NCBI GenBank assembly: GCA_030653035.1
Contig: JAUSAB010000054.1
Span: 1-64,000, forward strand
Direction: 5' to 3'
Source of the DNA: Desulfocapsaceae bacterium
GTDB lineage: Bacteria; Desulfobacterota; Desulfobulbia; Desulfobulbales; Desulfocapsaceae
DNA length: 64,000 bases
Positions 1 to 64,000 of the stretch are shown piece by piece. Positions within the stretch are counted from its first letter, which is position 1, and the number at the start of each line of letters is the position of its first letter. Below the pieces are notes generated by a model, which saw only the letters and a list, made by a program, of their open reading frames with translations, was not told where the DNA came from and made no database searches. The position numbers and the translations under genes are program-made.

Positions 1-82
1 TGAGTTCTCCAATAGTCCGGGCTTTTGCCAAATGCTCTTTTGCACTATTCAGTATCTCTTTGCCACTTGCTGGTCTTGCCAT
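1..82 (-). CDS. Partial helix-turn-helix or transposase-like protein (N-terminus only)
   Basis: A leftward gene runs off the window; only 27 codons are visible, starting MARPASGKEILNSAKEHL. A strong ribosome binding site (AAGGAGG on the minus strand) lies just upstream, so the start is well supported. The N-terminus resembles small DNA-binding proteins or IS630-type transposase leaders that begin with a similar M-x-R-P-x-S/T-G-x-x-[IL]-L pattern. That family call is from memory of the pattern and is tentative. The start codon lies within an inverted repeat. Confidence 0.4.
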   Translation of the reverse strand, partial: MARPASGKEILNSAKEHLAKARTIGEL

Positions 83-111
83 ATGTCCACCTCCTTATTT
101 GGTGGACATAT
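81..111 (-). repeat. 11-bp inverted repeat around the ribosome binding site and start codon
   Basis: ATATGTCCACC at 81-91 is mirrored exactly by GGTGGACATAT at 101-111. The 9-base spacer and inner arm hold the AAGGAGG ribosome binding site, and the outer arm includes the start codon of the left-edge gene. A TATAAT-like -10 box (minus strand) overlaps the upstream arm. It could be an autoregulatory operator or an RNA hairpin that hides the ribosome binding site. Confidence 0.6.
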
Positions 112-207
112 TATAACATCTTTGATTTAGAAATGGAATAATATCTTGTTTGTGACGGCCTGCAAGATATCTCCTGAGGCAAATCTTGCTTAAAATCATT
201 TTAATAA

Positions 208-240
208 AAAAAGCGCGTCCGATAATTTCAGACGCGCTTT
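208..240 (-). terminator. Rho-independent terminator of the actP operon
   Basis: On the minus strand AAAGCGCGTC and GACGCGCTTT form a 10-bp stem around an 11-base loop. A T-rich run follows, about 30 bases downstream of the actP stop codon. Confidence 0.8.
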
Positions 241-270
241 ACAAAAACAAAAAACAGCAAGCAGAAGCTC

Positions 271-1848
271 TTATTCAGCACCAACTCCCAGATAGGTGCG
301 GAGCTTTTCATCTTCAAATTTCTGTTGTGCTATTTCATCTTTAGTCATAAGTGAAACGATCCAACCAACAACAAAGGCCGCTGTCATTGACACAATAGCA
401 GGATTCTTCAAAGCAAACAACTCGGACCCCTTAGGATTCTTAAACACATCCACCCAAACCGTGGGACTGACAATGATAAGCCCTACAGCCAAAAATGCAC
501 CGGTAAGGATCGACCATACTGCACCAGCCGTAGTAAACCGTTTCCAGAAAATGGAAAGAACCAAAGCCGGGAAGTTGGCACTACAGGCAATAGCAAACGC
601 CAAACCTACCATGAACGCAACATTCTGTCCTTTAAAAAGAATACCAAGACAAACAGCGACGATACCAAAAAGAAGGGTAGCGATCTTACTGGCCCGCACT
701 TCTTCCTGCTCTGTAGCAGAACCGCCTTTAATGACATGAACATAAATATCATGGGAAAATGAAGAAGCGGCCGCCAGAGTCAGACCGGCCACCACCGCCA
801 GAATGGTGGCAAAAGCAACCGCAGCGATAAAACCAAGGAAGGGGGTACCACCCAGAAACTCTGCCAGCAACGGAGCCGCCATATTGCCGCCCTTATCAAT
901 GTTCATAATTACTTCCCGCCCAATGAGAGCCGCCGCACCAAAACCAACAATAGGAATAATAATATAAAAATATCCGATAAAACCTGTGGCATAAAGAACT
1001 GAGGTCCGAGCAGCTTTAGCATCAGGAACGGTAAAAAAGCGCTGCAGGATGTGAGGCAGTCCCAAGAGACCGAACATCAAGGCCAACCCAAGGGAAATGG
1101 CATCGATTGGGCTGGTAATCAACCCACCAGGTTCAAGTGCTCCTTGGCCATACTGGGTAGCAACTGCGCTATAGAGTTCACCGGGACTGAAGTGAAACTT
1201 AGCCAGAACCATGACCATCATAACTGATACACCACAGAGTAAGAGAACAGCCTTGACAATCTGCACCCAGGTCGTGGCCAGCATTCCACCAAAGAGCACA
1301 TAAGCCAACATGATGGCGCCAACAAGTACTTCAGCCACCTCATAAGGCAGACCAAACATCAACTTAATGAGACTACCGGAACCAACCATCTGGGCAATGG
1401 TATAAAAAAGAACGGTGAGAATACCACCAATGGCGGAAGCAATACGAACCGGAGTCTGTTTCAACCGGAAGGCAACCACATCCGCAAAGGTAAACTTACC
1501 AAGATTTCTCAGGGGTTCCGCAATAAGAAACATCAAAGCCGGCCAGCCAACCAGCCAGCCAACCGCATAAATCATTCCATCATACCCTTTCAGGGCAACC
1601 ATACCGGCAATCCCAAGAAAGGAAGCAGCAGACATATAATCACCAGCCAGGGCCAAACCGTTCTGGAATGCACTGACACTGCGCCCAGCCGCGTAAAACT
1701 CCTTGGTCGTCTTGGTACGTTTGGCTGCCCAATAAGTAATTACTAAGGTAATGGAAACAATAATTAAAAAAAAGACAATGGCAGGCAAAGTGGGATGTCC
1801 CAATGTAGTCTGGATGGAACCCGCCGCTTGGTCAATAACTGGTGGCAT
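271..1848 (-). CDS. actP: Acetate/cation symporter, solute:sodium symporter family
   Basis: 525-residue multi-spanning inner-membrane protein of the SSS family, as long as E. coli ActP, which imports acetate and other short monocarboxylates with a cation. Hydrophobic segments occur through its whole length. The region around residues 55-85 holds the conserved GRSVSAFQNGLALAGDYMSA segment typical of ActP. A good ribosome binding site (AGGAG) precedes the ATG. It follows a DUF485 gene by 51 bp, the usual yjcH-actP pairing, and is followed by a strong terminator. With acs at 6894-8885 it makes an acetate uptake and activation system. The substrate is inferred from family and context; propionate or pyruvate cannot be excluded. 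Confidence 0.9.
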   Translation of the reverse strand: MPPVIDQAAGSIQTTLGHPTLPAIVFFLIIVSITLVITYWAAKRTKTTKEFYAAGRSVSAFQNGLALAGDYMSAASFLGIAGMVALKGYDGMIYAVGWLVGWPALMFLIAEPLRNLGKFTFADVVAFRLKQTPVRIASAIGGILTVLFYTIAQMVGSGSLIKLMFGLPYEVAEVLVGAIMLAYVLFGGMLATTWVQIVKAVLLLCGVSVMMVMVLAKFHFSPGELYSAVATQYGQGALEPGGLITSPIDAISLGLALMFGLLGLPHILQRFFTVPDAKAARTSVLYATGFIGYFYIIIPIVGFGAAALIGREVIMNIDKGGNMAAPLLAEFLGGTPFLGFIAAVAFATILAVVAGLTLAAASSFSHDIYVHVIKGGSATEQEEVRASKIATLLFGIVAVCLGILFKGQNVAFMVGLAFAIACSANFPALVLSIFWKRFTTAGAVWSILTGAFLAVGLIIVSPTVWVDVFKNPKGSELFALKNPAIVSMTAAFVVGWIVSLMTKDEIAQQKFEDEKLRTYLGVGAE

Positions 1849-1899
1849 CTATTTTCTCCTTTGGATTTATATGATTTGCAATCAATCAGCAAGAATTGA

Positions 1900-2211
1900 T
1901 TATTTCCCGAGCAGCAACGCCCGTAACCGCCGGACTTCAGGGTCATAACTTGTATTCGCCCACACAACGTAGATAACGGTAAACAGCCAGGCAGCAAGAA
2001 TTACAGCCACAGCAAGAGGAATTCCCAAAGTAGTTGCCCCGGTTTCACTCAACTTCTGGGCAAGAAATGATTTGTTAAAACCAATCAACAAAACAAAACC
2101 ATAATAACTGACAAACAACAGTAACAGCAGCACAATGGATACGGTCCCCCGTTTTACCACAAGTGACTTGAACTCACTTGATTCAAGCAGGTCAGAAACA
2201 TTTTTTTGCAT
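1900..2211 (-). CDS. DUF485 (YjcH-like) membrane protein
   Basis: 103 residues with two hydrophobic segments (about residues 23-45 and 60-85) joined by a short loop, as in the DUF485 family that nearly always precedes actP-type symporters. Its role is not established; it is thought to be an accessory of the transporter. I chose the ATG at 2211 because AAGGAG precedes it; a longer in-frame reading to 2346 adds 45 residues without a ribosome binding site. It is the first gene of the actP operon. Confidence 0.85.
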   Translation of the reverse strand: MQKNVSDLLESSEFKSLVVKRGTVSIVLLLLLFVSYYGFVLLIGFNKSFLAQKLSETGATTLGIPLAVAVILAAWLFTVIYVVWANTSYDPEVRRLRALLLGK

Positions 2212-2509
2212 TGAATTCTCCTTTTTTAAAAAAAATCGAGAGTTACTTCTCATCCGAAAACAAGCAATGTGTATATGACACATATTGTAGGGGCCTTTTA
2301 CCTTGTATCTTGCCAAAATGTCAATATTTTTGTCTTGTGAAATCAAAAAAGCACTCTAGCTAGCTCAAGCTAAACATCATGTCAACTATCCATAATTACA
2401 GTTGTTTTTAATAAGACAGATACGATTCCACGCTCTCCATCCAATTTTTACAGTCAACAAGATCACTTGTTGCATGATTTCAACTTGATATCAATTCGAA
2501 GTAACAGTC
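2212..2509. other. Intergenic region between ilvC and the actP operon
   Basis: AT-rich and without a credible reading frame. It should hold the actP-operon promoter and the ilvC 3' end. A TTGACA-like -35 element is present on the minus strand (complement near 2314-2319), but I could not pair it with a convincing -10 box. No clear terminator hairpin follows ilvC. Confidence 0.4.
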
Positions 2510-3982
2510 TTACAAAATTGCCTTCATGGCCCCCATATATGAACGCAACTCCTCGCCGATCATCTCAACCCCAGTGAAACGAATCGCCTCGTTGACAGCA
2601 ATAAGCTTGACATTATCAACTCCGTTATCCTTCAGGGCAAGTCCCTTGCCTATCACATCAGTGTCAACATATTTCATAAAATCAGCCAGCATGGGCACTG
2701 CCGCATGGGCAAAAAGATAGCAGCCATATTCAGCGGTATCCGAAATAACCACATTCATCTCATACAACTTCTTGCGGGCTATGGTATTGGCAATAAGCGG
2801 CACCTCATGCAGCGACTCATAATAGGCGGATTCCTCCTTGATACCGGCAGCAACCATGGTATCAAAAGCCAATTCCACTCCAGCCTTGACCATGGCGATC
2901 ATCAGGATACCGTGATCAAAATATTCCTGCTCAGGAATAACCGCCGTAGTGGAGACCGCTTTTTCAAAGGCACTCTTGGCTGTTTGCGCCCGCCATTTCA
3001 GAAGGTTGACATCATCTTTGGCCCAGTCCTTCATCATCGTCTTGGAAAAGGAACCGGACATGATGTCATCCATATGTTTTTCAAAAAGAGGCCGTAGAAT
3101 ATTCTTCAACTCTTCAGACAAAGCAAAGGCCATGACCTTGGCCGGATTTGTCAGGCGATCCATCATATTGGTAATTCCACCATGCTTTAGGGCCTCAGTG
3201 ATGGTCTCCCAGCCATGCTGAATCAATTTGGAGGCATAACCCGCCTCAATCCCTTTTTCAACCATCTTGTTGAAACAGAGAAGAGAACCGGCCTGAAGCA
3301 TACCGCAGAGAATCGTCTGCTCACCCATGAGATCCGATTTCACCTCGGCTACAAAAGAAGACTGGAGGACACCGGCACGATCCGCTCCAGTGCCGCAGGC
3401 ATACGCCTTGGCCAGCTCCCAGCCCTTCCCCTGCGGGTCATTCTCACGATGCACCGCAATCAGAGTGGGAACTCCAAAACCACGCTTATACTCTTCCCGC
3501 ACCTCGGTGCCGGGAGATTTAGGGGCGACCATGATAACGGTGAGATCCTCACGGATCTGCATCCCTTCTTCCACAATATTGAAACCGTGCGAATAGGAAA
3601 GACAGGCCCCTTTCTTCATCAAAGGCATAATGGCAGTGACTACCTTGGTATGCTGTTTATCCGGGGTCAGATTGATAACCAGATCGGCCTTGGGGATGAG
3701 CTTTTCAAAGGTACCAACGACAAAGCCATTGGTGCTGGCATTCTTGAATGACTGTCGCTTCTCACTGATGGCCGCCTCACGCAGGGCATAAGAGATATCA
3801 AGACCACTATCCCGGAGATTCAGCCCTTGATGCAACCCTTGAGCACCGCAACCAACAATCACGATCTTCTTGCCACGCAAGGCCTCTACCCCGTTAAACT
3901 CGGAAGAATCCATGAACCGGCACTGACCAAGCTCCTGAAGCTGCAGGCGCAACGGCAGGCTGTTGAAATAATTTTGTCCCAT
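2510..3982 (-). CDS. ilvC: Ketol-acid reductoisomerase, class II (long form)
   Basis: 490 residues, matching the long E. coli-type class II enzyme rather than the ~330-residue class I form. It catalyses the isomerisation and NADPH-dependent reduction of acetolactate or acetohydroxybutyrate in valine, isoleucine and leucine synthesis, in the cytoplasm. The nucleotide-binding loop [16 protein letters not shown] lies at residues 41-56. The two C-terminal helical knotted domains fill residues ~210-490. A GGAG ribosome binding site precedes the ATG. It stands alone, away from other ilv genes, between the actP operon and the exonuclease pair, so it is probably a single-gene unit. A promoter candidate is at 4080-4107. 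Confidence 0.95.
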
Positions 3983-4079
3983 TATTTTCTCCTTTTATGG
4001 TTAAAGGTTAATTTTTTTCTCAGAAAAAAAGGCCATAAAAACACTACTGAACTGTTTCTTCATTTTTATAATGCCGCAT

Positions 4080-4107
4080 AGCATAGTCTTATTTTATATT
4101 GCGTCAA
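4080..4107 (-). promoter_or_regulatory. Candidate sigma-70 promoter for ilvC
   Basis: On the minus strand TTGACG (4107-4102) is followed after 16 bases by TATGCT (4085-4080), about 100 bases before the ilvC start. An AT-rich leader with an A-tract/T-tract hairpin follows. The -10 match is only moderate. Confidence 0.4.
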
Positions 4108-4149
4108 GTGACTTATGCCCAATTCTGCCCAAAACAGGACAAAGCCAGA

Positions 4150-4863
4150 TCAATAACGCAAGCTTCCCACCCTTCCCGCCTGATAGATATCCTTGAGGGT
4201 TAATAGACCACCCTTTCTGAATTTTTTGAGAAGAAAAAGAAAAAGATAGGCCGTCTGGATCGCATCCTCAAGGGCATCATGGGGTTTAAACATGGGAAGA
4301 TTATATTCTCTGGCCAAATCTTCAAGGACATAACTCACTGAGTGGTCATCCTCTTCACGAAAAGGTCCAAGTAATATCTGTCGATAACGTCGCGCCATGC
4401 GAATCGTATCAATCGCTGGATTAGCCAAAGTCCCACCCATCAGCTTACGGGCAGCTATATTCAAAAACCCCATGTCCAATTCCACAAAATGCCCAACCAT
4501 GAGACCATTACCGGAAAACTCAATAAAATCAGGCAACACCTCCTCCAGAGGAGGTGCGCCTGCTAACTGCTCCGGGGTAATCCGGTGAATCAAGGTGGCT
4601 TCAGTATGCCTCAAACTCCTTGGTCTGATATATTGGTGAAACGTAGCGCCAAGATCGATCTGCAGATCCCGGATCAAAACCGCGCCGATGGAGATAATCT
4701 CGTCCCGTTTCCGGTCAAAACCGGTAAGCTCGGTATCACAGACGACAAAGGTGTACTCGGTAAGCGGTCTCGACTGATCAAATCCGGCAAAGGCTTCCCT
4801 ATTCTGAATAATGAGCGGATGAGGAGGGGAAAACCAGGTATTTGGTTTGAATAGATTCACCAT
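4150..4863 (-). CDS. 3'-5' exonuclease, DnaQ/DEDD family
   Basis: 237 residues. The exonuclease I motif FVVCDTELTGFD lies near residue 45 (D and E as metal ligands). Motif II (GHFVELDMGFLN) is near residue 125, and a motif III-like HDALEDAIQTAYLF is near residue 205, fitting the DEDDh proofreading/RNase T class. The ATG overlaps the stop codon of the upstream CBS/nucleotidyltransferase gene by one base (TGATG), so the two are translationally coupled. It lacks the DNA polymerase III context and is probably not the replicative epsilon subunit. The same pairing of DnaQ-like and CBS/DUF294 proteins occurs near acetate symporter genes in other proteobacteria, as I recall it; its substrate is unknown. 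Confidence 0.8.
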   Translation of the reverse strand: MVNLFKPNTWFSPPHPLIIQNREAFAGFDQSRPLTEYTFVVCDTELTGFDRKRDEIISIGAVLIRDLQIDLGATFHQYIRPRSLRHTEATLIHRITPEQLAGAPPLEEVLPDFIEFSGNGLMVGHFVELDMGFLNIAARKLMGGTLANPAIDTIRMARRYRQILLGPFREEDDHSVSYVLEDLAREYNLPMFKPHDALEDAIQTAYLFLFLLKKFRKGGLLTLKDIYQAGRVGSLRY

Positions 4864-6797
4864 CACATCACCGGATACATCCGCTCCAGCACACCATACA
4901 ACCTTTCTATAACCGCAAAGGCATCCTTAAGCATCCTCCGCTCCAGATCAGAGAGATCTGCCGGATCGATGTGGTTGTCGGGAAGAATTCCCGCCTCAAT
5001 TTGCCGCAATTGATGCACCAGACGCTGCTGCATCTGCAGTTCATAGGCCTCGCTCGCCGCTGACCACAACTCCCCCTGAATCTGTTCTCCTTCCATCAGG
5101 GCCTTCAGACGGGCCAGGGTATTGGTCTCTTTCACCCCGAACTTCAGGGCCAGAACCCGGGCAAAATCAACAAAAGGGGTCAATCCCTGCCGCTTGATAT
5201 CCAGCCTATTTTTATGTTCGCCATCTTTTTCAACAATAAAGTTTTTGAAAAAAGAGAGCGGAACCCGGGTCTCCATACATTGACGGGCCAGATGGAACAA
5301 AAAAAGATCCATCCCCACTATCTCCCTGTTTAAATGCGCTCGCAGCTCCTCGGCAAGTATGGCCTCGCCGAATCCGGCACGAAAGTCGAAAAAGATAATG
5401 GAATTAAGCAATTCCTGCGGTTCGGGTGCGGCAATCCAATGGTCGAAATAGTGGGTCCATACCGATAAAGGCTGACACCAGAGCGGATTAATGGCCATAA
5501 TTTCACCAGGACAGAGCGGATAGCCACAGTTGACCAGATGATCAATGGCCTTGGCTGCAAAGGCCGCAAAATACGTCTCCGCCGCCTGTTTCTGAGCCTC
5601 ATCCACCGGATCGGCATAGATGATGGCATTGTCCTGATCGGTCTTGAAGGTCTGCTCGCGCCGCCCCTCACTACCCAGCAACAGCCAGCAATACGGCACC
5701 GGCGGCACCCCCATCTCTTTTTCGAGCAGGGTCAACATCCGTCCCAGGATATGATCGTTGAGAATGGCGATCATCTGGGTGATATTGCCGGCCTTGGCCC
5801 CTTCCCCGATCAGTCCCCGAATCACCTCCGGGATCTTCTGGGCCAGGGGATACAAGCCTACAATCTGCTGCTCTGCGCGAATCTCGCGGAATAAATAATA
5901 CGGTGAGTGTCCCTGCAGGAGCATGATATCATGGGAGGTAATCACCCCGACAACCCGCCCGCCGCGCTCCACCGCCAGATGATGAATCCCGGTAGCCATC
6001 ATCTTCAACAACACATCGAAACAGAGAGACTGGGACAGCACCGTCTGCACCGGGCTATTCATAATAGTCGCAACCGGTTGGTTATAATCCAGCCCGGCCG
6101 CCACCACCTTTCCCCGGAGATCGCGGTCGGTGAGAATGCCGACAATCTTTTCCTCATCGCTCGGATCATGAACAAGCAGACACCCCACCCGATGCTCAGA
6201 CATAAGGATAGCGGCCTCCTGAATGGTGACATTGGCCGCAACCTTGCGCAAGGTCTTCACCAGATCACCAACCCTGATCGAGAAAAGATAGAGATCATCA
6301 TTGCTGCGCCGCGCCACCTTGTGATGACGGAGCTCACTGTAGGCGGTGGTGACGATTTTTTCTGAAAAACTCTTCAGATAATAGTGGGTAAAAGCGGGCT
6401 GTTTTGCAATGAGATCAAGAAAAATCTCCCGGGGCAGAAGAAAACAGAAGGTGTCCTCCACGGTTTCAATATTCAGATTAGCTGCGGTGCCGCGAATAAT
6501 GGCCAGTGCCCCGATAGAGGCGCCTTCCCCGCGGAAGTCCTTCAAGGTTACCTCGCCGTTATCGTCTTCGAGAAAGGCCTTGACCCCGCCGCGCTGAATC
6601 AAATAAAGATAACTTAATTCAGTGGTGTCAGCAGTCAGAAGCCTGGTGCCTTTGGGAAAAAAATCAATGCGGCAATGGCAGGCAAGCCACCTCAGCGTTT
6701 CTGCATCCAGGGTATTAAAGGGCATGATCCCCTTAAAAAATGAGATCGCCACATCCGGGGCAACCACATGAACATCATTTCCTTTAAAGACTGCCAT
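4863..6797 (-). CDS. cNMP-binding / CBS-pair / DUF294 nucleotidyltransferase-like protein
   Basis: 644 residues in four parts. An N-terminal cyclic-nucleotide-binding-like beta-roll spans ~25-140. A CBS pair spans ~175-300, with GILTDRD and GVITSHD marking the two repeats. A DUF294 nucleotidyltransferase domain (~340-480) has the signature GSEGRREQTFKTDQDNAIIY. A DUF294 C-terminal helical domain spans ~490-640. The fold resembles GlnD and protein-PII uridylyltransferases, so it may transfer a nucleotide to a protein partner while sensing a nucleotide or adenylate through CBS. A GAGG ribosome binding site precedes the ATG. It forms an operon with the exonuclease and sits between acs and actP, suggesting a regulatory role in acetate metabolism (inference). 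Confidence 0.85.
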   Translation of the reverse strand: MAVFKGNDVHVVAPDVAISFFKGIMPFNTLDAETLRWLACHCRIDFFPKGTRLLTADTTELSYLYLIQRGGVKAFLEDDNGEVTLKDFRGEGASIGALAIIRGTAANLNIETVEDTFCFLLPREIFLDLIAKQPAFTHYYLKSFSEKIVTTAYSELRHHKVARRSNDDLYLFSIRVGDLVKTLRKVAANVTIQEAAILMSEHRVGCLLVHDPSDEEKIVGILTDRDLRGKVVAAGLDYNQPVATIMNSPVQTVLSQSLCFDVLLKMMATGIHHLAVERGGRVVGVITSHDIMLLQGHSPYYLFREIRAEQQIVGLYPLAQKIPEVIRGLIGEGAKAGNITQMIAILNDHILGRMLTLLEKEMGVPPVPYCWLLLGSEGRREQTFKTDQDNAIIYADPVDEAQKQAAETYFAAFAAKAIDHLVNCGYPLCPGEIMAINPLWCQPLSVWTHYFDHWIAAPEPQELLNSIIFFDFRAGFGEAILAEELRAHLNREIVGMDLFLFHLARQCMETRVPLSFFKNFIVEKDGEHKNRLDIKRQGLTPFVDFARVLALKFGVKETNTLARLKALMEGEQIQGELWSAASEAYELQMQQRLVHQLRQIEAGILPDNHIDPADLSDLERRMLKDAFAVIERLYGVLERMYPVM

Positions 6798-6834
6798 TCA
6801 CTTATCCTCTCTGCCGTTCATACCTGCAAAACAA

Positions 6835-6870
6835 CAAGGCGGAGCCTCCTTGCCAGAAAGCCCCGCCTTG
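6835..6870 (-). terminator. Probable terminator downstream of acs
   Basis: On the minus strand CAAGGCGG (6870-6863) pairs with CCGCCTTG (6842-6835). TTGTTTTG follows. It lies 24 bases after the acs stop codon. Confidence 0.6.
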
Positions 6871-6893
6871 CCCATCGATCAATAGCACGCAGA

Positions 6894-8885
6894 CTACTTT
6901 TTAGCCATGGCCTTCTTGCCATTAATCAGATCATCAACCACTGAAGGATCCGCCAGGGTTGAGGTGTCGCCAAAGTTATCAAAATCATTGGCGGCAATCT
7001 TTCTCAAGACCCGGCGCATGATCTTGCCACTGCGGGTCTTTGGCAGTCCCGGCGCGTACTGAATGGCATCCGGTGAGGCAATCGGGCCGATCTCGGTACG
7101 TACATGGGCCCGCAACTCAACCAGCAACTCAGGGGTCTGTTCCACATTGGATTTCACCGTAACAAAGGCATAAATGGCCTGCCCCTTGATCGGATGCGGC
7201 ATCCCGACAACCGCAGCCTCAGCAACCGAATGATGGGCCACCAGAGCCGACTCGATCTCAGCGGTGCCAAGCCGGTGACCGGAGACGTTAATAACATCAT
7301 CAAGACGTCCCATGATCCAGAAATACCCGTCCTCATCGCGGCGGGCCCCGTCTTCAGGGTCGTAAATATTCTCATAACGACTGAAATAGGCCTTCTTAAA
7401 CCGCTCGGGATCACCAAATACCCCGCGCAGCATACCTGGCCATGGTTTGCGAATAACCAGATGGCCGCCCTCATTGGGACCAGCCTCATGGCCTTCTTCC
7501 GTATAAATGGCCGCGTCGATACCCGGCAGAGGCAGAGTAGCGGAACCAGGCTTTAAAGGCGTGGCATACGGAAGCGGAGAGATCATAATGCCACCGGTCT
7601 CGGTCTGCCACCAGGTATCAACGATGGGCAGTTTATTCTTGCCGATATTGATATGATACCACATCCAGGCCTCAGGATTGATCGGCTCGCCAACGGAACC
7701 AAGAATCCGCAGACTGGAGAGGTCATAGCGCTGGGTTGGCTCCTCGCCATCCCGCATCAGGGCTCGGATAACAGTAGGGGCAGTATAAAAGATGTTGACC
7801 TGAAACTTCTCGACAATCTTCCAGAAACGATCCGGGCCGGGATAGGAAGGCACACCCTCAAACATCAAGGAAGTAGCACCCAGGCCCAACGGCCCATAAA
7901 GGATATAGGAATGGCCGGTCACCCAGCCGATATCGGCGGTACACCAGTACACATCATTGTCTTTCAGGTCAAAAACCCATTGACAGGTGTGCATGGCATA
8001 GGTGAGATAGCCGCCGGTGGTGTGAACCACGCCCTTCGGCTTGCCGGTAGAACCGGAGGTGTAGAGGATAAAAAGGATATCCTCAGCATCCATGGATTCG
8101 GGAGCGCAGGTGCTGGAGATATCGGCGGCGGTTATCTCTTCATGCCACCAGGCATCCCGGCCAGCCTGCATCAGGATCTCATTGCCGGCCCGTTTGACCA
8201 CAATGACATCCTTGACGGTATCACATTCTTCCAGTGCCGTATCGGCATTGGGCTTCAGGGGAATTGTCTTTCCCGCGCGCAACACGGCGTCGGCGGTAAT
8301 CAGCACCTTGGCCTCACAGTCCTGCACCCGGCTCTTGAGGGCAATCGCCGAGAATCCGGCAAAAACGACTGAATGGATGGCACCAATGCGGGCACAGGCG
8401 AGCAGGGAAATAGCCAGTTCCGGGATCATGGGGAGATATATCGCCACCCGGTCGCCCTTCTTCACACCCTTTTTCTTCAGGACATTGGCCACCCGGCAGA
8501 CCTCAGTATAGAGCATCTGATAGGTATAAACCCGGACATCCTCTTCCGGCTCGCCCTGCCAGATGATGGCGGCCTTGTTGCGCCGTCCATTGGTGAGATG
8601 ACGATCAAGGCAGTTATAAGACATATTCAATTTACCGCCCTGAAACCATTTAATCTCAGGCTTGTTGTAATCATACTCAAGAACCTTGTCCCATTTTTTG
8701 TCCCAGGTAACCAGTTCTCCGGCACGCTCGGCCCAGAATCCTTCAGGATCTTCCATGGAACGACGATATGCAGCTTTATAGGCCTCCATACTGCCCACAT
8801 GCGCAGCATCGCGTCCTTCCTGCGGGGGCTCAAAAATACGACCTTCACTTAATAGACTGGTAATCTTATCTTCATCAACGCTCAT
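6894..8885 (-). CDS. acsA: Acetyl-CoA synthetase (AMP-forming)
   Basis: 663 residues, the normal length for Acs. It converts acetate, ATP and CoA to acetyl-CoA via acetyl-adenylate. The adenylate-forming signature [12 protein letters not shown] is near residue 277. The motif [10 protein letters not shown] that shapes the acetate pocket is near 425. The C-terminal [11 protein letters not shown] carries the catalytic lysine that is the usual acetylation switch. A GGAGAG ribosome binding site precedes the ATG at 8885. It is followed by a hairpin terminator and then the CBS/exonuclease pair. Together with actP it supports scavenging of acetate at low concentration. Confidence 0.96.
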
Positions 8886-9364
8886 TGTGCTCTCCTTTCC
8901 ACTCTTGTTAAAAAACGTATGGCAATCCCGAAAGACAGATTGAACTTACAAGAAAACAAACAATTCCTGAAAATAAAATTTGCCTCATCAGGCTCACAAG
9001 CCTGCCCTCAAAATAAAATACGATATTAAACAAATACACACTTTTCAGGCAGGATTTACAGTCTCAAAATGATTTCAATATACCTTAAACCGTACCCGCT
9101 TTTCAAATAAAAAAACAAACAACATTATGACAGTGGCACATAATGATTACTTACTTATGGAAAAAATCCACAGAGAAGAGGACAATAGTTTTCCATTCCA
9201 TGTCAGCTTAAATATGGTAAAATAAAAAATTAATCTTTCTTTGACTTCTATCTGAAGACAAAAATGAATTATCTTTAATAAGCCAGCGTTCAAAATGGTA
9301 ACAAAATAACATCATGAACGGCCCCTAAAGGGGGATGTGATTTTTTTATAGGAAAATAATAGTT
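8886..9364. other. Intergenic region between divergent acs and the efflux genes
   Basis: 479 bp, strongly AT-rich, with no credible gene. It must carry the divergent promoters of acs and of the TolC-like gene. A small GC hairpin (CCCCT/AGGGG near 9324-9335) followed by a T-run lies about 30 bases before the TolC-like start. No clear repressor operator was recognised. Confidence 0.45.
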
Positions 9365-10690
9365 ATGTGCAGAGTCTATCTTATTTTATCTTTTTTTCTG
9401 TTCGGTTATGCCTCTTCTGTTTTTGCGGTTGAAGGAGATCCTCATTCAGCTCAACCGGCTATCTGGACAGCTCGTCAATCCGTGCATTTTGCGCTGACCC
9501 ATAGCCCTGACAGTCAGATAGCAACCCAGAGAATCGAGGCGGCCAAGGCCATGGTTAATCAGGTTAAGGCCAGCTATTATCCACAAATTGGCCTTAATGC
9601 TGAATATACCCAAACCAATAATCCCATGTATTCCTTCGGGAATATCCTCAATCAGGGGCAGTTTGATCAAGCCATAGATTTTAACAACCCAGGCCGTACC
9701 GATGATCTGAACCTGCGGGCGGGCCTGCAATATCGCCTTTATAATGGCGGCCGTGATCAAGCCGGAGTAAAGGCGGCAGAGGCCGGGGTTGCGGTATCAG
9801 AGATGCAGCAGGTGACGGTGTTCTCCCAGCTTGGTTTTGAAGTGGTACGGACCTTTTATACCATTGCCCAAGCCATGGACATGCTGGAAGCGCATCAAGC
9901 ATCAATCAAGGCAATAGAAATCTCTCTCATTGTGGCCCGGGCGCGCTTTGAGGCCGGAGATCTGCTGAAGGCTGATCTGTTGAATATTGAAGTACAGGAA
10001 TCCATGGCCAAGGAGAATTTGATTTTAGCGGAGCATAGTCTGGAGCTTGCCCGCAAGGCCTTTCTGGGTCTTCTCGGCCTGCGTGAAGGACAGGTATTTA
10101 TTAATACCGTCCAGGAAAGTGAACAGGAACTGCCGGAAGATCGCAATTATGGAAAACGTCCGGAACTCAAAGAAATTGAGGGACAGATTGAGGCGGCAGA
10201 GGCTGAATTACGGGTAGCTGAGGGAGGACGATACCCCACAGTCGATGGTCTGGCCCATTACCAATATGATGGCGGGGTTGTCCTGCATGGCTCGGGAGAC
10301 TCCTGGATGGGTGGAGTCCGGGTCAACTATCCCCTGTTTACCGGTGGAAAAACAGAGGCAGACATCGCGAATGCCCGGGCTAAAGTTGCCAGATTGACGG
10401 CTGAAAAACAGAAACTTGAGTTAACCATGGATTTCGAGGTAAAGCAGGCGGATCTTGCCTACAAGCAGGCAGAACAACGTTTGCAGGTTACTGAAAAAAT
10501 GTTTGAACAGGCGCTGGAAAGCGCTCGTCTAAGCCGGATTCGTTTCAAAGAAGGAGTAGTTCTCGCTTCCGATCTTATGAATATTGAAACCCGGTTGACC
10601 GAGGCCCAGGTACGGCAGACTGTCGCCAAGGCTGCTATCAGGGTGGCTGTTGCCGATTTACGCCGGGCAACAGGTCTTCCACAATTTTAA
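9365..10690 (+). CDS. TolC-family outer membrane efflux protein
   Basis: 441 residues with an N-terminal signal peptide (hydrophobic core about residues 4-21, ending near VFAVEG). Two homologous halves rich in long alpha-helices follow, as in the OEP/TolC channel-tunnel family. It would provide the outer-membrane exit duct for the RND pump encoded downstream. Helical repeats of the QRIEAAKAMVNQVKASYYP and RFEAGDLLKADLLNIE type are visible in the first half, and RIRFKEGVVLASDLMNIET in the second. It is separated from the adaptor gene by 323 bp, so it may have its own transcript. Confidence 0.85.
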   Translation: MCRVYLILSFFLFGYASSVFAVEGDPHSAQPAIWTARQSVHFALTHSPDSQIATQRIEAAKAMVNQVKASYYPQIGLNAEYTQTNNPMYSFGNILNQGQFDQAIDFNNPGRTDDLNLRAGLQYRLYNGGRDQAGVKAAEAGVAVSEMQQVTVFSQLGFEVVRTFYTIAQAMDMLEAHQASIKAIEISLIVARARFEAGDLLKADLLNIEVQESMAKENLILAEHSLELARKAFLGLLGLREGQVFINTVQESEQELPEDRNYGKRPELKEIEGQIEAAEAELRVAEGGRYPTVDGLAHYQYDGGVVLHGSGDSWMGGVRVNYPLFTGGKTEADIANARAKVARLTAEKQKLELTMDFEVKQADLAYKQAEQRLQVTEKMFEQALESARLSRIRFKEGVVLASDLMNIETRLTEAQVRQTVAKAAIRVAVADLRRATGLPQF

Positions 10691-11013
10691 CAGCTATTCG
10701 AAATAACCCCTTACATATTACATATTGCAGGCCAGAAATGGCTTAAGTCGCTTACTCCAGGGATAGAAGAAGATCGTGATCTGACTGACCATTTCGTCAC
10801 AGCTCATTATGCCGGTTGCAGCGTTTCCCCGGCAGGGTTATTTTGCAACGATGGCTTTTCCATAAGGATGCCCACAAGTTTTACAGTTCAGTTTTCAGCT
10901 CCAGAATAATGCGCCACACCTTTTCATAATACTCTTTTCAGAGTGCGCATCATGAAAACGAACATACTCAAATTATTTTTTTATTTTTAATATGTAGATA
11001 AGGACAATAGACA
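10691..11013 (+). other. Intergenic region between TolC-like and adaptor genes
   Basis: 323 bp with no supported reading frame. It is long for genes of one pump, so an internal promoter or regulator site is likely. A short stretch before the adaptor is a T/A-rich tract, and AAGGA lies just before the adaptor ATG. No known operator could be assigned. Confidence 0.4.
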
Positions 11014-12153
11014 ATGAAACGAGAAAAACATTTAGTAGGCTATTTACTGATGGCAGGGCTTGTTGCGCTTGCAGGATGCAAAGGGGGCCATGAGAACAAA
11101 CCCGCCCCCAAACTTCCGGTGGTGCAGGTAAGTATGCAGGAAGTAAAGACGAAGAATGTCAGATCACAAATTGAAGTGGTAGGAACGGTACAGGCGACCC
11201 AGCACGCCACCATTGCCCCCAGGATAAGCGGGCAGATTGTTGAAATGCCGGTAGTCCTCGGTTCACAGGTGCACAAGGGTAATCTTCTGGTCAAGATAAG
11301 CGCCGGCGAGATATCGGCCCGGTTGCTTCAAGCCCAGGCCCAACTTGAACAGGTCAGGAGAAATCTGGCACGGGAAGAGAAGCTGCAAAAACAAGAAGCA
11401 TCCACCCGTGAGGCTGTCAAATCGCTGCAGGATCAGGCCAGGATCGCTGAAAGTGCCCAGAAAGAGGCGCAAACCATGCTTGAGTATGCGACCATCACCG
11501 CCCCTTTTACCGGGATTGTAACCCGGAAGATTGCTAGTGTTGGTGATCTGGCGTCTCCAGGCGTCGCCTTGCTGGAACTGGAGAATGAAAAGGTCTTGCA
11601 GGTGGTGGCCCAGGTCCCTGAAGGGTTGATCCTCAAGGTACGCAAGGGAGATGTCCTACCCGTCTCTATTCCGGCTGCCGAGCTGTCCTTGAACGGAGAG
11701 GTGGCCGAAGTGGCCCCGGCGGCAGACCCTTCCTCACGTACTGCGTCAGTGAAAATTAATATAACGGCTGGCGCTGATATCAGGCCTGGCCAGTTTGCCA
11801 GGGTGACGCTGACCGGTTCTGAAGAGAAGTTTCTGACAATCAGCGACAAGGCCGTATTGTCCTTTGGCCAGATGGAGCGGGTATTTTTGATTGAAGACGC
11901 AGACCAAGGAGGACCCAGTGTCGCAAGCGTCAAGGAGGGTGCAGGAACAGCCAGCGTTGCCCGTCTTCGTCTGGTGCGAACAGGTGCGCGCTACGATGGG
12001 CAGGTTGAAATTCTGGCAGGTCTTGCGCCTGGCGATCGGGTGGTAGTAAGTGGAGGGGAAAAGCTGCAGGACGGGCAACCTCTGGATGTGCAGCCGCAGG
12101 CCAAGAATGGTTCGATATTGCGGGCGCCGAAGCAGGAGACGGAGCGGCCATGA
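11014..12153 (+). CDS. RND efflux periplasmic adaptor (membrane fusion protein), lipoprotein
   Basis: 379 residues. The N-terminus [20 protein letters not shown] ends in a lipobox with Cys22, so the mature protein should be anchored by lipid in the periplasm. A biotinyl-lipoyl-like half ([20 protein letters not shown], ~70-95), a helical hairpin (~105-160) and beta-barrel and membrane-proximal domains follow in the usual HlyD/AcrA order. It bridges the RND permease to the TolC-like channel. AAGGA precedes the ATG. The stop overlaps the permease start by four bases (ATGA), which implies coupled translation. Confidence 0.9.
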
Positions 12154-15100
12154 GCAGTCAGAATCTTCTTGATAAACCAGGTTTTGCCGGCCGGATAGCC
12201 GCCATCTTTGTTAACTCAAGGTTGACACCGGTTGGTATCCTGGCCTCGTTGCTCATGGGCCTGATTGCTATTGTCATGCTGCCCAGAGAGGAAGAGCCGC
12301 AGATCAAGGTTCCCATGATTGATGTCATGGTCTCCATGCCCGGGGCCACCCCCAAGGAGGTGGAGGAACGGCTGTCCATCCCCATGGAAAAGCTGCTCTA
12401 TGAACTGCCGGGGGTGGAATATATCTACTCCACCTCCCAGTCCGGTCAATCTCTGCTGGTCGTGCGTTTTTATGTTGGTGAAGATCTGCAGACCTCTATT
12501 GTCCGCTTGAACCAGAAACTGGCCACCAATTTTGATCGTATTCCACACGGGGTTTCCACGCCGCTTGTCAAACCGCATATCATTGATGATGTACCCATCC
12601 TGGCCCTGACCTTTCACAGTAACACCTATGACCACTATACCCTGCGCCGGGTGGCGGCCCAGGTGAATGATGCAATCAAGAGTATCCACAAGGTAGCGGA
12701 AACCACCTTGATTGGCGGGACCAAACGTCAGCTCAGGATCCTTTTTGATCCTCTGCTCCTAGCTGCACGCAATCTAACAGTGGCTGATCTGGTGCCGAAG
12801 ATCCAGCAGGCCAACCGTCAGGATTGTTCCGGGCGGCTAACGACTCGAAATCAGGAGATCCTGCTGCAGACCGGGGAGTTCCTGAGCAGTGCTGAAGCGA
12901 TTGGTCGACTGGTGGTGGGTCTCTATGAGGGAGGCCCCGTTTATCTTGACGAAGTGGCCCAGATCCTGGACGGTCCTGAAGAGCCCGACAATTACGTCCT
13001 TTTCGGTGAGGCTGGTGGACATGGCCAGGAAGCGGCAGTAACCCTCTCCGTTGCCAAACGTCCCGGGGCCAACGCCGTGAGCGTCGTGAACGAGGTGCTA
13101 AGCAAAGTGGAAAGCCTGAAAGGCACCTTGATTCCCGCTGATTTGAAGGTAACAGTGACCCGTAATTACGGGGCCACGGCTGCAGAAAAATCCAATGAAC
13201 TGCTGCTCCATATGGGGATCGCAGTCTTTGGCGTGGCCGTGCTCATTCTCTTTTTTCTGGGGTGGCGGGAATCGATGATCGTCATGCTGGCCATCCCCTC
13301 CACCCTGGCCCTGACCCTGCTCGTCTTTTATCTCTACGGCTATACCCTCAACCGCATCACCCTCTTCGCCCTGATTTTTTCCATCGGTATCCTGGTCGAT
13401 GACGCCATTGTGGTGGTGGAAAATATTGTCCGCCACATGCGTCTGCCTGCCAGCCGTGACCGCTCACTCGTGGATGTGGCGGTAGAGGCCGTCATTGAGG
13501 TGGGGAATCCCACCATTCTAGCCACCTGGGCGGTTATTGCCGCCATCCTGCCCATGGCCTTTGTCGGCGGACTCATGGGCCCCTATATGCGACCTATTCC
13601 CATTGGATCGTCGGCCGCCATGATCTTTTCATTGATCATTGCCTTTACCGTGACCCCCTGGGCCGCCACCCATATCCTGAAGAAAAAATGCAGCCCCAGT
13701 GAGTGTGCTGTCGATGATGGTCATACGGAAGATCATGCCCCAAATGATTTTTTCACCAGACTCTATCACCGGATCATGGATCCGCTACTGGCAAGCGGTT
13801 CCTGGCGTCTGCTCTTTTTTGCGGTCATTATTTCCCTGCTGCTCGGCACCTGCTCCATGGTCTATTTCGGCTTGGTCAAAGTGAAGATGCTGCCCTTTGA
13901 CAACAAGAGTGAATTTCAGGTGATTCTCAATATGCCCGAGGGCTCGACTCTGGAACAGACCAGCCGGGTGGCGCTCGAAATGGCTGAGAAGATCAAGAAT
14001 GATCCCGCCGTAATCAATTATCAGGTTTATACCGGCACGGCCTCGCCCTATAACTTTAATGGCCTTGTCCGCCACTATTTTATGCGCAGCGGCCCAACGG
14101 TGGCCGATATTCAGGTGAACCTGCGACCCAAACATGAGCGAGATGTACAAAGCCATGCCATTGCCGTGCGGGTGCGTCCGGAGGTGGCAGCCATTGCCAA
14201 GAAATACGGGGCAACAGTGGCCGTAGCGGAAGTACCACCCGGCCCGCCAGTGCTTCAAACCCTGGTGGCTGAGATCTACGGCCCCACGGATGCTGACCGG
14301 GTACGGCTGGCAGAATCAGTCAAGAAGGTCTTTGAGAGCTCCGAGGGAGTGGTGGATGTGGGCTGGTACCGGGAGACCGAGCGCAAGCGGCTGGTGCTGA
14401 CCGTGGACAAGGAAAAGGCGGCCTTGAACGGAATCTCCGAGGATGAAATCACCCGTACCGTCCATCTGGCCACTCAGGGAACGTCCATTGACCTCTTTCA
14501 TCAACCGGGTGACAAAGAAGAGATCAATCTGGTGCTGGAACTGCCCCGTGAACTCAGGGCCCGCGTCGATGGAGTTCTGAATATTTCCCTGCGCTCATCG
14601 ACGAATCCACAGGGTAAAGAGGCCCTGGTGCCGCTCCGGGAACTGGTACGGGTAACCGAGGCACCGGTTGATCAACCCATCTACCGGAAAAACCTCAAAC
14701 CGGTGATCTATGTCACCGGCGATGTGGCTGGCACCGTAGAGAGTCCGGTTTATGCCATTCTCGATATGAACAAGAAGCTGGCGGCGCTCAGTGCCCGTGA
14801 TTATGGCGGACTGCAGGACAAGGTGCAGATCTATAACCTGAATCAGCCCTTCATGGAGGCTGAACCCGCCATGAAATGGGATGGTGAGTGGCATATAACC
14901 CTTGAGGTCTTTCGGGATCTGGGCCTCGCCTTCTGCGTGGTGATGATCCTGATCTATATGCTGATGGTCGGCTGGTTCAAGGATTATTTCACTCCACTGG
15001 TGGTCATGGCGGCCATCCCCTTTTCCTTGATCGGCATCCTGCCTGCCCATTGGGGGTTCGGCGCCTTTTTCACCGCCACCTCCATGATCGGTTTCATGGC

Positions 15101-15398
15101 CGGGGCCGGTATTGTGGTGCGAAACTCTATCATCTTGGTCGATTTTATCGAACTGCGGATCAGTCATGGCCTGCCCTTGGCTGAAGCAGTAGTTGAGGCC
15201 GGGGCCATCCGCTTCCGGCCCATGCTGCTCACCGCCCTGGCGGTGGTCGTTGGCGCCTCGGTAATCCTGGCCGATCCAATCTTTCAGGGTCTGGCCATCT
15301 CCTTGATGTTTGGCGAGATTGCTTCACTCCTAATCAGCCGCATGGCAGTACCCGTACTCTATTTCATGCTGAAAAATAAAAAGAAGGTGTCGGTTTGA
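12150..15398 (+). CDS. RND efflux permease, AcrB/HAE family
   Basis: 1082 residues, the usual size for an AcrB-type proton-driven exporter. The N-terminal helix is followed by a conserved periplasmic segment ([20 protein letters not shown]). The transmembrane-4 motif [15 protein letters not shown] holds the two proton-relay aspartates near residues 417-418. A second set of six helices ends in [18 protein letters not shown], where one expected acidic/charged relay residue is present as R. Substrates cannot be read from the sequence. It lacks the metal-pump CusA signature as far as I can see, so drugs, lipids or organic solutes are more likely. Translation is coupled to the adaptor. Confidence 0.88.
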
Positions 15399-15465
15399 AC
15401 ATCAGGAAAGCAAGTAAGTATCGTGGTGAAGAAGTAAGCTTTAGTTGTTTTAACGAGTATCCATT

Positions 15466-17643
15466 ATGAACTCTCCACAGAACTATACCCTCGTTGCCAC
15501 CTGTGCTGCCGGCTTGGAATCCCTTGTCCATGAAGAGATCACCTCCTTTGGTGGCAGGGAGATCGTCCGGGCCAAGGGAGTGGTTACCTGGCAGGGAGAT
15601 CTGGCCAGCGGCTATCGGGCCTGTCTCTGGTCCCGTTTCGCCTCGCGCGTCCTGCTGCAGCTGGCCGAGTTTCCGGCGGCCAATGACACCGAGCTCTACA
15701 ACCAGTGCGGCACCATCAACTGGCAGGAGCACATGGATACCGACTCCACCTTTGCCATTGACTGCACCCTGAGCGATTCCACCATCACCCACAGCCAATA
15801 TGCCGCCCTCCGGGTCAAAGACGCGCTGGTGGACCAGTTTCGGGACCGGAGCGGTGAACGTCCCTCCGTCCAGGTTGAACGGCCTGATCTGCAAATCCGG
15901 CTTCATATCCATAGCAACCAGGCAACCCTGTCCCTTGATCTCTCCGGTGAGAGCCTGCATCGTCGCGGCTACCGGGTGGAAGGTGCCATTGCCCCGCTCA
16001 AGGAAAGCCTGGCCGCGGGCATTGTCGCCCTCACCGGCTGGAACCGGGATGTTGAGATCGACGCCTTCTTTCTTGATCCCATGTGCGGCTCGGGCACCCT
16101 GCTCATTGAGGCGGCCCTGCTCTATGGTGATTCCGCACCCGGCCTCTGGCGCAGCTATTTTGGTTTCATGGGCTGGAAGGGTCACGATGAAGGCCTCTGG
16201 TCCTTACTTGTTGATGAGGCAGTCGCACGGGAAGAAACGGGGCTGGATCGGCCATGGCCGATGATTCTTGGCTACGATGCGGATCCGGTGGTGGTGGCGG
16301 CTGCCCGCAAGAATATTGAGAAGGCAGGGCTAACGGAAAAGATCCGGGTCAAACAAGGCCAGCTTGCCAACCTGAAACGACCGGCGAACGAGGGGTTTCT
16401 TATCTGTAATCCGCCCTATGGTGAGCGTCTGAATGAAGTGGACGAGGCGGTCCAGCTCTATCGGGCCTTGGGCCGGGTAGCACGGCAGGAGTTTGTCGGC
16501 TGGCAGGTGGGATTCTTTATTGCCGGACCTGATTTTGCCGATCGCTTTGGTCTGCCATGGCTGGCCAGCCATCGACTCTTTAACGGGCCGCTCGCCTGTC
16601 GCCTCTTTTGTGCGGAGGTGGCGGAGTCTGATCTGGAGCCGGAATTCCACTGGCAGGTTGCCCCAGAATTGTTTCAAGGCGAGGGGTCAGAATTTGCCAA
16701 CCGCTTGAGCAAGAATCTGAAAAACAGACTGAAATGGGCGGAACGAGAGAAGATTACCTGTTTCCGGATCTATGATCGGGATCTTCCTGAATACAATGTA
16801 ACCATTGATCTCTACGGCAAGTGGATTCATGTGCAGGAGTATGCGCCGCCTGCCACCATTGATCCTGAGCTTGCCGCAACCCGCTTCAGCCTGGCGCTGG
16901 CCATGATCCGTGAGGTGCTGGGAGTGCGGAGGGACCGGATCTTCATCAAGACCCGTAAAAAGCAGAAAGGCAAGGAGCAGTACCAGAAACAGGGCAGTCG
17001 TAACAAGATGTATGAAGTGCGGGAAGGGAACTGTTTTCTGCTGGTCAATTTCACCGATTACCTCGATACCGGCCTCTTTCTTGATCATCGGATCACCAGA
17101 AACCGTATTGGCCAACTTGCCGCCGGCAAGCGGTTTCTCAACCTCTTTGCCTATACCGGAACGGCTACCATCCATGCGGCCAGGGGCGGCGCGGAATCAA
17201 CCACCACCGTTGACCTGTCAGCCACCTATCTGAGTTGGGCGAGGATGAATCTGTCCCTGAACGGCTATGGCGGCCCGGCCCACGCCACGATTCAGGAAGA
17301 CTGCCTCCGTTGGCTGGAAACTCCCCGTGGTCAGTATGATCTGATCTTTGTTGACCCCCCTACCTTTTCCAATACCAAAAAAGAAAACCGGGTTTTTGAT
17401 GTGCAGCGGGATCACGTACGGCTCCTGGAACTTGCCATGCGCCATCTGGCCCCTGGCGGTCTGCTGATCTTTTCCACTAATTTCCGCAAGTTTGTCCTGG
17501 ACGAATCATTAGGATCACGTTTTGCCATCCGCAATATCAGCCGTGAGACCATTCCGCTCGACTTTGAACGAAACAGCCGGATTCATCAATGCTGGGAATT
17601 TCGAAGTCCTGACTCTCTATCAAAAACTTCTTTGGCAACCTGA
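15466..17643 (+). CDS. rlmL: Bifunctional 23S rRNA methyltransferase RlmK/L
   Basis: 725 residues, close to the ~700 of E. coli RlmKL. It makes m2G2445 and m7G2069 in 23S rRNA during large-subunit assembly. An N-terminal THUMP domain (~1-155) leads to the RlmL methyltransferase, with catalytic NPPYGERL near residue 315. The C-terminal RlmK methyltransferase has FAYTGTATIHAARGGA near 560 and VDPPTFSNTKK near 629. The fusion is intact. It lies 67 bp after the RND gene on the same strand and may be read from the same transcript, but there is no functional link. Confidence 0.93.
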   Translation: MNSPQNYTLVATCAAGLESLVHEEITSFGGREIVRAKGVVTWQGDLASGYRACLWSRFASRVLLQLAEFPAANDTELYNQCGTINWQEHMDTDSTFAIDCTLSDSTITHSQYAALRVKDALVDQFRDRSGERPSVQVERPDLQIRLHIHSNQATLSLDLSGESLHRRGYRVEGAIAPLKESLAAGIVALTGWNRDVEIDAFFLDPMCGSGTLLIEAALLYGDSAPGLWRSYFGFMGWKGHDEGLWSLLVDEAVAREETGLDRPWPMILGYDADPVVVAAARKNIEKAGLTEKIRVKQGQLANLKRPANEGFLICNPPYGERLNEVDEAVQLYRALGRVARQEFVGWQVGFFIAGPDFADRFGLPWLASHRLFNGPLACRLFCAEVAESDLEPEFHWQVAPELFQGEGSEFANRLSKNLKNRLKWAEREKITCFRIYDRDLPEYNVTIDLYGKWIHVQEYAPPATIDPELAATRFSLALAMIREVLGVRRDRIFIKTRKKQKGKEQYQKQGSRNKMYEVREGNCFLLVNFTDYLDTGLFLDHRITRNRIGQLAAGKRFLNLFAYTGTATIHAARGGAESTTTVDLSATYLSWARMNLSLNGYGGPAHATIQEDCLRWLETPRGQYDLIFVDPPTFSNTKKENRVFDVQRDHVRLLELAMRHLAPGGLLIFSTNFRKFVLDESLGSRFAIRNISRETIPLDFERNSRIHQCWEFRSPDSLSKTSLAT

Positions 17644-17828
17644 CCGAGTCTGTTTAGCCAATAGCCTTGCAACTGAGATACCACTGGCAGACTGCACATG
17701 AACTGGGTGGTATTGTTGAAAATATGCACTGGACAATCAGGCCAAAGACCCCTATTTTTTATAACTACAGTACAAAATTGCAAAACAGTTACTTCTTTTT
17801 TAACTACATACTCATAAAGGAAACCACT

Positions 17829-18059
17829 ATGATCATCACCGACTGGATTCACACCATTGCCGGATTTTTAATCCTCCTCTCATTGGCCTTGGGGGTTGAG
17901 GCAAGTCCCCTCTTTCACCATCCATACTGGCTCTTTGTCACCGCCTTTGTCGGCGCCAATCTCTTCCAGTTCGGAATCACCAAATTCTGTCCCCTGGCCC
18001 TAATCCTGAAGGCCCTGGGAGTGGCCGAGGCACGGAGCTGCTGCAACACCGCAAAATAA
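17829..18059 (+). CDS. DUF2892 (YgaP-type) small membrane protein
   Basis: 76 residues with two membrane helices (about 7-24 and 34-50). The [19 protein letters not shown] stretch is characteristic of the DUF2892 domain found at the end of YgaP-type rhodanese proteins and as stand-alone proteins near sulfur genes. A Cys-Cys pair sits close to the C-terminus. The ATG at 17829 has AAAGGA upstream; a longer frame back to 17667 has none. Function unknown; a role in sulfur or thiol metabolism is only suggested by family neighbours elsewhere. Confidence 0.75.
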
Positions 18060-18066
18060 TCTCAAC

Positions 18067-18102
18067 GCGGGCTACTCATGTGGAGCCACACGAATAGCCC
18101 GC
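18067..18102. terminator. Convergent terminator-like hairpin
   Basis: GCGGGCTA (18067-18074) pairs exactly with TAGCCCGC (18095-18102), with an inner TGTG/CACA stem. It separates the convergent DUF2892 and hydA genes. A T-tract is weak on both sides. Confidence 0.5.
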
Positions 18103-18106
18103 ATGC

Positions 18107-19381
18107 TCAATGCACTGAACAGGAGATACACGGGTCATAGGCCCGTACCAGCATCTCCGCCAGCAACTCAATCTCTTTATCCTTCTTACCCTGACCTGCA
18201 CAAAAGACAGCAAGCTCCTCAATATCATGGCGGATATTGGCATGATTCTGGCTGGTGGGGATCACACAATCGGCCTTGACAACCCTGCCTGCGGCGTCAA
18301 AATGCAGGCAGTGATAGAGGATGCCCCGGGGAACCTCCACTGCCGCCACCCCAATTCCTTCCCTGACTTCAACCGCCTGCCGGGGCTCCTGCCAGGGCAC
18401 GGCCAACAGATCATCAATCAACTGCATCGATTCCAGCACCACCTGCACACATTCCACCAGCTGGGCCACCACATTCATAAAGGGATTATGATTTATTGGT
18501 ATCAGTCCAAGCTCCTTGGCAATGACTTTAGCCGCCGGCAGCAGACCCGCAAAGTTATTATTGATCCGGGCCAGGGCGCCCACGGCAAAAGATTTCCGCG
18601 ACAGACGGCTCAGTTTTGAGGTAGACCACTCGGCCATATACTCATTGGTCATGGCCGCGTACTCCTGCTCCTTTTTGACCACCCCGTCTGTGGAAATAAG
18701 ATCGCCGCCGATAAAGGGATAATCGCCATTGCCATTCAGCGATACAAACTCGGTCTCCCGCTGGAAATCAGGGATGGAAAAACTCCTAAACAGCGAGACA
18801 CTGGCGTCAAGATCAGCAAGAGAAGCCTGCAACCGCTGCCGAAACTGGCCCAGACGATACCGGTCCGGCAACATGGTAAAACCACCGACCACGGTGCGGG
18901 TAGGGTGTAGCCGGCGGCCACCGACCTCGTCACAGATATCATTGGCCAGAAGTTTGAGGCGGAGGGCCTGCTGCACCACTGCCGGATGGCTCCGGGTCAG
19001 GGGCAGGACGCTGCCGACGCCTAAGTAATCAGGGGCCGCCAGAAAATAGATATGGAGGATATGGCTCTGCAGGGTCTCCATATGTTTAAGCAAGAGACGC
19101 AAGCGCTGAGTCTGCACCGTAGGCATGATTCCAAAGCCGTTTTCCACAGCCCGGATTGAGGCCAGGGTATGGCCAATAGAGCAGATCCCGCAGATCCGGC
19201 CGCAAAGATAGGGCGCGTTCTCAAAATGCTTGCCCACCAGGATGGCCTCAAAAAAACGCGGTGTCTCCACTACTTCCCAGCTGGCCTCCCGCACTTGGCC
19301 GTCCTGAATGACAATGCGGATATTGCCGTGCCCCTCCACCCTGGTCAGATGCTTGATATCAATATCACAAGAGATCTTCAT
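18107..19381 (-). CDS. hydA: NiFe hydrogenase large (alpha) subunit, sulfhydrogenase type
   Basis: 424 residues. It carries the NiFe active site of a cytoplasmic group 3b-like hydrogenase/sulfur reductase. The N-terminal ligand motif GRICGICSIGH gives Cys64 and Cys67, and the C-terminal motif DPCISCSVH gives Cys418 and Cys421. The protein ends at His424, directly after that motif, so there is no C-terminal peptide for a maturation protease to remove. The ATG at 19381 overlaps the hydD stop by four bases; an in-frame extension to 19606 is only the read-through of hydD. It is the last gene of hydB-G-D-A, the order known from Pyrococcus sulfhydrogenase. Confidence 0.93.
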   Translation of the reverse strand: MKISCDIDIKHLTRVEGHGNIRIVIQDGQVREASWEVVETPRFFEAILVGKHFENAPYLCGRICGICSIGHTLASIRAVENGFGIMPTVQTQRLRLLLKHMETLQSHILHIYFLAAPDYLGVGSVLPLTRSHPAVVQQALRLKLLANDICDEVGGRRLHPTRTVVGGFTMLPDRYRLGQFRQRLQASLADLDASVSLFRSFSIPDFQRETEFVSLNGNGDYPFIGGDLISTDGVVKKEQEYAAMTNEYMAEWSTSKLSRLSRKSFAVGALARINNNFAGLLPAAKVIAKELGLIPINHNPFMNVVAQLVECVQVVLESMQLIDDLLAVPWQEPRQAVEVREGIGVAAVEVPRGILYHCLHFDAAGRVVKADCVIPTSQNHANIRHDIEELAVFCAGQGKKDKEIELLAEMLVRAYDPCISCSVH

Positions 19382-20187
19382 CTTCCGTCCTCCTTCTTGC
19401 CTTTGACCTCGGCGACAAAATCGGCAAAGCCGCCAAAACATTCCAGTCGATCCATCATCCGCTCCGGGGAAATCCCCCTTTCCGCCATGATGATCTGCAA
19501 CCGGGCAAGATTGGCCTCGGGCGCCGGCCCGCGGCAGCCCCAGCAACCCAGACGGTTGGAAGGGCACCAGGCATCGCAGCCGGCCCGGGTCACCGGCCCT
19601 AGACAAGGCTCGCCCAGATCAAAGAGGCAGATATTCTCTCGGGCCTTACACTCCATGCACACCGGGTATTGAGGGTGATGGATCTCTTCACCCAGGACCA
19701 GAGCGGTAACGATCCGCTCCACCTCCTCCTTCTTGATCGGACAGCCATAGATCTCCAGATCCACCTTAATGACCGCGGAAAGAGGTTTTACTTCCTGGGT
19801 GTCGATAGGAAAAGAGCTATAGACCTCTTTTTTCACCCACTCCAGATCATTAAAACGATTCTTCAACTGGTTGACCCCGCCAAAGCAGGCACAACTGCCG
19901 AGGGCCACCACCAGCTTCGCCTTTGCACGAATATTTTTGAGCCGCTCTTCTTCATCAGCCCGGGTAATAGAGCCCTCAATAAAGGCAATCTCATACTCAT
20001 CACCCGCTTCCTTCATCCCCTCCCGAAAACGAACAATCTCCACCAGCGAGAGGAAATCAAGCAGGGTCGCCTCGTTATTGAGCAATTGAAGCTGGCAGCC
20101 TTCGCAGGAGCTTAACTCAAAAAAGCCCACCTTGGGCCTGGCCACCGGGACCCCCAAAAATGTTTTATTCGTCGTCATCTCAGACAC
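19378..20187 (-). CDS. hydD: NiFe hydrogenase small (delta) subunit, sulfhydrogenase type
   Basis: 269 residues. It carries the iron-sulfur relay between the NiFe site and the flavin subunit. Cluster ligands are visible as SSCEGCQLQ (Cys28, Cys31), GSCACFGG near residue 96, and a Cys-rich segment (CMECKARENIC, GCDAWCPSNRLGCWGCRG) that binds the medial and distal clusters. There is no twin-arginine signal, so the enzyme is cytoplasmic, as expected for group 3. An AGGTG ribosome binding site precedes the ATG. A 163-bp gap with a large hairpin separates it from hydG. Confidence 0.93.
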   Translation of the reverse strand: MSEMTTNKTFLGVPVARPKVGFFELSSCEGCQLQLLNNEATLLDFLSLVEIVRFREGMKEAGDEYEIAFIEGSITRADEEERLKNIRAKAKLVVALGSCACFGGVNQLKNRFNDLEWVKKEVYSSFPIDTQEVKPLSAVIKVDLEIYGCPIKKEEVERIVTALVLGEEIHHPQYPVCMECKARENICLFDLGEPCLGPVTRAGCDAWCPSNRLGCWGCRGPAPEANLARLQIIMAERGISPERMMDRLECFGGFADFVAEVKGKKEDGR

Positions 20188-20295
20188 CTGTTCGAAAATA
20201 ATTTAGCAGCGTTGTCAATATAAGACCTGTTGTTATCCGCCAAAGGCCTCTCCCAGAAACCGCCGGAAGAGACTGGCTGTTTGGAAAGAGGCATA

Positions 20296-20352
20296 AGGTG
20301 CCGTAAGCTCAAAGAGCAAGAAAAAGCCCTTGCTCTTTGAGCAACGGCACCT
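20296..20352 (-). repeat. Long intercistronic hairpin between hydG and hydD
   Basis: AGGTGCCGT (20296-20304) pairs with ACGGCACCT (20344-20352), and CTCAAAGAGCAAG (20308-20320) pairs with CTTGCTCTTTGAG (20329-20341), both perfectly. Three bases on one side and two on the other are unpaired. It overlaps the hydG stop codon and has no T-run, so it looks like an RNA stability, processing or attenuation element, not a simple terminator. Confidence 0.8.
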
Positions 20353-21229
20353 AAATAGCCTCCTTCAGATTCAACACCGACCAGTAATCAAAGACCGGAC
20401 CATCGAGACAGGTATAGGTGGAACCGATATTACAACGGCAACACTTGCCCCGGCCGCAGTGCATCCGCCGCTCCAGCGAGACAAAGATCTTTTCCACCGG
20501 CACCCCGGCGCTGATCAGCAGCTCACAGACAAAACGAAACATGACCGGTGGGCCACAGACAATGACGCTGGTATGCTCCCGAAAACGATCAGGGACACTA
20601 TCGGCAATACGCTGTTTCAAAAGCTCGGTAATCAACCCGACCGGCCCCTGCCATCCCGGTTCTTCTCTGTCAACAATGATATTGAGCCCCACATCAAACT
20701 GCCGCCACATGGCATACTCATAACCAAAAAGCAACTCAGAAGGTCGGCGCGCCCCATACATAATATCCACCTGACCATAACGGCTGCGCTTTTCGAGCAC
20801 CGCCAGGATGGGAGAGCGCAGCGGCGCAATCCCCAACCCCCCCGCAATAAGCAGGATATCCTCACCCTCCATCTTCTCCACCGGAAAATGGGTGCCAAAA
20901 GGGCCGCTGATGCCGACTCTCGTTCCCCGTCCCACCCGATCGAGAAACCTGGTCATATTGCCGGCAGCCCGGATGCACAGTTCCAGATCACCATGGCGGA
21001 CCGGAGATGAAGAGATCGAAAAGGGGGCATCACCAATCCCCGGCAGCTCCAGCATGACAAACTGCCCCGGCTTGAAGATGAACTGCTCTCGTTCCACTGG
21101 GTCAACAAGCTGGATCTGATAAAGCTTTTCCATCCTGGTCAAGGGATAGACATTGGTGATCTCAGCCTTGTAGGAGTATTCAAACTGCTCGCCTGCAACA
21201 GGCTGGATAAAATCAAGTTCGGTTTTCAT
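20351..21229 (-). CDS. hydG: Sulfhydrogenase gamma subunit, FAD/NAD(P)-binding
   Basis: 292 residues, ferredoxin-NADP reductase-like. The FAD-binding barrel has FKPGQFVMLELPGIGDAPFS near residue 53, and the NAD(P)-binding half starts at LLIAGGLGIAPLRSP near 128. A C-terminal [2Fe-2S] segment has four cysteines (CGRGKCCRCN and the later TYTC). It passes electrons between NAD(P)H and the hydrogenase clusters. An AGGAG site lies seven bases before the ATG. It is flanked upstream by a repeat-like insertion and downstream by a strong hairpin, both unusual inside a hyd operon. Confidence 0.92.
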   Translation of the reverse strand: MKTELDFIQPVAGEQFEYSYKAEITNVYPLTRMEKLYQIQLVDPVEREQFIFKPGQFVMLELPGIGDAPFSISSSPVRHGDLELCIRAAGNMTRFLDRVGRGTRVGISGPFGTHFPVEKMEGEDILLIAGGLGIAPLRSPILAVLEKRSRYGQVDIMYGARRPSELLFGYEYAMWRQFDVGLNIIVDREEPGWQGPVGLITELLKQRIADSVPDRFREHTSVIVCGPPVMFRFVCELLISAGVPVEKIFVSLERRMHCGRGKCCRCNIGSTYTCLDGPVFDYWSVLNLKEAI

Positions 21230-21274
21230 ACTTTTACTCCTGATGGTCTATCCAAAAATCACAGTGGAAATGGT

Positions 21275-21430
21275 TAAGCAAAAAGGCCCAAAGACGAGGC
21301 GCGCAGGTAAGCGAGCTTGCGAGACTCCGAATCCTGAGGACTGCGGCGTACTGTTGGGTATGCCGCAGTGACAAAGGAGGGCGCGCCCCAAAGGAAGTGC
21401 CCTTGGGGTACAACGAAGTATTTTGGCATT
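21275..21430 (-). repeat. Structured, possibly dispersed repeat element between hydB and hydG
   Basis: About 155 bp of GC-rich sequence with two hairpins: CTGCGGC/GCCGCAG (21341-21347, 21362-21368) and CCCCAAAGG/CCCTTGGGG (21386-21394, 21400-21408). It separates genes that are normally tightly packed. Read on the minus strand it stays open (a nominal 93-residue frame overlapping the hydB 3' end), with a peptide rich in R, P, L and C of the sort often mis-annotated from intergenic repeats in related genomes. No second copy exists in this window. Confidence 0.45.
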
Positions 21431-21441
21431 ACTCTTAGCCA

Positions 21442-22479
21442 TCACTTGCTGGCCCGGACACTGGCTATTACCTCCGGCACCGTGATATGTGCCAGGCAGG
21501 ACTGACCGCAACGGCCACAACCCACACATAACGACTCCTCAAAGGCCTCCACAAAACCCCGGTGTTTATGGTAATAGCGATACTTCAACCGGGTATGGCT
21601 CTCAGGCCGGAAGTTATGACCGCCCGCAACGACGGCAAAATCGAGGAGATTGCAGGAGTAGAGCTGCTTCTCTTTGCGGGCATGGGTAAATACCATATCC
21701 ACATGTTCTTCCACCCCATAACAGTAACAGGTGGGACAGACCTGGGCGCAAGTCCCGCAGGAGAGACATTTCTCCCCCCACTCCTTCCAGACCGGGGCCT
21801 GAAACTCCAGATCAAGGATCTTGGTCAGATCGGAGGTATCAACATGGGCAACAAACTGAGATTCTTTTGCCTCCATCTCATCCAGATACCGGCGATGCTC
21901 ACTGCTGTCGGGCTCGCGGCAATCAATCTGCTCCAACAGGTGAAAGGCCCGAGACGACAGAATCTCGGCAAAATAGAGATCATCCATCCGCGTCAGAAAG
22001 AGATCAAACCCCCGCAAGGCTGAATCAGTCCCCATTGACTTGCAAAAGCAGTACGGCTGCGGGTTACAGGAATGGCCGACAATAAACATATTGGCCCGCT
22101 TCTCCCCATAAAAGGGGTTGGGATACCGGCCTCCAAGCAGGACCTTGTCCAGTTTGTTCAGGGCGTTGATATCACAAGAATGTAGACCAAAGAGAACCAG
22201 CGGCGCATAGGCCCCATAATCCACCTCTTTGTGCCAATCACCATCCTGAACGGTAAAAGAGCAGAGATCCTCGCGATAGGGCAGAAAATAATTCTTGGCC
22301 GAATGGATAGTCTGCGTATAATCAAGACGCAGATCCGAAAAATCATGCACTACTCCAAAGTCATAGAGAGAACGGCCGTGCTGATCTTCCCCCTTTTTTA
22401 CCGGCCCGACAATCCTGTTAGCCGCCAGGATCTGAAAAAGACGAATCAGCTCAACCACCGGAAAAACCTTAAATAACAT
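21442..22479 (-). CDS. hydB: Sulfhydrogenase beta subunit, 4Fe-4S protein
   Basis: 345 residues. Two C-terminal ferredoxin-type cluster motifs (CLSCGTCAQVCPTC and CVGCGRCGQSC) and extra cysteines near residue 135-145 (SCNPQPYCFC) match the HydB/anaerobic sulfite reductase A family. It is the proposed polysulfide or sulfur-reducing partner that also relays electrons. GGAGG precedes the ATG. It starts the hydB-G-D-A set, 26 bp after the dikinase-like gene, so the five genes may be co-transcribed. Confidence 0.92.
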   Translation of the reverse strand: MLFKVFPVVELIRLFQILAANRIVGPVKKGEDQHGRSLYDFGVVHDFSDLRLDYTQTIHSAKNYFLPYREDLCSFTVQDGDWHKEVDYGAYAPLVLFGLHSCDINALNKLDKVLLGGRYPNPFYGEKRANMFIVGHSCNPQPYCFCKSMGTDSALRGFDLFLTRMDDLYFAEILSSRAFHLLEQIDCREPDSSEHRRYLDEMEAKESQFVAHVDTSDLTKILDLEFQAPVWKEWGEKCLSCGTCAQVCPTCYCYGVEEHVDMVFTHARKEKQLYSCNLLDFAVVAGGHNFRPESHTRLKYRYYHKHRGFVEAFEESLCVGCGRCGQSCLAHITVPEVIASVRASK

Positions 22480-22505
22480 ATCTCTTACCTCCAGGATGTG
22501 ATCTA

Positions 22506-25500
22506 CTACAGCGGCAGGATGTGCATCTCTTCCTGAATGGGATGCATTCCGGAGAGCAACAGACCTTTCCGACCATCAATGGAAACGGGATCGCCAAAAC
22601 GAATCACCTGGCTCCCTATCTCACAATACTCCCCCGCCTCATAAACCTTCAAATGTTTGCAACCAACCACACAGGTCTTCTCCAGCCGAACGGCTACCAC
22701 TGAGGCGTGCGAGGTCTGCCCGCCACGGGAGGTCAACAGTCCTTCCGCCATATCAATGACCTTGATATCCTCGGGCACCGTATCCTGACGAATCAGGATC
22801 AATGGCATCTTGGGATCGGTGACCCGCAACTCCAGGATATTCTCTTCGGTAAAGACCGCGCGCCCGGACAGGGCTGAGCCTGAGACCCCGATCCCTTTGC
22901 CCAGAAACGAGCGTTCAAGCTCAGGTGTCTCGGCAAAGACATTGAAATGCTCCTTCTTCTTGATGGTGATCATGTCGCGGGTCTGCAACAAATAAAGCTG
23001 CTCGGGCTCCGGCCCCTCAAAGGTAAACTCAATCTCCTGCGGATCCCAACGCTTCTCATAGACCAGATCCCTGGAGATCGCCAGCAAGCGGTCATAGATC
23101 TTGGGGAAACGGCGCTCCAGAGTCTCATCTACAGAACGGCCATCAAGCTCGGCCTGCTCGACTGAAACCGGAAGGCTGGTAACGAGACCCGACACAATAT
23201 CCTCACCCTGATCACCATAGGCATAATCACCCCACAAGGCCACCCGCTGCACCTTACGATACGGGTGTGAAGTAAACAACACCCCGGATCCCGCAGTATC
23301 ACTGCGATTACCAAAGACCATCGCCTGAACGATAACCGCTGTCCCCCAGGCATCAGAGACATCCATGATCCGGCGATAATCAACCGCCTTGACCGTCTGC
23401 CATGAATCCAGGACCATGGCCACCGCATTCACCAGTTGCAGCCAGGGATCGTCAGGGATCCCCAGCCCCTGCCTGCGCACCAGTTTTTGATACTCAAGCG
23501 CCAGATTCCGCATCTGTTCCGGCGTGAACTCCCGCTTCAGACTGACACCATGCCTGGCCTTGGCCCGGTTCATCAGCTCCTGAAAATCCTCCCGCTGCAT
23601 CCCTGAAGTCATGGCCCAGGACTGGAGAAACCGTCGGTAATTGTCCCAGGACAGATACCCCTCACCATGAGCGCGAACATACTCCTCAATGATCTCCTCA
23701 TTAAGCCCGACATTATGAATCGTGGCCATCATCCCCGGCATGGAGACTGCGGCCCCGCTGCGAATAGAGAGGAGCAGTGGTCGCTCGGACGACCCAAAGA
23801 TCTTGCCGGTCTTCCGCTCAATCTCATCAAGGGCCGTGCGGATGCGCTGCATAAACTCGTCCCTGGCCTTGGCAAAACCATAGATCACCTCCCGGCAGCG
23901 AAAGACCTCGGTAGTGATGATAAAGGCAGGCGGCACCGGCATGTTATCTTCATGGAGGGTCACCAGATTAAATCCCTTGTTACCCAAATGAATCAGGTCA
24001 TGGGTATAGGGGGTCACCCGATGGAGCAGGGAGATAGCCTTTTCCGGATTATAAGTCATGAGTAGATCCAGCATCCGCTGATCCAGCATGTTTTTCTGGA
24101 TCTCGAGCGTCCCGATGATCCTGGTGATAAAATTATCCAGATGCTGCAGGCCAAAGGTGGAAGCAATCAGGTCCCGGAGAAAGGATTCGGACAACCGATG
24201 CACCGTGTTCACCATCTCCTTCTCATCCCATTGGGAACGATACTTGGTAAGCAGATTCTTCTCACCGATCTGGGGGATGATGATCGAAAGATTATTCTGA
24301 TGGATATTGGTATAAAAAGAGTAAATAACATCCTTGACCCCTTCGGAAAGTCCCCTGAAGATATCAAGGTACTGGGTATAGGAAAAACGCTTGATCCGCA
24401 GCGAGCTCTGCAGCAGCAACATATAGGTATCCAGACGCCGGGAAGAGATGCCGTCAATCCGCAGGGCCTGCATGTACAGCTTGAGACACTTGACGATGCG
24501 GTAAAAGGTAACCTCGGTGATAAAAGAGAGGTTGACGGTTTCGGGCAGTTTTTCCAGATAGATATTGGCCAGATTCTCCAGGCGGAAGGTCAAACTCAGG
24601 CTGTCAAACTTCCGTTCTGCGTACCGGCCATAAACCGACGGGATATCAACAGCGATATGACGCTTGTAATAGATATCTTCCTTGGCCGCAAAATGCTCCG
24701 TGGACAAAATCGTTTTCTTCAACCCTTCGAGGGTATTCAGGAGTGCGGTCAGACACCCTTCCGTATCGCAATTTTCGAGCTCTGCCAGCAGTTTTTCCAT
24801 CTCAGGGAATCCTTCCTGAACAGCCTGCTGCAACTCCGAACGAAGCTCCTGAAACCCGAGATTGTATTTCTGATGCAACAATTGAAACATCTGCACCAGC
24901 AGATCAAAGCGCCTTCTTTCCGCCACCGGCAGATCAGTCTGCGCCTCCAGATATTGCTGCCTCTCCTCGCGTTTCCAGGAAAGAAGATCATTCATTCCCT
25001 GAAACTGGAGCTGTTGAGAGATACGCTGGGACAGAATATGCTGTTCATCAACAAAGGGGCCGGAGCTGGTAACCTCCGCATATACTTCCGAAGGCAGGAA
25101 CGGCAGAAGCGGTTCTTTGTTCCCGGTCTTCCAGAACAGAAAGATGGCCTGGATAAAGCCGACGATGAGATTGGAGCTCTCCACATGACTCTGCTTGCGC
25201 AGAAAATGAATCAGCACATCACGCCGCTTATGGATCTCATCAAGCTCGGTGGAGACATCACGCAATTCACCTTCCGCCCCGATCTCATTGAAAAAAACCG
25301 GCATCAATTTGGTGAACTGTTTGGCCAGATTATAGATGGGCTCGATGGGATGATTGAGCAGTTGGGTGATATCCCGCTGAAAAAGATCCGTGTCTTTGAC
25401 ACAGGTGCCGGTCAGCTTCAGATTGATAATCAGCGCCGAAAAGAGGGTGGAGCACCATTTCGGTTCCCGCATGATCAAGTGGAGCCAGACCCGGATATTG

Positions 25501-26786
25501 GCCAGATGAGCGGGATTGGTCAGGGGCTGCCAGTCTTCATCGACGCCCATGACATTGGCATACTGGAAACCGAAACGAACCACTTCCCAGAGGAAGGCCT
25601 CCACCATTTTGCTCTTACCCCGGTCAAAGACCTCACCGCCCAGCACCTGGATGCACTGCAGAGAGGTATGGGGATATTTACGGACATTGGCCCGCAAAAG
25701 CTGAAAGGTGGTGAGCAGAAACTGCTCGATCTCTTCAAAACTCTGCTGACGGATCAGTTGCACCAGACTGCGGTTAATCTCACGCAGGGTCTCCTCATGG
25801 ATCAGATAGAGCCCCTTGGTGTCCATGATCCGAAAAAGAAACAGCAGCTTCTGATTTTCGGCAAAGCGGTTAAACGGCAAGGCAAGTTCAGGACCAGAAG
25901 CTCCCTCCGCGCCATCATCAACTCGGGCCAGACGGGCAGGGATCTCCTTATACAAGCGGACAATATCGACATGGGCCGGCAGGGTGAGGATTTCCTCCAG
26001 CCCCTTGAAGGGATCGGCATCAATATCAATGGCCGCAAGCTTCCCCTTATGGTGGCGCATGGCGTCATGGGAGATTGCCGCAAAGAGCTGCCCGGAATCG
26101 AAATCCTCACACAGGACTCCACAACGGCCAAGAAACCAGGGGAGCGGATCCTCTTCCTGCAACCAGTAGTCATAATTCCGGTTCAGGATAATCCGCATGA
26201 GCGCTGAGACGAGGCGATAATCAAAATTCAGTTCATGTCCCCGAGGAAAAGAAAGGAGACGAAGGGCCAGTTTTTTCATGGGATGCTGACCCTGCGTGAT
26301 ATACATCATGATTGCCGGATCACTTTGATCAAAGGCGGCCAATTGTTGAAAATAGCCATTCAGAGACGGCCCGAAACGCTGCAGATCGCTGGCATCGAAG
26401 AGCGAAAGCAGTTTCTCCACCCAGGCTAATTGGGCCTCAATAATCTGGATAAGGAGGGTTCCCTTTTTCAACGAATCATTAAGGGCTTGCAGAAACAGAC
26501 CGGTAAACAGGGTAAAGGCCTCCGGGCCCTGCGCATGGCGCTGATAATAACTGCTGTTTTTCAGACAGAAGCTGCGAAGCTGGGGGATGAGTAGGGACCA
26601 GTTCCGATAGGGATGACAGATCTCATAGAGCAAATGTTCAAGGGTTGCAGAAATCCCCTTATACCCGGAGACGATATCGAGAAGCAACCGGAGTTTCGGC
26701 TCGATGACCACCTCGCCAGCCGTCTCCGCCAGGTTGGCCTTCAGGGCATCGGACTCTATCTCGACTACTGTGGGAATTTGGGTCAT
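22506..26786 (-). CDS. Very large dikinase-like protein: PPDK-type ATP-binding and phospho-His domains, no PEP-binding barrel
   Basis: 1426 residues. Residues ~1-930 are a long, mostly helical region I cannot assign. From ~935 a pyruvate-phosphate-dikinase/PEP-synthase ATP-grasp domain is recognisable (LGNKGFNLVTLHEDNMPVPP, later LLSIRSGAAVSMPGMM and DPQEIEFTFEG). The swivelling phospho-His domain follows, with catalytic His1360 in GGQTSHASVVA. The chain then ends, so the C-terminal TIM barrel that binds PEP/pyruvate in PpdK and PpsA is missing. It may phosphorylate another acceptor, as glucan dikinases and rifampin phosphotransferase do, or work with a separate barrel. AAGGAT precedes the ATG. 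Neighbours are gap upstream and the hydrogenase operon downstream. Confidence 0.75.
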   Translation of the reverse strand: MTQIPTVVEIESDALKANLAETAGEVVIEPKLRLLLDIVSGYKGISATLEHLLYEICHPYRNWSLLIPQLRSFCLKNSSYYQRHAQGPEAFTLFTGLFLQALNDSLKKGTLLIQIIEAQLAWVEKLLSLFDASDLQRFGPSLNGYFQQLAAFDQSDPAIMMYITQGQHPMKKLALRLLSFPRGHELNFDYRLVSALMRIILNRNYDYWLQEEDPLPWFLGRCGVLCEDFDSGQLFAAISHDAMRHHKGKLAAIDIDADPFKGLEEILTLPAHVDIVRLYKEIPARLARVDDGAEGASGPELALPFNRFAENQKLLFLFRIMDTKGLYLIHEETLREINRSLVQLIRQQSFEEIEQFLLTTFQLLRANVRKYPHTSLQCIQVLGGEVFDRGKSKMVEAFLWEVVRFGFQYANVMGVDEDWQPLTNPAHLANIRVWLHLIMREPKWCSTLFSALIINLKLTGTCVKDTDLFQRDITQLLNHPIEPIYNLAKQFTKLMPVFFNEIGAEGELRDVSTELDEIHKRRDVLIHFLRKQSHVESSNLIVGFIQAIFLFWKTGNKEPLLPFLPSEVYAEVTSSGPFVDEQHILSQRISQQLQFQGMNDLLSWKREERQQYLEAQTDLPVAERRRFDLLVQMFQLLHQKYNLGFQELRSELQQAVQEGFPEMEKLLAELENCDTEGCLTALLNTLEGLKKTILSTEHFAAKEDIYYKRHIAVDIPSVYGRYAERKFDSLSLTFRLENLANIYLEKLPETVNLSFITEVTFYRIVKCLKLYMQALRIDGISSRRLDTYMLLLQSSLRIKRFSYTQYLDIFRGLSEGVKDVIYSFYTNIHQNNLSIIIPQIGEKNLLTKYRSQWDEKEMVNTVHRLSESFLRDLIASTFGLQHLDNFITRIIGTLEIQKNMLDQRMLDLLMTYNPEKAISLLHRVTPYTHDLIHLGNKGFNLVTLHEDNMPVPPAFIITTEVFRCREVIYGFAKARDEFMQRIRTALDEIERKTGKIFGSSERPLLLSIRSGAAVSMPGMMATIHNVGLNEEIIEEYVRAHGEGYLSWDNYRRFLQSWAMTSGMQREDFQELMNRAKARHGVSLKREFTPEQMRNLALEYQKLVRRQGLGIPDDPWLQLVNAVAMVLDSWQTVKAVDYRRIMDVSDAWGTAVIVQAMVFGNRSDTAGSGVLFTSHPYRKVQRVALWGDYAYGDQGEDIVSGLVTSLPVSVEQAELDGRSVDETLERRFPKIYDRLLAISRDLVYEKRWDPQEIEFTFEGPEPEQLYLLQTRDMITIKKKEHFNVFAETPELERSFLGKGIGVSGSALSGRAVFTEENILELRVTDPKMPLILIRQDTVPEDIKVIDMAEGLLTSRGGQTSHASVVAVRLEKTCVVGCKHLKVYEAGEYCEIGSQVIRFGDPVSIDGRKGLLLSGMHPIQEEMHILPL

Positions 26787-26939
26787 GTGTCTCTATCCTT
26801 TTCGTTATTATGCAGGTGGATAGTCTATAGGCATTGAAACGGTAGTCTGGCAGGACTGAACAAAGAACAAATCAAGGGACTCCTCCCTAAGAGCACTAAC
26901 CAGACTCCGTTTTCAACAATATGAGCAGTTACACTGGCA

Positions 26940-27944
26940 TTACAACGGCTTATTGGTTTCCATATGGAGGATCAGATCCAGCATCCGGTTGGAATAGCCC
27001 CATTCATTGTCGTACCAGCTCATTACCTTGACCGTGGTCCCGATCACCTTGGTTGACTGGGCATCAACGATAGAAGAATGGGAATCGCCCTGAAAATCAA
27101 TGGAGACCAGCGGCAGTTCCGTGTAGCCCAGATACTTATTAACCGCCCGCTTCAAGGCTTCATTCACCTCTTGCACCGTAGTCTCCTTTTCCACCTCCAT
27201 CACCACATCAACAAGCGATACATTGGGGGTGGGCACCCGCACGGCCAGACCGTCAAACTTGCCTTTCAAGGCAGGGATCACCAGAGCCACAGCGGCGGCC
27301 GCCCCGGTTTTGGTGGGAATCATCGACAGACCTGCAGCCCTGGCCCGACGCAGGTCAGAATGTGGGAAATCCAGGAGGCGCTGATCACCGGTATAGGCAT
27401 GAATCGTGGTCATCAGACCCCGCTTGATCCCAAAATTATCAAGGATGACCTGGGCTACCGGGGCCAGGCAGTTAGTAGTGCAGGAGGCGTTGGACACCAC
27501 ATGATGCACAGTCGGATCATATTCATCCTCATTGACCCCCATGACAAAGGTCTTGACATCTCCTTTGGCCGGAGCGGACAGAATCACCTTCCTGGCCCCG
27601 GCATCAATATGAGCCTTGAGCGAATCACTATCGCGAAATATCCCTGTACATTCTGCAACATACTCCACACCCATTTTCCCCCAGGGTATATCAATCGGAT
27701 TGCGATGACTGGAAACGGCAATATGCCGGCCATCGACAATGATGCCGTTGACGTCCGTCTCCACCTTCTTTTCATAGATCCCCATGATCGAATCATACTG
27801 GAGTAAATGGCCGAGAGTAGCATTATCAGTGAGATCATTGATGGCCACCACCTCGATATCAGTAAAGGCCGGATCTTTACTGATCGCCCGAAAGATATTC
27901 CTGCCAATACGCCCAAAACCATTTATGCCAATTTTTATCGTCAT
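26940..27944 (-). CDS. gap: Glyceraldehyde-3-phosphate dehydrogenase, type I
   Basis: 334 residues. It interconverts glyceraldehyde 3-phosphate and 1,3-bisphosphoglycerate in glycolysis and gluconeogenesis. The NAD-binding GINGFGRIGR is at residues 6-15, and an Asp in NDL near residue 37 suggests NAD preference. The catalytic Cys155 lies in SNASCTTNCLAP. An AAGGAGG ribosome binding site precedes the ATG. It stands alone on the minus strand between the GT5-like gene and the dikinase-like gene. Confidence 0.96.
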   Translation of the reverse strand: MTIKIGINGFGRIGRNIFRAISKDPAFTDIEVVAINDLTDNATLGHLLQYDSIMGIYEKKVETDVNGIIVDGRHIAVSSHRNPIDIPWGKMGVEYVAECTGIFRDSDSLKAHIDAGARKVILSAPAKGDVKTFVMGVNEDEYDPTVHHVVSNASCTTNCLAPVAQVILDNFGIKRGLMTTIHAYTGDQRLLDFPHSDLRRARAAGLSMIPTKTGAAAAVALVIPALKGKFDGLAVRVPTPNVSLVDVVMEVEKETTVQEVNEALKRAVNKYLGYTELPLVSIDFQGDSHSSIVDAQSTKVIGTTVKVMSWYDNEWGYSNRMLDLILHMETNKPL

Positions 27945-28043
27945 ATCCAGCCTCCTTGACTTCCAATTATGAGTTCTTTACCCGTTATTCGCCAGTTATT
28001 CGCCTCTTGTCACTACTTCCGAGGACGACTAATAGTACATCTC

Positions 28044-29708
28044 TTAGACTGTCAACTTCCCTACAGACGAAGCAACCTGTGCAGCCGCCTCTTTATACAG
28101 TTGCAGATACTGTTTCATTACCCTCTGCCAGGTGTATTTTTCACCAATCAGCTTGACGGCCTGCCGCTGTATCTCCCTGATCCTGTCAGGATGTTCTTGA
28201 TACAGGGCCATGGCCCTCTGCATCGCCTCACTCAATGCCGCCGGGGTATGCCGGATGTAGGAAAAACCAGTTTCCCCATCCAAGACCTTAACCAGACCAC
28301 CCACATGATGGACGATGGGCAGATTGCCAAAAAGCTGGGCGATAAAATCAGTCAGGCCGCAGGGCTCATAACGGGAAGGAATCAGAAAAAAATCGCCGGC
28401 GGCGTAGATTCGGTTAGCCAGGGCCGGATTAAAGCCCTTCAGGATACAGACCCGGCCACGATTGTCATCCTTTTCCGCCAGGACGGCCAGGTCCCGTTCT
28501 TCGTCATAGCCACCACTGCCCAACAGCAGAAACTGAAACGCGGGATTGTTTTTTTTATCTTTTAAAAGTCTCCGCAACGCGGCCAGCAGGATGCCAACCC
28601 CCTTCTGTTCATTGAGACGACCAATAAAGGTAAAAAGGGGCAGATCAGGGGTAAAATCAAGGGAACCGATGGGTACAATCCCTTCAACCATTCCATTGCC
28701 GGCAAGCTCCCGCAATAGGATCTCCTTACAGGCCCGCTTTCCCGGCAGAGCACCGTCTGCCAGGGGATTAAAGGGGGCATCAATCCCGCTCTTCCCTGCA
28801 TCGGCCGGATCAAATTCCGCCGGGTCAATGCCATTAGTCACTCCGGCCAGTTTCACCCCCAGATCCTGCAAGGTATGACCAAGCCAGTCAGTCAACCGGT
28901 CATCGTCTGTCTCCTGTAACTCACGGGCATACTGTTCACTGACCGTATTCATCACCGCATACCGGGCCGCCGCCAGAAAGGGATCAAAGCAATCGGCCAG
29001 CCGGTTCTGCATAATGACCTTCCACGGCAGGTCGGTACTGGCATGGGCAAAAGCAATATCCGCCACCTCCTGATGATAGCCTCGGCCCGCATTATGGATG
29101 GTCACCACCGTGCCCGTCCCGCGAAAAAAATGCCGCAGCCCGCTATTTTCACGGATCATGGCCGGCAACACCGCGGTATGACCATCATGACAGTGGATGA
29201 TATCAGGACAAGCACCCAGAAGCAGCATGAGATCCAGCGCCCCCTTCTGGAGCAGGATATTCATGGCAAAATAATCGATATGCCCCTGCCCTGCCTGATA
29301 ATCTGGATTTATAGCCTCGTCCGCCGCGGTATAGGTATAAACTGCTGTCTTCTCGGCAAAACGGTCGGCCTCAAGGAGATACAGGGTCACCCGGTCTATC
29401 CTCGCCATCCAGACCCGCACCTTTTCACGGCGCTCTGCATGGACATAATCAAGATCCACCTCATACTCCAGTTCACGTCCAGGGAAAAGAGGATCAGCAA
29501 GAGGGAGAAACCCCAGAGAGGATGGATCCATAAATCCATAGCACGGCATGACCACACTCACCTGCCGCCCTGGCCAACCGGCAAGGGCTTTGGCTAATTG
29601 CTGGGCCACATCTTTCACCCCGCCAGCCCCGGCCAGATGGCCATATTCACGAGTCAGCATCCAGATGGTGCAAATGGTGTCCCGGCCAACTTCACGTTTT
29701 TTACCCAT
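28044..29708 (-). CDS. GT5-like glycosyltransferase (glycogen/starch synthase relative)
   Basis: 554 residues with the two Rossmann domains of glycogen synthase. The C-terminal half has FIGRLNEQKGVGILLAAL and IPSRYEPCGLTDFIAQLFGN, the nucleotide-sugar site. The N-terminal loop reads LAGAGGVKDVAQQLAKAL where glycogen synthases have KxGGLxDV, so the usual ADP-glucose-contacting Lys is shifted or missing, and the chain is longer than the ~480 residues of GlgA. It is probably an alpha-glucan or related polysaccharide synthase, but donor and product are open. It follows aroC by six bases in the aroK-aroC operon; the ribosome binding site is GAGGG. Confidence 0.75.
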   Translation of the reverse strand: MGKKREVGRDTICTIWMLTREYGHLAGAGGVKDVAQQLAKALAGWPGRQVSVVMPCYGFMDPSSLGFLPLADPLFPGRELEYEVDLDYVHAERREKVRVWMARIDRVTLYLLEADRFAEKTAVYTYTAADEAINPDYQAGQGHIDYFAMNILLQKGALDLMLLLGACPDIIHCHDGHTAVLPAMIRENSGLRHFFRGTGTVVTIHNAGRGYHQEVADIAFAHASTDLPWKVIMQNRLADCFDPFLAAARYAVMNTVSEQYARELQETDDDRLTDWLGHTLQDLGVKLAGVTNGIDPAEFDPADAGKSGIDAPFNPLADGALPGKRACKEILLRELAGNGMVEGIVPIGSLDFTPDLPLFTFIGRLNEQKGVGILLAALRRLLKDKKNNPAFQFLLLGSGGYDEERDLAVLAEKDDNRGRVCILKGFNPALANRIYAAGDFFLIPSRYEPCGLTDFIAQLFGNLPIVHHVGGLVKVLDGETGFSYIRHTPAALSEAMQRAMALYQEHPDRIREIQRQAVKLIGEKYTWQRVMKQYLQLYKEAAAQVASSVGKLTV

Positions 29709-29714
29709 TAAATT

Positions 29715-30794
29715 TCAACCCTCTCGACAATCCACAGCCATCTGCCGCAGCAGATGATCAGCCAGGGTGAGTCGAACCATGGCCTCACAGACCGGAATGA
29801 TCCTAGGGATAGCAGAGATATCATGACGGCCGCCAACCTTGATCGTCACTGGCTCATTGGCCAGATTGACGGTCTGCTGCTCTCTGGAAATGGAGGGGAT
29901 CGGTTTGACCGCCACCCTGATCACCAGAGGGGCACCATTGGAGATACCGGCCAGAATCCCCCCGGCATTATTGGAGAGGAAACCAGAGGGGTTAATGGGG
30001 TCATTGTTCTCCGAACCAAGCATCTCGGCTGCCGCAAACCCTGCACCAATCTCCACCCCCTTGACTGCACCAATGGACATGAGCCCATGGGCAAGCTCGG
30101 CCTCCAGCTTGTCAAACACCGGCTCACCCAAGCCTGCCGGACAAGAGGCCACGATCTCGACGATCCCGCCCAGAGTGTCCCCTTGGCTGCGCACCTCCTG
30201 CACCCGCTGTTCCATCTGTACGGCCGCCTCGGCGTCCGGACAGAAGTAGCTGTTGTTCTCAATCAGGGAAAGATCACGATGGCGCACATGGACTCCCCCC
30301 AAGGCAACGGTATAGGCGCACACCTCAATATTGTATTGCAGTAGAAGCTGTTTGGCAACTGCGCCTGCCGCCACCCTGGCCGCCGTCTCCCGGGCCGAGG
30401 CCCGACCACCACCGCGATGATCACGAATGCCATATTTGGCAAGATAAGTCACATCACCATGCCCTGGCCGGAAGATATCCCGCAGACCGTCATAGGATTT
30501 TGAATGGGCGTCTTTATTCTGAATGGCCAGACAGATCGGAGTGCCGGTACTGCGCGGCAGGTCCGCGCCGGCAGGAGTAAAAATCCCGGAGAGAATCTCC
30601 ACCTGATCCGGCTCCTTGCGTGGGCTGGAAGACCCGCCCTGGCCTGGCCGCCTGCGATCCATCTCCTTTTGCAACTCCTTGGGATCAAGGATTATCCCCG
30701 GCGGACAACCATCTATCACCGCCCCGACGGCTGTGCCATGCGACTCTCCCCAGGTGGTCACCCGAAACAATTTACCAAAGGTATTTCCTGCCAT
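29715..30794 (-). CDS. aroC: Chorismate synthase
   Basis: 359 residues, the usual length. It converts 5-enolpyruvylshikimate 3-phosphate to chorismate, using reduced FMN. The N-terminal signature TTWGESHGTAVGAVIDG and the middle motif GGGRASARETAARVAAGA are clear, with DISAIPRIIPVCEAMV at the C-terminal end. A GAGGG ribosome binding site precedes the ATG. It lies 12 bp after aroK, forming a two-step shikimate unit, and six bp before the glycosyltransferase gene. Confidence 0.97.
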   Translation of the reverse strand: MAGNTFGKLFRVTTWGESHGTAVGAVIDGCPPGIILDPKELQKEMDRRRPGQGGSSSPRKEPDQVEILSGIFTPAGADLPRSTGTPICLAIQNKDAHSKSYDGLRDIFRPGHGDVTYLAKYGIRDHRGGGRASARETAARVAAGAVAKQLLLQYNIEVCAYTVALGGVHVRHRDLSLIENNSYFCPDAEAAVQMEQRVQEVRSQGDTLGGIVEIVASCPAGLGEPVFDKLEAELAHGLMSIGAVKGVEIGAGFAAAEMLGSENNDPINPSGFLSNNAGGILAGISNGAPLVIRVAVKPIPSISREQQTVNLANEPVTIKVGGRHDISAIPRIIPVCEAMVRLTLADHLLRQMAVDCREG

Positions 30795-30806
30795 TTTTCC
30801 CTCTCA

Positions 30807-31328
30807 TCAAATACTGACTGCTGTAATAATAACGTCCAGGATCTCCGGCACGCTCAGCTTACCGGTATCGACAATGATATCGGCTGTTTCACGGTACCAA
30901 GGCTCCCTGATCGCAAGAATCTCCCGCACCTCCGCACAGACCCCTTTTCCTGTCAGCGAAGGACGCAAAACATCACTTGCACTGTCCGCCTGTATCCGCT
31001 GACACAGGACATCCGGATCCGCAGTCAACCAGACCACATGGCCTTGCTCCTTTAATAACGGCCACAGATGCCGATGGAGGATAGCACCGCCGCCGGTAGC
31101 AATCACGCATCGACTCTGCTCGCTAAACCCCTGCAAGACCTCTTGCTCACAACGACGAAACCCGTCCCAGCCCTCAGCCTTGACGATATCATTTACCGTC
31201 GCGCCTTTTCTTTCACAAATCACAATGTCCGTATCCAGAAAGGAAAAACCGAGACGATCTGCCAGTTGCCTGCCAACCGTTGTTTTTCCCACGGCCCGAA
31301 AACCGATAAGAAAAATTATCTCTTTCAT
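30807..31328 (-). CDS. aroK: Shikimate kinase
   Basis: 173 residues. It phosphorylates shikimate at O3 with ATP. The Walker A loop GFRAVGKTTVGRQLA is at ~9-23. The shikimate-binding LDTD and the TGGGAILH loop (residue ~80) follow. It is the first gene of aroK-aroC-glycosyltransferase. A good sigma-70 promoter lies 28-57 bases upstream. The ribosome binding site is weak (GGA). Confidence 0.95.
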   Translation of the reverse strand: MKEIIFLIGFRAVGKTTVGRQLADRLGFSFLDTDIVICERKGATVNDIVKAEGWDGFRRCEQEVLQGFSEQSRCVIATGGGAILHRHLWPLLKEQGHVVWLTADPDVLCQRIQADSASDVLRPSLTGKGVCAEVREILAIREPWYRETADIIVDTGKLSVPEILDVIITAVSI

Positions 31329-31355
31329 ATTGTTTTTTTCCCTTTAATTTACAGT

Positions 31356-31385
31356 ATAGTATGCGGTAACATAAAGTTGTGTCAA
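31356..31385 (-). promoter_or_regulatory. Sigma-70 promoter for the aroK operon
   Basis: On the minus strand a perfect TTGACA (31385-31380) is followed after 18 bases by TACTAT (31361-31356). This sits just ahead of the aroK start. Confidence 0.6.
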
Positions 31386-31462
31386 GTTAAGATACAAGGG
31401 AGAGGACATGAAACTTTCTCTCAATTCACCATTCCTTTGGATCACTGTTCAAAAATAACATT

Positions 31463-31509
31463 GCCCGTAAAATGACACGGGCGACATAAGGTTTCGTAAC
31501 GAAACCTTA
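31463..31509 (+). promoter_or_regulatory. Two inverted repeats upstream of cbpA
   Basis: GCCCGT (31463-31468) pairs with ACGGGC (31477-31482). Four bases later TAAGGTTTCGT (31487-31497) is mirrored exactly by ACGAAACCTTA (31499-31509) around one base. The second ends 23 bases before the cbpA ATG, so it is either an operator or a 5'-UTR hairpin. Confidence 0.65.
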
Positions 31510-31532
31510 CACACCAGGCAAGGATCGGCACA

Positions 31533-32495
31533 ATGAAATTCAAGGATTATTACCAGACCCTGGATCTGAAAAAAGATGCCTCTCAGGATGAGATCAAACG
31601 GGCATACCGCAAGCTGGCGAGAAAACTCCATCCCGACGTCAATAAAAGCCATGATGCGGAAGAAAAATTCAAGGAACTGGGCGAGGCCTACGAAGTCCTC
31701 CAGGATCCGGAAAAAAGGGCGGCCTATGATAAATTCGGCAGCAACTGGCAGGCTGGTCAGGATTTTGAGCCTCCACCCAACTGGGATGCCGGTTTTGAAT
31801 TCAGCGGTGGCGGCTTTACCCAGGCTGACGCCTCACAGTTCAGTGACTTTTTCGAATCACTCTTTGGCAAAAACAGCGGAGCCTCCCATGCCAGACCTGG
31901 TTATCACCCCCATGCAGCCTTTCACGCCAGAGGCCAGGATGTCCATGCCAAGATCGTGATCACCCTGGAAGACAGTTATCTGGGCACCCAGAAAACCATC
32001 ACCCTCAGCCGACCTGTTATCGACCAAAATGGCCATGTAGGCACATCCCCGCACACCATCACACTCTCCATCCCCAAAGGAATCATCGAAGGACAGCAGA
32101 TCAGACTTGAAGGCCAGGGTGGTCATGGCACCGGTCAGGCAGGCAACGGTGATCTCTTCCTGGAAATCGCCTTTGCGCCGCACCGGATCTTCACTATGGA
32201 GAAACGTGACATCCACCTCTCCCTGCCCGTCACCCCCTGGGAGGCAGCGCTGGGTGCAACCGTGTCGGTACCAACTCTGGGCGGAACCGTGGAGTTGAAA
32301 ATTCCACATGGTTCCCAGACCGGGAAAAAGCTCCGCCTGAAAGGACGGGGACTCTCTTCCTCCACCCAAAGCGGTCATCAATATGTCACTCTGGCCATCA
32401 TCACCCCGGAACCAGTGACTGATGCCCAGAAAAAAATCTACGAACAGATGGCCCAGCTCATGCCGACAAATCCACGTAACGGCTTAGGAGTATAA
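31533..32495 (+). CDS. cbpA: CbpA-type DnaJ co-chaperone / curved-DNA-binding protein
   Basis: 320 residues. The N-terminal J-domain holds the HPD tripeptide at residues 33-35 (KLHPDVNKS). A Gly/Phe-rich linker with FSDFFESLFG lies around 100, and two beta-sandwich substrate-binding domains follow. The zinc-finger of DnaJ is absent, as in CbpA. It stimulates DnaK and in E. coli can also bind curved DNA. AAGGA precedes the ATG. cbpM follows after two bases, the classical pair. The palindromes before it could provide regulation. Confidence 0.93.
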   Translation: MKFKDYYQTLDLKKDASQDEIKRAYRKLARKLHPDVNKSHDAEEKFKELGEAYEVLQDPEKRAAYDKFGSNWQAGQDFEPPPNWDAGFEFSGGGFTQADASQFSDFFESLFGKNSGASHARPGYHPHAAFHARGQDVHAKIVITLEDSYLGTQKTITLSRPVIDQNGHVGTSPHTITLSIPKGIIEGQQIRLEGQGGHGTGQAGNGDLFLEIAFAPHRIFTMEKRDIHLSLPVTPWEAALGATVSVPTLGGTVELKIPHGSQTGKKLRLKGRGLSSSTQSGHQYVTLAIITPEPVTDAQKKIYEQMAQLMPTNPRNGLGV

Positions 32496-32497
32496 CC

Positions 32498-32818
32498 ATG
32501 ACCAACACCATACTGCCATGTACCGTACTTGACGAAACAACCACTTACACCCTGTACCAGTGCTGTACCCTGTGCCGGGTCAACGCCCAGATGATCCATG
32601 AAATGATCGACGAAGGAGTCATCACCCCCATAGGCGACAACCCACGCAACTGGTGTTTTGAGGCCACCCAGATCAAACGGATCCAGATCACCCTGCGCCT
32701 GCAACAAGATCTGAGGGTCAATCTCCCCGGCGCCGCCCTTGCTCTCGATCTTCTGGAAGAGCTGGCAGCATTACAGGGCCTCATCCCCAACAAATACCCC
32801 TCAAGAGAAAAAGACTAA
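32498..32818 (+). CDS. cbpM: CbpM-like chaperone modulator
   Basis: 106 residues, the size of CbpM, which binds the CbpA J-domain and blocks it. A MerR-like helix-turn-helix region covers roughly residues 25-60 (NAQMIHEMIDEGVITPIG), and the C-terminal helix is Leu-rich. AGGAG precedes the ATG, and the gene lies two bases after cbpA. Confidence 0.85.
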   Translation: MTNTILPCTVLDETTTYTLYQCCTLCRVNAQMIHEMIDEGVITPIGDNPRNWCFEATQIKRIQITLRLQQDLRVNLPGAALALDLLEELAALQGLIPNKYPSREKD

Positions 32819-32822
32819 TACC

Positions 32823-33236
32823 ATGCAATGGAAAGATGAATTCAAGATTGGTATCCCCGTAATCGATGCCCAACACAAACAACTCTTCCTCTGCGAAAGC
32901 GATCTCAGCGAGGCCCTCGCCAAAGGGCTGAGACCTTCGGCTATTGATAACCTACTAACACAACTTGGATTTTACGTTACCAGGCATTTTGCCATGGAAG
33001 AACAATACATGAAGACCTCATCCTATCCAGGCCTTCATGAACAACTTGAGGCTCATCATTATTTTACAAATCGTTTTGCTGAAATCCAAAAAGAGTTCAC
33101 GCAAAATGGCCTGAATCCAAACGTTGTTCATGCCATCCAGGATGAACTGCGCCTGTGGATAAAGACCCATGTCCTTGGGCTGGACCTGACCTTTGGTGCC
33201 TACTACAAAGAACACGAGAAAAAGGCAAACCCCTGA
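32823..33236 (+). CDS. Bacteriohemerythrin with an altered ligand set
   Basis: 137 residues, the usual length for a single-domain hemerythrin that binds O2 at a di-iron site. Ligands visible by alignment with known patterns are His18 (DAQHKQL), His55 and Glu59 (RHFAMEE), His78, His116 and Asp121 (THVLGLD). The position expected for another His, four residues before His78, is Gln74; His72 lies close by. Six of the seven ligands are therefore conventional. It starts four bases after cbpM, so it may be in the same operon, which would fit an O2 or redox-stress unit in an anaerobe (inference). Confidence 0.85.
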   Translation: MQWKDEFKIGIPVIDAQHKQLFLCESDLSEALAKGLRPSAIDNLLTQLGFYVTRHFAMEEQYMKTSSYPGLHEQLEAHHYFTNRFAEIQKEFTQNGLNPNVVHAIQDELRLWIKTHVLGLDLTFGAYYKEHEKKANP

Positions 33237-33285
33237 ATCTTTTTCACTTGCTCCTTGCCTCTTTCAAATTAGAAAACGGATCAGG

Positions 33286-35292
33286 CTATTTTTTGAGATA
33301 AATCATATTGCGGCCAACCACCACTGTTCCTAAGAGTGCAAGCATTACTATACACAGGCCTGTTATCCCCACATTGACAGCCACATAACTAGATAGAACA
33401 ATGGGAAGAAGAATAACACGAACGATCAGGCGCAGGGCGGGTTGTGCCGCAATAAATTCGGCCACCTGCGGCGAATAATGATAATAGAGACGCACAAACA
33501 CTCTGCCTGGCTCATGACTCAGCAGATATCTATCCCTGAAAAGACGTAAAATCTGCACATGGGGATCAAGAAAAGAACCGTATGCAGCCGTTGCGATAAA
33601 ACAGGCATCTTTGGTCTCAAACTCAAGCTGAGTACCATAATAAATAATATTACTAGAAGTAATTCCATAGGCCCTGACATAATAGTGTGTTCCTGGAGTC
33701 AACTTACTGAGTATACTGGAGTAACGTCCTTCCCCCGTTCCATCACTTGTAGCCCCTTCCGTCGCAGATTCATTTATTGTTGCTGTAGATGTGCTATCCG
33801 TAGAACTAGTTGCTTTTGCTACTGAAGTTGTTGTAACTGTCTTTACTACTGGATATGGAGCAATGGAATAGACAACCCCCCTGCCTGCAAACGTCAACCC
33901 GGCCTCCCCGCCAGTAACACAGCCCACTCTGGTGATTTCTGTAATAGCTGCTGTGAGAATAAAGGGAGATCCTGGATCTGTACTCCCAGCTTTACTCTCA
34001 ACCACTTCTTTCCCCGTATAGCGAGCCAGAACAAAACTGCTGGCGCCACTCTCTTCATTGAACCCCACACTAATGATTTTATCATCACCCTGGGGGACCA
34101 ATGCATACGCAACGCCATCAAACTGACTTATTCCGGTAGTCACAACAGAGAGCTGTGACTGAGAGGTTTGGGTCAACGGGGATTGAAGAAGGATCAGATC
34201 ACGCAGACCATTCACTGTTGTATAACCGGTAACAAAAAGAGTGGTCGAATTGGCAAACACCCCGTAACCAACATCATTCTCGCCATTACCATCATAGCTG
34301 AGCACACCGGATCCCCCGCCAAAATCGCGAGTGAGCTGGCCCTCTCTGGTAAATCGAAACAAGGCAAGATCCTGATTTTTTTCCAGGCCAATAGAACCCG
34401 CAACCAGAATATTCCCATCGTCCTGCAGCCACAAACCCAGGCCCGCGCTCTCTCTTGTGTCCTCCAAGGTTTCGGCAACACCAGCAACACCAAATCCGGC
34501 ATCAGGCAGACCGTCAGGGAGCAGGCGTACCAAAAGCACCTTGCGTTGCCCATTTTCTTCACTGGAACCCGCCAGAACAATGCTGCTGTCTTGCTGAATT
34601 GCCATGGCAGCGATTTCAGTATCGCTTCCAACATCAACCAACACCACACCGGCTTCGCCAAAAGAATAATCCAAAGAACCATTGGGAAGAAACCGCACCA
34701 AGGCTCCAACTTTCCTGGTAGATTCCTCAACCGACTCTGCTTCCTCAACTGACCCTGCTACCATAATTGTGCCATCAGACTGAATGGCAACCGCGGCGGC
34801 GACATCATTGCTGCTGCCAACAGGCAAAGTGACGATCCCGTTTACCCCGAAATCCGTATCCAACTCACCATTGTCGGTAAAGCGCAAGAGAGCGAAATCA
34901 CGATCCTTACCATTAAAAGTATAACCGCATGTAACGATCTTGCCATCATCCTGAAGTGCAACACCAAGTGCTGCATCATCACCACTGCCGACAATGGTCA
35001 CAACTTGACCAGTAAAATGAAAAGAGGGATCAAGGCTACCATCCGGCATGTAACGCACTAAGGCAAAATCAAGATTTGAGTTATTGGACGAAGAGCCAGC
35101 AACCAAAATCTTACCATCCGGCTGAACGACAACGGCTTGCGCCTTGTCCACATAATGTCCCACTCGTGTTCTGACAAGTCCATTTTTGCCAAATGAAGCG
35201 TCGAGGGTCAAGGCGGACACAAGCGAGCAATAAAACAAAAAAGAAAAGAAAAAAAGACAAGGCACACAAACTTTAACAATTTTATTATCCAT
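33286..35292 (-). CDS. Delta-60 repeat surface protein with CFI-box C-terminal domain
   Basis: 668 residues from the ATG at 35292, which has AGAGGAG upstream. An N-terminal signal peptide (hydrophobic ~8-28) is followed by seven delta-60 repeats ([26 protein letters not shown] and so on), which suggests a seven-bladed propeller. A fibronectin-like stretch around residues 450-560 has [13 protein letters not shown]. The C-terminal CFI-box begins [17 protein letters not shown] near residue 570 and ends in a membrane helix and basic tail. Family knowledge places CFI-box proteins at the cell surface; function unknown. It is convergent with the hemerythrin gene. Confidence 0.8.
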
Positions 35293-35629
35293 CACAATCT
35301 CCTCTAACGACACATACATTGTTCATATGAATAAACAGCACAACAGCTCACTTGTTACGAACAAAGAACATTGCCACCTGAATGGCCACAAAAGACAAAA
35401 TATTTCATAACGCCTTCTCTAAAAACAATACCCTCTTGTTGCTTGAGAAGCAAATAAATGCATCAATGACCCCAACAATAAACATTGACAACTCTCTCTA
35501 TGGATGATTATTTTTAGCCATATTTAATAATAAATATTCATTCCGTTCTTGCAGGTTCACTCTTTACCACACCGTTATTTAAAAAACTATTTTCTCCAAT
35601 TCCAACCAAACCCTTAAGAGGTTCCCGTG
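35293..35629. other. Intergenic region between divergent surface-protein and lipoprotein genes
   Basis: 337 bp, very AT-rich, no credible gene. It holds TTCATATGAA near the delta-60 gene, an AT hairpin ATATTTA/TAAATAT at 35520-35537, and a rightward promoter candidate at 35485-35514. Confidence 0.45.
35485..35514 (+). promoter_or_regulatory. Candidate promoter of the glycine-zipper lipoprotein gene
   Basis: A perfect TTGACA (35485-35490) is followed after 18 bases by TATTTT (35509-35514). Confidence 0.4.
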
Positions 35630-36076
35630 ATGAATAAAATGTTTCTCAGTGTCTTGCTCCTTTGCTCTCTCTTTGTATCTTCCTGTGCAACCAAGGGCCA
35701 AACCGGCGCCGGCGCCGGCGCTATTGGCGGCGCACTTGCCGGACAGGCCATTGGTCACAGCACTGAAGCCACGCTCATTGGTGCAGCGGTCGGCACCATG
35801 CTTGGTTATATGGTAGGCAACGAAATGGACAAATATGACCGGGAGCAGCTCAACCATAGTTATGAACGAGGGGTCTCCGGACAATCCTCAACCTGGCGCA
35901 ATCCTGATTCCGGCAACACCTATGAAGTAAGACCCCAGCCAGCCTACTCTGATCCAGCAACACGCAAACCATGCAGACAGGCAGAGATCATTGCCGTTAT
36001 TGATGGCAAGACTGAAAGAACCTACACTACAGCATGCCGGGACGACAATGGGCACTGGCAGTTACAGAATCAATAA
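35630..36076 (+). CDS. Glycine-zipper outer-membrane lipoprotein
   Basis: 148 residues. A signal peptide ends in a lipobox with Cys19 (LFVSSC). A glycine-zipper segment (GAGAGAIGGALAGQAIGH and GAAVGTMLGYMVGNEMDKY, ~26-66) typical of the SlyB/YmgG 17-kDa family inserts in membranes. The C-terminal part holds a conserved R-x-C-R-x-x-x-x-x-x-x-x-G-K pattern (KPCRQAEIIAVIDGK) and a second Cys, as in proteins annotated surface antigen or osmotically inducible. A GTG three bases earlier is an alternative start. It ends at a strong terminator. Confidence 0.75.
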   Translation: MNKMFLSVLLLCSLFVSSCATKGQTGAGAGAIGGALAGQAIGHSTEATLIGAAVGTMLGYMVGNEMDKYDREQLNHSYERGVSGQSSTWRNPDSGNTYEVRPQPAYSDPATRKPCRQAEIIAVIDGKTERTYTTACRDDNGHWQLQNQ

Positions 36077-36374
36077 TCGTCCTTGAGTTTGAGAAGCATA
36101 AAAAAAGCAGACACCAACCGTGTCTGCTTTTTTTATGCTGAGAATTCCTGCCAGGTCACAGGAAAACAAAACCATCTATCCCGCATGACAGTGGAAAACA
36201 AATATGTTCTTGGTTCCGAATAATGCGTTACTTCCCCGGCAAACGGCTCTTTTAAAGAATCCCGGGACTGTCAAGCTTTTATTGTCCCCCGGCAAAGCCG
36301 AGGGTTTACCTTAGGGTAAATTACTCTTTTCTGTTCCAGCAGCTCATTGATATCACCAATCATATTACCCCATC
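36077..36374 (+). other. Leader region before the ubiD unit, with tandem hairpins
   Basis: The 5' part is the lipoprotein terminator. Farther on, CCCCCGGC/GCCGAGGG (36286-36304) and TTTACC/GGTAAA (36305-36320) form two small adjacent stems 55-90 bases before the 84-residue frame. These may be leader structure for the ubiD transcript. No gene is seen. Confidence 0.45.
36095..36139. terminator. Strong bidirectional terminator
   Basis: A perfect 19-bp stem, AGCATAAAAAAAGCAGACA paired with its complement ending ATGCT, closes on a CCAACCG loop. A-runs and T-runs occur within the stem, so it can stop either strand. It lies 18 bases after the lipoprotein stop codon. Confidence 0.9.
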
Positions 36375-36629
36375 ATGACCCTTGACTCCAATCAGATCTG
36401 TTTTGGCCTGAACCAGCAACTGGATCAACAATCACTCTCCTGTTTTCTGCAACTTGCAGGCAGGCAGGAATTTGCTGATTTTTTAAGTCAACGCCTCTCC
36501 GAACAGGAAATCCATTCATTTGTCAATTTCTTCACGGGTATCCTGACGCGCAATCTCAGCGAAGAAGAATACCATCGCCTGTTCCTCCAGGACGAGCATC
36601 ACCCGCATCATTCAGAGGGAAAAGAATAA
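36375..36629 (+). CDS. Small hypothetical protein upstream of ubiD
   Basis: 84 residues, acidic, with a His-rich end (DEHHPHHSEGKE). The only patterns are short helices (LSEQEIHSFVNFFTGILTRN). The stop is three bases before the ubiD ATG, so it is likely part of that operon, and codon usage looks normal. No known family was recognised. The ribosome binding site before its ATG is poor, so the start is uncertain. Confidence 0.55.
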   Translation: MTLDSNQICFGLNQQLDQQSLSCFLQLAGRQEFADFLSQRLSEQEIHSFVNFFTGILTRNLSEEEYHRLFLQDEHHPHHSEGKE

Positions 36630-36632
36630 ATC

Positions 36633-38411
36633 ATGACCGATACGACCCTGTATGACCTGCGCAGTTATCTCAACCTGCTCGAACAAGAAGGAGAGTTGCT
36701 CGTTATCGATCAAGAGGTTGATCCGTATCTGGAGATCGCCGAGATTCATCGCCGTGTAATTGCCAGGCAGGGCCCAGCCTTGCTCTTTACCAAGGTCAAG
36801 GGCAGCACATTTCCCGTGGTGACCAATCTCTTTGGCACGAATAAACGTCTTGAGCTCGCCTTTGGCCGCAGGCCGCAACAATTTGTCCGTGACCTGGTGC
36901 ATCTTACCGAGACCATCATGCCTCTGAAGATGAAAAAGCTGTGGGACAATCGGCACCTGTTCACGGAAGGGTTAAAAATCGGCCTGAAAGAAACCCGCAA
37001 AGGCGCGATCCTGGAAAACTGTCAAATGCCCGCCCGTTTGAGCAGCCTGCCCATGCTCACCTCCTGGCACAGTGACGGCGGCCCCTTTGTCACCCTGCCC
37101 CTTGTATATACCGAACACCCGGACGGCCGCGGCCACAATCTCGGCATGTACCGCATCCAGCGCCACGACGACACCACCACCGGCATCCACTGGCAGATCC
37201 ATAAAGGCGGCGGCTACCATTATCATGAGGCCGAGAAGTTGAATCAACCACTGCCGCTCACCCTGTACATCGGCGGCCCCCCTGCCCTCATGCTCTCAGC
37301 CATTGCCCCTCTGCCGGAAGATATCCCCGAACTGATGCTCACCTCCCTGCTCATGGGCAAAAAACTGGAGATGGTCGCTGACCCCAGGGGTGGACATCGA
37401 CTTGTGGCTAATGCCGAATTTGCCATCAAAGGACAAGTCCCGCCTCATATTAGACGTCCGGAAGGCCCATTTGGCGACCACTATGGCTATAACTCCTTAC
37501 AGCATGACTACCCCGTCTTCCAAGTCAGCCACCTCTATCATCGCCATAAGGCCATTTATCCGGCCACCGTGGTCGGCCGCCCCAGACAGGAGGATTTCTT
37601 CATTGGTGATTTTCTGCAGGAACTGCTCTCCCCGCTTTTTCCTCTGGTCATGAAAGGGGTTCAGGAGCTGAAAACCTTTGGTGAAACCGGATTTCATTGT
37701 CTGGCCGCAGCCCGGGTTCATGACCGATATCCTCGCGAGGCCTTTGCCTGCGGGCTGAGGATCCTGGGAGAGGGTCAACTCTCGTTGACCAAATTTCTGA
37801 TCATCACCGATGGCGATATTGATATCACCGATTTCCGTAAATTGTGGACCCATATCCTGGAACGAATCAAGTGGGACCGTGACCTATTTGTCTTTGCCAA
37901 TGTCTCCCAGGATACCCTTGATTATACCGGCCCATCGGTCAACAAGGGATCCAAAGCAATGATGATGGGACTGGGAAAAGAGAAAAAACGGGAACTACCC
38001 GGCGCATTTTCAGGCACGCTGCCCCCTTCCTGTACACGTCCAGTAGCCTTCATGCCAGGAACGCTCGTTCTCCAGGGGGGTACATACCAGGAAGCACCAG
38101 AACTGGCTGCTGAGCTGTGCCAATGGGAAGGAGTGGCGAATTGGCCCGTCATCATTCTCGTTGACAACAGTGCTGAAGCCACCTGCTCCATGCAGGAATT
38201 CCTTTGGACCCTGTTCACCCGTTTTGAACCGGCCGCCGATATTCATGGCGCAGCCACCGCTGTCCAGCGCTTCCATGTTGGCCTGACCCCGCCCATCGTC
38301 TTTGACTGCCGGCTGAAGCCTTGGTACACCGACGTCCTGGAAGTGGATGGGGCCACAAAAACGCTGGTTGACCAACGCATCCATACCCTGCTTCCCCCTA
38401 ACCTCCGATGA
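36633..38411 (+). CDS. ubiD: UbiD-family decarboxylase (prenyl-FMN type)
   Basis: 592 residues. It belongs to the UbiD family, which uses prenylated FMN to remove carboxyl groups from aromatic or unsaturated acids. The core motif RRPEGPFGDHYGYNS near residue 275 carries the conserved Glu and Asp of the active site. The protein is ~100 residues longer than E. coli UbiD and closer in size to the menaquinone biosynthesis decarboxylase subgroup of the futalosine pathway. In an anaerobe that uses menaquinone this is the likelier role (inference). The partner prenyltransferase UbiX is not in the window. The stop overlaps the next gene by four bases. Confidence 0.85.
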   Translation: MTDTTLYDLRSYLNLLEQEGELLVIDQEVDPYLEIAEIHRRVIARQGPALLFTKVKGSTFPVVTNLFGTNKRLELAFGRRPQQFVRDLVHLTETIMPLKMKKLWDNRHLFTEGLKIGLKETRKGAILENCQMPARLSSLPMLTSWHSDGGPFVTLPLVYTEHPDGRGHNLGMYRIQRHDDTTTGIHWQIHKGGGYHYHEAEKLNQPLPLTLYIGGPPALMLSAIAPLPEDIPELMLTSLLMGKKLEMVADPRGGHRLVANAEFAIKGQVPPHIRRPEGPFGDHYGYNSLQHDYPVFQVSHLYHRHKAIYPATVVGRPRQEDFFIGDFLQELLSPLFPLVMKGVQELKTFGETGFHCLAAARVHDRYPREAFACGLRILGEGQLSLTKFLIITDGDIDITDFRKLWTHILERIKWDRDLFVFANVSQDTLDYTGPSVNKGSKAMMMGLGKEKKRELPGAFSGTLPPSCTRPVAFMPGTLVLQGGTYQEAPELAAELCQWEGVANWPVIILVDNSAEATCSMQEFLWTLFTRFEPAADIHGAATAVQRFHVGLTPPIVFDCRLKPWYTDVLEVDGATKTLVDQRIHTLLPPNLR

Positions 38412-39151
38412 GTGAAACAGTCCGTTTACAAAAATACCTTGCCGGATGCGGCATTGCGTCCAGACGAAAGGCGGAAGAGATAATAGCTCAGGGAAGAATA
38501 ACAGTGAATGGCGAGGTGGTCACGGCCATGGGCACACAGATAAACCCGTCCACACAGGAGATACGTCTGGACGGCAAAGTTGTCACCCCCCATGACGATC
38601 TTCTCTATGTCCTGCTCAACAAACCACAGGGCTATGTGACCACTCTGTCAGATCCACAAGGGCGCCCCATCGTCACCACCCTGCTTCATGGCATCAACGC
38701 CCGTCTGTTCCCGGTTGGACGACTGGACCTGGATACTGAAGGGGCTCTGATCCTCACCAACGACGGGGAACTGGCCCAGAAGATTCAACACCCCAGCCAT
38801 GAGGTTACAAAAACCTATGAGGCGCAGGTACTGGGTCGGCCATCAGAAAAAATTCTCAAAAAATTAGAGCACGGCATTCTCTTGGAAGGGAAAAAAACGG
38901 CCCCGGCCAAACTTATAGTAATAGCCCAGGAAACGGGGACAACAAGCATCAGAATAACCATCCATGAAGGGAGAAAGCGCCAGGTGAGAAAGATGTTCCA
39001 GACCGTTGGCCATCCTGTTTTGCACTTGAAACGTATTGCCTATGGCCACCTCTTTCTTCAGGGACTCTTAACAGGAAAATATCGCATTCTCACCCCTGCA
39101 GATCTTAAAAAAATCTTTATCAAGAAAATCCCTTTACAAAACAACAAATAG
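38408..39151 (+). CDS. RsuA/RluB-family pseudouridine synthase
   Basis: 247 residues. An N-terminal S4 RNA-binding domain (RLQKYLAGCGIASRRKAEEI, ~6-50) precedes the synthase domain with catalytic Asp in GRLDLDTEGALILTNDG near residue 107. It should convert a uridine of 23S or 16S rRNA to pseudouridine. Size and S4 domain fit RluB best, but RsuA or RluE/F cannot be excluded. It overlaps the ubiD stop by four bases, so translation is coupled despite unrelated functions. Confidence 0.88.
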   Translation: MSETVRLQKYLAGCGIASRRKAEEIIAQGRITVNGEVVTAMGTQINPSTQEIRLDGKVVTPHDDLLYVLLNKPQGYVTTLSDPQGRPIVTTLLHGINARLFPVGRLDLDTEGALILTNDGELAQKIQHPSHEVTKTYEAQVLGRPSEKILKKLEHGILLEGKKTAPAKLIVIAQETGTTSIRITIHEGRKRQVRKMFQTVGHPVLHLKRIAYGHLFLQGLLTGKYRILTPADLKKIFIKKIPLQNNK

Positions 39152-39490
39152 TTGATTAAACTTAAACAGTTAAAGATTCAGGAGTCGTTGTAACATATCC
39201 ATTACCTTTTCAGGCCATGGACAGACGCGCGAATGCTCTGGATAGACGAAGAGCGACTTAACCTTTTTGTTACAGCTCCTTATACCGATCCCGATATTCC
39301 AAGAGTCCCGTAATTATTAAATAACGGCATAACCTATTTTGCAGGGATACGATAAAATTTTCTCACTTGTCTTTTCAAGATGAAACATGCTGTAACCAAC
39401 CCTGAAAAGACAGTATGTATATGCAGTTATCAACTTTTCACTCCAAACGTTTTCACAATACGACAGCACCCGCATTCACAGGAGTAAGAC
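39152..39490 (+). other. Regulatory-looking region upstream of the IHF/HU gene
   Basis: 339 bp without a credible gene. A 9-bp inverted repeat GTCTTTTCA (39369-39377) / TGAAAAGAC (39403-39411) around 25 bases lies about 80 bases before the start codon. GGAG precedes the IHF/HU ATG. Promoter elements could not be assigned with confidence. Confidence 0.4.
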
Positions 39491-39778
39491 ATGAACAAAT
39501 CAGAACTTATTGAAGCCCTGGCCCAAGAAGTTGACCTTCCTCATCGCGAGGCGGCAGCGGTCACCAATACTATTATCGAAACAATGATTGCAGCCTTGGC
39601 CAAAGGCGACAATATTGAGATTCGTGGCTTCGGCAGTTTTGTGATCAAGCATTACCGCTCATATGAAGGACGCAACCCGAAAAGTGGCAAAAAGATAGAA
39701 GTCGCTCCTAAAAAGCTTCCCTTTTTCAAGGTAGGAAAAGAATTGCGGGAACAGGTTAACTCTCACGGCAAGAAATAA
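39491..39778 (+). CDS. HU/IHF-family DNA-binding protein, IHF-beta-like
   Basis: 95 residues, the size of IHF/HU subunits, which bend DNA and help organise the nucleoid and protein-DNA complexes. The DNA-binding arm reads RGFGSFVIKHYRSYEGRNPK, closer to IHF-beta (GFGSF...GRNPKTG) than to HU. Helices 1 and 2 are normal. GGAG lies before the ATG. It stands alone with a long upstream region, typical of a gene under its own control. Confidence 0.88.
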   Translation: MNKSELIEALAQEVDLPHREAAAVTNTIIETMIAALAKGDNIEIRGFGSFVIKHYRSYEGRNPKSGKKIEVAPKKLPFFKVGKELREQVNSHGKK

Positions 39779-39829
39779 TCCGGGGCCAAACAAGAGTCCC
39801 GGGCTTATAACCCTTTACTCAAAGCCCCA

Positions 39830-41161
39830 TTAATCCACAATTTCTCCAACCAGATCGTAGGTTTGAGCTTCGCTTATGTGGACTTGTACAATATCTCCAG
39901 GATTGGCGTTGCCATCCGTAATATAAACACAACCATCAATATCAGGTGCTTGAAAGCGAGTTCGTCCCTCCAGCAGCAGATCTGATTCCCGACTCACTCC
40001 CTCCACCAAGACCGCTTCCACTCGCCGCACATATTTCTGTAAATTTTTCTCTGACACCTCTGCCTGCACCCCGAGAATAAAATCAAGACGATCATTCTTT
40101 TCTGTCTCAGAACATTGGTGTTCAAAATGTTCTGATGGGCTCCCAGCCTCATTGGCATAGGCAAAGACACCGACATGGTCAAGACGAGCTTCCCTCAAAA
40201 ACTGTTCAAGCTTCCTCACGTCATCGTCAGTTTCACCGGGAAAGCCGACCATCAAGGTAGAACGCAAGGCCACATGGGGAAGATACGACCGGATGCGATT
40301 AATCAATTGATACAGATCGTCACTTGCATAATGACGATTCATACTTCTGAGAACTGTATCACTGACATGCTGAAATGGAATATCCATATAGGGAACGATT
40401 CGCGGCTGCTCGGCCATTAAGGAAAGCAGCGCCTCATTAATCCCTGACGGATAGAGATACATAAGTCGGATCCATGGGATGGTACTTCCAGCCAAAAGGG
40501 CCTTGAGCAAGGCAACGAGATGAGTGGATTCTCCGAGATCATCTCCGTAGGCCGTAAGATCCTGGGCAATAAGTGAAAGCTCCCGCACACCCTGCTGTTC
40601 CAGATGTACAGCCTCCTTGACAAGATCATCCGTGGTTCTGCTCCGCAACTCACCCCTGATTAATGGAATCATACAATAGGAGCAGCGGTTATTACACCCC
40701 TCGGTAATCTTCAACCAGGATCTATAAAAAGGGGTGGAAATACGACGAGGCATAGTGTTATCCATCAGAAATCGTTCGGGGACATGCACCTTGTTATGCA
40801 AAGTTCCCGCCATTACAGCGTCTACCAGTGATACTATTTGATGAAAGCCATCAGTTCCAATAAAAAGATCAACCTCTGAGAGTTCAGCAAGCAGATCCTC
40901 TCGGTACCGTTGCACCATGCAACCCGTAACTACCAGTAATTTATCCGGGTTTACCTGTTTATAAAGGGAGAGCTCCAGAATTTCATCAATAGCCTCTTCC
41001 ACCGCCGACTGGATAAAACCACAGGTATTAACAATCAGCATCGACGCCTGTTCCGGGTCTTCTTCAAAAACCCAGCCTGCTTGCTCCAGAAGTCCGAACA
41101 TCAACTCTGAATCCACCAGGTTTTTTGGACAACCCAAACTAATTAAGTGAAAGCTTGCCAT
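39830..41161 (-). CDS. rimO: Ribosomal protein S12 methylthiotransferase RimO
   Basis: 443 residues from the ATG at 41161, which has GAAGAGG upstream; the longer frame to 41281 overlaps the preceding gene. It adds a methylthio group to an Asp of ribosomal protein S12 through a radical-SAM mechanism. The N-terminal domain begins FHLISLGCPKNLVDSELM with the auxiliary-cluster Cys11. The radical-SAM motif CNNRCSYC is near residue 155, and a C-terminal TRAM domain ends at EIVD. It is downstream of the phosphorylase gene by 17 bp, and convergent to the IHF/HU gene. Confidence 0.93.
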   Translation of the reverse strand: MASFHLISLGCPKNLVDSELMFGLLEQAGWVFEEDPEQASMLIVNTCGFIQSAVEEAIDEILELSLYKQVNPDKLLVVTGCMVQRYREDLLAELSEVDLFIGTDGFHQIVSLVDAVMAGTLHNKVHVPERFLMDNTMPRRISTPFYRSWLKITEGCNNRCSYCMIPLIRGELRSRTTDDLVKEAVHLEQQGVRELSLIAQDLTAYGDDLGESTHLVALLKALLAGSTIPWIRLMYLYPSGINEALLSLMAEQPRIVPYMDIPFQHVSDTVLRSMNRHYASDDLYQLINRIRSYLPHVALRSTLMVGFPGETDDDVRKLEQFLREARLDHVGVFAYANEAGSPSEHFEHQCSETEKNDRLDFILGVQAEVSEKNLQKYVRRVEAVLVEGVSRESDLLLEGRTRFQAPDIDGCVYITDGNANPGDIVQVHISEAQTYDLVGEIVD

Positions 41162-41178
41162 ATTTTTTATCCTCTTCC

Positions 41179-41916
41179 CTATTCCCTGGCCCCCATGGCC
41201 GTCATTAACAACTCCGACAACTCCTGACTCCGCTTGCAAAATGCAGGCGTTGCAAATCCAGGTTTCCACTGTTTCTGCCATAACTCATCAGAGACAAGCA
41301 TGCAGGCGGCAAATTCAATCCCTCGAAAATGGGCAACGGTACAGAGCGCCGAATACTCCATATCAATAGCTGAGATATTCTGTTCCCGGCGCAAACGTGC
41401 AAGCAGTTTCTGCGATTCACGATAAGGAGCATCCGTTGACCAGACTCTTCCTTCCTTCCATGCCATCCCACTCTGAGCAAGGGTTTCACGCAACCAGACA
41501 ATCAAGTCCGCAGAGGGTCTCGGTTCTTGATCACTGCTATAATACCCGGACGTCCCTTCCCCGCACAATGCCTGCCCCGGCAGTAACACATTTCCAACCT
41601 CTAAAACCTGGTGCAAGGCGCCACACCACCCAACCAGAAAAATACGTTGGGCCCCAAGGACAATCAATTTTTCCATACACAAGACCGCCATCGGCGCCCC
41701 AACCGCCGGGCCGGCCACAAAAAACGTCTCTTCACTATTTACACAAAGAGAACTGTTAAAAAGAAACCTTTTATTTCCGCCATCAGTAACGACCTTACTC
41801 ATAGCGTAACGAGCCTCAGTGGGATTAACAAAAAGCAACCCTGCCCCAGGAAGCATCTTTTCCTTCCTGGCCCGCAACGGATGCATAATCACATCTTCCC
41901 TGTTATGGTCATGCAT
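41179..41916 (-). CDS. Nucleoside phosphorylase-family protein
   Basis: 245 residues. The PNP/UDP family fold is indicated by GPAVGAPMAVLCMEKLIVLGA near residue 70, the phosphate-site-like FLVGWCGALH and the acidic-core STDAPYRE...IDMEYSALCTVAHF, with the invariant ME of the ribose site. It would split a purine or pyrimidine nucleoside with phosphate, giving ribose 1-phosphate. The exact substrate is not clear (uridine phosphorylase-like overall). A second ATG at 41886 gives a ten-residue-shorter product, and neither start has a strong ribosome binding site. Confidence 0.75.
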   Translation of the reverse strand: MHDHNREDVIMHPLRARKEKMLPGAGLLFVNPTEARYAMSKVVTDGGNKRFLFNSSLCVNSEETFFVAGPAVGAPMAVLCMEKLIVLGAQRIFLVGWCGALHQVLEVGNVLLPGQALCGEGTSGYYSSDQEPRPSADLIVWLRETLAQSGMAWKEGRVWSTDAPYRESQKLLARLRREQNISAIDMEYSALCTVAHFRGIEFAACMLVSDELWQKQWKPGFATPAFCKRSQELSELLMTAMGARE

Positions 41917-41972
41917 AAAGCAACCCTGTGTAACGGTTATCTACAACAATACAATATACATTACGATACAAA

Positions 41973-42010
41973 CGCAAAAAGGCCACAGATTACTCTGTGG
42001 CCTTTTTGCG
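41973..42010. terminator. Bidirectional terminator between the Fo operon and the phosphorylase gene
   Basis: CGCAAAAAGGCCACAG (41973-41988) pairs perfectly with CTGTGGCCTTTTTGCG (41995-42010) around a six-base loop. On the minus strand it follows the atpE stop by 27 bases. Confidence 0.9.
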
Positions 42011-42037
42011 AGATCAGTGCCAAGCACCGCCTCTGTA

Positions 42038-42289
42038 CTATTTGATCAAAGGATTTGCATACAACAGAATCAGAGAGATAACAAGACCGTAAATCGCAAC
42101 AGACTCAGCAAGAGCCATACCGAGGATCATAAATGTCATCAATTTTGGCTGTACTTCAGGATTACGAGCAAGACCCTGGGTCGCGCCGTTACCAACATTA
42201 CCAATACCGATACCTGCTCCCAAACCGGCAAGACCGATAGAGAGGGCAGCGCCAACACAAACCAAACCAAGCATCAAATTACTTTCCAT
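42038..42289 (-). CDS. atpE: ATP synthase Fo subunit c
   Basis: 83 residues, two membrane helices (about 8-30 and 50-78) joined by the polar ARNPE loop (residues 41-45). The ion-carrying carboxylate is Glu62 in LAESVAIYG. The position of the Na+-binding Gln of sodium-type rings is Ile29, and the residue after Glu62-Ser63 is Val not Thr, so a proton ring is favoured (inference). It is the last gene of atpZ-I-B-E, with no b, delta, alpha, gamma, beta or epsilon genes nearby: the F1 operon lies elsewhere, as in many Desulfobacterota. Confidence 0.95.
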   Translation of the reverse strand: MESNLMLGLVCVGAALSIGLAGLGAGIGIGNVGNGATQGLARNPEVQPKLMTFMILGMALAESVAIYGLVISLILLYANPLIK

Positions 42290-42381
42290 TTTGTTCTCCT
42301 TGTAAAAATTAAATTATTTTTGGCCTTCTTCCTACAATCTAAAATATAGTTACAACCCAAACCATTCAAGACGTGCACGCA

Positions 42382-43104
42382 TCAATGCGCATGCTCATTG
42401 GACTGGGTAAAATAAACAACAGTCAACAACACAAAAACCATGGCCTGTACCAGAGAAACCAAGACACCCAGAATCATGATAGGCAGTGGGGCAAAATAGG
42501 CACCAGCCAACATAAACAGGATACCCAGAAGGGTTTCTTTCGCCATGATATTTCCGAAAAGACGGATGGAGAGTGACAGCAGACGAGCAAAATTACTAAT
42601 CAACTCAATGGGAAGCATCAGTGGAATCAGCACTGGCATAGGTCCAAGAAAATGCTTCACATACGCAAAACCATTGGCACGAATTCCGATAATATGATGG
42701 GTAATCCAAACAATAATAGTCAACGCCAGGGTCGTATTGATACTTGAAGTAGGAGACATGAATCCTGGAATCAAGCCGATCAGATTGGCCACGGCAATAT
42801 ACAAGGCAAAGGTGGCAATCATGGGGAAAAGTTTATCAGTCAGATCCCTTCCCATGTTTTCCACAAAGAAGTTATCCATACCACCGATAAGGATTTCCCA
42901 AAAATTCTGCCCTTTGCCAGGCACCATCTCCAAATTACCAAGGGTCAACTTGCCAACTACCATAAGAAAAATCATGGTAAACCAGGTATAGGTCATATAC
43001 GGGGCACACAATTGCTCAACCAGGGTGTGACCGACCGGGCCATGCGGAATGGGCAGTCCCAGTTTTTCCAGGATAATTGATATAAACAGTATTGGATGTT
43101 CCAT
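42382..43104 (-). CDS. atpB: ATP synthase Fo subunit a
   Basis: 240 residues with five to six membrane helices. It forms the ion half-channels against the c-ring. The essential Arg lies in LSLSIRLFGNIMAKE near residue 175, and a second functional helix ends in MVFVLLTVVYFTQ. It sits eight bp after the subunit I gene, and 92 bp before atpE. Confidence 0.95.
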   Translation of the reverse strand: MEHPILFISIILEKLGLPIPHGPVGHTLVEQLCAPYMTYTWFTMIFLMVVGKLTLGNLEMVPGKGQNFWEILIGGMDNFFVENMGRDLTDKLFPMIATFALYIAVANLIGLIPGFMSPTSSINTTLALTIIVWITHHIIGIRANGFAYVKHFLGPMPVLIPLMLPIELISNFARLLSLSIRLFGNIMAKETLLGILFMLAGAYFAPLPIMILGVLVSLVQAMVFVLLTVVYFTQSNEHAH

Positions 43105-43112
43105 AACCCCTC

Positions 43113-43535
43113 TTACCTCCTGCTGCTGATAATATAGCGTCCCACCGCACCAACTGTCGTCAGTGTAATGGTAAACACTACTGTTGACAGCCCCACTAAC
43201 AATCCAAAGATATTCACCTTACCGCTCTTGATGAGCATCAGCAAGACAAGCCCAATAATTGCCAACCGGAGCCAAAATTTAATAATATAGCGTGACTTTC
43301 CAACCTTAAGCGCTTTCTTTTCCCCCTGCCCTTCCTCAGAAGAATCAAGAGATTTCATAAAACGGGCCACATCTTGATGGGTCAACATAAAACTGACAAT
43401 GGAAATAACCCCACCAACCGCTACCGACCAGGCAACCTGCCAAGACCAGCACAGCCAAGCCCCGACACAGAGGACTACAAGACAGACCCAACCCCAAACC
43501 TGTATCTTACGCAGGGATAATAATTCGTCCGACAC
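43113..43535 (-). CDS. atpI: ATP synthase subunit I (AtpI-like)
   Basis: 140 residues. Four hydrophobic segments (about 15-30, 34-49, 85-105 and 110-130) fit the small AtpI family that helps assemble the c-ring. It lies between atpZ and atpB in the standard order of an Fo operon. No catalytic residues are expected. Confidence 0.8.
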   Translation of the reverse strand: MSDELLSLRKIQVWGWVCLVVLCVGAWLCWSWQVAWSVAVGGVISIVSFMLTHQDVARFMKSLDSSEEGQGEKKALKVGKSRYIIKFWLRLAIIGLVLLMLIKSGKVNIFGLLVGLSTVVFTITLTTVGAVGRYIISSRR

Positions 43536-43556
43536 TCTGTTGCAACCGCCCAGACC

Positions 43557-43784
43557 TTAGTCTTTATTTTGCTGTTTGATAATATCAAACAGACTTTTAA
43601 AACCGGCGGCTATACCAAATGCAAGCCCGATAAAAGTAAACCATGGAGTCGTTCGATCATCAAACACCTTCCGGTCAAGATAGATCCCGCCCCCCATACC
43701 AATAAAGATAGCCGCAACAAAGGTAAAGCCTATATGGCCATAGTTGCCCAGCAGGTGGATCATCTCTTTGCTCATTTTCGACAT
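43557..43784 (-). CDS. atpZ: AtpZ-like protein, Fo accessory
   Basis: 75 residues with two membrane helices and a GGGIYLDRKVFDDRTTPWF loop, typical of the AtpZ/AtpQ family encoded before atpI; it is thought to take part in Mg2+ or c-ring handling. I chose the ATG at 43784, preceded by GGTGGAG; a GTG 12 bases upstream is the longer alternative. It begins the four-gene Fo operon. Confidence 0.8.
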   Translation of the reverse strand: MSKMSKEMIHLLGNYGHIGFTFVAAIFIGMGGGIYLDRKVFDDRTTPWFTFIGLAFGIAAGFKSLFDIIKQQNKD

Positions 43785-43834
43785 CTTCGTCTCCACCTTC
43801 GTTCATAGAACGATTCTTTTACAAACAATCGAAT

Positions 43835-43863
43835 CTGTTAGCACGCCCACCTGTCAAAGTCAA
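43835..43863 (-). promoter_or_regulatory. Candidate promoter of the atp Fo operon
   Basis: The minus strand shows overlapping TTGACT (43863-43858) and TTGACA (43857-43852) elements just past the hemL stop codon. TTGACT is followed after 17 bases by TAACAG. The -10 fit is moderate. Confidence 0.35.
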
Positions 43864-45164
43864 CGTTTTTTTAATTTTTTTGCTAATTTTTTGAATGACC
43901 ATTCAGTCATTTCAAGGGCCTTTTCCAGTTGTTTTTCAGTCTGGGCCGCAGAGATAAATGCGACCTCAAACTGCGACGGGGCCAGATAAATCCCCTGAGA
44001 CAACATCTGGCGATAATGCCGGCCATAACGATCGGCATCAGCCGTCATGGCCGATTCAAAATCCACCACCTTTTCAGTGGTAAAAAATCCGGTCATCAAC
44101 GATCCCACCCGATTCAACTGGACGGGGATATTCGTCCGGTCGCTGATCTCACGCAGACGGTCGGCAAACCGGGCCGCCTTATCATTTAACTGCTTGTAAA
44201 ATCCTTCTTTTTTAAGCAGGTTCAAAGTGGCAATACCAGCGGCCATGGCCAGAGGGTTACCAGACAGGGTTCCAGCCTGATAGACCGGCCCGTCAGGAGC
44301 AACCTTATCCATGATATCTGCCCGGCCACCATAAGCGCCAACCGGCAATCCGCCACCAATAATCTTGCCAAGACAGGTCAGGTCGGGCACGACCCCAAAG
44401 TACTCCTGTGCCCCGCCGTAGGCCAGACGGAACCCGGTGATCACCTCATCAAAAATAAGAAGGATGCCAAGTTCCGCAGTGAGTGCCCGCAATTTCTGCA
44501 AAAAACCAGGGGCCGGGGCAACACAACCCATATTGCCGGCCACGGGTTCGATAATCACACAGGCGATATCAAGCGAAGCATCACGCAAGGTCTTCTCAAG
44601 GATCTCTTCATTATTATAAGGGATGGAAACGGTATTTTTCACGATCTCATCGGGCACCCCTGGACTTCCTGGAATACCGAGGGTAATCACCCCCGACCCT
44701 GCCTTGACCAGAAAAGAATCGGCATGACCGTGATAACAACCGTCAAATTTTACAATCACCTTTTTCCCGGTATAACCTCGGGCCAGACGAACCGCACTCA
44801 TGGTTGCCTCGGTACCGGAGCTGACAAAACGGACTTTTTCCACCGATGGCAGGGCGTCCACCACCATGGAGGCAAACTCTATCTCTTTTGGAGTCGGCGC
44901 CCCAAAACTCGTTCCATGCTGCATAGCAGAGGCTATGGCGGCCAGGATCTCAGGATGGGCATGTCCAAGGATCATTGGCCCCCAGGAACAGACAAAATCT
45001 ATATATTCATTGCCATCCACATCATAAACAGATGACCCTTGAGCCCGTTCAATAAAAACCGGATCGCACCCCACTGATCGACAGGCCCGCACCGGACTGT
45101 TTACACCGCCGGGGATAACTTTTCGTGCCTGTTGAAACATCCGCGCAGATATACTTGTGTTCAT
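43860..45164 (-). CDS. hemL: Glutamate-1-semialdehyde 2,1-aminomutase
   Basis: 434 residues. The PLP enzyme makes 5-aminolevulinate from glutamate-1-semialdehyde in the C5 haem/sirohaem/cobalamin pathway. The PLP-binding Lys267 lies in [17 protein letters not shown]. The substrate segment [19 protein letters not shown] is at ~112-130, and FDEVITGFR near 239. It is divergent from the fumarase gene. Confidence 0.96.
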
Positions 45165-45384
45165 TTTTCAACCCCTTCGACGATTATTTTTCTTCACTGT
45201 TTATGCTTCCTGCATTGCATATCATAAACCGCAGAACGATAGCACGCCATACAAAAAACTGTCAAACTGATCCTGCCCGATATTGTGAAATGCATATTCA
45301 CTCGCTATACTGCAATGAGAATCACTTATCAAAGCCTCATTCACCTTGGATGCACTACCTACCTATTCTTCCCTCTTTCCAACT

Positions 45385-46899
45385 ATGACTATAATCAACC
45401 AAGAAGATTTTATCAGCTCCATTGCCGACAGCCTGCAAGCCATCTCCTCCGCCCATCCCCTTGATTTTATTCAAGCCATGGCCCGCGCCTATGAAAAAGA
45501 ACAGAACCAGGCAGCCAAAGACGCCATGGCCCAGATCCTGATTAACTCCCGGATGGCAGCCATGGGCCAGCGCCCGATCTGTCAGGATACCGGTATTGTC
45601 ACCGTTTTCCTGACAGTGGGTATGCAGTGCCGATTCGATACGAAAATGAGTATCCAGGAACTGGTGGATGCCGGGGTACACCGGGCCTGGTTCAACCCGG
45701 AAAATCCCCTGCGCGCCTCAGTGCTCGCCGACCCTGCTGGTACTCGTAAAAATACCGGGGACAACACCCCGGCAGTAATCTATACCGAACTTGTCCCCGG
45801 CAGCACCATCGACATCCGCATTGCGGCCAAAGGCGGCGGTTCGGAGAATAAGAGTAAATTCGTCACCTTAAATCCCGGTGACTCCATTGTTGACTGGGTG
45901 GTGCAAACCGTACCCGCCATGGGGGCCGGCTGGTGCCCTCCGGGAATTCTGGGAATCGGCATTGGCGGGACAGTGGATCGGGCCATGGTACTGGCCAAAG
46001 AAGCGCTGATGGAACCCATCGATATCCAGGACTTGATGGAACGCGGACCAGTGAACCGAATCGAAGAGCTCCGCCTGGAGATCTATGAGGCCGTCAATGA
46101 TTTAGGAATCGGCGCTCAGGGTTTGGGCGGCCTGACCACGGCACTTGATATTAAGATCAAGGACTGCCCAACGCATGCCGCCTCCCTGCCGGTAGCCATG
46201 ATCCCCAACTGTGCCGCCACCCGTCATATCCATTTTACCCTCAATGGCAGTGGCCCCGCGCATTTTGCGCCGCCACATTTTGAAGACTGGCCGCAGATCA
46301 AATGGGAAAGGGGTACAGGGGTGCAACGGGTACAGCTTGATAACATCAGTCGCGAAGAAATCGCCAGTTGGAAAATTGGCGAGACTCTGCTCTTGAATGG
46401 TACCATCCTTACGGGACGGGATGCCGCCCATAGTCGCATCCAGAGGCTGCTGGCCAATGGTGAACCACTGCCGGAAGGTGTGGACTTTAAAGGGAAATTT
46501 ATCTATTACGTCGGCCCGGTTGATCCGGTTGGCAACGAGGTCGTTGGCCCTGCCGGGCCCACCACCGCCACCCGCATGGATAAATATACCGAGATGATGC
46601 TTTCCCAGACCGGCCTGCTGGGCATGATCGGCAAATCAGAACGGGGAGACATCGCCATCGAATCCATCAAAAAGCATGGAGCGGTCTATCTGATGGCCGT
46701 TGGCGGCGCGGCCTACCTGGTTTCCAAGGCGATCAAGAAAGCACGGGTGGTGGCCTTTGGTGATCTGGGCATGGAGGCCATTTACGAGTTTGAGGTGGAA
46801 GATATGCCGGTGACCGTTGCCGTCGACAGCCGGGGTGAGTCTATACACAAAACAGGCCCGGCACTCTGGCAGCAGAAAATCAGGGATTACAGAAAATAA
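45385..46899 (+). CDS. fumA: Fumarate hydratase, class I
   Basis: 504 residues from the ATG at 45385 (517 from an ATG at 45346; neither has a strong ribosome binding site). It is the single-chain [4Fe-4S] fumarase, with fused alpha and beta domains. Cluster and active-site segments include QRPICQDTGIVTVFLTVGM and GLGGLTTALDIKIKDCPTHA. The C-terminal swivel domain has VGPAGPTTATRMDKYTEMM and ALGKSERG-like GMIGKSERG. It serves the citric acid cycle in either direction, and being O2-sensitive it fits an anaerobe. It is divergent from hemL. Confidence 0.93.
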   Translation: MTIINQEDFISSIADSLQAISSAHPLDFIQAMARAYEKEQNQAAKDAMAQILINSRMAAMGQRPICQDTGIVTVFLTVGMQCRFDTKMSIQELVDAGVHRAWFNPENPLRASVLADPAGTRKNTGDNTPAVIYTELVPGSTIDIRIAAKGGGSENKSKFVTLNPGDSIVDWVVQTVPAMGAGWCPPGILGIGIGGTVDRAMVLAKEALMEPIDIQDLMERGPVNRIEELRLEIYEAVNDLGIGAQGLGGLTTALDIKIKDCPTHAASLPVAMIPNCAATRHIHFTLNGSGPAHFAPPHFEDWPQIKWERGTGVQRVQLDNISREEIASWKIGETLLLNGTILTGRDAAHSRIQRLLANGEPLPEGVDFKGKFIYYVGPVDPVGNEVVGPAGPTTATRMDKYTEMMLSQTGLLGMIGKSERGDIAIESIKKHGAVYLMAVGGAAYLVSKAIKKARVVAFGDLGMEAIYEFEVEDMPVTVAVDSRGESIHKTGPALWQQKIRDYRK

Positions 46900-46941
46900 A
46901 AATCGTCACCCAAAAGAAGGTTAACTGCCACACCCCCCTGC

Positions 46942-47352
46942 TCAGTGCAGGTGTTCACCAGTGGAACTCATGGCCAGCTTGCCGGAGCGGACTCCCCGCA
47001 AGGCAATGAGGTTATCGGCCAGCTTCTGGACTTCGGCAGCCTTACCACGAATTATAATAACCTCCAGACAATTATTATGATCCATGTGGACATGGGTGGT
47101 AGAGACAATCTCGTGATGATAGTCATGTTGCAGTTCGGTGATCTTGTCTTGCACTTGATGCCTGTGGTGATCATAGACAAGGGTGATCACTCCCATCACA
47201 TCCTTGTCTGCGGCCCATTCATTCTGGACAGAACGGGCGCGGATCAGATCGCGGATCGCCTCTGAACGATTTTTATAATGATGTTGCTGCATGAATGTAT
47301 CAAAGTCATCCAGCAAATCCTCTTCAATGGAAATGGTAAATCGCTTGAGCAT
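46942..47352 (-). CDS. nikR: NikR nickel-responsive regulator
   Basis: 136 residues from the ATG at 47352 (AAAGG upstream); a GTG nine bases before is an alternative. A ribbon-helix-helix DNA-binding domain (LKRFTISIEEDLLDDFDTFM) is followed by the ACT-like nickel domain. The high-affinity nickel ligands His76, His87, His89 and Cys95 match E. coli NikR by number. It should repress nickel uptake when Ni is replete. No NikR-type palindrome (GTATGA-N16-TCATAC) is visible in the window, so its targets lie elsewhere. Confidence 0.93.
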   Translation of the reverse strand: MLKRFTISIEEDLLDDFDTFMQQHHYKNRSEAIRDLIRARSVQNEWAADKDVMGVITLVYDHHRHQVQDKITELQHDYHHEIVSTTHVHMDHNNCLEVIIIRGKAAEVQKLADNLIALRGVRSGKLAMSSTGEHLH

Positions 47353-47588
47353 TGGTAGCACCTTTCTTTACTTTGAATTATTTTCTCCGTAGCAGGAATC
47401 GAAATCAACCTAATTGCAGGCGGCATATTTCTAGACAAATTAACAGGTAGATTGAAAGATGGAAATCTGAATTTGTATCAGGGAAGAAATCCTGTTTGAT
47501 TTGCTTTGTTTTTTATACTACAAGTTAAAAGGATTCCCTTTTTTTGCGTATATGAATGAAGTAACAAATATTTGAGTTGGAGGTTTAC

Positions 47589-48995
47589 ATGAAGATAACT
47601 TGTCCCCATTGCGGAGTAATTGGCTCCGCACATGATTCCATGCCCGGCGGAAAAGTCCGGTGCCCGCAATGTGACAAGGTTTTCAAAGTCACGGAACAGA
47701 AAATTGCCTGTCCGCACTGTGGAGTCATTGGTTCTCCAGGGGATTCTTCGGTTGACACAAAGCTCCGGTGTCCACAATGTGAAAAAGTTTTTCTTTTAAC
47801 GCAAGAGCTGTTGACTGGGCCGTCAACCAGAGGTGTTGCGCCAACTATTGACACGGAAGAGCTCAAGGGTTCATTGGCGGCAGAGGCTGGCGGCATTGAA
47901 ACTCTTGCTGAAGAGGAACTGCTCTTCTCTCTACCGGAACCAGAACCAGTGCTTGCACCGATAGCTGAGGTACTGCCGGAACCAAAGGAAGAGATCACAA
48001 TTGCTCCCGAGCCGGAAGTAGTGTCAGAAATTGAACTTGTTTTGGAGCCTGAGATTGAGCCAGAACCCGAAATGGTGATTGTTGCTCCCTCCCAACCCGA
48101 ATTAGAGATTGAGAGTCTATCTATTCCAGAGCCAGAAATAGAAGCAGAAACTGAGATAGCGGTTGTCGCTGCTCCCGAGCCCGAATTGGAACTGGAGATT
48201 GAACCTGTTTCCGAGATAGAGCTGGCGCTTGTTGCTACTCCTGAGCTCGAACCCGAGGTTATGGTCGCGCCGTTGCCAGAGCCGGAGATAGCAGTGGAAC
48301 CAGAAGCAGAGATAACGGTTGTCGCTGCGTCCGAGCCAGAAGTGGAGCTGGAGATTGAATCTGTTTCCGAGATAGAGCTGGCGCTTATGGATACTTCTGA
48401 GCTCGAACCGAAACCCGAACCTGAGCCCGAGGTTATGGTCGAGTTGTTGCCAGAGCCAGAACCGGAAATAGCAGTTGAACCAGAGGCAAAGATAACGGTT
48501 GTCGTTGCGCCCGAACCCGAAGTGGAGCTGGAGATTGAATCTGTTTCCGAGATAGAGCTGGCGCTTATGGATACTTCTGAGCTCGAACCAAAACCCGAGC
48601 CTGAACCCGAGGTTATGGTCGAACTGTTGCCAGAGCCGAAACCCGCGCCTGATGTTGTTTCCGAGCCTGAGATTATCACGACACCACCCCTTGCAAACGA
48701 AAGCGTGCCAGCATACCTCAAAGAGAAGGAGGCAACAGCTGGAGAGTCGGAATCAACGGCCACGCCGACCCGTGTCTGCGCCGGGTGTGGCGATTCTTTC
48801 CACCCAGAATTCCTGCAGGAAGTCGACGGACAACCCTACTGTGGAGTTTGCCAGCTTCGCACCGCCGCTGCCGTGAGCAAAGAGAAGTCACCCAACATTG
48901 GTGACGGGAAGTTAAAGGGCACACTGGCTGCCCTCTTGCTTCTTGGGCTGCTTGCCCTTGCCGTGCTGGCACTGAAAATGCTGGGTATTATCTGA
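47589..48995 (+). CDS. Zinc-ribbon protein with acidic Pro/Glu repeats and C-terminal membrane anchor
   Basis: 468 residues; the ATG at 47589 has GGAGG upstream. Residues 1-70 are a duplicated MJ0042-like zinc ribbon (Cys5, 8, 25, 28 and Cys41, 44, 61, 64 in CPHC/CPQC pairs). Residues ~110-380 are low-complexity Glu/Pro/Val-rich repeats with two nearly identical 60-residue copies. A second zinc-binding module follows (CAGCGDSFHPEF...PYCGVC, ~395-425), then a single membrane helix at the extreme C-terminus (~447-468). This predicts a tail-anchored protein with a long, rigid, very acidic linker. Similar MJ0042-type proteins are common in delta-proteobacteria; function unknown. Confidence 0.75.
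   Translation: MKITCPHCGVIGSAHDSMPGGKVRCPQCDKVFKVTEQKIACPHCGVIGSPGDSSVDTKLRCPQCEKVFLLTQELLTGPSTRGVAPTIDTEELKGSLAAEAGGIETLAEEELLFSLPEPEPVLAPIAEVLPEPKEEITIAPEPEVVSEIELVLEPEIEPEPEMVIVAPSQPELEIESLSIPEPEIEAETEIAVVAAPEPELELEIEPVSEIELALVATPELEPEVMVAPLPEPEIAVEPEAEITVVAASEPEVELEIESVSEIELALMDTSELEPKPEPEPEVMVELLPEPEPEIAVEPEAKITVVVAPEPEVELEIESVSEIELALMDTSELEPKPEPEPEVMVELLPEPKPAPDVVSEPEIITTPPLANESVPAYLKEKEATAGESESTATPTRVCAGCGDSFHPEFLQEVDGQPYCGVCQLRTAAAVSKEKSPNIGDGKLKGTLAALLLLGLLALAVLALKMLGII
48285..48640 (+). repeat. 180-bp tandem repeat inside the acidic linker
   Basis: The stretch from ~48285 to 48464 recurs, shifted by exactly 180 bases, from ~48465 to 48640 with few changes. A shorter diverged copy (about 156 bp) lies just before. 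The unit encodes 60 residues (VEPEAEITVV...PEVMVELLPEPE). Confidence 0.85.
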
Positions 48996-49181
48996 ATCCT
49001 GCATGGATTTTGGTGATACAAACACCCCATGATCTTCATGGGACACTTACAACCATGCCCCGCAAAGATTGAAGTGCGTTTTAATTCTCTTTGGATCTGG
49101 CCCGCACCCCGAAACGGGTTGTTTGCTAAGGGGTAGTGGAAATAGGAAATATCAATTTTTATACAAAAGGAAGGTATTTGT

Positions 49182-50504
49182 ATGAAGACATTGATTCTTG
49201 TTTTGGCCCTGGTGGTGACACTTCAATATCAAATCGCGACAGCTGGCGTTCTCTATGTGCGCTCGGACGGCCTTGCCACCTGGCCATGTGGCACCAGTAT
49301 CGCCAATTCCTGTAAAAACATAGCCACGGCCGTGGCCAATGCTAATGTTTACGCAACGACCTCCATCAAGGTCGCGCAGGGGGATTATGCGGAACAGGTC
49401 GATATTAGGGATGTTAATCTGCCAGCCTCCGGGTTAGGCCAGCTTACTATTGAAGGTGGATGGAATGCCGATTTTACCACCCAGAGCCCTGATCCCACTA
49501 AGACCCGCATAACCTCTTCAAATGATAATGCTGTCATCAACATTGCCCCTGGTACAGGGCATAGGGTTGGTCTGCGTCTGGCCTATTTGACCTTACGAGG
49601 AACAACCAACCTCCAGAGACTGGGGCTTGAGGCATGGGCTTCTCAAAGTACGATCGATCTTGATATTGAGCATTGTCATGTTGTGTCATTCAGAGGGCAG
49701 GGGATCTCCCTTGTTGCTGATACGGTGGGGCAAGCAACAGTCACCGTTCAGGATACGACTCTCCAGGGCAATTATCAGGTCGGATCTCCTTGGTCAGGAG
49801 CGGGAATGTATATTACTTCATGGAGTGGCTCCACTGTCGGGGTTACCCTGACCAAAAATACAATTGTTGATAATCAGGCTATAGCGGGTGGTGGCATATA
49901 TTTGTATACGAATGGAGCCACATTGAATGCCACCCTTGTGAACAATATTATGGCAGGGAATCAAACGGTTGCGGACGGAGGGGCAATTAATGCAGCCGCA
50001 GCAGGAGATAGTATCATGGTGCTAACCATGACCAACAACACCATCAATAATAATCAGGCGAATTCTCAGGGGGGTGGTATCCTCTTGTCCTCTTTAAATA
50101 CGGCAACAATAACTGCCGAGTTAACAAATACCATCGTCTGGGGGAATAACAACTCTGACATTTACATCAACCAAAATGATTTATCCACTACTACCGTAAC
50201 TCCATACTACTCAATGGTCGACATAGTTGCTGGAGTCACAAGTTCTTATAAAATTGGTATGCACAATCTGCATATCAACCCGGCCCTGAACGACAGCTAC
50301 CATCTTACCGGGACGTCTCCCGCAAAGGACAAGGGTCTTTGCGGAGAAATTGGGCCTGGTTATTATGAACGCTTCGCCCCCTATGATGATATTGATGGAA
50401 ACGCCCGGCCTGGCTGGAATGTAGAGTTAGGCTGTGATATCGGCGCTGATGAATACCGGTTTCCATGGATTCTGCTCAATCCCGTTATTACAAAACAACA
50501 ATAA
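49182..50504 (+). CDS. Secreted right-handed beta-helix protein
   Basis: 440 residues. A signal peptide (MKTLILVLALVVTLQYQIATA) is followed by repeated short turns (IVDNQAIAGGGIYLYTNGA, INNNQANSQGGGILLSSLN) typical of a parallel beta-helix. The C-terminal GCDIGADEYR is the choice-of-anchor Q signature seen in exported polysaccharide-binding or adhesion proteins. No catalytic residues can be picked out. AAGGAAGG lies upstream of the ATG. It ends seven bases from the gspE stop on the opposite strand. Confidence 0.8.
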   Translation: MKTLILVLALVVTLQYQIATAGVLYVRSDGLATWPCGTSIANSCKNIATAVANANVYATTSIKVAQGDYAEQVDIRDVNLPASGLGQLTIEGGWNADFTTQSPDPTKTRITSSNDNAVINIAPGTGHRVGLRLAYLTLRGTTNLQRLGLEAWASQSTIDLDIEHCHVVSFRGQGISLVADTVGQATVTVQDTTLQGNYQVGSPWSGAGMYITSWSGSTVGVTLTKNTIVDNQAIAGGGIYLYTNGATLNATLVNNIMAGNQTVADGGAINAAAAGDSIMVLTMTNNTINNNQANSQGGGILLSSLNTATITAELTNTIVWGNNNSDIYINQNDLSTTTVTPYYSMVDIVAGVTSSYKIGMHNLHINPALNDSYHLTGTSPAKDKGLCGEIGPGYYERFAPYDDIDGNARPGWNVELGCDIGADEYRFPWILLNPVITKQQ

Positions 50505-50510
50505 ACGCAC

Positions 50511-52193
50511 TTATTCCTTTGACACCCGGTACACCTCCTCAATGGTGGTGATGCCCTGAAAGACCTTCATCGCGCCGTCATGGCGCAGGGTGATCATCCC
50601 GTTCTTGATGGCCAGCTCCTTGATCTCGTTGGCGTTGGCAGTCTGGAGGATCAGGTGTTTCATCTCGCGGTCCATAAGCAGCAGTTCGAAAATACCGCAC
50701 CGGCCCTTATAGCCGGTGTGGTGGCATTTGGCGCATCCCCTTCCTTTATATGCCTGCTGTGTTGCATCTTCCGGTGTGATTCCAAGTCTGATCCATGCTT
50801 CCGGGTCGGGGGTATAGGCCTCTTTACAGTGCGGACAGATGATGCGGACTAGACGCTGGGCAAGAATGGCATTGATGGAGGACGAGAGGAGAAAGGGCTC
50901 GACACCCATATCAACAAGTCTGGTAATAGCGCTGGCGGCATCATTGGTGTGCAGGGTGGAAAAGACCAGATGACCAGTCAAGGCCGACTGGATGGCAATC
51001 TCGGCGGTCTCGGTATCACGGATCTCACCTATCAGAATAACATCGGGATCCTGCCGGACTATGGAACGGAGACCGGAGGCAAAGGTAAGATTGATCTTCG
51101 GATTAACCTGGACCTGGCCAATGCCGCTGATCCGGTATTCAACGGGATCTTCAACAGTGATGATATTGATATCGGTGTTATTGATCGAAGTCAGGGCCGC
51201 ATAGAGGGTTGTGGTCTTGCCGCTGCCGGTAGGGCCGGTGACGAGCACAATGCCGTTGGCCGCCTTGATCTGTTCTGTAAAAGGGATGAAGCGGTCATCC
51301 GGCATGCCCAGCTCGGTCAGGGTAATCAGCACTGAGGATTTGTCGAGCAAACGGAGCACCACCCGCTCACCAAAAGAGGTTGGCAAAGTGGAGACCCGGA
51401 TATCAACATCTTTATTGCCGACCTTCAACTCAATACGCCCATCCTGGGGCAGACGTTTTTCGGCAATGTTCAGATTGGCCATGATCTTGATCCGGGAGAT
51501 CAGCGCCGACTGGACATGCTTAGGCGGACTGAGCATGTCATAAAGGATGCCATCGAGGCGCTGGCGAATTTTCAGGCTGTTCTGGTAGGGCTCGATATGG
51601 ATATCCGAGGCATTGTCACGCACGGCCTGGGAAAACATGAGGTTGACCAGGCGGATGACTGGAGCATCGCTGGTATCATCAAGCAGATCACCTGTCTCTT
51701 CAATCTCCGAAAAAAGGGCCTCAGGATCTTCACTGTCAATGTCCTGCATCACCTCTGCCGCTGAATCCTGGGTCATATCATAGGCAAAATTAATGGCAGT
51801 GGTAATGGCCGCCAGTGGACACAGGACGGGGCGGACACCGTTCCAGCCCAGAATGGCGCAGAGATCATCAAAGGCCTGAAAACTGAAAGGGTCATTGATG
51901 GCAATAAAGGCATCATCCTGTGTTGCCACCGGGACCATGGCATTTTTTTTCAGGAAGGCAATGGCAATGCTGGCGGTAAAATCAGTCTGAATCTCAGGAG
52001 GCAGCATGCGCGTAACCTCCATGTTGAGTTGGCGGCCCAAGGTTTCCAGGAGATCAATCTCATCAAGATTGTTCAGTCTAATCAGGATTCGGACCAGTTG
52101 ACCGCCTTTTTCTTCCCTGTTCTCCATCGCCTGTTCCCAGGCCTCAGGCGGCAAGTGAAAGCGCTCTGTCAGGATGTTTTGTAACTGGTTCAT
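50511..52193 (-). CDS. gspE: Type II secretion ATPase GspE
   Basis: 560 residues. It is the cytoplasmic hexameric ATPase that drives pseudopilus growth. An N-terminal T2SSE_N domain (~1-150) precedes the RecA-like core, with Walker A GPTGSGKTTTLYAAL near residue 320 and a zinc-binding CPHC...CAKC segment near 455-490. It is the last gene of the operon, three bases after gspD. No gspF follows, although E and F are normally neighbours. Confidence 0.95.
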   Translation of the reverse strand: MNQLQNILTERFHLPPEAWEQAMENREEKGGQLVRILIRLNNLDEIDLLETLGRQLNMEVTRMLPPEIQTDFTASIAIAFLKKNAMVPVATQDDAFIAINDPFSFQAFDDLCAILGWNGVRPVLCPLAAITTAINFAYDMTQDSAAEVMQDIDSEDPEALFSEIEETGDLLDDTSDAPVIRLVNLMFSQAVRDNASDIHIEPYQNSLKIRQRLDGILYDMLSPPKHVQSALISRIKIMANLNIAEKRLPQDGRIELKVGNKDVDIRVSTLPTSFGERVVLRLLDKSSVLITLTELGMPDDRFIPFTEQIKAANGIVLVTGPTGSGKTTTLYAALTSINNTDINIITVEDPVEYRISGIGQVQVNPKINLTFASGLRSIVRQDPDVILIGEIRDTETAEIAIQSALTGHLVFSTLHTNDAASAITRLVDMGVEPFLLSSSINAILAQRLVRIICPHCKEAYTPDPEAWIRLGITPEDATQQAYKGRGCAKCHHTGYKGRCGIFELLLMDREMKHLILQTANANEIKELAIKNGMITLRHDGAMKVFQGITTIEEVYRVSKE

Positions 52194-52196
52194 GGG

Positions 52197-54581
52197 TTAC
52201 TGGGCTTCCCTGGCAGGTGATGGCGTCTTGTGCAATCGCTCAATATTTTCCTTACAGGCCTGGAGCAGAGCGCTATCCACCTTGTTGGGATCTGAGAAAT
52301 TAACAGCTGCCTGGGCACTGGCATTTTCCAGAATCATCTGGTACAGCTTGATCGCTTGCTGGAAATTGCCTTCCCGCTCATTGATGGCGCCAAGATTGAA
52401 CTGGGCGTAATAATTATGAGGATCAATGCTCAGAGCCTCGTTAAAGTGTTCTTTAGCTTCTGCATATTTCCCTTTCTGCATCAGTTCAAATCCTTGATCA
52501 ATCAAAGACATAACATGGTTGTTATCAATGGGGTTTACCAGGAGTTGCCTTGCTTCCGGGAGATCCTTTTCGATGGTGTCGGTTTTGATGGCGGTGACCC
52601 CGGTCATATCGCCAGGATTTTTAATGATCCTGGGGGTGATAAAAATGAACATATTGGTCTTTTTTCGACTGGTCTTTTTCTCCTTGAAGAGCCAGCCGAG
52701 CACAGGAATGTCGCCCAGGAGCGGAATTTTATACTCACCCTCGGTGTCGTCCTGACCAATGATGCCGCCGATGACAATGGTATTGTTGTCTTTGACAAGC
52801 ACAGTAGTGGTGGCAGTGCGTTTGAAGGTGGTGGGTTTGTCAGCCGCAGATCCGGCCTTGAGCTTGCTGACCTCGGTGGCGATTTCCAGGCGCAGGATAT
52901 CGGCCTGATTGATCTGTGGGGTGATGGTCAGCTTGGTAGCAATATCCTTGTATTCATAGTTCTGATAGCCAATAGAGCTTGTGTCCACACCGGTAGTTTT
53001 TAAGCCTGTATTGTCTATTGCGGCCTGTGTTCTGGTAAGATAGGGGGTGTTTTCACCGATACTGATTTCCGCTTTTTTGTTGTCAGTAGTCAAAATCTGC
53101 GGGGTGGCAATGACATTGACATTACTATCGGTCTTGTAGGCCTTTAAGACGGCGCCGATATCTGGAAAGGTGATGCCGCCGATTTGGATGCCCTGTTTGA
53201 GAATACCCAGAGAAAATCCCTGACCAATGGTGGCAGATGCGGGAACGGCAGCAACAGCAGGCGTTGTAGCAGTAGCAGCAACAGCAGGAACGGCAGCAGT
53301 ATAGCCGATAGTATCCGAGAGTTTATAACCGGCGCTGCCACCAAATCCGGTGAGCATCTGCCCGGTGCCATCGTGAAAGGTACCTCCTCCCATCCAGTTG
53401 ACCCCTACATCAAAGGAAGAATCAGCATCCACCTCCATGATCAGCGCCTCCAGATAGACCATTCGCCTGGGGATATCCAACTTCTTGATAACATTATCCA
53501 GTTCTTTAAATTCAGTGCGGGAGGCGGTGATAATCAGAGAGTTGGTTTCGATATCAGGCATGATCTTGACATCTTTGGAGATGGTCGGGGCCTCGCCTTT
53601 TTTTGCCGGATCGCTTGACTGCTGACCAGGCAAAGCGGTCAAGACCGTCGCCAGCTCCTTGGCCGTTGCATGTTGCAGATAGACCACATGGATATTCCCT
53701 TCGTTCTGCTTCATCTCGGTGTCAAGCATGGCTATCAACCGTTTGACCCGAGCAACATTTACAGGCGAGGCCACCAGAATAAGACTGTTAATGGGTTCAT
53801 AACCGACAACCTTCAAAGAAGAAAGAGCCTTGCCCTCTTTGGGCCCCTGGGTTTGCTGGAAAATGGCATTAACGGCAGTAGCGGTTACCGTGGCAGAGGC
53901 GTGGCTGAGCGGGATCACCGCAATTTCTTCATCGGTGAGCGGAACATCAATGGATTCAATAATGGTCAGCAGTTTCTGGATATTGGAGAGAGTTTCAGTG
54001 ACAATCAACATCCCCGACTGGGTATGGGCAATAACTACCGATGTCTTGGAAACAAGAGGGATCAGTACCTTTTTCATCTCTTCAGGAGTGGTGTAATGCA
54101 GGGGGATGATCTGGGTGACGATCTTGTCTTCGGGGCTGGATGGATCACCATGGCTGAGGGTGTTGATATTCTGGGAAAGCGCGCGCGCAGCCGGCATTAT
54201 TTTGGTGATGGCGCCAGCCGCTACCGTCGTAAACCCGTTTACCTCCAGAACTGATTCAAAGAGCTGGTAGGCCTCATCTTCCGATATCTTGGTGGGCGAG
54301 ATAATGGTGACATTCCCCTGTACCGCCTTATCGACTATAAAATTTTTCCCAGTCAACTCACTAACATACTTTATAAACAAGCGAATATCGACATTATCAA
54401 AATCAATGGTGATGAATCGCTCGGAATTTGTATCCTGTGCTGTTTTAGCAGGCGATTGTTTTGTGGCCGCATCCTGAGCTGCGGAAAGCGAGGGAGTCAA
54501 TTGCAGCAGCAGGATGACAACAATTTGCAGACAAATCGCCTTGCGGTTACAGGAGATTTGTAAAAGATCGATCAAACTCAT
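52197..54581 (-). CDS. gspD: Type II secretion secretin GspD with C-terminal TPR
   Basis: 794 residues. A signal peptide is followed by N0 and three N domains (ITIDFDNVDIRLFIKYVSEL near 60) and the secretin core, with the conserved VPLLGDIPVLGWLFK-like IPLLGDIPVLGWLFKEKKTS near residue 622. It forms the outer-membrane channel. After the secretin domain there is no ordinary S-domain. The protein instead ends with about 130 residues of TPR repeats (YAEAKEHFNEALSIDPHNYY). A long Ala/Val loop (residues ~400-430) is unusual too. It overlaps the gspC stop by four bases. Confidence 0.93.
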   Translation of the reverse strand: MSLIDLLQISCNRKAICLQIVVILLLQLTPSLSAAQDAATKQSPAKTAQDTNSERFITIDFDNVDIRLFIKYVSELTGKNFIVDKAVQGNVTIISPTKISEDEAYQLFESVLEVNGFTTVAAGAITKIMPAARALSQNINTLSHGDPSSPEDKIVTQIIPLHYTTPEEMKKVLIPLVSKTSVVIAHTQSGMLIVTETLSNIQKLLTIIESIDVPLTDEEIAVIPLSHASATVTATAVNAIFQQTQGPKEGKALSSLKVVGYEPINSLILVASPVNVARVKRLIAMLDTEMKQNEGNIHVVYLQHATAKELATVLTALPGQQSSDPAKKGEAPTISKDVKIMPDIETNSLIITASRTEFKELDNVIKKLDIPRRMVYLEALIMEVDADSSFDVGVNWMGGGTFHDGTGQMLTGFGGSAGYKLSDTIGYTAAVPAVAATATTPAVAAVPASATIGQGFSLGILKQGIQIGGITFPDIGAVLKAYKTDSNVNVIATPQILTTDNKKAEISIGENTPYLTRTQAAIDNTGLKTTGVDTSSIGYQNYEYKDIATKLTITPQINQADILRLEIATEVSKLKAGSAADKPTTFKRTATTTVLVKDNNTIVIGGIIGQDDTEGEYKIPLLGDIPVLGWLFKEKKTSRKKTNMFIFITPRIIKNPGDMTGVTAIKTDTIEKDLPEARQLLVNPIDNNHVMSLIDQGFELMQKGKYAEAKEHFNEALSIDPHNYYAQFNLGAINEREGNFQQAIKLYQMILENASAQAAVNFSDPNKVDSALLQACKENIERLHKTPSPAREAQ

Positions 54582-55396
54582 GGCGTTACCTGATTATTAT
54601 TGGTGTTAGGTGGATTGTTGTTAGGTGGAAAAAAATTCTGATTAGCACGATGCGACTGGGCTTTATCAACCTCTGTTGCATTGGGTGCTCCCGTGGTATT
54701 GACGGCAGGTGCTACCGGTTCAGCGGGTTCTGGAGTTACAATGGGTTCTGGCGCTACCGGTTCGGCGGGTTCTGGAGCTACAATGGGTTCAGGTTCTACC
54801 ACACTTTCTGCAGGCATCTCAGGGGGAGGCTCCTGTCCAGCCTCCGGTGGCATCGATAAAGAGAGATTAGAATTTGTCGCACCACCAGATTTGGTCTTCG
54901 GAGTTTCCGGGACAAGCATCTCCTCTTTGCCGTTTACATTGAGGATAATTTTGCCGCGCTGGATCTCTTTGATCACAGCGCCTTGTACCGTATCACCCTG
55001 GTAATAGATTTCCTGTACCTTCTTTTTTTTGTCAAGGAGAATGGCGCGGCGGGTGTTAGACGGCCCGGTAATAGTACCTAGCAGACTCAGCTCCAGGGCC
55101 GTAGCTGCAAGCTTATCAAGGGCAGGCTGCCCGGTTGTGGCAGCTTTTGCTTCTTTAGGGGGAGGGCCAAAGAGATTCCGCTTGAGAATTGTCTGGGTGT
55201 CTGGATGTTTCTTCTGCTCACTTTCAACCGGAACTGCAATTTTTACTCCTGCAGCTTGAGTCTTAATTATCTGACTGGTTTGCATGAGTCGAGTAAAAGG
55301 AATCCGATAGAATGCCTCAACCCCACCAATCGCCAGTATGGTGATAATGATAAAAGGGATTACTTTTTTGAAATGATTCACCATTCTCTCAGCCAT
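54578..55396 (-). CDS. gspC: Type II secretion protein GspC, PDZ-less variant
   Basis: 272 residues. An N-terminal membrane helix (~15-35) and an HR domain (ALELSLLGTITGPSNTRRAI near 100) are present, so it can bridge the inner membrane to GspD. In place of the usual PDZ or coiled-coil end, residues ~185-272 are Pro/Glu and Asn/Pro rich (EPEPIVAPEPAEPVAPEP). The ATG at 55396 lies one base after the gspN stop; a second ATG at 55384 has GAGAG just upstream. Confidence 0.8.
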   Translation of the reverse strand: MAERMVNHFKKVIPFIIITILAIGGVEAFYRIPFTRLMQTSQIIKTQAAGVKIAVPVESEQKKHPDTQTILKRNLFGPPPKEAKAATTGQPALDKLAATALELSLLGTITGPSNTRRAILLDKKKKVQEIYYQGDTVQGAVIKEIQRGKIILNVNGKEEMLVPETPKTKSGGATNSNLSLSMPPEAGQEPPPEMPAESVVEPEPIVAPEPAEPVAPEPIVTPEPAEPVAPAVNTTGAPNATEVDKAQSHRANQNFFPPNNNPPNTNNNQVTP

Positions 55397-55397
55397 G

Positions 55398-56369
55398 TTA
55401 AGAATCAAAACGAAAAACAGGGTTACCGATCGTCCCTTGCAGGTGAAAGGGAAGGGTCGAATGATGCTTTTGTAACTGTTGCAATAAGGGCTGTGCTTGT
55501 CCGCTTTTTTTGACCAGAGCCGGCGTCGGGGCCAAGGAACCGGTCATATTAAGCTGCATGGCAGCAAAATTTGCACCCAGCGAATCAACCTGACCGGCAA
55601 AGGTTCCCGCCAGCTCTTTACCACTGAACTTCCCCTTGGTCAGCAGCAGCTTCTGCTCCTGCAGCTTAATGAGCACTTCACCACTCTCGACATCAATGTT
55701 TTTCAGGGAAAAAATCGGATAGAGCAAGTCAAATGTTCCCTTTTTGATCTGGGCAGTACCCTGCCCTGTTCCTCTGGATAAACCCTGGCCGCTTTGCCCG
55801 GAATAGCTGCCTTCAACCGTTAGCAGACCCGTTATGGCGCGTCCGGTCTGGGCCCGCAGCCAGGGCAGTTTTGCCAGATCAAGGCCCTTGATCTCTATTT
55901 TTGACAGGGTAAAGGTATTGTGGGCTCGATCACATGCCAGAGTGGCCCAATGCGTTCCCCCATACGCAGTGATAGAGATTGAAAAAGTCTTGCCCAACCC
56001 ACTGAGAATAGGAGCCAGGGTAACTTTTGGGAGTTCAAGGACTTCAGCCAGGGCTGGAGTCTTCGCTTCGCTCTGCTTATCTGGCCCAGTGCCGCTCGCC
56101 CCAGGGATCGCCCCAGCGGAAAAACTACCTTTGCCAGCCTGATTATTGACGTGCAGACGCAGATTATTGGCCACAAGGGTGAGTGGAAACTGATATCGCA
56201 ACGATTCGATTGAGCACTCATTGCCAGAGAGATATTGACTGACCTTCTGGGTGCAGAAAATCTTGAATTTTTGCGTCGGAAAACGAAAATAAAGCAAAAT
56301 CGCGACCAACAACAGGGCATAGATGCCATAGAGCGACCAACGCCGGAAGGTATTTTGGGAAAAGATCAT
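55398..56369 (-). CDS. gspN: Type II secretion protein GspN
   Basis: 323 residues with one N-terminal helix (~12-30) and a beta-rich body typical of the GspN/LolA-like domain; its role in the secretion machine is not settled. It follows gspM by two bases and precedes gspC by one. Confidence 0.8.
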   Translation of the reverse strand: MIFSQNTFRRWSLYGIYALLLVAILLYFRFPTQKFKIFCTQKVSQYLSGNECSIESLRYQFPLTLVANNLRLHVNNQAGKGSFSAGAIPGASGTGPDKQSEAKTPALAEVLELPKVTLAPILSGLGKTFSISITAYGGTHWATLACDRAHNTFTLSKIEIKGLDLAKLPWLRAQTGRAITGLLTVEGSYSGQSGQGLSRGTGQGTAQIKKGTFDLLYPIFSLKNIDVESGEVLIKLQEQKLLLTKGKFSGKELAGTFAGQVDSLGANFAAMQLNMTGSLAPTPALVKKSGQAQPLLQQLQKHHSTLPFHLQGTIGNPVFRFDS

Positions 56370-56371
56370 AA

Positions 56372-56953
56372 TCAGGATTTTTTTGTAAATGTTATAATCT
56401 GCATCACCACATCCAATAAACCTTCTTCCTTACTGTTTTCCTGGATTGAAATCCGTTTGATCGCGACAACATCGTCAGTTGATTCAATCTGCTGTAAAAA
56501 ATCCACCAATTGCGGCAAAGATATCTTCTCAAGTTTGAGATCAACCCGAGCCTCCTGCAATGGACCGTCGCCTTCAGAGGTTGAAGGGGTCATGGAATTA
56601 ATCTGTTGCTTGACCTTGGCCTTGGTGGCCCGTTCTTCAATGAAGGAAAAAAGGGTAAAAGAAGGGCTCCTTTTTTGCAGCCTGTTCTGGATATTTACCG
56701 CCTGGTTCTGGCGATGACGATACTCTTCCTGGAGCTGACGAATCTTTTTGATATCCTCCTTTTTTTGGATCAACGCCTTTTGGGTTTGCTGCCGAGCTTG
56801 GAGCAAGGGGGAGACGGTAAAGTGAAACAAGGCAAAACAAACAAGAAAAATAGCCCCAACCACAACAACACTTTTTTCACGTTTTTCCAGTTTATTAAAA
56901 CCGGTCTTACCCAGGCCCACCTGAATGAAGTTGCGAAGAGTCAAGACAGTCAT
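56372..56953 (-). CDS. gspM: Type II secretion protein GspM
   Basis: 193 residues. A short cytoplasmic end, one membrane helix (~28-48), a coiled coil (QTQKALIQKKEDIKKIRQLQ, ~52-95) and a ferredoxin-like periplasmic domain correspond to GspM. It works with GspL in the inner-membrane platform. It lies three bases after gspL. Confidence 0.85.
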   Translation of the reverse strand: MTVLTLRNFIQVGLGKTGFNKLEKREKSVVVVGAIFLVCFALFHFTVSPLLQARQQTQKALIQKKEDIKKIRQLQEEYRHRQNQAVNIQNRLQKRSPSFTLFSFIEERATKAKVKQQINSMTPSTSEGDGPLQEARVDLKLEKISLPQLVDFLQQIESTDDVVAIKRISIQENSKEEGLLDVVMQIITFTKKS

Positions 56954-56956
56954 CGG

Positions 56957-58573
56957 TCAAACACCTTTCATGGTCAGTTTCAGCTCAAAGCGAATCTTTG
57001 AGCTCTTGGCATCAAGATTCGCCGCACTGATCTCAACGTTACTGAAAGCGGGAGATTGCTCCAGCCCTTTTTTGATGGCGTCCACGGTATTAAATGTGTC
57101 GGTAGTCCCTTTGATTCGCAACCCGTTGTCGTCCACGACAAAACGTGCCAGACGAACATCCAGCGCTTCAGGGATGTGTGCCGATATTTCAGCAAGGATA
57201 TCAAGAATAGTCATTGCCGGCAGGGAACCATCCTTGTCCATCGTGGTCTGCCTGGTCTCACGAATCTTGACCTGAAGCTGCTGGAGGGGATCAACAATTC
57301 GAGTTACGTCCGGCAAGGTCTCCGTAAATACTCCCTGGATCTGGGCATTGAGTTCATTCTGTTTTTTAAGGAGCTTGGTATAATCAACCCAAAGGTAGAG
57401 GATTGACAACAGAACGACAGATACCAGAGGCAGAGCAATTGCAAATACCAGTGTTCGGCTGGCGGCAAATGATTTCCTGGTGGCAAAGGCCTCTTTGCGA
57501 AAATTGAAGCCTTTCCAGTTTTTTGTAATCTGCCAGCCCAGATTTACCGAATCTTCCATCATGCCGGACAACCATTTTTCGTCTTTCGTTGGCATAAGTG
57601 GCGGCACAAGTGGCAATGCAGGTCGCTCCTGCACCGATTGCCCTTCCGCCGGGGTGATCTCTGAAGCGAGCGACACGGGGGCATCCACACCCTGCGTCCT
57701 TGGCGCCCAGAACACCAGGCCATCCTTGGCTGTCGCAACATCACTGACCAGAGTGCAGCTCTTACAGGCACTCCCCAGTCCGGATTGGATGCGATCAACT
57801 GTCCCAGGTAAGGCGCTAACAGGCCCGCTCAGGTAAACGGCAAGCTCACCGGCATGGAAAACGGACTGCAAAGTTTGCTGAATAGCAACGCACAATGCCT
57901 GAAAGGTGCTCTCACTGTTTTCTGGTCGAAAAACCTTGATGTCCCGGCTGTCCTGATCGACATGAAAGCCAGCCTGCAGGCCTGGGTCAAAAACAAGCGG
58001 CCGAATCACCCTGATATGACCCGAGCGAACCAGGATAAAGGTTGCCCGTTGCAGATCAAGAGTAAGAAGCAAAAAATCTGCAGGCAGGTCAGGGGTATGC
58101 GTCAGCAGCAGGGCGGTCGAAGTACCGGATATTGTCACCGTTTCTGGATCAATTCCCAACGCCAGCAAGGCTGCAAGTCGTGTTGCCAGGAGATCCCGAT
58201 CAATCATGGCGGCAATGATCTGACTTTTTTGTTTCTCTTCCTTTGCAATTATTGCATCAATAAGCAGTCGATCTATTTTTACCGGAGTATTTTCTTCCAA
58301 CTCAAAGGGCAGGATCTTGTTGATGGTTTTCGGGTCGGTAAAAGGCAACAAAAGGTTACGGTAAAAAAAAGACTCAGCCGCAAAGGCAATATGGCAGGAT
58401 GTCTCCTGACAATCAATCTTCTGACTCAACTCCAGCAACGCCTCTTCAAAGGAACGAGCGGCAACTGTCACCATCGTATGGTCGATGATGTGCATTGCCT
58501 TGGCGTCAACAGTGAAGACGATTCCGGTGAGCAAGTCGTGCTTGATGTCAATGGCAAGAAATTTGTTACTCAT
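56957..58573 (-). CDS. gspL: Type II secretion protein GspL
   Basis: 538 residues. An actin/PilM-like cytoplasmic half (residues ~1-280, starting FLAIDIKHDLLTGIVF) binds GspE. A single membrane helix (~370-395) and a periplasmic ferredoxin-like domain follow. The chain is ~130 residues longer than E. coli GspL, the extra lying between the cytoplasmic part and the helix. It follows gspK by 17 bp. Confidence 0.88.
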   Translation of the reverse strand: MSNKFLAIDIKHDLLTGIVFTVDAKAMHIIDHTMVTVAARSFEEALLELSQKIDCQETSCHIAFAAESFFYRNLLLPFTDPKTINKILPFELEENTPVKIDRLLIDAIIAKEEKQKSQIIAAMIDRDLLATRLAALLALGIDPETVTISGTSTALLLTHTPDLPADFLLLTLDLQRATFILVRSGHIRVIRPLVFDPGLQAGFHVDQDSRDIKVFRPENSESTFQALCVAIQQTLQSVFHAGELAVYLSGPVSALPGTVDRIQSGLGSACKSCTLVSDVATAKDGLVFWAPRTQGVDAPVSLASEITPAEGQSVQERPALPLVPPLMPTKDEKWLSGMMEDSVNLGWQITKNWKGFNFRKEAFATRKSFAASRTLVFAIALPLVSVVLLSILYLWVDYTKLLKKQNELNAQIQGVFTETLPDVTRIVDPLQQLQVKIRETRQTTMDKDGSLPAMTILDILAEISAHIPEALDVRLARFVVDDNGLRIKGTTDTFNTVDAIKKGLEQSPAFSNVEISAANLDAKSSKIRFELKLTMKGV

Positions 58574-58590
58574 TGGTTCTTCAACTTTTC

Positions 58591-59637
58591 TTATTCAACT
58601 TTCCAGCTCAGGAGAGCGGTCTTCTGATTCTCCCGCTGCACGGTGGCCACGATATTTTTTTCCGTGGAATTCAGTTGGGCATGGGAGAAAATGGTAAACG
58701 AACGACTTTTTACTGATATATTCTTTAACGCATTTTTTCCAGTAAAGAAAGGAAGTACCTCAGCAACCCATGCTATTGAGGCCAGTTTATCTTTATTATT
58801 TTTATCTGCCCTGAACGCCCGCATGTCCTCAACCATTTCCTTGGTCATATCTTCATGCAAGGCCTGGAGCAAAAGAGGATCGGCCGTATTGATATTTATC
58901 AGCCCATCATTCCCCTGAGCGGTCAACAATGCGGTCAGGCCAGGATGCTTCTCGGTGCCAAAGAGCAGTTCAGGGGTAAATCCTTTCACCAGAAGGAGTT
59001 CCTCAATGAATTCTACCGGACCATTTTTACAGGCGTAGGGTGAATCCAGAGAAAGATAGTAACTGGATTCGGCGCCGAATTCCTGTTCCCCGTCACCATC
59101 TTCGGCGTCAATCCAGTCAACAAGCGAATCAATAATGGCTCGAGCAGCACTGTCTTCCACGCTAAAAGGTTCCTTGCGGAGTAATCGCCACAGGATATTA
59201 CGGGCATCCTCTTCTTGCGCGGTTACCTGTGCTGGAGTTTTACCTGCCTGTTGCTGTTTTTTGCTGTGAACAAGACTGTTGATCTGAAATTTTCCACTGT
59301 TGTCGATGATTTTGACAGTCAGAGAGCCAACGTCAAAAAGTTTGGACAGATCTTCGTCGGCCAAAAGTGCCCACGAATCCTGGAGAGAATCGTGCTCATT
59401 CTCTATTGCATCTTTAAGCAGAACCGCCATGGCCAGATTGACTCCAGAACCGGCCATGACCTCCAGTTTACCACTATTTCTCTGGGTTCCCGAGGCCACA
59501 AGGTTCTGGCGCATATTTTTGTTGAATTGGATAGTGAGGGCAACAATCAAACTGATGACAGTCAAGGCGATCAGCAGGGCCATGCCTCGATTGTTTTTTA
59601 GGGGAGAAAATGCAGAAGAGAGGGGAAATAAAGGCAT
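58591..59637 (-). CDS. gspK: Type II secretion minor pseudopilin GspK
   Basis: 348 residues from the ATG at 59637, one base past the gspJ stop. The class III signal ends in NNRG followed by MALLIALTVISL, with no Glu at +5, which is the hallmark of GspK, the tip pseudopilin. The large helical insert and metal-binding loop regions follow. The longer frame to 59928 lies within gspJ and is a shadow. Confidence 0.9.
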   Translation of the reverse strand: MPLFPLSSAFSPLKNNRGMALLIALTVISLIVALTIQFNKNMRQNLVASGTQRNSGKLEVMAGSGVNLAMAVLLKDAIENEHDSLQDSWALLADEDLSKLFDVGSLTVKIIDNSGKFQINSLVHSKKQQQAGKTPAQVTAQEEDARNILWRLLRKEPFSVEDSAARAIIDSLVDWIDAEDGDGEQEFGAESSYYLSLDSPYACKNGPVEFIEELLLVKGFTPELLFGTEKHPGLTALLTAQGNDGLININTADPLLLQALHEDMTKEMVEDMRAFRADKNNKDKLASIAWVAEVLPFFTGKNALKNISVKSRSFTIFSHAQLNSTEKNIVATVQRENQKTALLSWKVE

Positions 59638-59638
59638 C

Positions 59639-60325
59639 TTATGGTGTTTCTCCGGTTGGATCGGTGCCGGGAAAAGTAACTGCCGTTGAAAACAAGATGG
59701 GTTTGTCGACAGCGACAGGATCAATAAAAAGAAGATTGATCTCAATCCAGTCGGGCAGCTTACGCGCCTTGGTATCGGCCTTCGCGATCTCTTTGCTGTC
59801 CCAATTATCTTGCTGTTCCTGTTTCTCGCGATGATAGAGAAATTTGACTTCCTGCAAGCCATCACAGAGAAGCAATCCTTTGTTTGTATCTGGTTCTGGT
59901 TCTTCGCCCTCAATAGGTCGAAAGGCAACGTCTCGACGGAAAAGACGCAAGTCCTTAGTCTCGGGATTTTCTTCTACGGTATAGCTTATGGTAGCGTATC
60001 CGGCTGGTTGTTCTTTCCTGTTCAAGACAAGATGGGCGGTGGAGGTGAACCGTATCGAGTCCGCCTCTCTGTTGCCAAGATTTTGCGGTTTTCCTTGGAG
60101 AAAGCCACTTGTCCCCAGATACAGGGAGCCAAGGTCGCTGCTCAACCGATCCATGACGATACGGCCCTTATTGTATATCTCCATCTGTGAGTCGGTGCTG
60201 TCAATAATGCGAAAAGTGGCCCGATATGAGCCATATGCCAGGGAGATGACAATGGCAAAGATAGAAATCGCCATCAGGATTTCAAGAAGAGTAAATCCAC
60301 TGCTCCGGTGCAATTTTTTTTTCAT
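59639..60325 (-). CDS. gspJ: Type II secretion minor pseudopilin GspJ
   Basis: 228 residues from the ATG at 60325, chosen because MKKKLHRSSG is a normal short prepilin leader, cleaved before FTLLEILMAIS (Glu at +5). Upstream in-frame ATGs exist at 60352, 60355 and 60430, none with a clear ribosome binding site; 156 bp then separate it from gspI. It caps the pseudopilus with GspI and GspK. Confidence 0.85.
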   Translation of the reverse strand: MKKKLHRSSGFTLLEILMAISIFAIVISLAYGSYRATFRIIDSTDSQMEIYNKGRIVMDRLSSDLGSLYLGTSGFLQGKPQNLGNREADSIRFTSTAHLVLNRKEQPAGYATISYTVEENPETKDLRLFRRDVAFRPIEGEEPEPDTNKGLLLCDGLQEVKFLYHREKQEQQDNWDSKEIAKADTKARKLPDWIEINLLFIDPVAVDKPILFSTAVTFPGTDPTGETP

Positions 60326-60481
60326 CAGGTCATTGTAAAAATAGAAGGTCATCATCGGGGTAATAGAACCGACAGAAAGAGCCGGGCGCCCATCATCCGT
60401 CCGTTGAGCAAGCAACACTCTGCCCTTCATGGCCGTCGTGACGAAATGGTTAAGAATACAATGGTTATTTCGTAACAAATC

Positions 60482-60928
60482 CTAACGCACCGTATTTTTG
60501 AGTAAATAACTTTGAACCTGATAGACATAGTGGTTATCGCCCCAGGAAACGGTCAGAGTAACCCGTTGGAACGTGTCTTCCAGTTTGCTGAGTATTTGTG
60601 ATGCTTCCAGATTGGCATCTTCTGTCTCTATTTTCCATTGATACCCTGGAAATTTATCTCCGAAATCGCCACTGTCGGAGGCAAGTCTGTCCGTGGTTCT
60701 GGTGAATTCTGCCAGTTTTTGTTGAGCCAGGAATGGTGCCTGGATGTTGAACTTGGTGGTCGAACCCAGGGAGACACTTTGCGACTGGGAACCAAACAGG
60801 GTGGTCAGGGCAATGGCGAGCAGGGAAATGGCAATCATGACTTCAAGCAGGGTGAATCCCCCATGCTTATGCGCAAATCCGGGCACAAAAGAAAAATAAT
60901 TTTTACTCCAGACTAATATAGGTGTCAT
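60482..60928 (-). CDS. gspI: Type II secretion minor pseudopilin GspI
   Basis: 148 residues. The prepilin motif KHGG-FTLLEVMIAISLLAIALT is preceded by a leader of 24 residues, longer than the usual 6-10. The ATG at 60928 overlaps gspH by 26 bp and has AAAGG upstream. The C-terminal globular part is short, as in GspI. Confidence 0.85.
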   Translation of the reverse strand: MTPILVWSKNYFSFVPGFAHKHGGFTLLEVMIAISLLAIALTTLFGSQSQSVSLGSTTKFNIQAPFLAQQKLAEFTRTTDRLASDSGDFGDKFPGYQWKIETEDANLEASQILSKLEDTFQRVTLTVSWGDNHYVYQVQSYLLKNTVR

Positions 60929-61472
60929 AGGCCTTTATGGTGCCGTAAAAGGGAGAAAGACTAAGACTGATGACATTTTCCTGGTCGTCGGCCAGATGGA
61001 GAATGGTCTGCTCCAGATATCCCTGCCTGTTGACCCAGAGGACGACTTCTCCGGAGGACGTTTTCTTTTCCGCAGTTCCGATCTGAAGATCCTGGATGCG
61101 AACAGAGGGGGGGAACTGAATACTGGGGTGAGGGTGGTTTTCGTGTTTTTTTTCTTCCTTTAATGCGGGCACATCCTGTTGATACCATATCTTTTTCCGG
61201 TCAAGATCAAAGTAGATCAGGTAGGGCTGCTGCTTTTGCGCGGCCAGGTTTCGAACCTCTTTGATCAAGGCCATAACCTTCCGGGAATTGGCGGCGAGCT
61301 GATCAACAACCAGGGCCTGACGGAGATTAGGGACACTGAAGGCCAGACTGACAGTAATCAGCAAGCAGACGATGATCAACTCCAGCAGGGTAAAACCCTG
61401 TTGGTTGGTAAAGCGATCATGCACAACAGGGGTAGATGCAAGCAAGGACTCTTTTTGAGAATGCATTAACAT
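60903..61472 (-). CDS. gspH: Type II secretion minor pseudopilin GspH
   Basis: 189 residues from the ATG at 61472; ATGs at 61499 and 61466 are also in frame and no start has a good ribosome binding site. The cleavage motif NQQG-FTLLELIIVCLL lies near residue 26, so the leader is long. A beta-sheet body follows. It is separated from gspG by about 50 bases holding a palindrome. Confidence 0.75.
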   Translation of the reverse strand: MLMHSQKESLLASTPVVHDRFTNQQGFTLLELIIVCLLITVSLAFSVPNLRQALVVDQLAANSRKVMALIKEVRNLAAQKQQPYLIYFDLDRKKIWYQQDVPALKEEKKHENHPHPSIQFPPSVRIQDLQIGTAEKKTSSGEVVLWVNRQGYLEQTILHLADDQENVISLSLSPFYGTIKAYDTYISLE

Positions 61473-61495
61473 GACACCGGCACAATCAGGATGAA

Positions 61496-61515
61496 GCATG
61501 CACAATTGTGCATGC
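61496..61515. repeat. 20-bp perfect palindrome between gspG and gspH
   Basis: GCATGCACAATTGTGCATGC reads identically on both strands. As RNA it can form an 8-bp stem with an AATT loop, seven bases after the gspG stop codon. Confidence 0.85.
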
Positions 61516-61521
61516 CACCCG

Positions 61522-62010
61522 TTATTCCTTTGCCCAGTTGGTGATATCCACATCATCACCTTCCCCACCTGCCTGACCATCACCACCATAAGAGATAAGA
61601 TCAAAGTCACTGTGACTACCAGGACAGAGGTACACATAATCGTTACCCCATGGGTCTTTAGGAACTTTTCCTTTGGCCAGATAGCCACCAGTTCGCCATT
61701 TAGCCGGAAGCCTGCCGGTAGCTGGGGCCTCAACCAGGGCCTGGAGCCCTTGCTCAGTCGACGGATACGCACCGTTGTCGAGCTTATAGGACTCAATAGC
61801 TGTTTCCAGGCTGGTAATTTGCACAGAAGCCATGGTACGTTTGGCCTCTTCCGGATGGCCCATGATCTTTGGTCCGACATATCCCGCCAGAATGCCAATG
61901 ATGATCAGGACGACCAGCAGTTCAATGAGGGTAAAACCATGATTGGAACGAATCAGGCAAGCTGGTTTCAAAAAGGTGCTGTCTTTTGTTTGCATTGATA
62001 AGAAATTCAT
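61522..62010 (-). CDS. gspG: Type II secretion major pseudopilin GspG
   Basis: 162 residues. The prepilin site NHG-FTLIELLVVLIIIG is near residue 25, with the conserved Glu+5. The GspG core has DNGAYPSTEQGLQALVEAP and the Ca-site-like DPWGNDYVYLCPG. It is the first gene of the operon, divergent from the ThiC-family gene. The start is uncertain (ATG at 62010 or 61995; neither has a ribosome binding site), and both leave a long leader. Confidence 0.9.
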   Translation of the reverse strand: MNFLSMQTKDSTFLKPACLIRSNHGFTLIELLVVLIIIGILAGYVGPKIMGHPEEAKRTMASVQITSLETAIESYKLDNGAYPSTEQGLQALVEAPATGRLPAKWRTGGYLAKGKVPKDPWGNDYVYLCPGSHSDFDLISYGGDGQAGGEGDDVDITNWAKE

Positions 62011-62310
62011 AATTATGGATAAGTAAATGAAAGAGAAAGGACGAACAATATCTGTTCACATTTATATGACAGAATACACAGTTTAAAGAAATTTGGGTAT
62101 CTGAAAAAGATATCGGCGTCATATTTTCCAGAATGGAAAACAGCATATCGGCAAGGAGATACTTGAGAACTGCGCCAAGACAGTATATATAAAAAGAAAC
62201 TGTTTGTTGATAGTCATGTTGGATAAACCTGACTGGACAAGAATTGTCGGCTTGACACCCCGATTTTCTGATATCTTTTGATACAATCCCGAGTAAGGAG
62301 TAGAATAATT
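62011..62310. other. Divergent control region of the gsp operon and the ThiC-family gene
   Basis: 300 bp, AT-rich. It carries a TTGACA (62252-62257) for which I found no well-spaced -10, a small TTTTCC/GGAAAA hairpin near 62130, and GGAG before the ThiC-family ATG. No TPP or cobalamin riboswitch consensus was seen. Confidence 0.4.
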
Positions 62311-63642
62311 ATGAGTATTAGAGAGGACGCGCGTAATGGTGTTGTCACCCCCCTGTTTGAAGCTTGTGCGCGCTATGAGTCTCTTCCCGTTGACCAATTA
62401 ATGACGGGTGTAGCGTTAGGAACCATTGCCATAACAAAAAATCGGCATCATGATTTTGAAAAAATTATTGGAATTGGCAAACATACCTGCACCAAGGTCA
62501 ATGCCAATATCGGTTCTTCCCGTGATATTGCAAGCCTTGAGGAAGAACTGGAAAAATTACGGGTAGCAGTCAAGGCTGGCGCCGATACGGTCATGGATCT
62601 CTCCATGGGCGGGGATCTGGATGCGGTGCGCCGGGGAATCCTCGCGAACTGTCCGGTACCGCTGGGTACCGTACCGATTTATCAGGCCGTGGCCGAGGCA
62701 GTAGAACGGGATAAAAAAGAGATTGTTGATGTAACCGTTGACCAGATGTTCAAGGTCATTGAAAAACAGGCAATAGATGGTGTTGATTTTATGACCATCC
62801 ATTGCGGAATTAATCGTGATCTCCAGAAACGATTGAATAAGCAGAAACGAGTCATGGGGGTGGTCAGTCGTGGCGGCTCCTTTACCCTTGAATGGATGAG
62901 CCATCATAACAAAGAAAATCCTATGTTTGAGTATTTTGATGATCTGCTGGCCATCCTCAAGGAACATGAAGTGACCTTGAGCCTGGGTGATGGGATCCGA
63001 CCCGGCTGTCTGGCCGATGCCACCGACCGCAATCAGATCCAGGAGTTGATTCACCTAGGTGAATTGACCGAACGTGCCTGGGATGCCGGGGTGCAGGTAA
63101 TCATCGAAGGACCGGGCCATATGCCCATGGACCAGATCGCTGCCAATGTCCTGCTCCAGAAAAAAATGTGTAAAAACGCACCATTTTACGTCCTGGGGCC
63201 CCTGGTCACCGATATCGCGCCCGGCTATGATCATATCACCGGGGCGATAGGCGGGGCTATTGCGGCGGCAGCTGGCGCTGATTATCTTTGTTATGTGACC
63301 CCGGCCGAGCATCTAAAACTGCCGAATGTCGATGATGTGCACGAAGGGGTTATCGCCTCCAAGATTGCGGCCCACGCCGCCGATCTCGTGAAAGGAATAC
63401 CTGGGGCCATGGAGCGTGACCGGATGATGGCTGAGCGACGGAACAAATTGGACTGGAAGGGACAGATTGAATTGTCGCTGGACCCGGAAAAGGCCGCCCG
63501 CTTTCGTCGTGAAGGCGGAAGTGATAAAACCCCAGCCTGCTCCATGTGTGGTTCCTATTGTGCCATCCAGGTGTTTAACCGCTCCCAGGTGAATTTGCAG
63601 AAAACGGAACAGGAAGAGAAGGGGTGTAAGTCAAATGGGTGA
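62311..63642 (+). CDS. ThiC-family radical SAM enzyme (HMP-P synthase or 5-hydroxybenzimidazole synthase)
   Basis: 443 residues from the ATG at 62311 (GGAG upstream). The barrel is very well conserved with ThiC: KVNANIGSS near 60, GADTVMDLSMGGDLD, VDFMTIHCGI, GLVSRGG-like GVVSRGGSF, EGPGHMPMDQI and PLVTDIAPGYDHITGAIGG. ThiC makes the thiamin pyrimidine HMP-P from AIR. The C-terminal cluster motif here is CSMCGSYC (Cys410, Cys413, Cys417), i.e. CX2CX3C, while ThiC has CX2CX4C. ThiC paralogs BzaA/B/F, known from anaerobes, make the lower ligand of cobamides, so that role is possible. No thi or bza neighbours are present. Confidence 0.75.
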   Translation: MSIREDARNGVVTPLFEACARYESLPVDQLMTGVALGTIAITKNRHHDFEKIIGIGKHTCTKVNANIGSSRDIASLEEELEKLRVAVKAGADTVMDLSMGGDLDAVRRGILANCPVPLGTVPIYQAVAEAVERDKKEIVDVTVDQMFKVIEKQAIDGVDFMTIHCGINRDLQKRLNKQKRVMGVVSRGGSFTLEWMSHHNKENPMFEYFDDLLAILKEHEVTLSLGDGIRPGCLADATDRNQIQELIHLGELTERAWDAGVQVIIEGPGHMPMDQIAANVLLQKKMCKNAPFYVLGPLVTDIAPGYDHITGAIGGAIAAAAGADYLCYVTPAEHLKLPNVDDVHEGVIASKIAAHAADLVKGIPGAMERDRMMAERRNKLDWKGQIELSLDPEKAARFRREGGSDKTPACSMCGSYCAIQVFNRSQVNLQKTEQEEKGCKSNG

Positions 63643-63967
63643 TTTTGTAAGCAGCATACTGGCCAGGATTGAGTCCACCCACATCCAGCAACAGGTTAAA
63701 GATGTTGATTATGCAGGATTATTTACTAATCCCTGGTTTCTGGTGCCGTTTATCGCCCTGGTTGTTTATATGTTGTATAAACAGGCATTTCGCGATCTGA
63801 TCATAGTCTTTATTTTTGTGGCAGTATGGTGGGTCAGTGGCACTGACTACATGCACACGCTGACGGTGGATGGTATTCTGCAAATGAACAAGATACTGCC
63901 AGTGGTCTTTGGCGGCGCCGGTGTACTGGCTTTTATCATTTATATGTTATTTGGGCGCTCTGATTAG
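63635..63967 (+). CDS. Small membrane protein, unknown function
   Basis: 110 residues with three hydrophobic segments (about 33-48, 53-67 and 86-105). It overlaps the ThiC-family stop by eight bp, so the two are co-translated. The N-terminal 30 residues are amphipathic (SSILARIESTHIQQQVKDVD). I do not recognise the family. A link to the preceding enzyme is only suggested by the overlap. Confidence 0.7.
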   Translation: MGDFVSSILARIESTHIQQQVKDVDYAGLFTNPWFLVPFIALVVYMLYKQAFRDLIIVFIFVAVWWVSGTDYMHTLTVDGILQMNKILPVVFGGAGVLAFIIYMLFGRSD

Positions 63968-64000
63968 TGACGAATCCAGCTCAACCTGGGTCAGGTTAAC

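Follow-up and report, generated by a model that had tools for sequence, protein, structure and literature searches.

The large subunit of a group 3b [NiFe]-hydrogenase, encoded by the gene hydA in a 64,000-nucleotide stretch of the genome of a Desulfocapsaceae bacterium (the window), ends at its C-terminal ligand motif without the usual maturation peptide (tail). Very probably, this protein is translated at its mature length and matures without a proteolytic step, a reading carried by the endpoint, its conservation, repeated losses of the tail and co-absence of the protease gene, from which the chemistry is deduced. The features concerned are:

18107..19381, minus strand: hydA, large (alpha) subunit of a group 3b [NiFe]-hydrogenase, 424 aa, stopping at His424
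18107..18136, minus strand: C-terminal motif DPCISCSVH followed by TGA, with no maturation peptide
19378..20187, minus strand: hydD, delta (small, Fe-S) subunit, overlapping the start of hydA
20351..21229, minus strand: hydG, gamma subunit, FAD/NAD(P)-binding
21442..22479, minus strand: hydB, beta subunit, Fe-S
18065..18104, minus strand: terminator-like 18-bp hairpin, two bases past the hydA stop, between hydA and a convergent gene for a small membrane protein

The hydA gene starts with ATG at 19381 and encodes all four cysteine ligands (RICGIC at residues 62-67 and DPCISC at 416-421). As claimed in the first-pass annotation, the frame ends directly after DPCISCSVH, which is encoded by 18136-18110 on the minus strand and followed by the TGA stop at 18109-18107. 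The same annotation had placed this end at the last ligand; the lack of an extension holds, but the last metal ligand is Cys421 and the chain ends three residues further on, at His424. His424 corresponds to the residue behind which the processing cut is made in large subunits, in agreement with the alignment to Pyrococcus chains.

In group 3b (HydBGDA or sulfhydrogenase type), a C-terminal extension cleaved by an endopeptidase is common without being a defining feature, and hydA has none. In regard to the identity of the enzyme, hydA is the last gene of an operon with the order beta-gamma-delta-alpha, which includes the flavin/NAD(P)-binding gamma subunit, and models of the sulfhydrogenase delta, gamma and beta subunits are the best or second-best matches of the adjoining genes. 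All four genes score under the curated cut-offs of the sulfhydrogenase subunit models, and since hydA reaches 279.5 bits against the HydA equivalog model with a cut-off of 880, it belongs to the same group without being an equivalog. Assignment to group 3 is based on the PDB matches and the operon, and the tree, built without sequences of groups 2b, 2d, 4c, 4e and 4g, nests hydA among tailed 3b-like sequences. The hairpin located 3′ of hydA has a folding energy of -31.6 kcal/mol (z -6.1). A YgaP-like gene for a small membrane protein (76 aa, window 17829-18059) is convergent with hydA, and the hairpin in the short gap between the two could terminate both.

The best PDB matches of the hydA product are the alpha chains of the cytosolic hydrogenases of Thermococcus kodakarensis and Pyrococcus furiosus (SHI/HyhL; E about 5e-76), followed by MvhA (E 6e-46). 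In the alignment with 9e15_B, the 424-residue P. furiosus SHI alpha chain, the last residues of both proteins coincide, and the 428-residue P. furiosus entries 5yxy and 9nez continue four residues past the end of hydA. We infer that the shorter SHI chain is the processed form; in that case the endpoint of hydA coincides with that of the processed enzyme. An AlphaFold model built from 14 sequences (pLDDT 80, pTM 0.86; weak regions with pLDDT <50 include residues 1-19 and 422-424) resembles the P. furiosus SHI chains best, with TM 0.86-0.87.

If no tail is made, no protease should be needed for it, and the gene content of the genomes is informative here. The source genome, 99.99% complete, carries one HycI-family protease (PF01750) and two NiFe large subunits, the second of which is group-1-like and ends in DPCIACAVH-MLDPEGKETIKVKAL, an extension of 15 residues. 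A search for the matching endopeptidase gene, proposed in the first-pass annotation, thus led to a different enzyme: the sole protease lies in the cluster of this tailed group-1 hydrogenase, together with a Tat small subunit, cytochrome b, hypF, hypC, hypD, hypE and a HypB-like gene. Judging from this operon and the extension, the protease presumably serves the separate group-1 hydrogenase. Between hypC and hypD, the same cluster contains a gene (L225:13938-14957, on G000:C71) whose product has an AbiTii domain of the abortive-infection type.

Among 295 Nitrospirota genomes searched, 141 had a match and 138 were scored; a partial gene (G390) and a gene with an internal stop (G582), both tailed and accompanied by a protease, were left out together with G511, which has a 3c-like match only. 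Another hydrogenase was counted as strong at E <1e-50 against PF00374 and the protease was recognized by PF01750, so that weaker types (3c, group 4) may occur in genomes termed 3b-only. Where a tailed 3b subunit was the only strong NiFe match, the protease was present in 48/48 genomes, and where the only strong match was a tail-less one, a HycI-family protease was found in 0/8. With another strong hydrogenase in the genome, the protease accompanied 49/50 tailed and 32/32 tail-less 3b subunits, the one exception being G389, a tailed genome of 1.6 Mb with no protease detected. The Fisher test on the 3b-only genomes gives p 7e-10 with kinship ignored. In independent tree pairs, tail and protease agree in 2/2 (p 0.5), and, among tail-less genomes, the presence of another hydrogenase and of the protease agree in 5/5 (p 0.06), both numbers of pairs being too few for 0.05. 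Furthermore, a protease gene lies just downstream of 75/144 tailed and 0/103 tail-less genes, as found with an own-built profile for flanks of at least 900 bases and with 3c-like sequences included in the tailed set.

A similar distribution was seen in the order of the source genome, Desulfobulbales, where 10 of the 65 genomes with a tail-less 3b subunit are without the protease. No second strong NiFe match occurs in four of these ten; the remaining six contain seven additional full-length large subunits, every one of which likewise ends at His. A long-type group-1 match (E <1e-180) is present in 50 of the 55 genomes that combine a tail-less 3b subunit with a protease. Among the remaining five, G247 carries a group-1 subunit with a tail, and G252, G270 and G284 each have the protease and a 3c-like match on one contig; in G222 no explanation for the protease was found among the matches. 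In the set of named genomes the protease is present in 17/20, and the three without it (the genomes of L006, L014 and L016) are all tail-less. Taken together, gene content suggests that the presence of the protease follows that of an extension, and that genomes with nothing else to cut tend to be without the protease gene.

One alternative is that the protease remains necessary, acting on the large subunit as a chaperone or checkpoint by binding rather than by cleavage. In T. kodakarensis a single protease serves both the 3b and the 4d enzymes, and the same paper describes binding of a protease to a large subunit without the peptide and suggests a role beyond cleavage (PMC7654741); the source genome does carry one protease as well. 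However, such a requirement is difficult to reconcile with the eight 3b-only Nitrospirota and the ten Desulfobulbales genomes that possess a tail-less 3b enzyme and no HycI-family protease, or with the lack of a protease gene just downstream of any tail-less gene, and we consider it very unlikely.

Within Desulfobulbales, 65/70 genomes are tail-less and 5 are tailed; 146 genomes were searched and 79 had a match, and the nine left out comprise two truncated genes, one split gene and six genomes with weaker 3c-like matches only. Elsewhere, tail-less sequences account for 1/31 in the rest of Desulfobacterota (31 of 38 other matches read), 40/139 in Nitrospirota and 4/48 in Planctomycetota (48 of 71 matches read). 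Six 3c-like sequences, with tails of 24-26 residues, were kept out of these counts, and four of them form the outgroup of the tree. The comparison of C-termini that the first-pass annotation had recommended therefore places tail-less 3b enzymes mostly in the order of the source genome and in one set of Nitrospirota. In total, 303 distinct sequences were extracted from the fetched loci, six of them 3c-like and 297 of group 3b; among the latter, 116 (the one studied here included) end at His and 181 continue for 4-21 residues past it. The earlier claim that no cleavage is needed, and that this is unusual for group 3b, is accordingly supported at the level of sequence.

Phylogenetic trees were calculated as a fast tree of 303 sequences and a careful tree of 87, of which 18 are tail-less. 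The presence or absence of the tail needs four changes on both trees; on the careful tree well-supported branches force at least four, with a 5-95% range of 4-4 over 200 bootstrap trees. A single loss was rejected, as 0/200 bootstrap trees have one origin. Since the outgroup is tailed, the four changes, two of which rest on one genome each, are read as losses:

Loss 1, clade A: Desulfobulbales, Nitrospirota (one of the genomes being filed under Nitrospira) and a small number of Planctomycetota
Loss 2, clade B: Nitrospirota, with endings DPCFSCSVH or DPCLSCSVH
Losses 3 and 4, single genes: L149 (ending SSH) and L153 (ending AVH)

Since clade A is found in three phyla, its genes have probably been transferred between them. 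The two main tail-less clades, although independent, have three residues in common that look convergent: Arg77 is found in 113/114 of their sequences together vs 6/181 tailed ones, Glu238 in 113/114 vs none, and Val423 in 114/114 vs 35. Such residues could possibly represent compensating changes. With 22 and 20 unusual columns in the two clades, one or two of the matches may be coincidental. Both singleton losses are without Arg77 and Glu238, and for these reasons no mechanism is claimed from the shared residues.

Tail-less 3b hydrogenases could also be decaying or inactive enzymes, and loss of function was indeed raised for Nitrospirales 3b enzymes without a protease (PMC12342949). Against this, the four cysteine ligands are invariant across the 14 aligned family members, no internal stops occur in the tail-less matches listed, and the tail-less clade extends over three phyla and 65/70 of the Desulfobulbales genomes read; decay is considered very improbable.

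Finally, the endpoint itself is genuine. Of 19 named relatives whose C-terminus could be read, 16 share the endpoint of hydA (a 20th is cut by a contig end), and in three Bipolaricaulota relatives (48% identity) the motif is followed by HLDVEFVE. The 116 tail-less sequences use all three stop codons (TGA 56, TAA 32, TAG 28). A typical extension motif is in frame in 148/187 tailed genes, six 3c-like ones among them, and in other frames behind tail-less genes it was met in 2/232 readings vs a background of 1/374 in tailed controls; the hidden frameshift that the first-pass annotation had named as its possible refutation was looked for and not found. Although the source genome is a draft (118 contigs) and the hydA stop is a TGA, an artefact or recoded codon concealing a tailed protein is practically negligible as an explanation and was ruled out, given an endpoint common to 116 distinct sequences with three different stops, relatives from separate assemblies that share it, and extension motifs in other frames at such a low frequency.

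In regard to the mechanism, the tail is described as holding the active site open until nickel is in, after which the protease removes it (PMC12134894). A model for the process without a tail is offered by Ralstonia, where HoxG made without its extension retains equal specific activity and a normal cofactor, with membrane content about 45% lower, and where the regulatory hydrogenase, naturally tail-less, apparently has intrinsic proofreading (PMC7294309). By analogy, and starting from sequence and gene content, the 3b enzyme of hydA most likely matures like these tail-less Ralstonia enzymes. Cofactor insertion and closure of the site would then take place without proteolysis, and it would fall to the large subunit, or to its interface with the small subunit, to check that the cofactor is complete, as proposed for the Ralstonia regulatory hydrogenase.

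A second kind of tail-less enzyme was observed in the protease-less Desulfobulbales. Seven group-1 large subunits (L330-L334, L336 and L341, from G277, G272, G255, G223, G234 and G228) end in DPCxACA[VI]H with no extension, and no HycI-family protease was detected in these genomes. They are kin of periplasmic [NiFe]/[NiFeSe] enzymes (L333 was tested), and a Tat signal of the RRxF type is present on the small subunit in 6/7 of these loci. Export without a maturation tail thus seems to occur as well. The C-terminal checkpoint might then be optional and easily lost, and not central to maturation: at least four losses are counted in group 3b, and some lineages also have tail-less Tat-exported group-1 enzymes and have discarded the endopeptidase, so that proofreading would reside within the subunits. 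We favour this broader view only slightly.

Group-1-like large subunits of another type were noticed in Nitrospirota, with in-frame TGA at the N-terminal ligand motif and a C-terminal motif that keeps its cysteine and its extension:

G378:C11:112405-113949: L327
G349:C80:12242-13792: L328
G539:C10:29687-31225, minus strand: L329

Two of the three read QRI-U-GV-U-TTVH, with TGA at both cysteine positions, and one reads QRFCGV-U-TTVH; many other Nitrospirota large-subunit matches show 2 in-frame TGA, and others 1. In a 2026 selenoproteome review (PMC13188914), hydrogenase alpha subunits are listed with a single selenocysteine, placed in a UxxC motif. Sequences of the L327-L329 type are possible hydrogenases with two selenocysteine ligands.

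Natural tail-less large subunits have been listed for groups 2b, 2d, 4c and 4e (PMC7294309, PMC12134894) and for 4g (PMC7294309 only), and 3b is not among them in the text available from these sources. Likewise, no report of a tail-less 3b enzyme was found in the accessible parts of the open-licence PMC literature searched on tail-less enzymes. Related to this, Nitrospirales genomes, some of them closed, were described in 2025 as containing a 3b enzyme as their sole hydrogenase, without any maturation protease, for which an alternative process or loss of function was proposed (PMC12342949); the term "C-terminal" has no counted use in that paper. Loss of the tail may explain these hydrogenases and is a candidate answer to the puzzle of an alternative route or a dead enzyme. 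Many Nitrospirota 3b subunits are tailed and have weakly scoring proteases, so missed proteases are another explanation for those genomes. Within group 3b, the two tail-less clades and the two singletons, with the protease co-absent, represent natural experiments on the function of the tail, and, if the reading is true, heterologous expression of an NAD(P)-linked hydrogenase of this kind would require one gene fewer.

The hydA product can finally be compared with known systems. Its translated end is the mature large-subunit end, as in the known tail-less groups 2b, 2d, 4c, 4e and 4g. With P. furiosus SHI HydA and T. kodakarensis HyhL it shares the fold, the DPCISCSVH motif, the best sequence and structure match and related operon subunits, but deposited versions of those proteins run four residues beyond His and the enzymes are processed. 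The regulatory, H2-sensing hydrogenases of groups 2b and 2d (HoxC/HupV) belong to another phylogenetic group and act as sensors, unlike the enzyme of hydA, which is predicted to be of the NAD(P) type with four subunits. What they have in common with it is a large subunit naturally without extension, with Hyp maturation that proceeds without cleavage (PMC7294309). The CO-dehydrogenase-linked and Ech hydrogenases (4c, 4e) and group 4g are likewise described as tail-less (PMC7294309; for 4c and 4e also PMC12134894), yet they belong to phylogenetic group 4. A further parallel is the engineered Ralstonia eutropha HoxG-proc, a pre-processed large subunit that ends at the mature His and is active (PMC7294309); this protein is man-made and obtained in lower yield, whereas the tail-less 3b subunit is natural and fixed in a clade.

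Follow-up and report, generated by a model that had tools for sequence, protein, structure and literature searches.

The window analyzed here, the whole stretch of 64,000 nucleotides, encodes a large dikinase that lacks the PEP/pyruvate barrel of PPDK and is co-inherited with a divergent GAPDH, Gap2. Judged by its sequence, the protein is a new variety of the known PPDK-derived dikinases, defined by a helical N-terminal domain and by its Gap2 partner. The co-inheritance hints at a step not yet described, enzymatic or regulatory, where sugar metabolism passes through the triose phosphates. In our preferred reading, to which we assign a probability of about one in three, the dikinase works with Gap2 at the 3-phosphoglycerate/1,3-bisphosphoglycerate/glyceraldehyde-3-phosphate node, the most likely acceptor being 3-phosphoglycerate/1,3-bisphosphoglycerate. 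Central carbon metabolism is considered fully mapped, yet a gene that looks universal in its order is here tied nearly one to one to a divergent GAPDH.

The window ORF encodes a real protein (Table 1). Its frame is open and conserved, with 58-95% identity over nearly the full length in relatives from the same order, which argues for a real gene rather than a chance reading frame. A long ORF on the opposite strand (24141-26207) was rejected as a shadow of this gene.

Table 1. Features of the dikinase gene and its neighbors, in window coordinates.
Feature	Position	Strand	Description and basis
Barrel-less dikinase ORF	22506..26786	(-)	1426 aa, ATG start
N-terminal all-alpha, solenoid-like domain, residues 1-930	23997..26786	(-)	AlphaFold2 model; no known family; probable acceptor/partner domain
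Invariant block, residues 424-552	25131..25517	(-)	NPAHLxNIRxW, CxKDTDLFQRDIT, NEIGAEGxLRDVSTExDE, LRKQSHVESS; 40-member alignment
Beta hairpin with low-confidence loop, residues 703-737	24576..24680	(-)	Invariant KRHIAVDIPSxYGRYxExKFD; alignment and model
PPDK-type ATP-grasp, residues 934-1271	22974..23987	(-)	phmmer alignment to PPDK, 40-member alignment
Phospho-His swivel domain, residues 1294-1413	22548..22907	(-)	Pfam and phmmer alignment
His1360 codon, predicted phosphoryl carrier (= PPDK His455)	22707..22709	(-)	Alignment to PPDK
gap1, type I GAPDH, directly upstream, same strand	26940..27944	(-)	TIGR01534 432 bits, above 367 cut-off
GT5 glycogen-synthase-like gene	28044..29708	(-)	TIGR02095 258 bits, below 328 cut-off

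Matches to the dikinase were found in 144 of the 146 genomes of the order. With the N-terminal 942 residues as query, 84 of the 297 genomes sampled across the phylum were hit (84 carriers, 213 non-carriers), with almost every hit falling in an open reading frame some 1400 aa long. The two halves thus travel together and the protein is old. Among the named relatives are Desulfobulbus, Desulfocapsa, Desulforhopalus and Desulfurivibrio as well as two cable bacteria, Electrothrix and Electronema; among the best 80 loci of a contig scan those with a lineage in their title were Desulfobulbales-type or other deltaproteobacteria. The dikinase is a large and conserved enzyme of phosphate transfer in bacteria of the sulfate-reducing type, spread across many families of the phylum. 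A plasmid search gave no match, and a literature search on the gene in sulfate reducers returned nothing specific and no described function or biochemistry.

The initial annotation had described a dikinase-like protein of 1426 residues without a PEP barrel and with a phospho-His at position 1360, and both points hold. Pfam matches were confined to PPDK_N (E=7e-29) and the PEP-utilizers mobile domain (E=2.5e-17), and residues 934-1419 align to residues 18-513 of C. symbiosum PPDK (1KBL; phmmer E=3.5e-74). The alignment stops where the phospho-His domain ends, and the chain terminates where the PEP/pyruvate barrel would start; neither Pfam nor phmmer found a C-terminal barrel in it. His1360 lies within TSRGGQTSHA, equivalent to the PPDK TSH motif, and is invariant across the 40 diverse members aligned. 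In the alignment of these members with PPDK, T1358, S1359 and the nucleotide-site residues are likewise conserved, and the ATP-grasp residues K937, R1009, E1251, E1253, Q1268 and R1270 correspond to PPDK K22, R92, D321, E323, Q335 and R337. All PPDK catalytic residues are retained, albeit with D321 replaced by Glu. Since the catalytic residues are conserved and the alignment ends at the phospho-His domain, the catalytic half is intact and the barrel missing. The core is PPDK-like rather than PEP-synthase-like, with 360.4 bits to the PPDK model TIGR01828 as against 84 bits to the PEP synthase model and 31 bits to the Rph model, and its ATP-grasp has the short PPDK loop SIRSGAAVSMPGMM.

What separates the protein from PPDK is the lost barrel, the 930-residue helical N-terminal domain and a score far below the TIGR01828 cut-off of 843.45. 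It could nevertheless be a disguised pyruvate/PEP enzyme, either with the helical domain standing in for the barrel or with the barrel supplied by a separate protein; the PPDK-type ATP-grasp is in line with this, as is the finding that 37 of the 84 carriers are without a full PPDK (negative association, odds ratio 0.30, p 3e-5, by a statistic that ignores phylogeny). However, the other 47 carriers have a complete PPDK, so the role of the dikinase does not seem to be that of PPDK, and a general replacement of PPDK was rejected. The search for a separate barrel gene, which had been proposed as a check, found none standing alone in the source genome, where the sole PEP-utilizers_C domain lies inside a complete PEP synthase of 822 aa. 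The genomic linkage, moreover, is to GAPDH and not to PEP enzymes. We consider such an enzyme improbable, and pyruvate, as had been suspected from the start, an unlikely acceptor.

The roughly 930 residues ahead of the ATP-grasp, rightly listed as unassigned, have no sequence relatives in Pfam or the PDB by sequence and profile searches. An AlphaFold2 model of residues 1-925 (mean pLDDT 84.7, pTM 0.76) is almost entirely helical; a beta hairpin occupies residues 702-723. The tip of the hairpin (709-716) is modeled with low confidence and lies within the invariant motif KRHIAVDIPSxYGRY, as would be expected of a mobile substrate loop. A fold search of the PDB with the model gave no significant match; the best of the weak matches were importin-like solenoids (E 1.4e-3, TM-scores 0.10-0.15), and importin-like and other solenoids together gave TM-scores of 0.10-0.24. 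About 60 N-terminal columns are invariant among the 40 members, whose identity to the window protein is 32-74%. These columns are rich in Asp, Glu, Lys, Arg, His and Tyr, and are concentrated in residues 424-552 and 703-737. The conservation looks more like that of an active site than of a plain scaffold, and the two blocks of invariant polar residues suggest that the domain is probably an acceptor or partner site. Alpha-solenoids, however, often bind proteins instead of metabolites, which counts against a small-molecule acceptor.

A gap gene and a GT5-like gene do lie beside the dikinase, and from the latter the initial annotation had proposed a glucan or sugar acceptor. A bacterial glucan dikinase acting on a glycogen-like polymer would share with plant GWD and PWD the dikinase chemistry with a non-pyruvate acceptor. 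The plant enzymes have starch-binding modules and a phospho-His domain ahead of the ATP-grasp, whereas here the ATP-grasp precedes the phospho-His domain and there is no carbohydrate-binding module. Structure prediction combined with a search for carbohydrate-binding folds, the check suggested for the N-terminal part, yielded the confident helical model but no such family or fold in Pfam, sequence profiles or the PDB. The GT5 gene adjoins the dikinase in 31 of 44 named loci of Desulfobulbia as against 6 of 41 loci sampled over the phylum, and most deep lineages have GAPDH neighbors without GT5. Adjacency to GT5 thus seems largely a trait of the window's own class, and the partner conserved phylum-wide is GAPDH, above all Gap2, to which the initial annotation had drawn no special attention. 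A glucan acceptor is not supported, and we regard the glucan dikinase as very unlikely.

The loci carry two kinds of GAPDH: gap1 is of the ordinary type I, whereas gap2 is divergent and longer, at about 410-440 aa, and scores 329 bits to TIGR01534, below the cut-off. Gap2 was found in 83 of the 84 dikinase carriers but in only 2 of the 213 non-carriers (85 Gap2 carriers in the 297 genomes), and these two Gap2-only genomes are incomplete and belong to one genus. In the six families of mixed presence (f16, f24, f25, f47, f63 and f68) dikinase and Gap2 are present or absent together, the one exception being a genome of 76% completeness. This co-inheritance is the strongest evidence here for a functional partnership.

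The gene neighborhood points in the same direction. In 35 of the 41 phylum-wide loci the dikinase has a GAPDH gene no more than 1.2 kb away; gap2 itself is near it in 29, and pgk and tpi in 13; a frequent gene order is gap1-dikinase-gap2-pgk-tpi-secG. In another group of families (loci L075, L076 and L078-L080) dikinase and gap2 are adjacent yet face each other, suggesting that the adjacency outlived a rearrangement. In the source genome, gap1 and the dikinase adjoin in the window, and gap2, pgk and tpi lie together on another contig. Gap2 retains the Cys and His of GAPDH catalysis as well as the residues that bind phosphate. Of 24 aligned sequences assigned to Gap2 (a few of them wrongly), 22 have a Gly-Arg pair in the coenzyme loop where Ile-Asn is usual, perhaps reflecting a shift in NAD/NADP preference.

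In the preferred reading, a dikinase at the triose node, the ATP-grasp would charge His1360 by PPDK-type chemistry (ATP + Pi -> AMP + PPi), and with such chemistry the reaction would be reversible. The swivel domain would then bring the phosphoryl group to the N-terminal helical domain, to a site presumably lined by the invariant residues of 424-552 and 703-737. A triose-node metabolite would there receive the group or donate it. The most likely one is 3-phosphoglycerate/1,3-bisphosphoglycerate, favored since it is the very compound on which Gap2 acts and which Gap2 would reduce or produce. The net result would be an AMP/PPi-linked route in parallel with phosphoglycerate kinase. By standard free energies the reaction 3-phosphoglycerate + ATP + Pi -> 1,3-bisphosphoglycerate + AMP + PPi would be near equilibrium; removal of PPi could pull it, and the reverse reaction could regain ATP from AMP + PPi. 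The full proposal, a 3-phosphoglycerate (1,3-bisphosphoglycerate), phosphate dikinase with a new acceptor fold that together with Gap2 provides glycolysis/gluconeogenesis with a second, AMP/PPi-linked way through the phosphoglycerate-kinase step, is speculative and we put it forward as doubtful. Counting against the preferred reading, the acceptor site is identified by neither a fold nor a sequence relative. In addition, of the 79 carriers tested for PGK 77 have it, among them all 70 carrier genomes of good quality, so that a replacement of PGK was rejected and no gap in the pathway demands the dikinase.

Known barrel-less relatives include VadK (Rv1127c) of M. tuberculosis, a PPDK that lacks the pyruvate domain and phosphorylates itself on the catalytic His; its gene adjoins methylcitrate-cycle genes, and VadK binds the enzymes that these encode (PMC13400623). 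The dikinase resembles it in having the PPDK core minus the pyruvate domain, an intact His and ATP site, and a gene beside those of central-carbon enzymes. It could accordingly be a regulatory kinase without any small-molecule acceptor, the core autophosphorylating and the helical solenoid binding Gap2 (perhaps also Gap1), thereby switching or scaffolding triose-phosphate flux. The loss of the barrel, the solenoid-like N-terminal model and a neighbor and co-inherited partner that is itself a metabolic enzyme speak for this possibility, and the co-occurrence with Gap2 is compatible with VadK-like binding or modulation of partner enzymes. On the other hand, many of the invariant polar N-terminal residues look catalytic, and a reason would have to be found why the partner is one GAPDH paralogue in particular. 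VadK itself is actinobacterial and consists of the core only (about 50 kDa), without a helical N-terminal domain, and its partners are methylcitrate enzymes, whereas the dikinase has 1426 residues and neighbors gap, pgk, tpi and GT5. With architecture and partners so different, the protein is not VadK proper, but it may work in a VadK-like or an Rph-like manner; we hold the regulatory reading as a serious but tentative possibility. Phosphorylation of a small acceptor and VadK-like regulation of GAPDH are thus both candidate functions. The outcome would be either an undescribed reaction at the triose-phosphate/3-phosphoglycerate node or, next to VadK, a second and independent PPDK-turned-regulator in anaerobes of the sulfur cycle. 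A phosphorelay to HPr was rejected, as HPr was not found in the source genome, although in some deep lineages the dikinase locus neighbors an rpoN operon with two PTS EIIA genes.

The acceptor domains of Rph and of the two-component HpeHI/phenylphosphate synthase family are alpha-helical and bear no relation to the PEP barrel (PMC12167813, PMC4844700), and a His swivelling between an ATP-grasp and an unrelated helical acceptor domain is what the dikinase would share with them. These precedents, together with the neighbors gap1, gap2, pgk and tpi, leave room for a small-molecule dikinase that uses a different compound of this node (glycerate, dihydroxyacetone, glyceraldehyde or a sugar phosphate) as acceptor, with Gap2 acting downstream. 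However, none of the 50 PDB matches listed is to an acceptor domain of the Rph/HpeHI type, and Gap2 has the residues expected of a genuine GAPDH, which makes such an acceptor unlikely. The known enzymes also differ in having a PEP-synthase-type ATP-grasp, another domain order and a dissimilar acceptor domain, and the score to the NCBIfam Rph model lies far under its cut-off of 999. Taken with the comparisons above, the dikinase is neither a PPDK, since it lacks the barrel, nor a glucan water dikinase, since its domains are ordered differently and include no carbohydrate module, nor, by its score, Rph.

Sulfate activation yields AMP and PPi (PMC2702500), and the dikinase might salvage these in dissimilatory sulfate reduction. 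Carriers are enriched in dsrA (73 of 84, vs 70 of 213 non-carriers; p 6e-18), and in one family the cluster reads gap1-dikinase-gap2-pgk-tpi-secG-sat-aprB-aprA. Strong as this link is phylum-wide, it is absent within families of mixed presence, where the dikinase does not track dsrA (e.g. f63, f47 and f68), so the wider association may reflect shared ancestry; many dsrA-positive genomes, moreover, are without the dikinase. A salvage enzyme is accordingly highly improbable.

The genome that contains the window (G000) encodes, besides the barrel-less PPDK-like protein of 1426 residues (the dikinase), five more dikinase-type proteins of 842-925 residues. All five carry the ATP-grasp and the mobile His domain, and none has a PEP barrel. 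In the cluster of three on contig 65, a histidine kinase gene separates two of the dikinase-type genes.

Positions of the features, counted within the window or within each locus (L-numbers)
Feature	Location	Coordinates	Remark
GT5 glycogen-synthase-like gene	window	28044-29708	score below GlgA cut-off
Genes downstream of dikinase	window	18107-22479	same strand as dikinase
Operon ending with gap1-dikinase	L098	1666-7331	example
Extra dikinase-type proteins, G000	contig 65, L189	3360-13394	three, clustered
Extra dikinase-type protein, G000	contig 58, L190	1952-4522	
Extra dikinase-type protein, G000	contig 22, L191	1712-4273	

The GT5 gene is a conserved neighbour of the dikinase and the ordinary type I GAPDH gene (gap1), being found in 31 of the 44 named Desulfobulbia loci. 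The genes downstream of the dikinase include subunits resembling an archaeal-type sulfhydrogenase, identified by NCBIfam as beta and gamma.

Neither HPr nor a stand-alone PEP barrel of the kind that Enzyme I has was found in G000. An lptAB-rpoN-hpf-EIIA-rapZ-EIIA(man) operon ends with gap1-dikinase in several deep-branching loci. In L097, L098 and L100, all from one family of the phylum, gap1-dikinase-gap2-pgk-tpi-secG (gap2, a longer divergent GAPDH gene) is followed by an ATP sulfurylase gene and by genes that, judged by eye, resemble APS reductase B and A.
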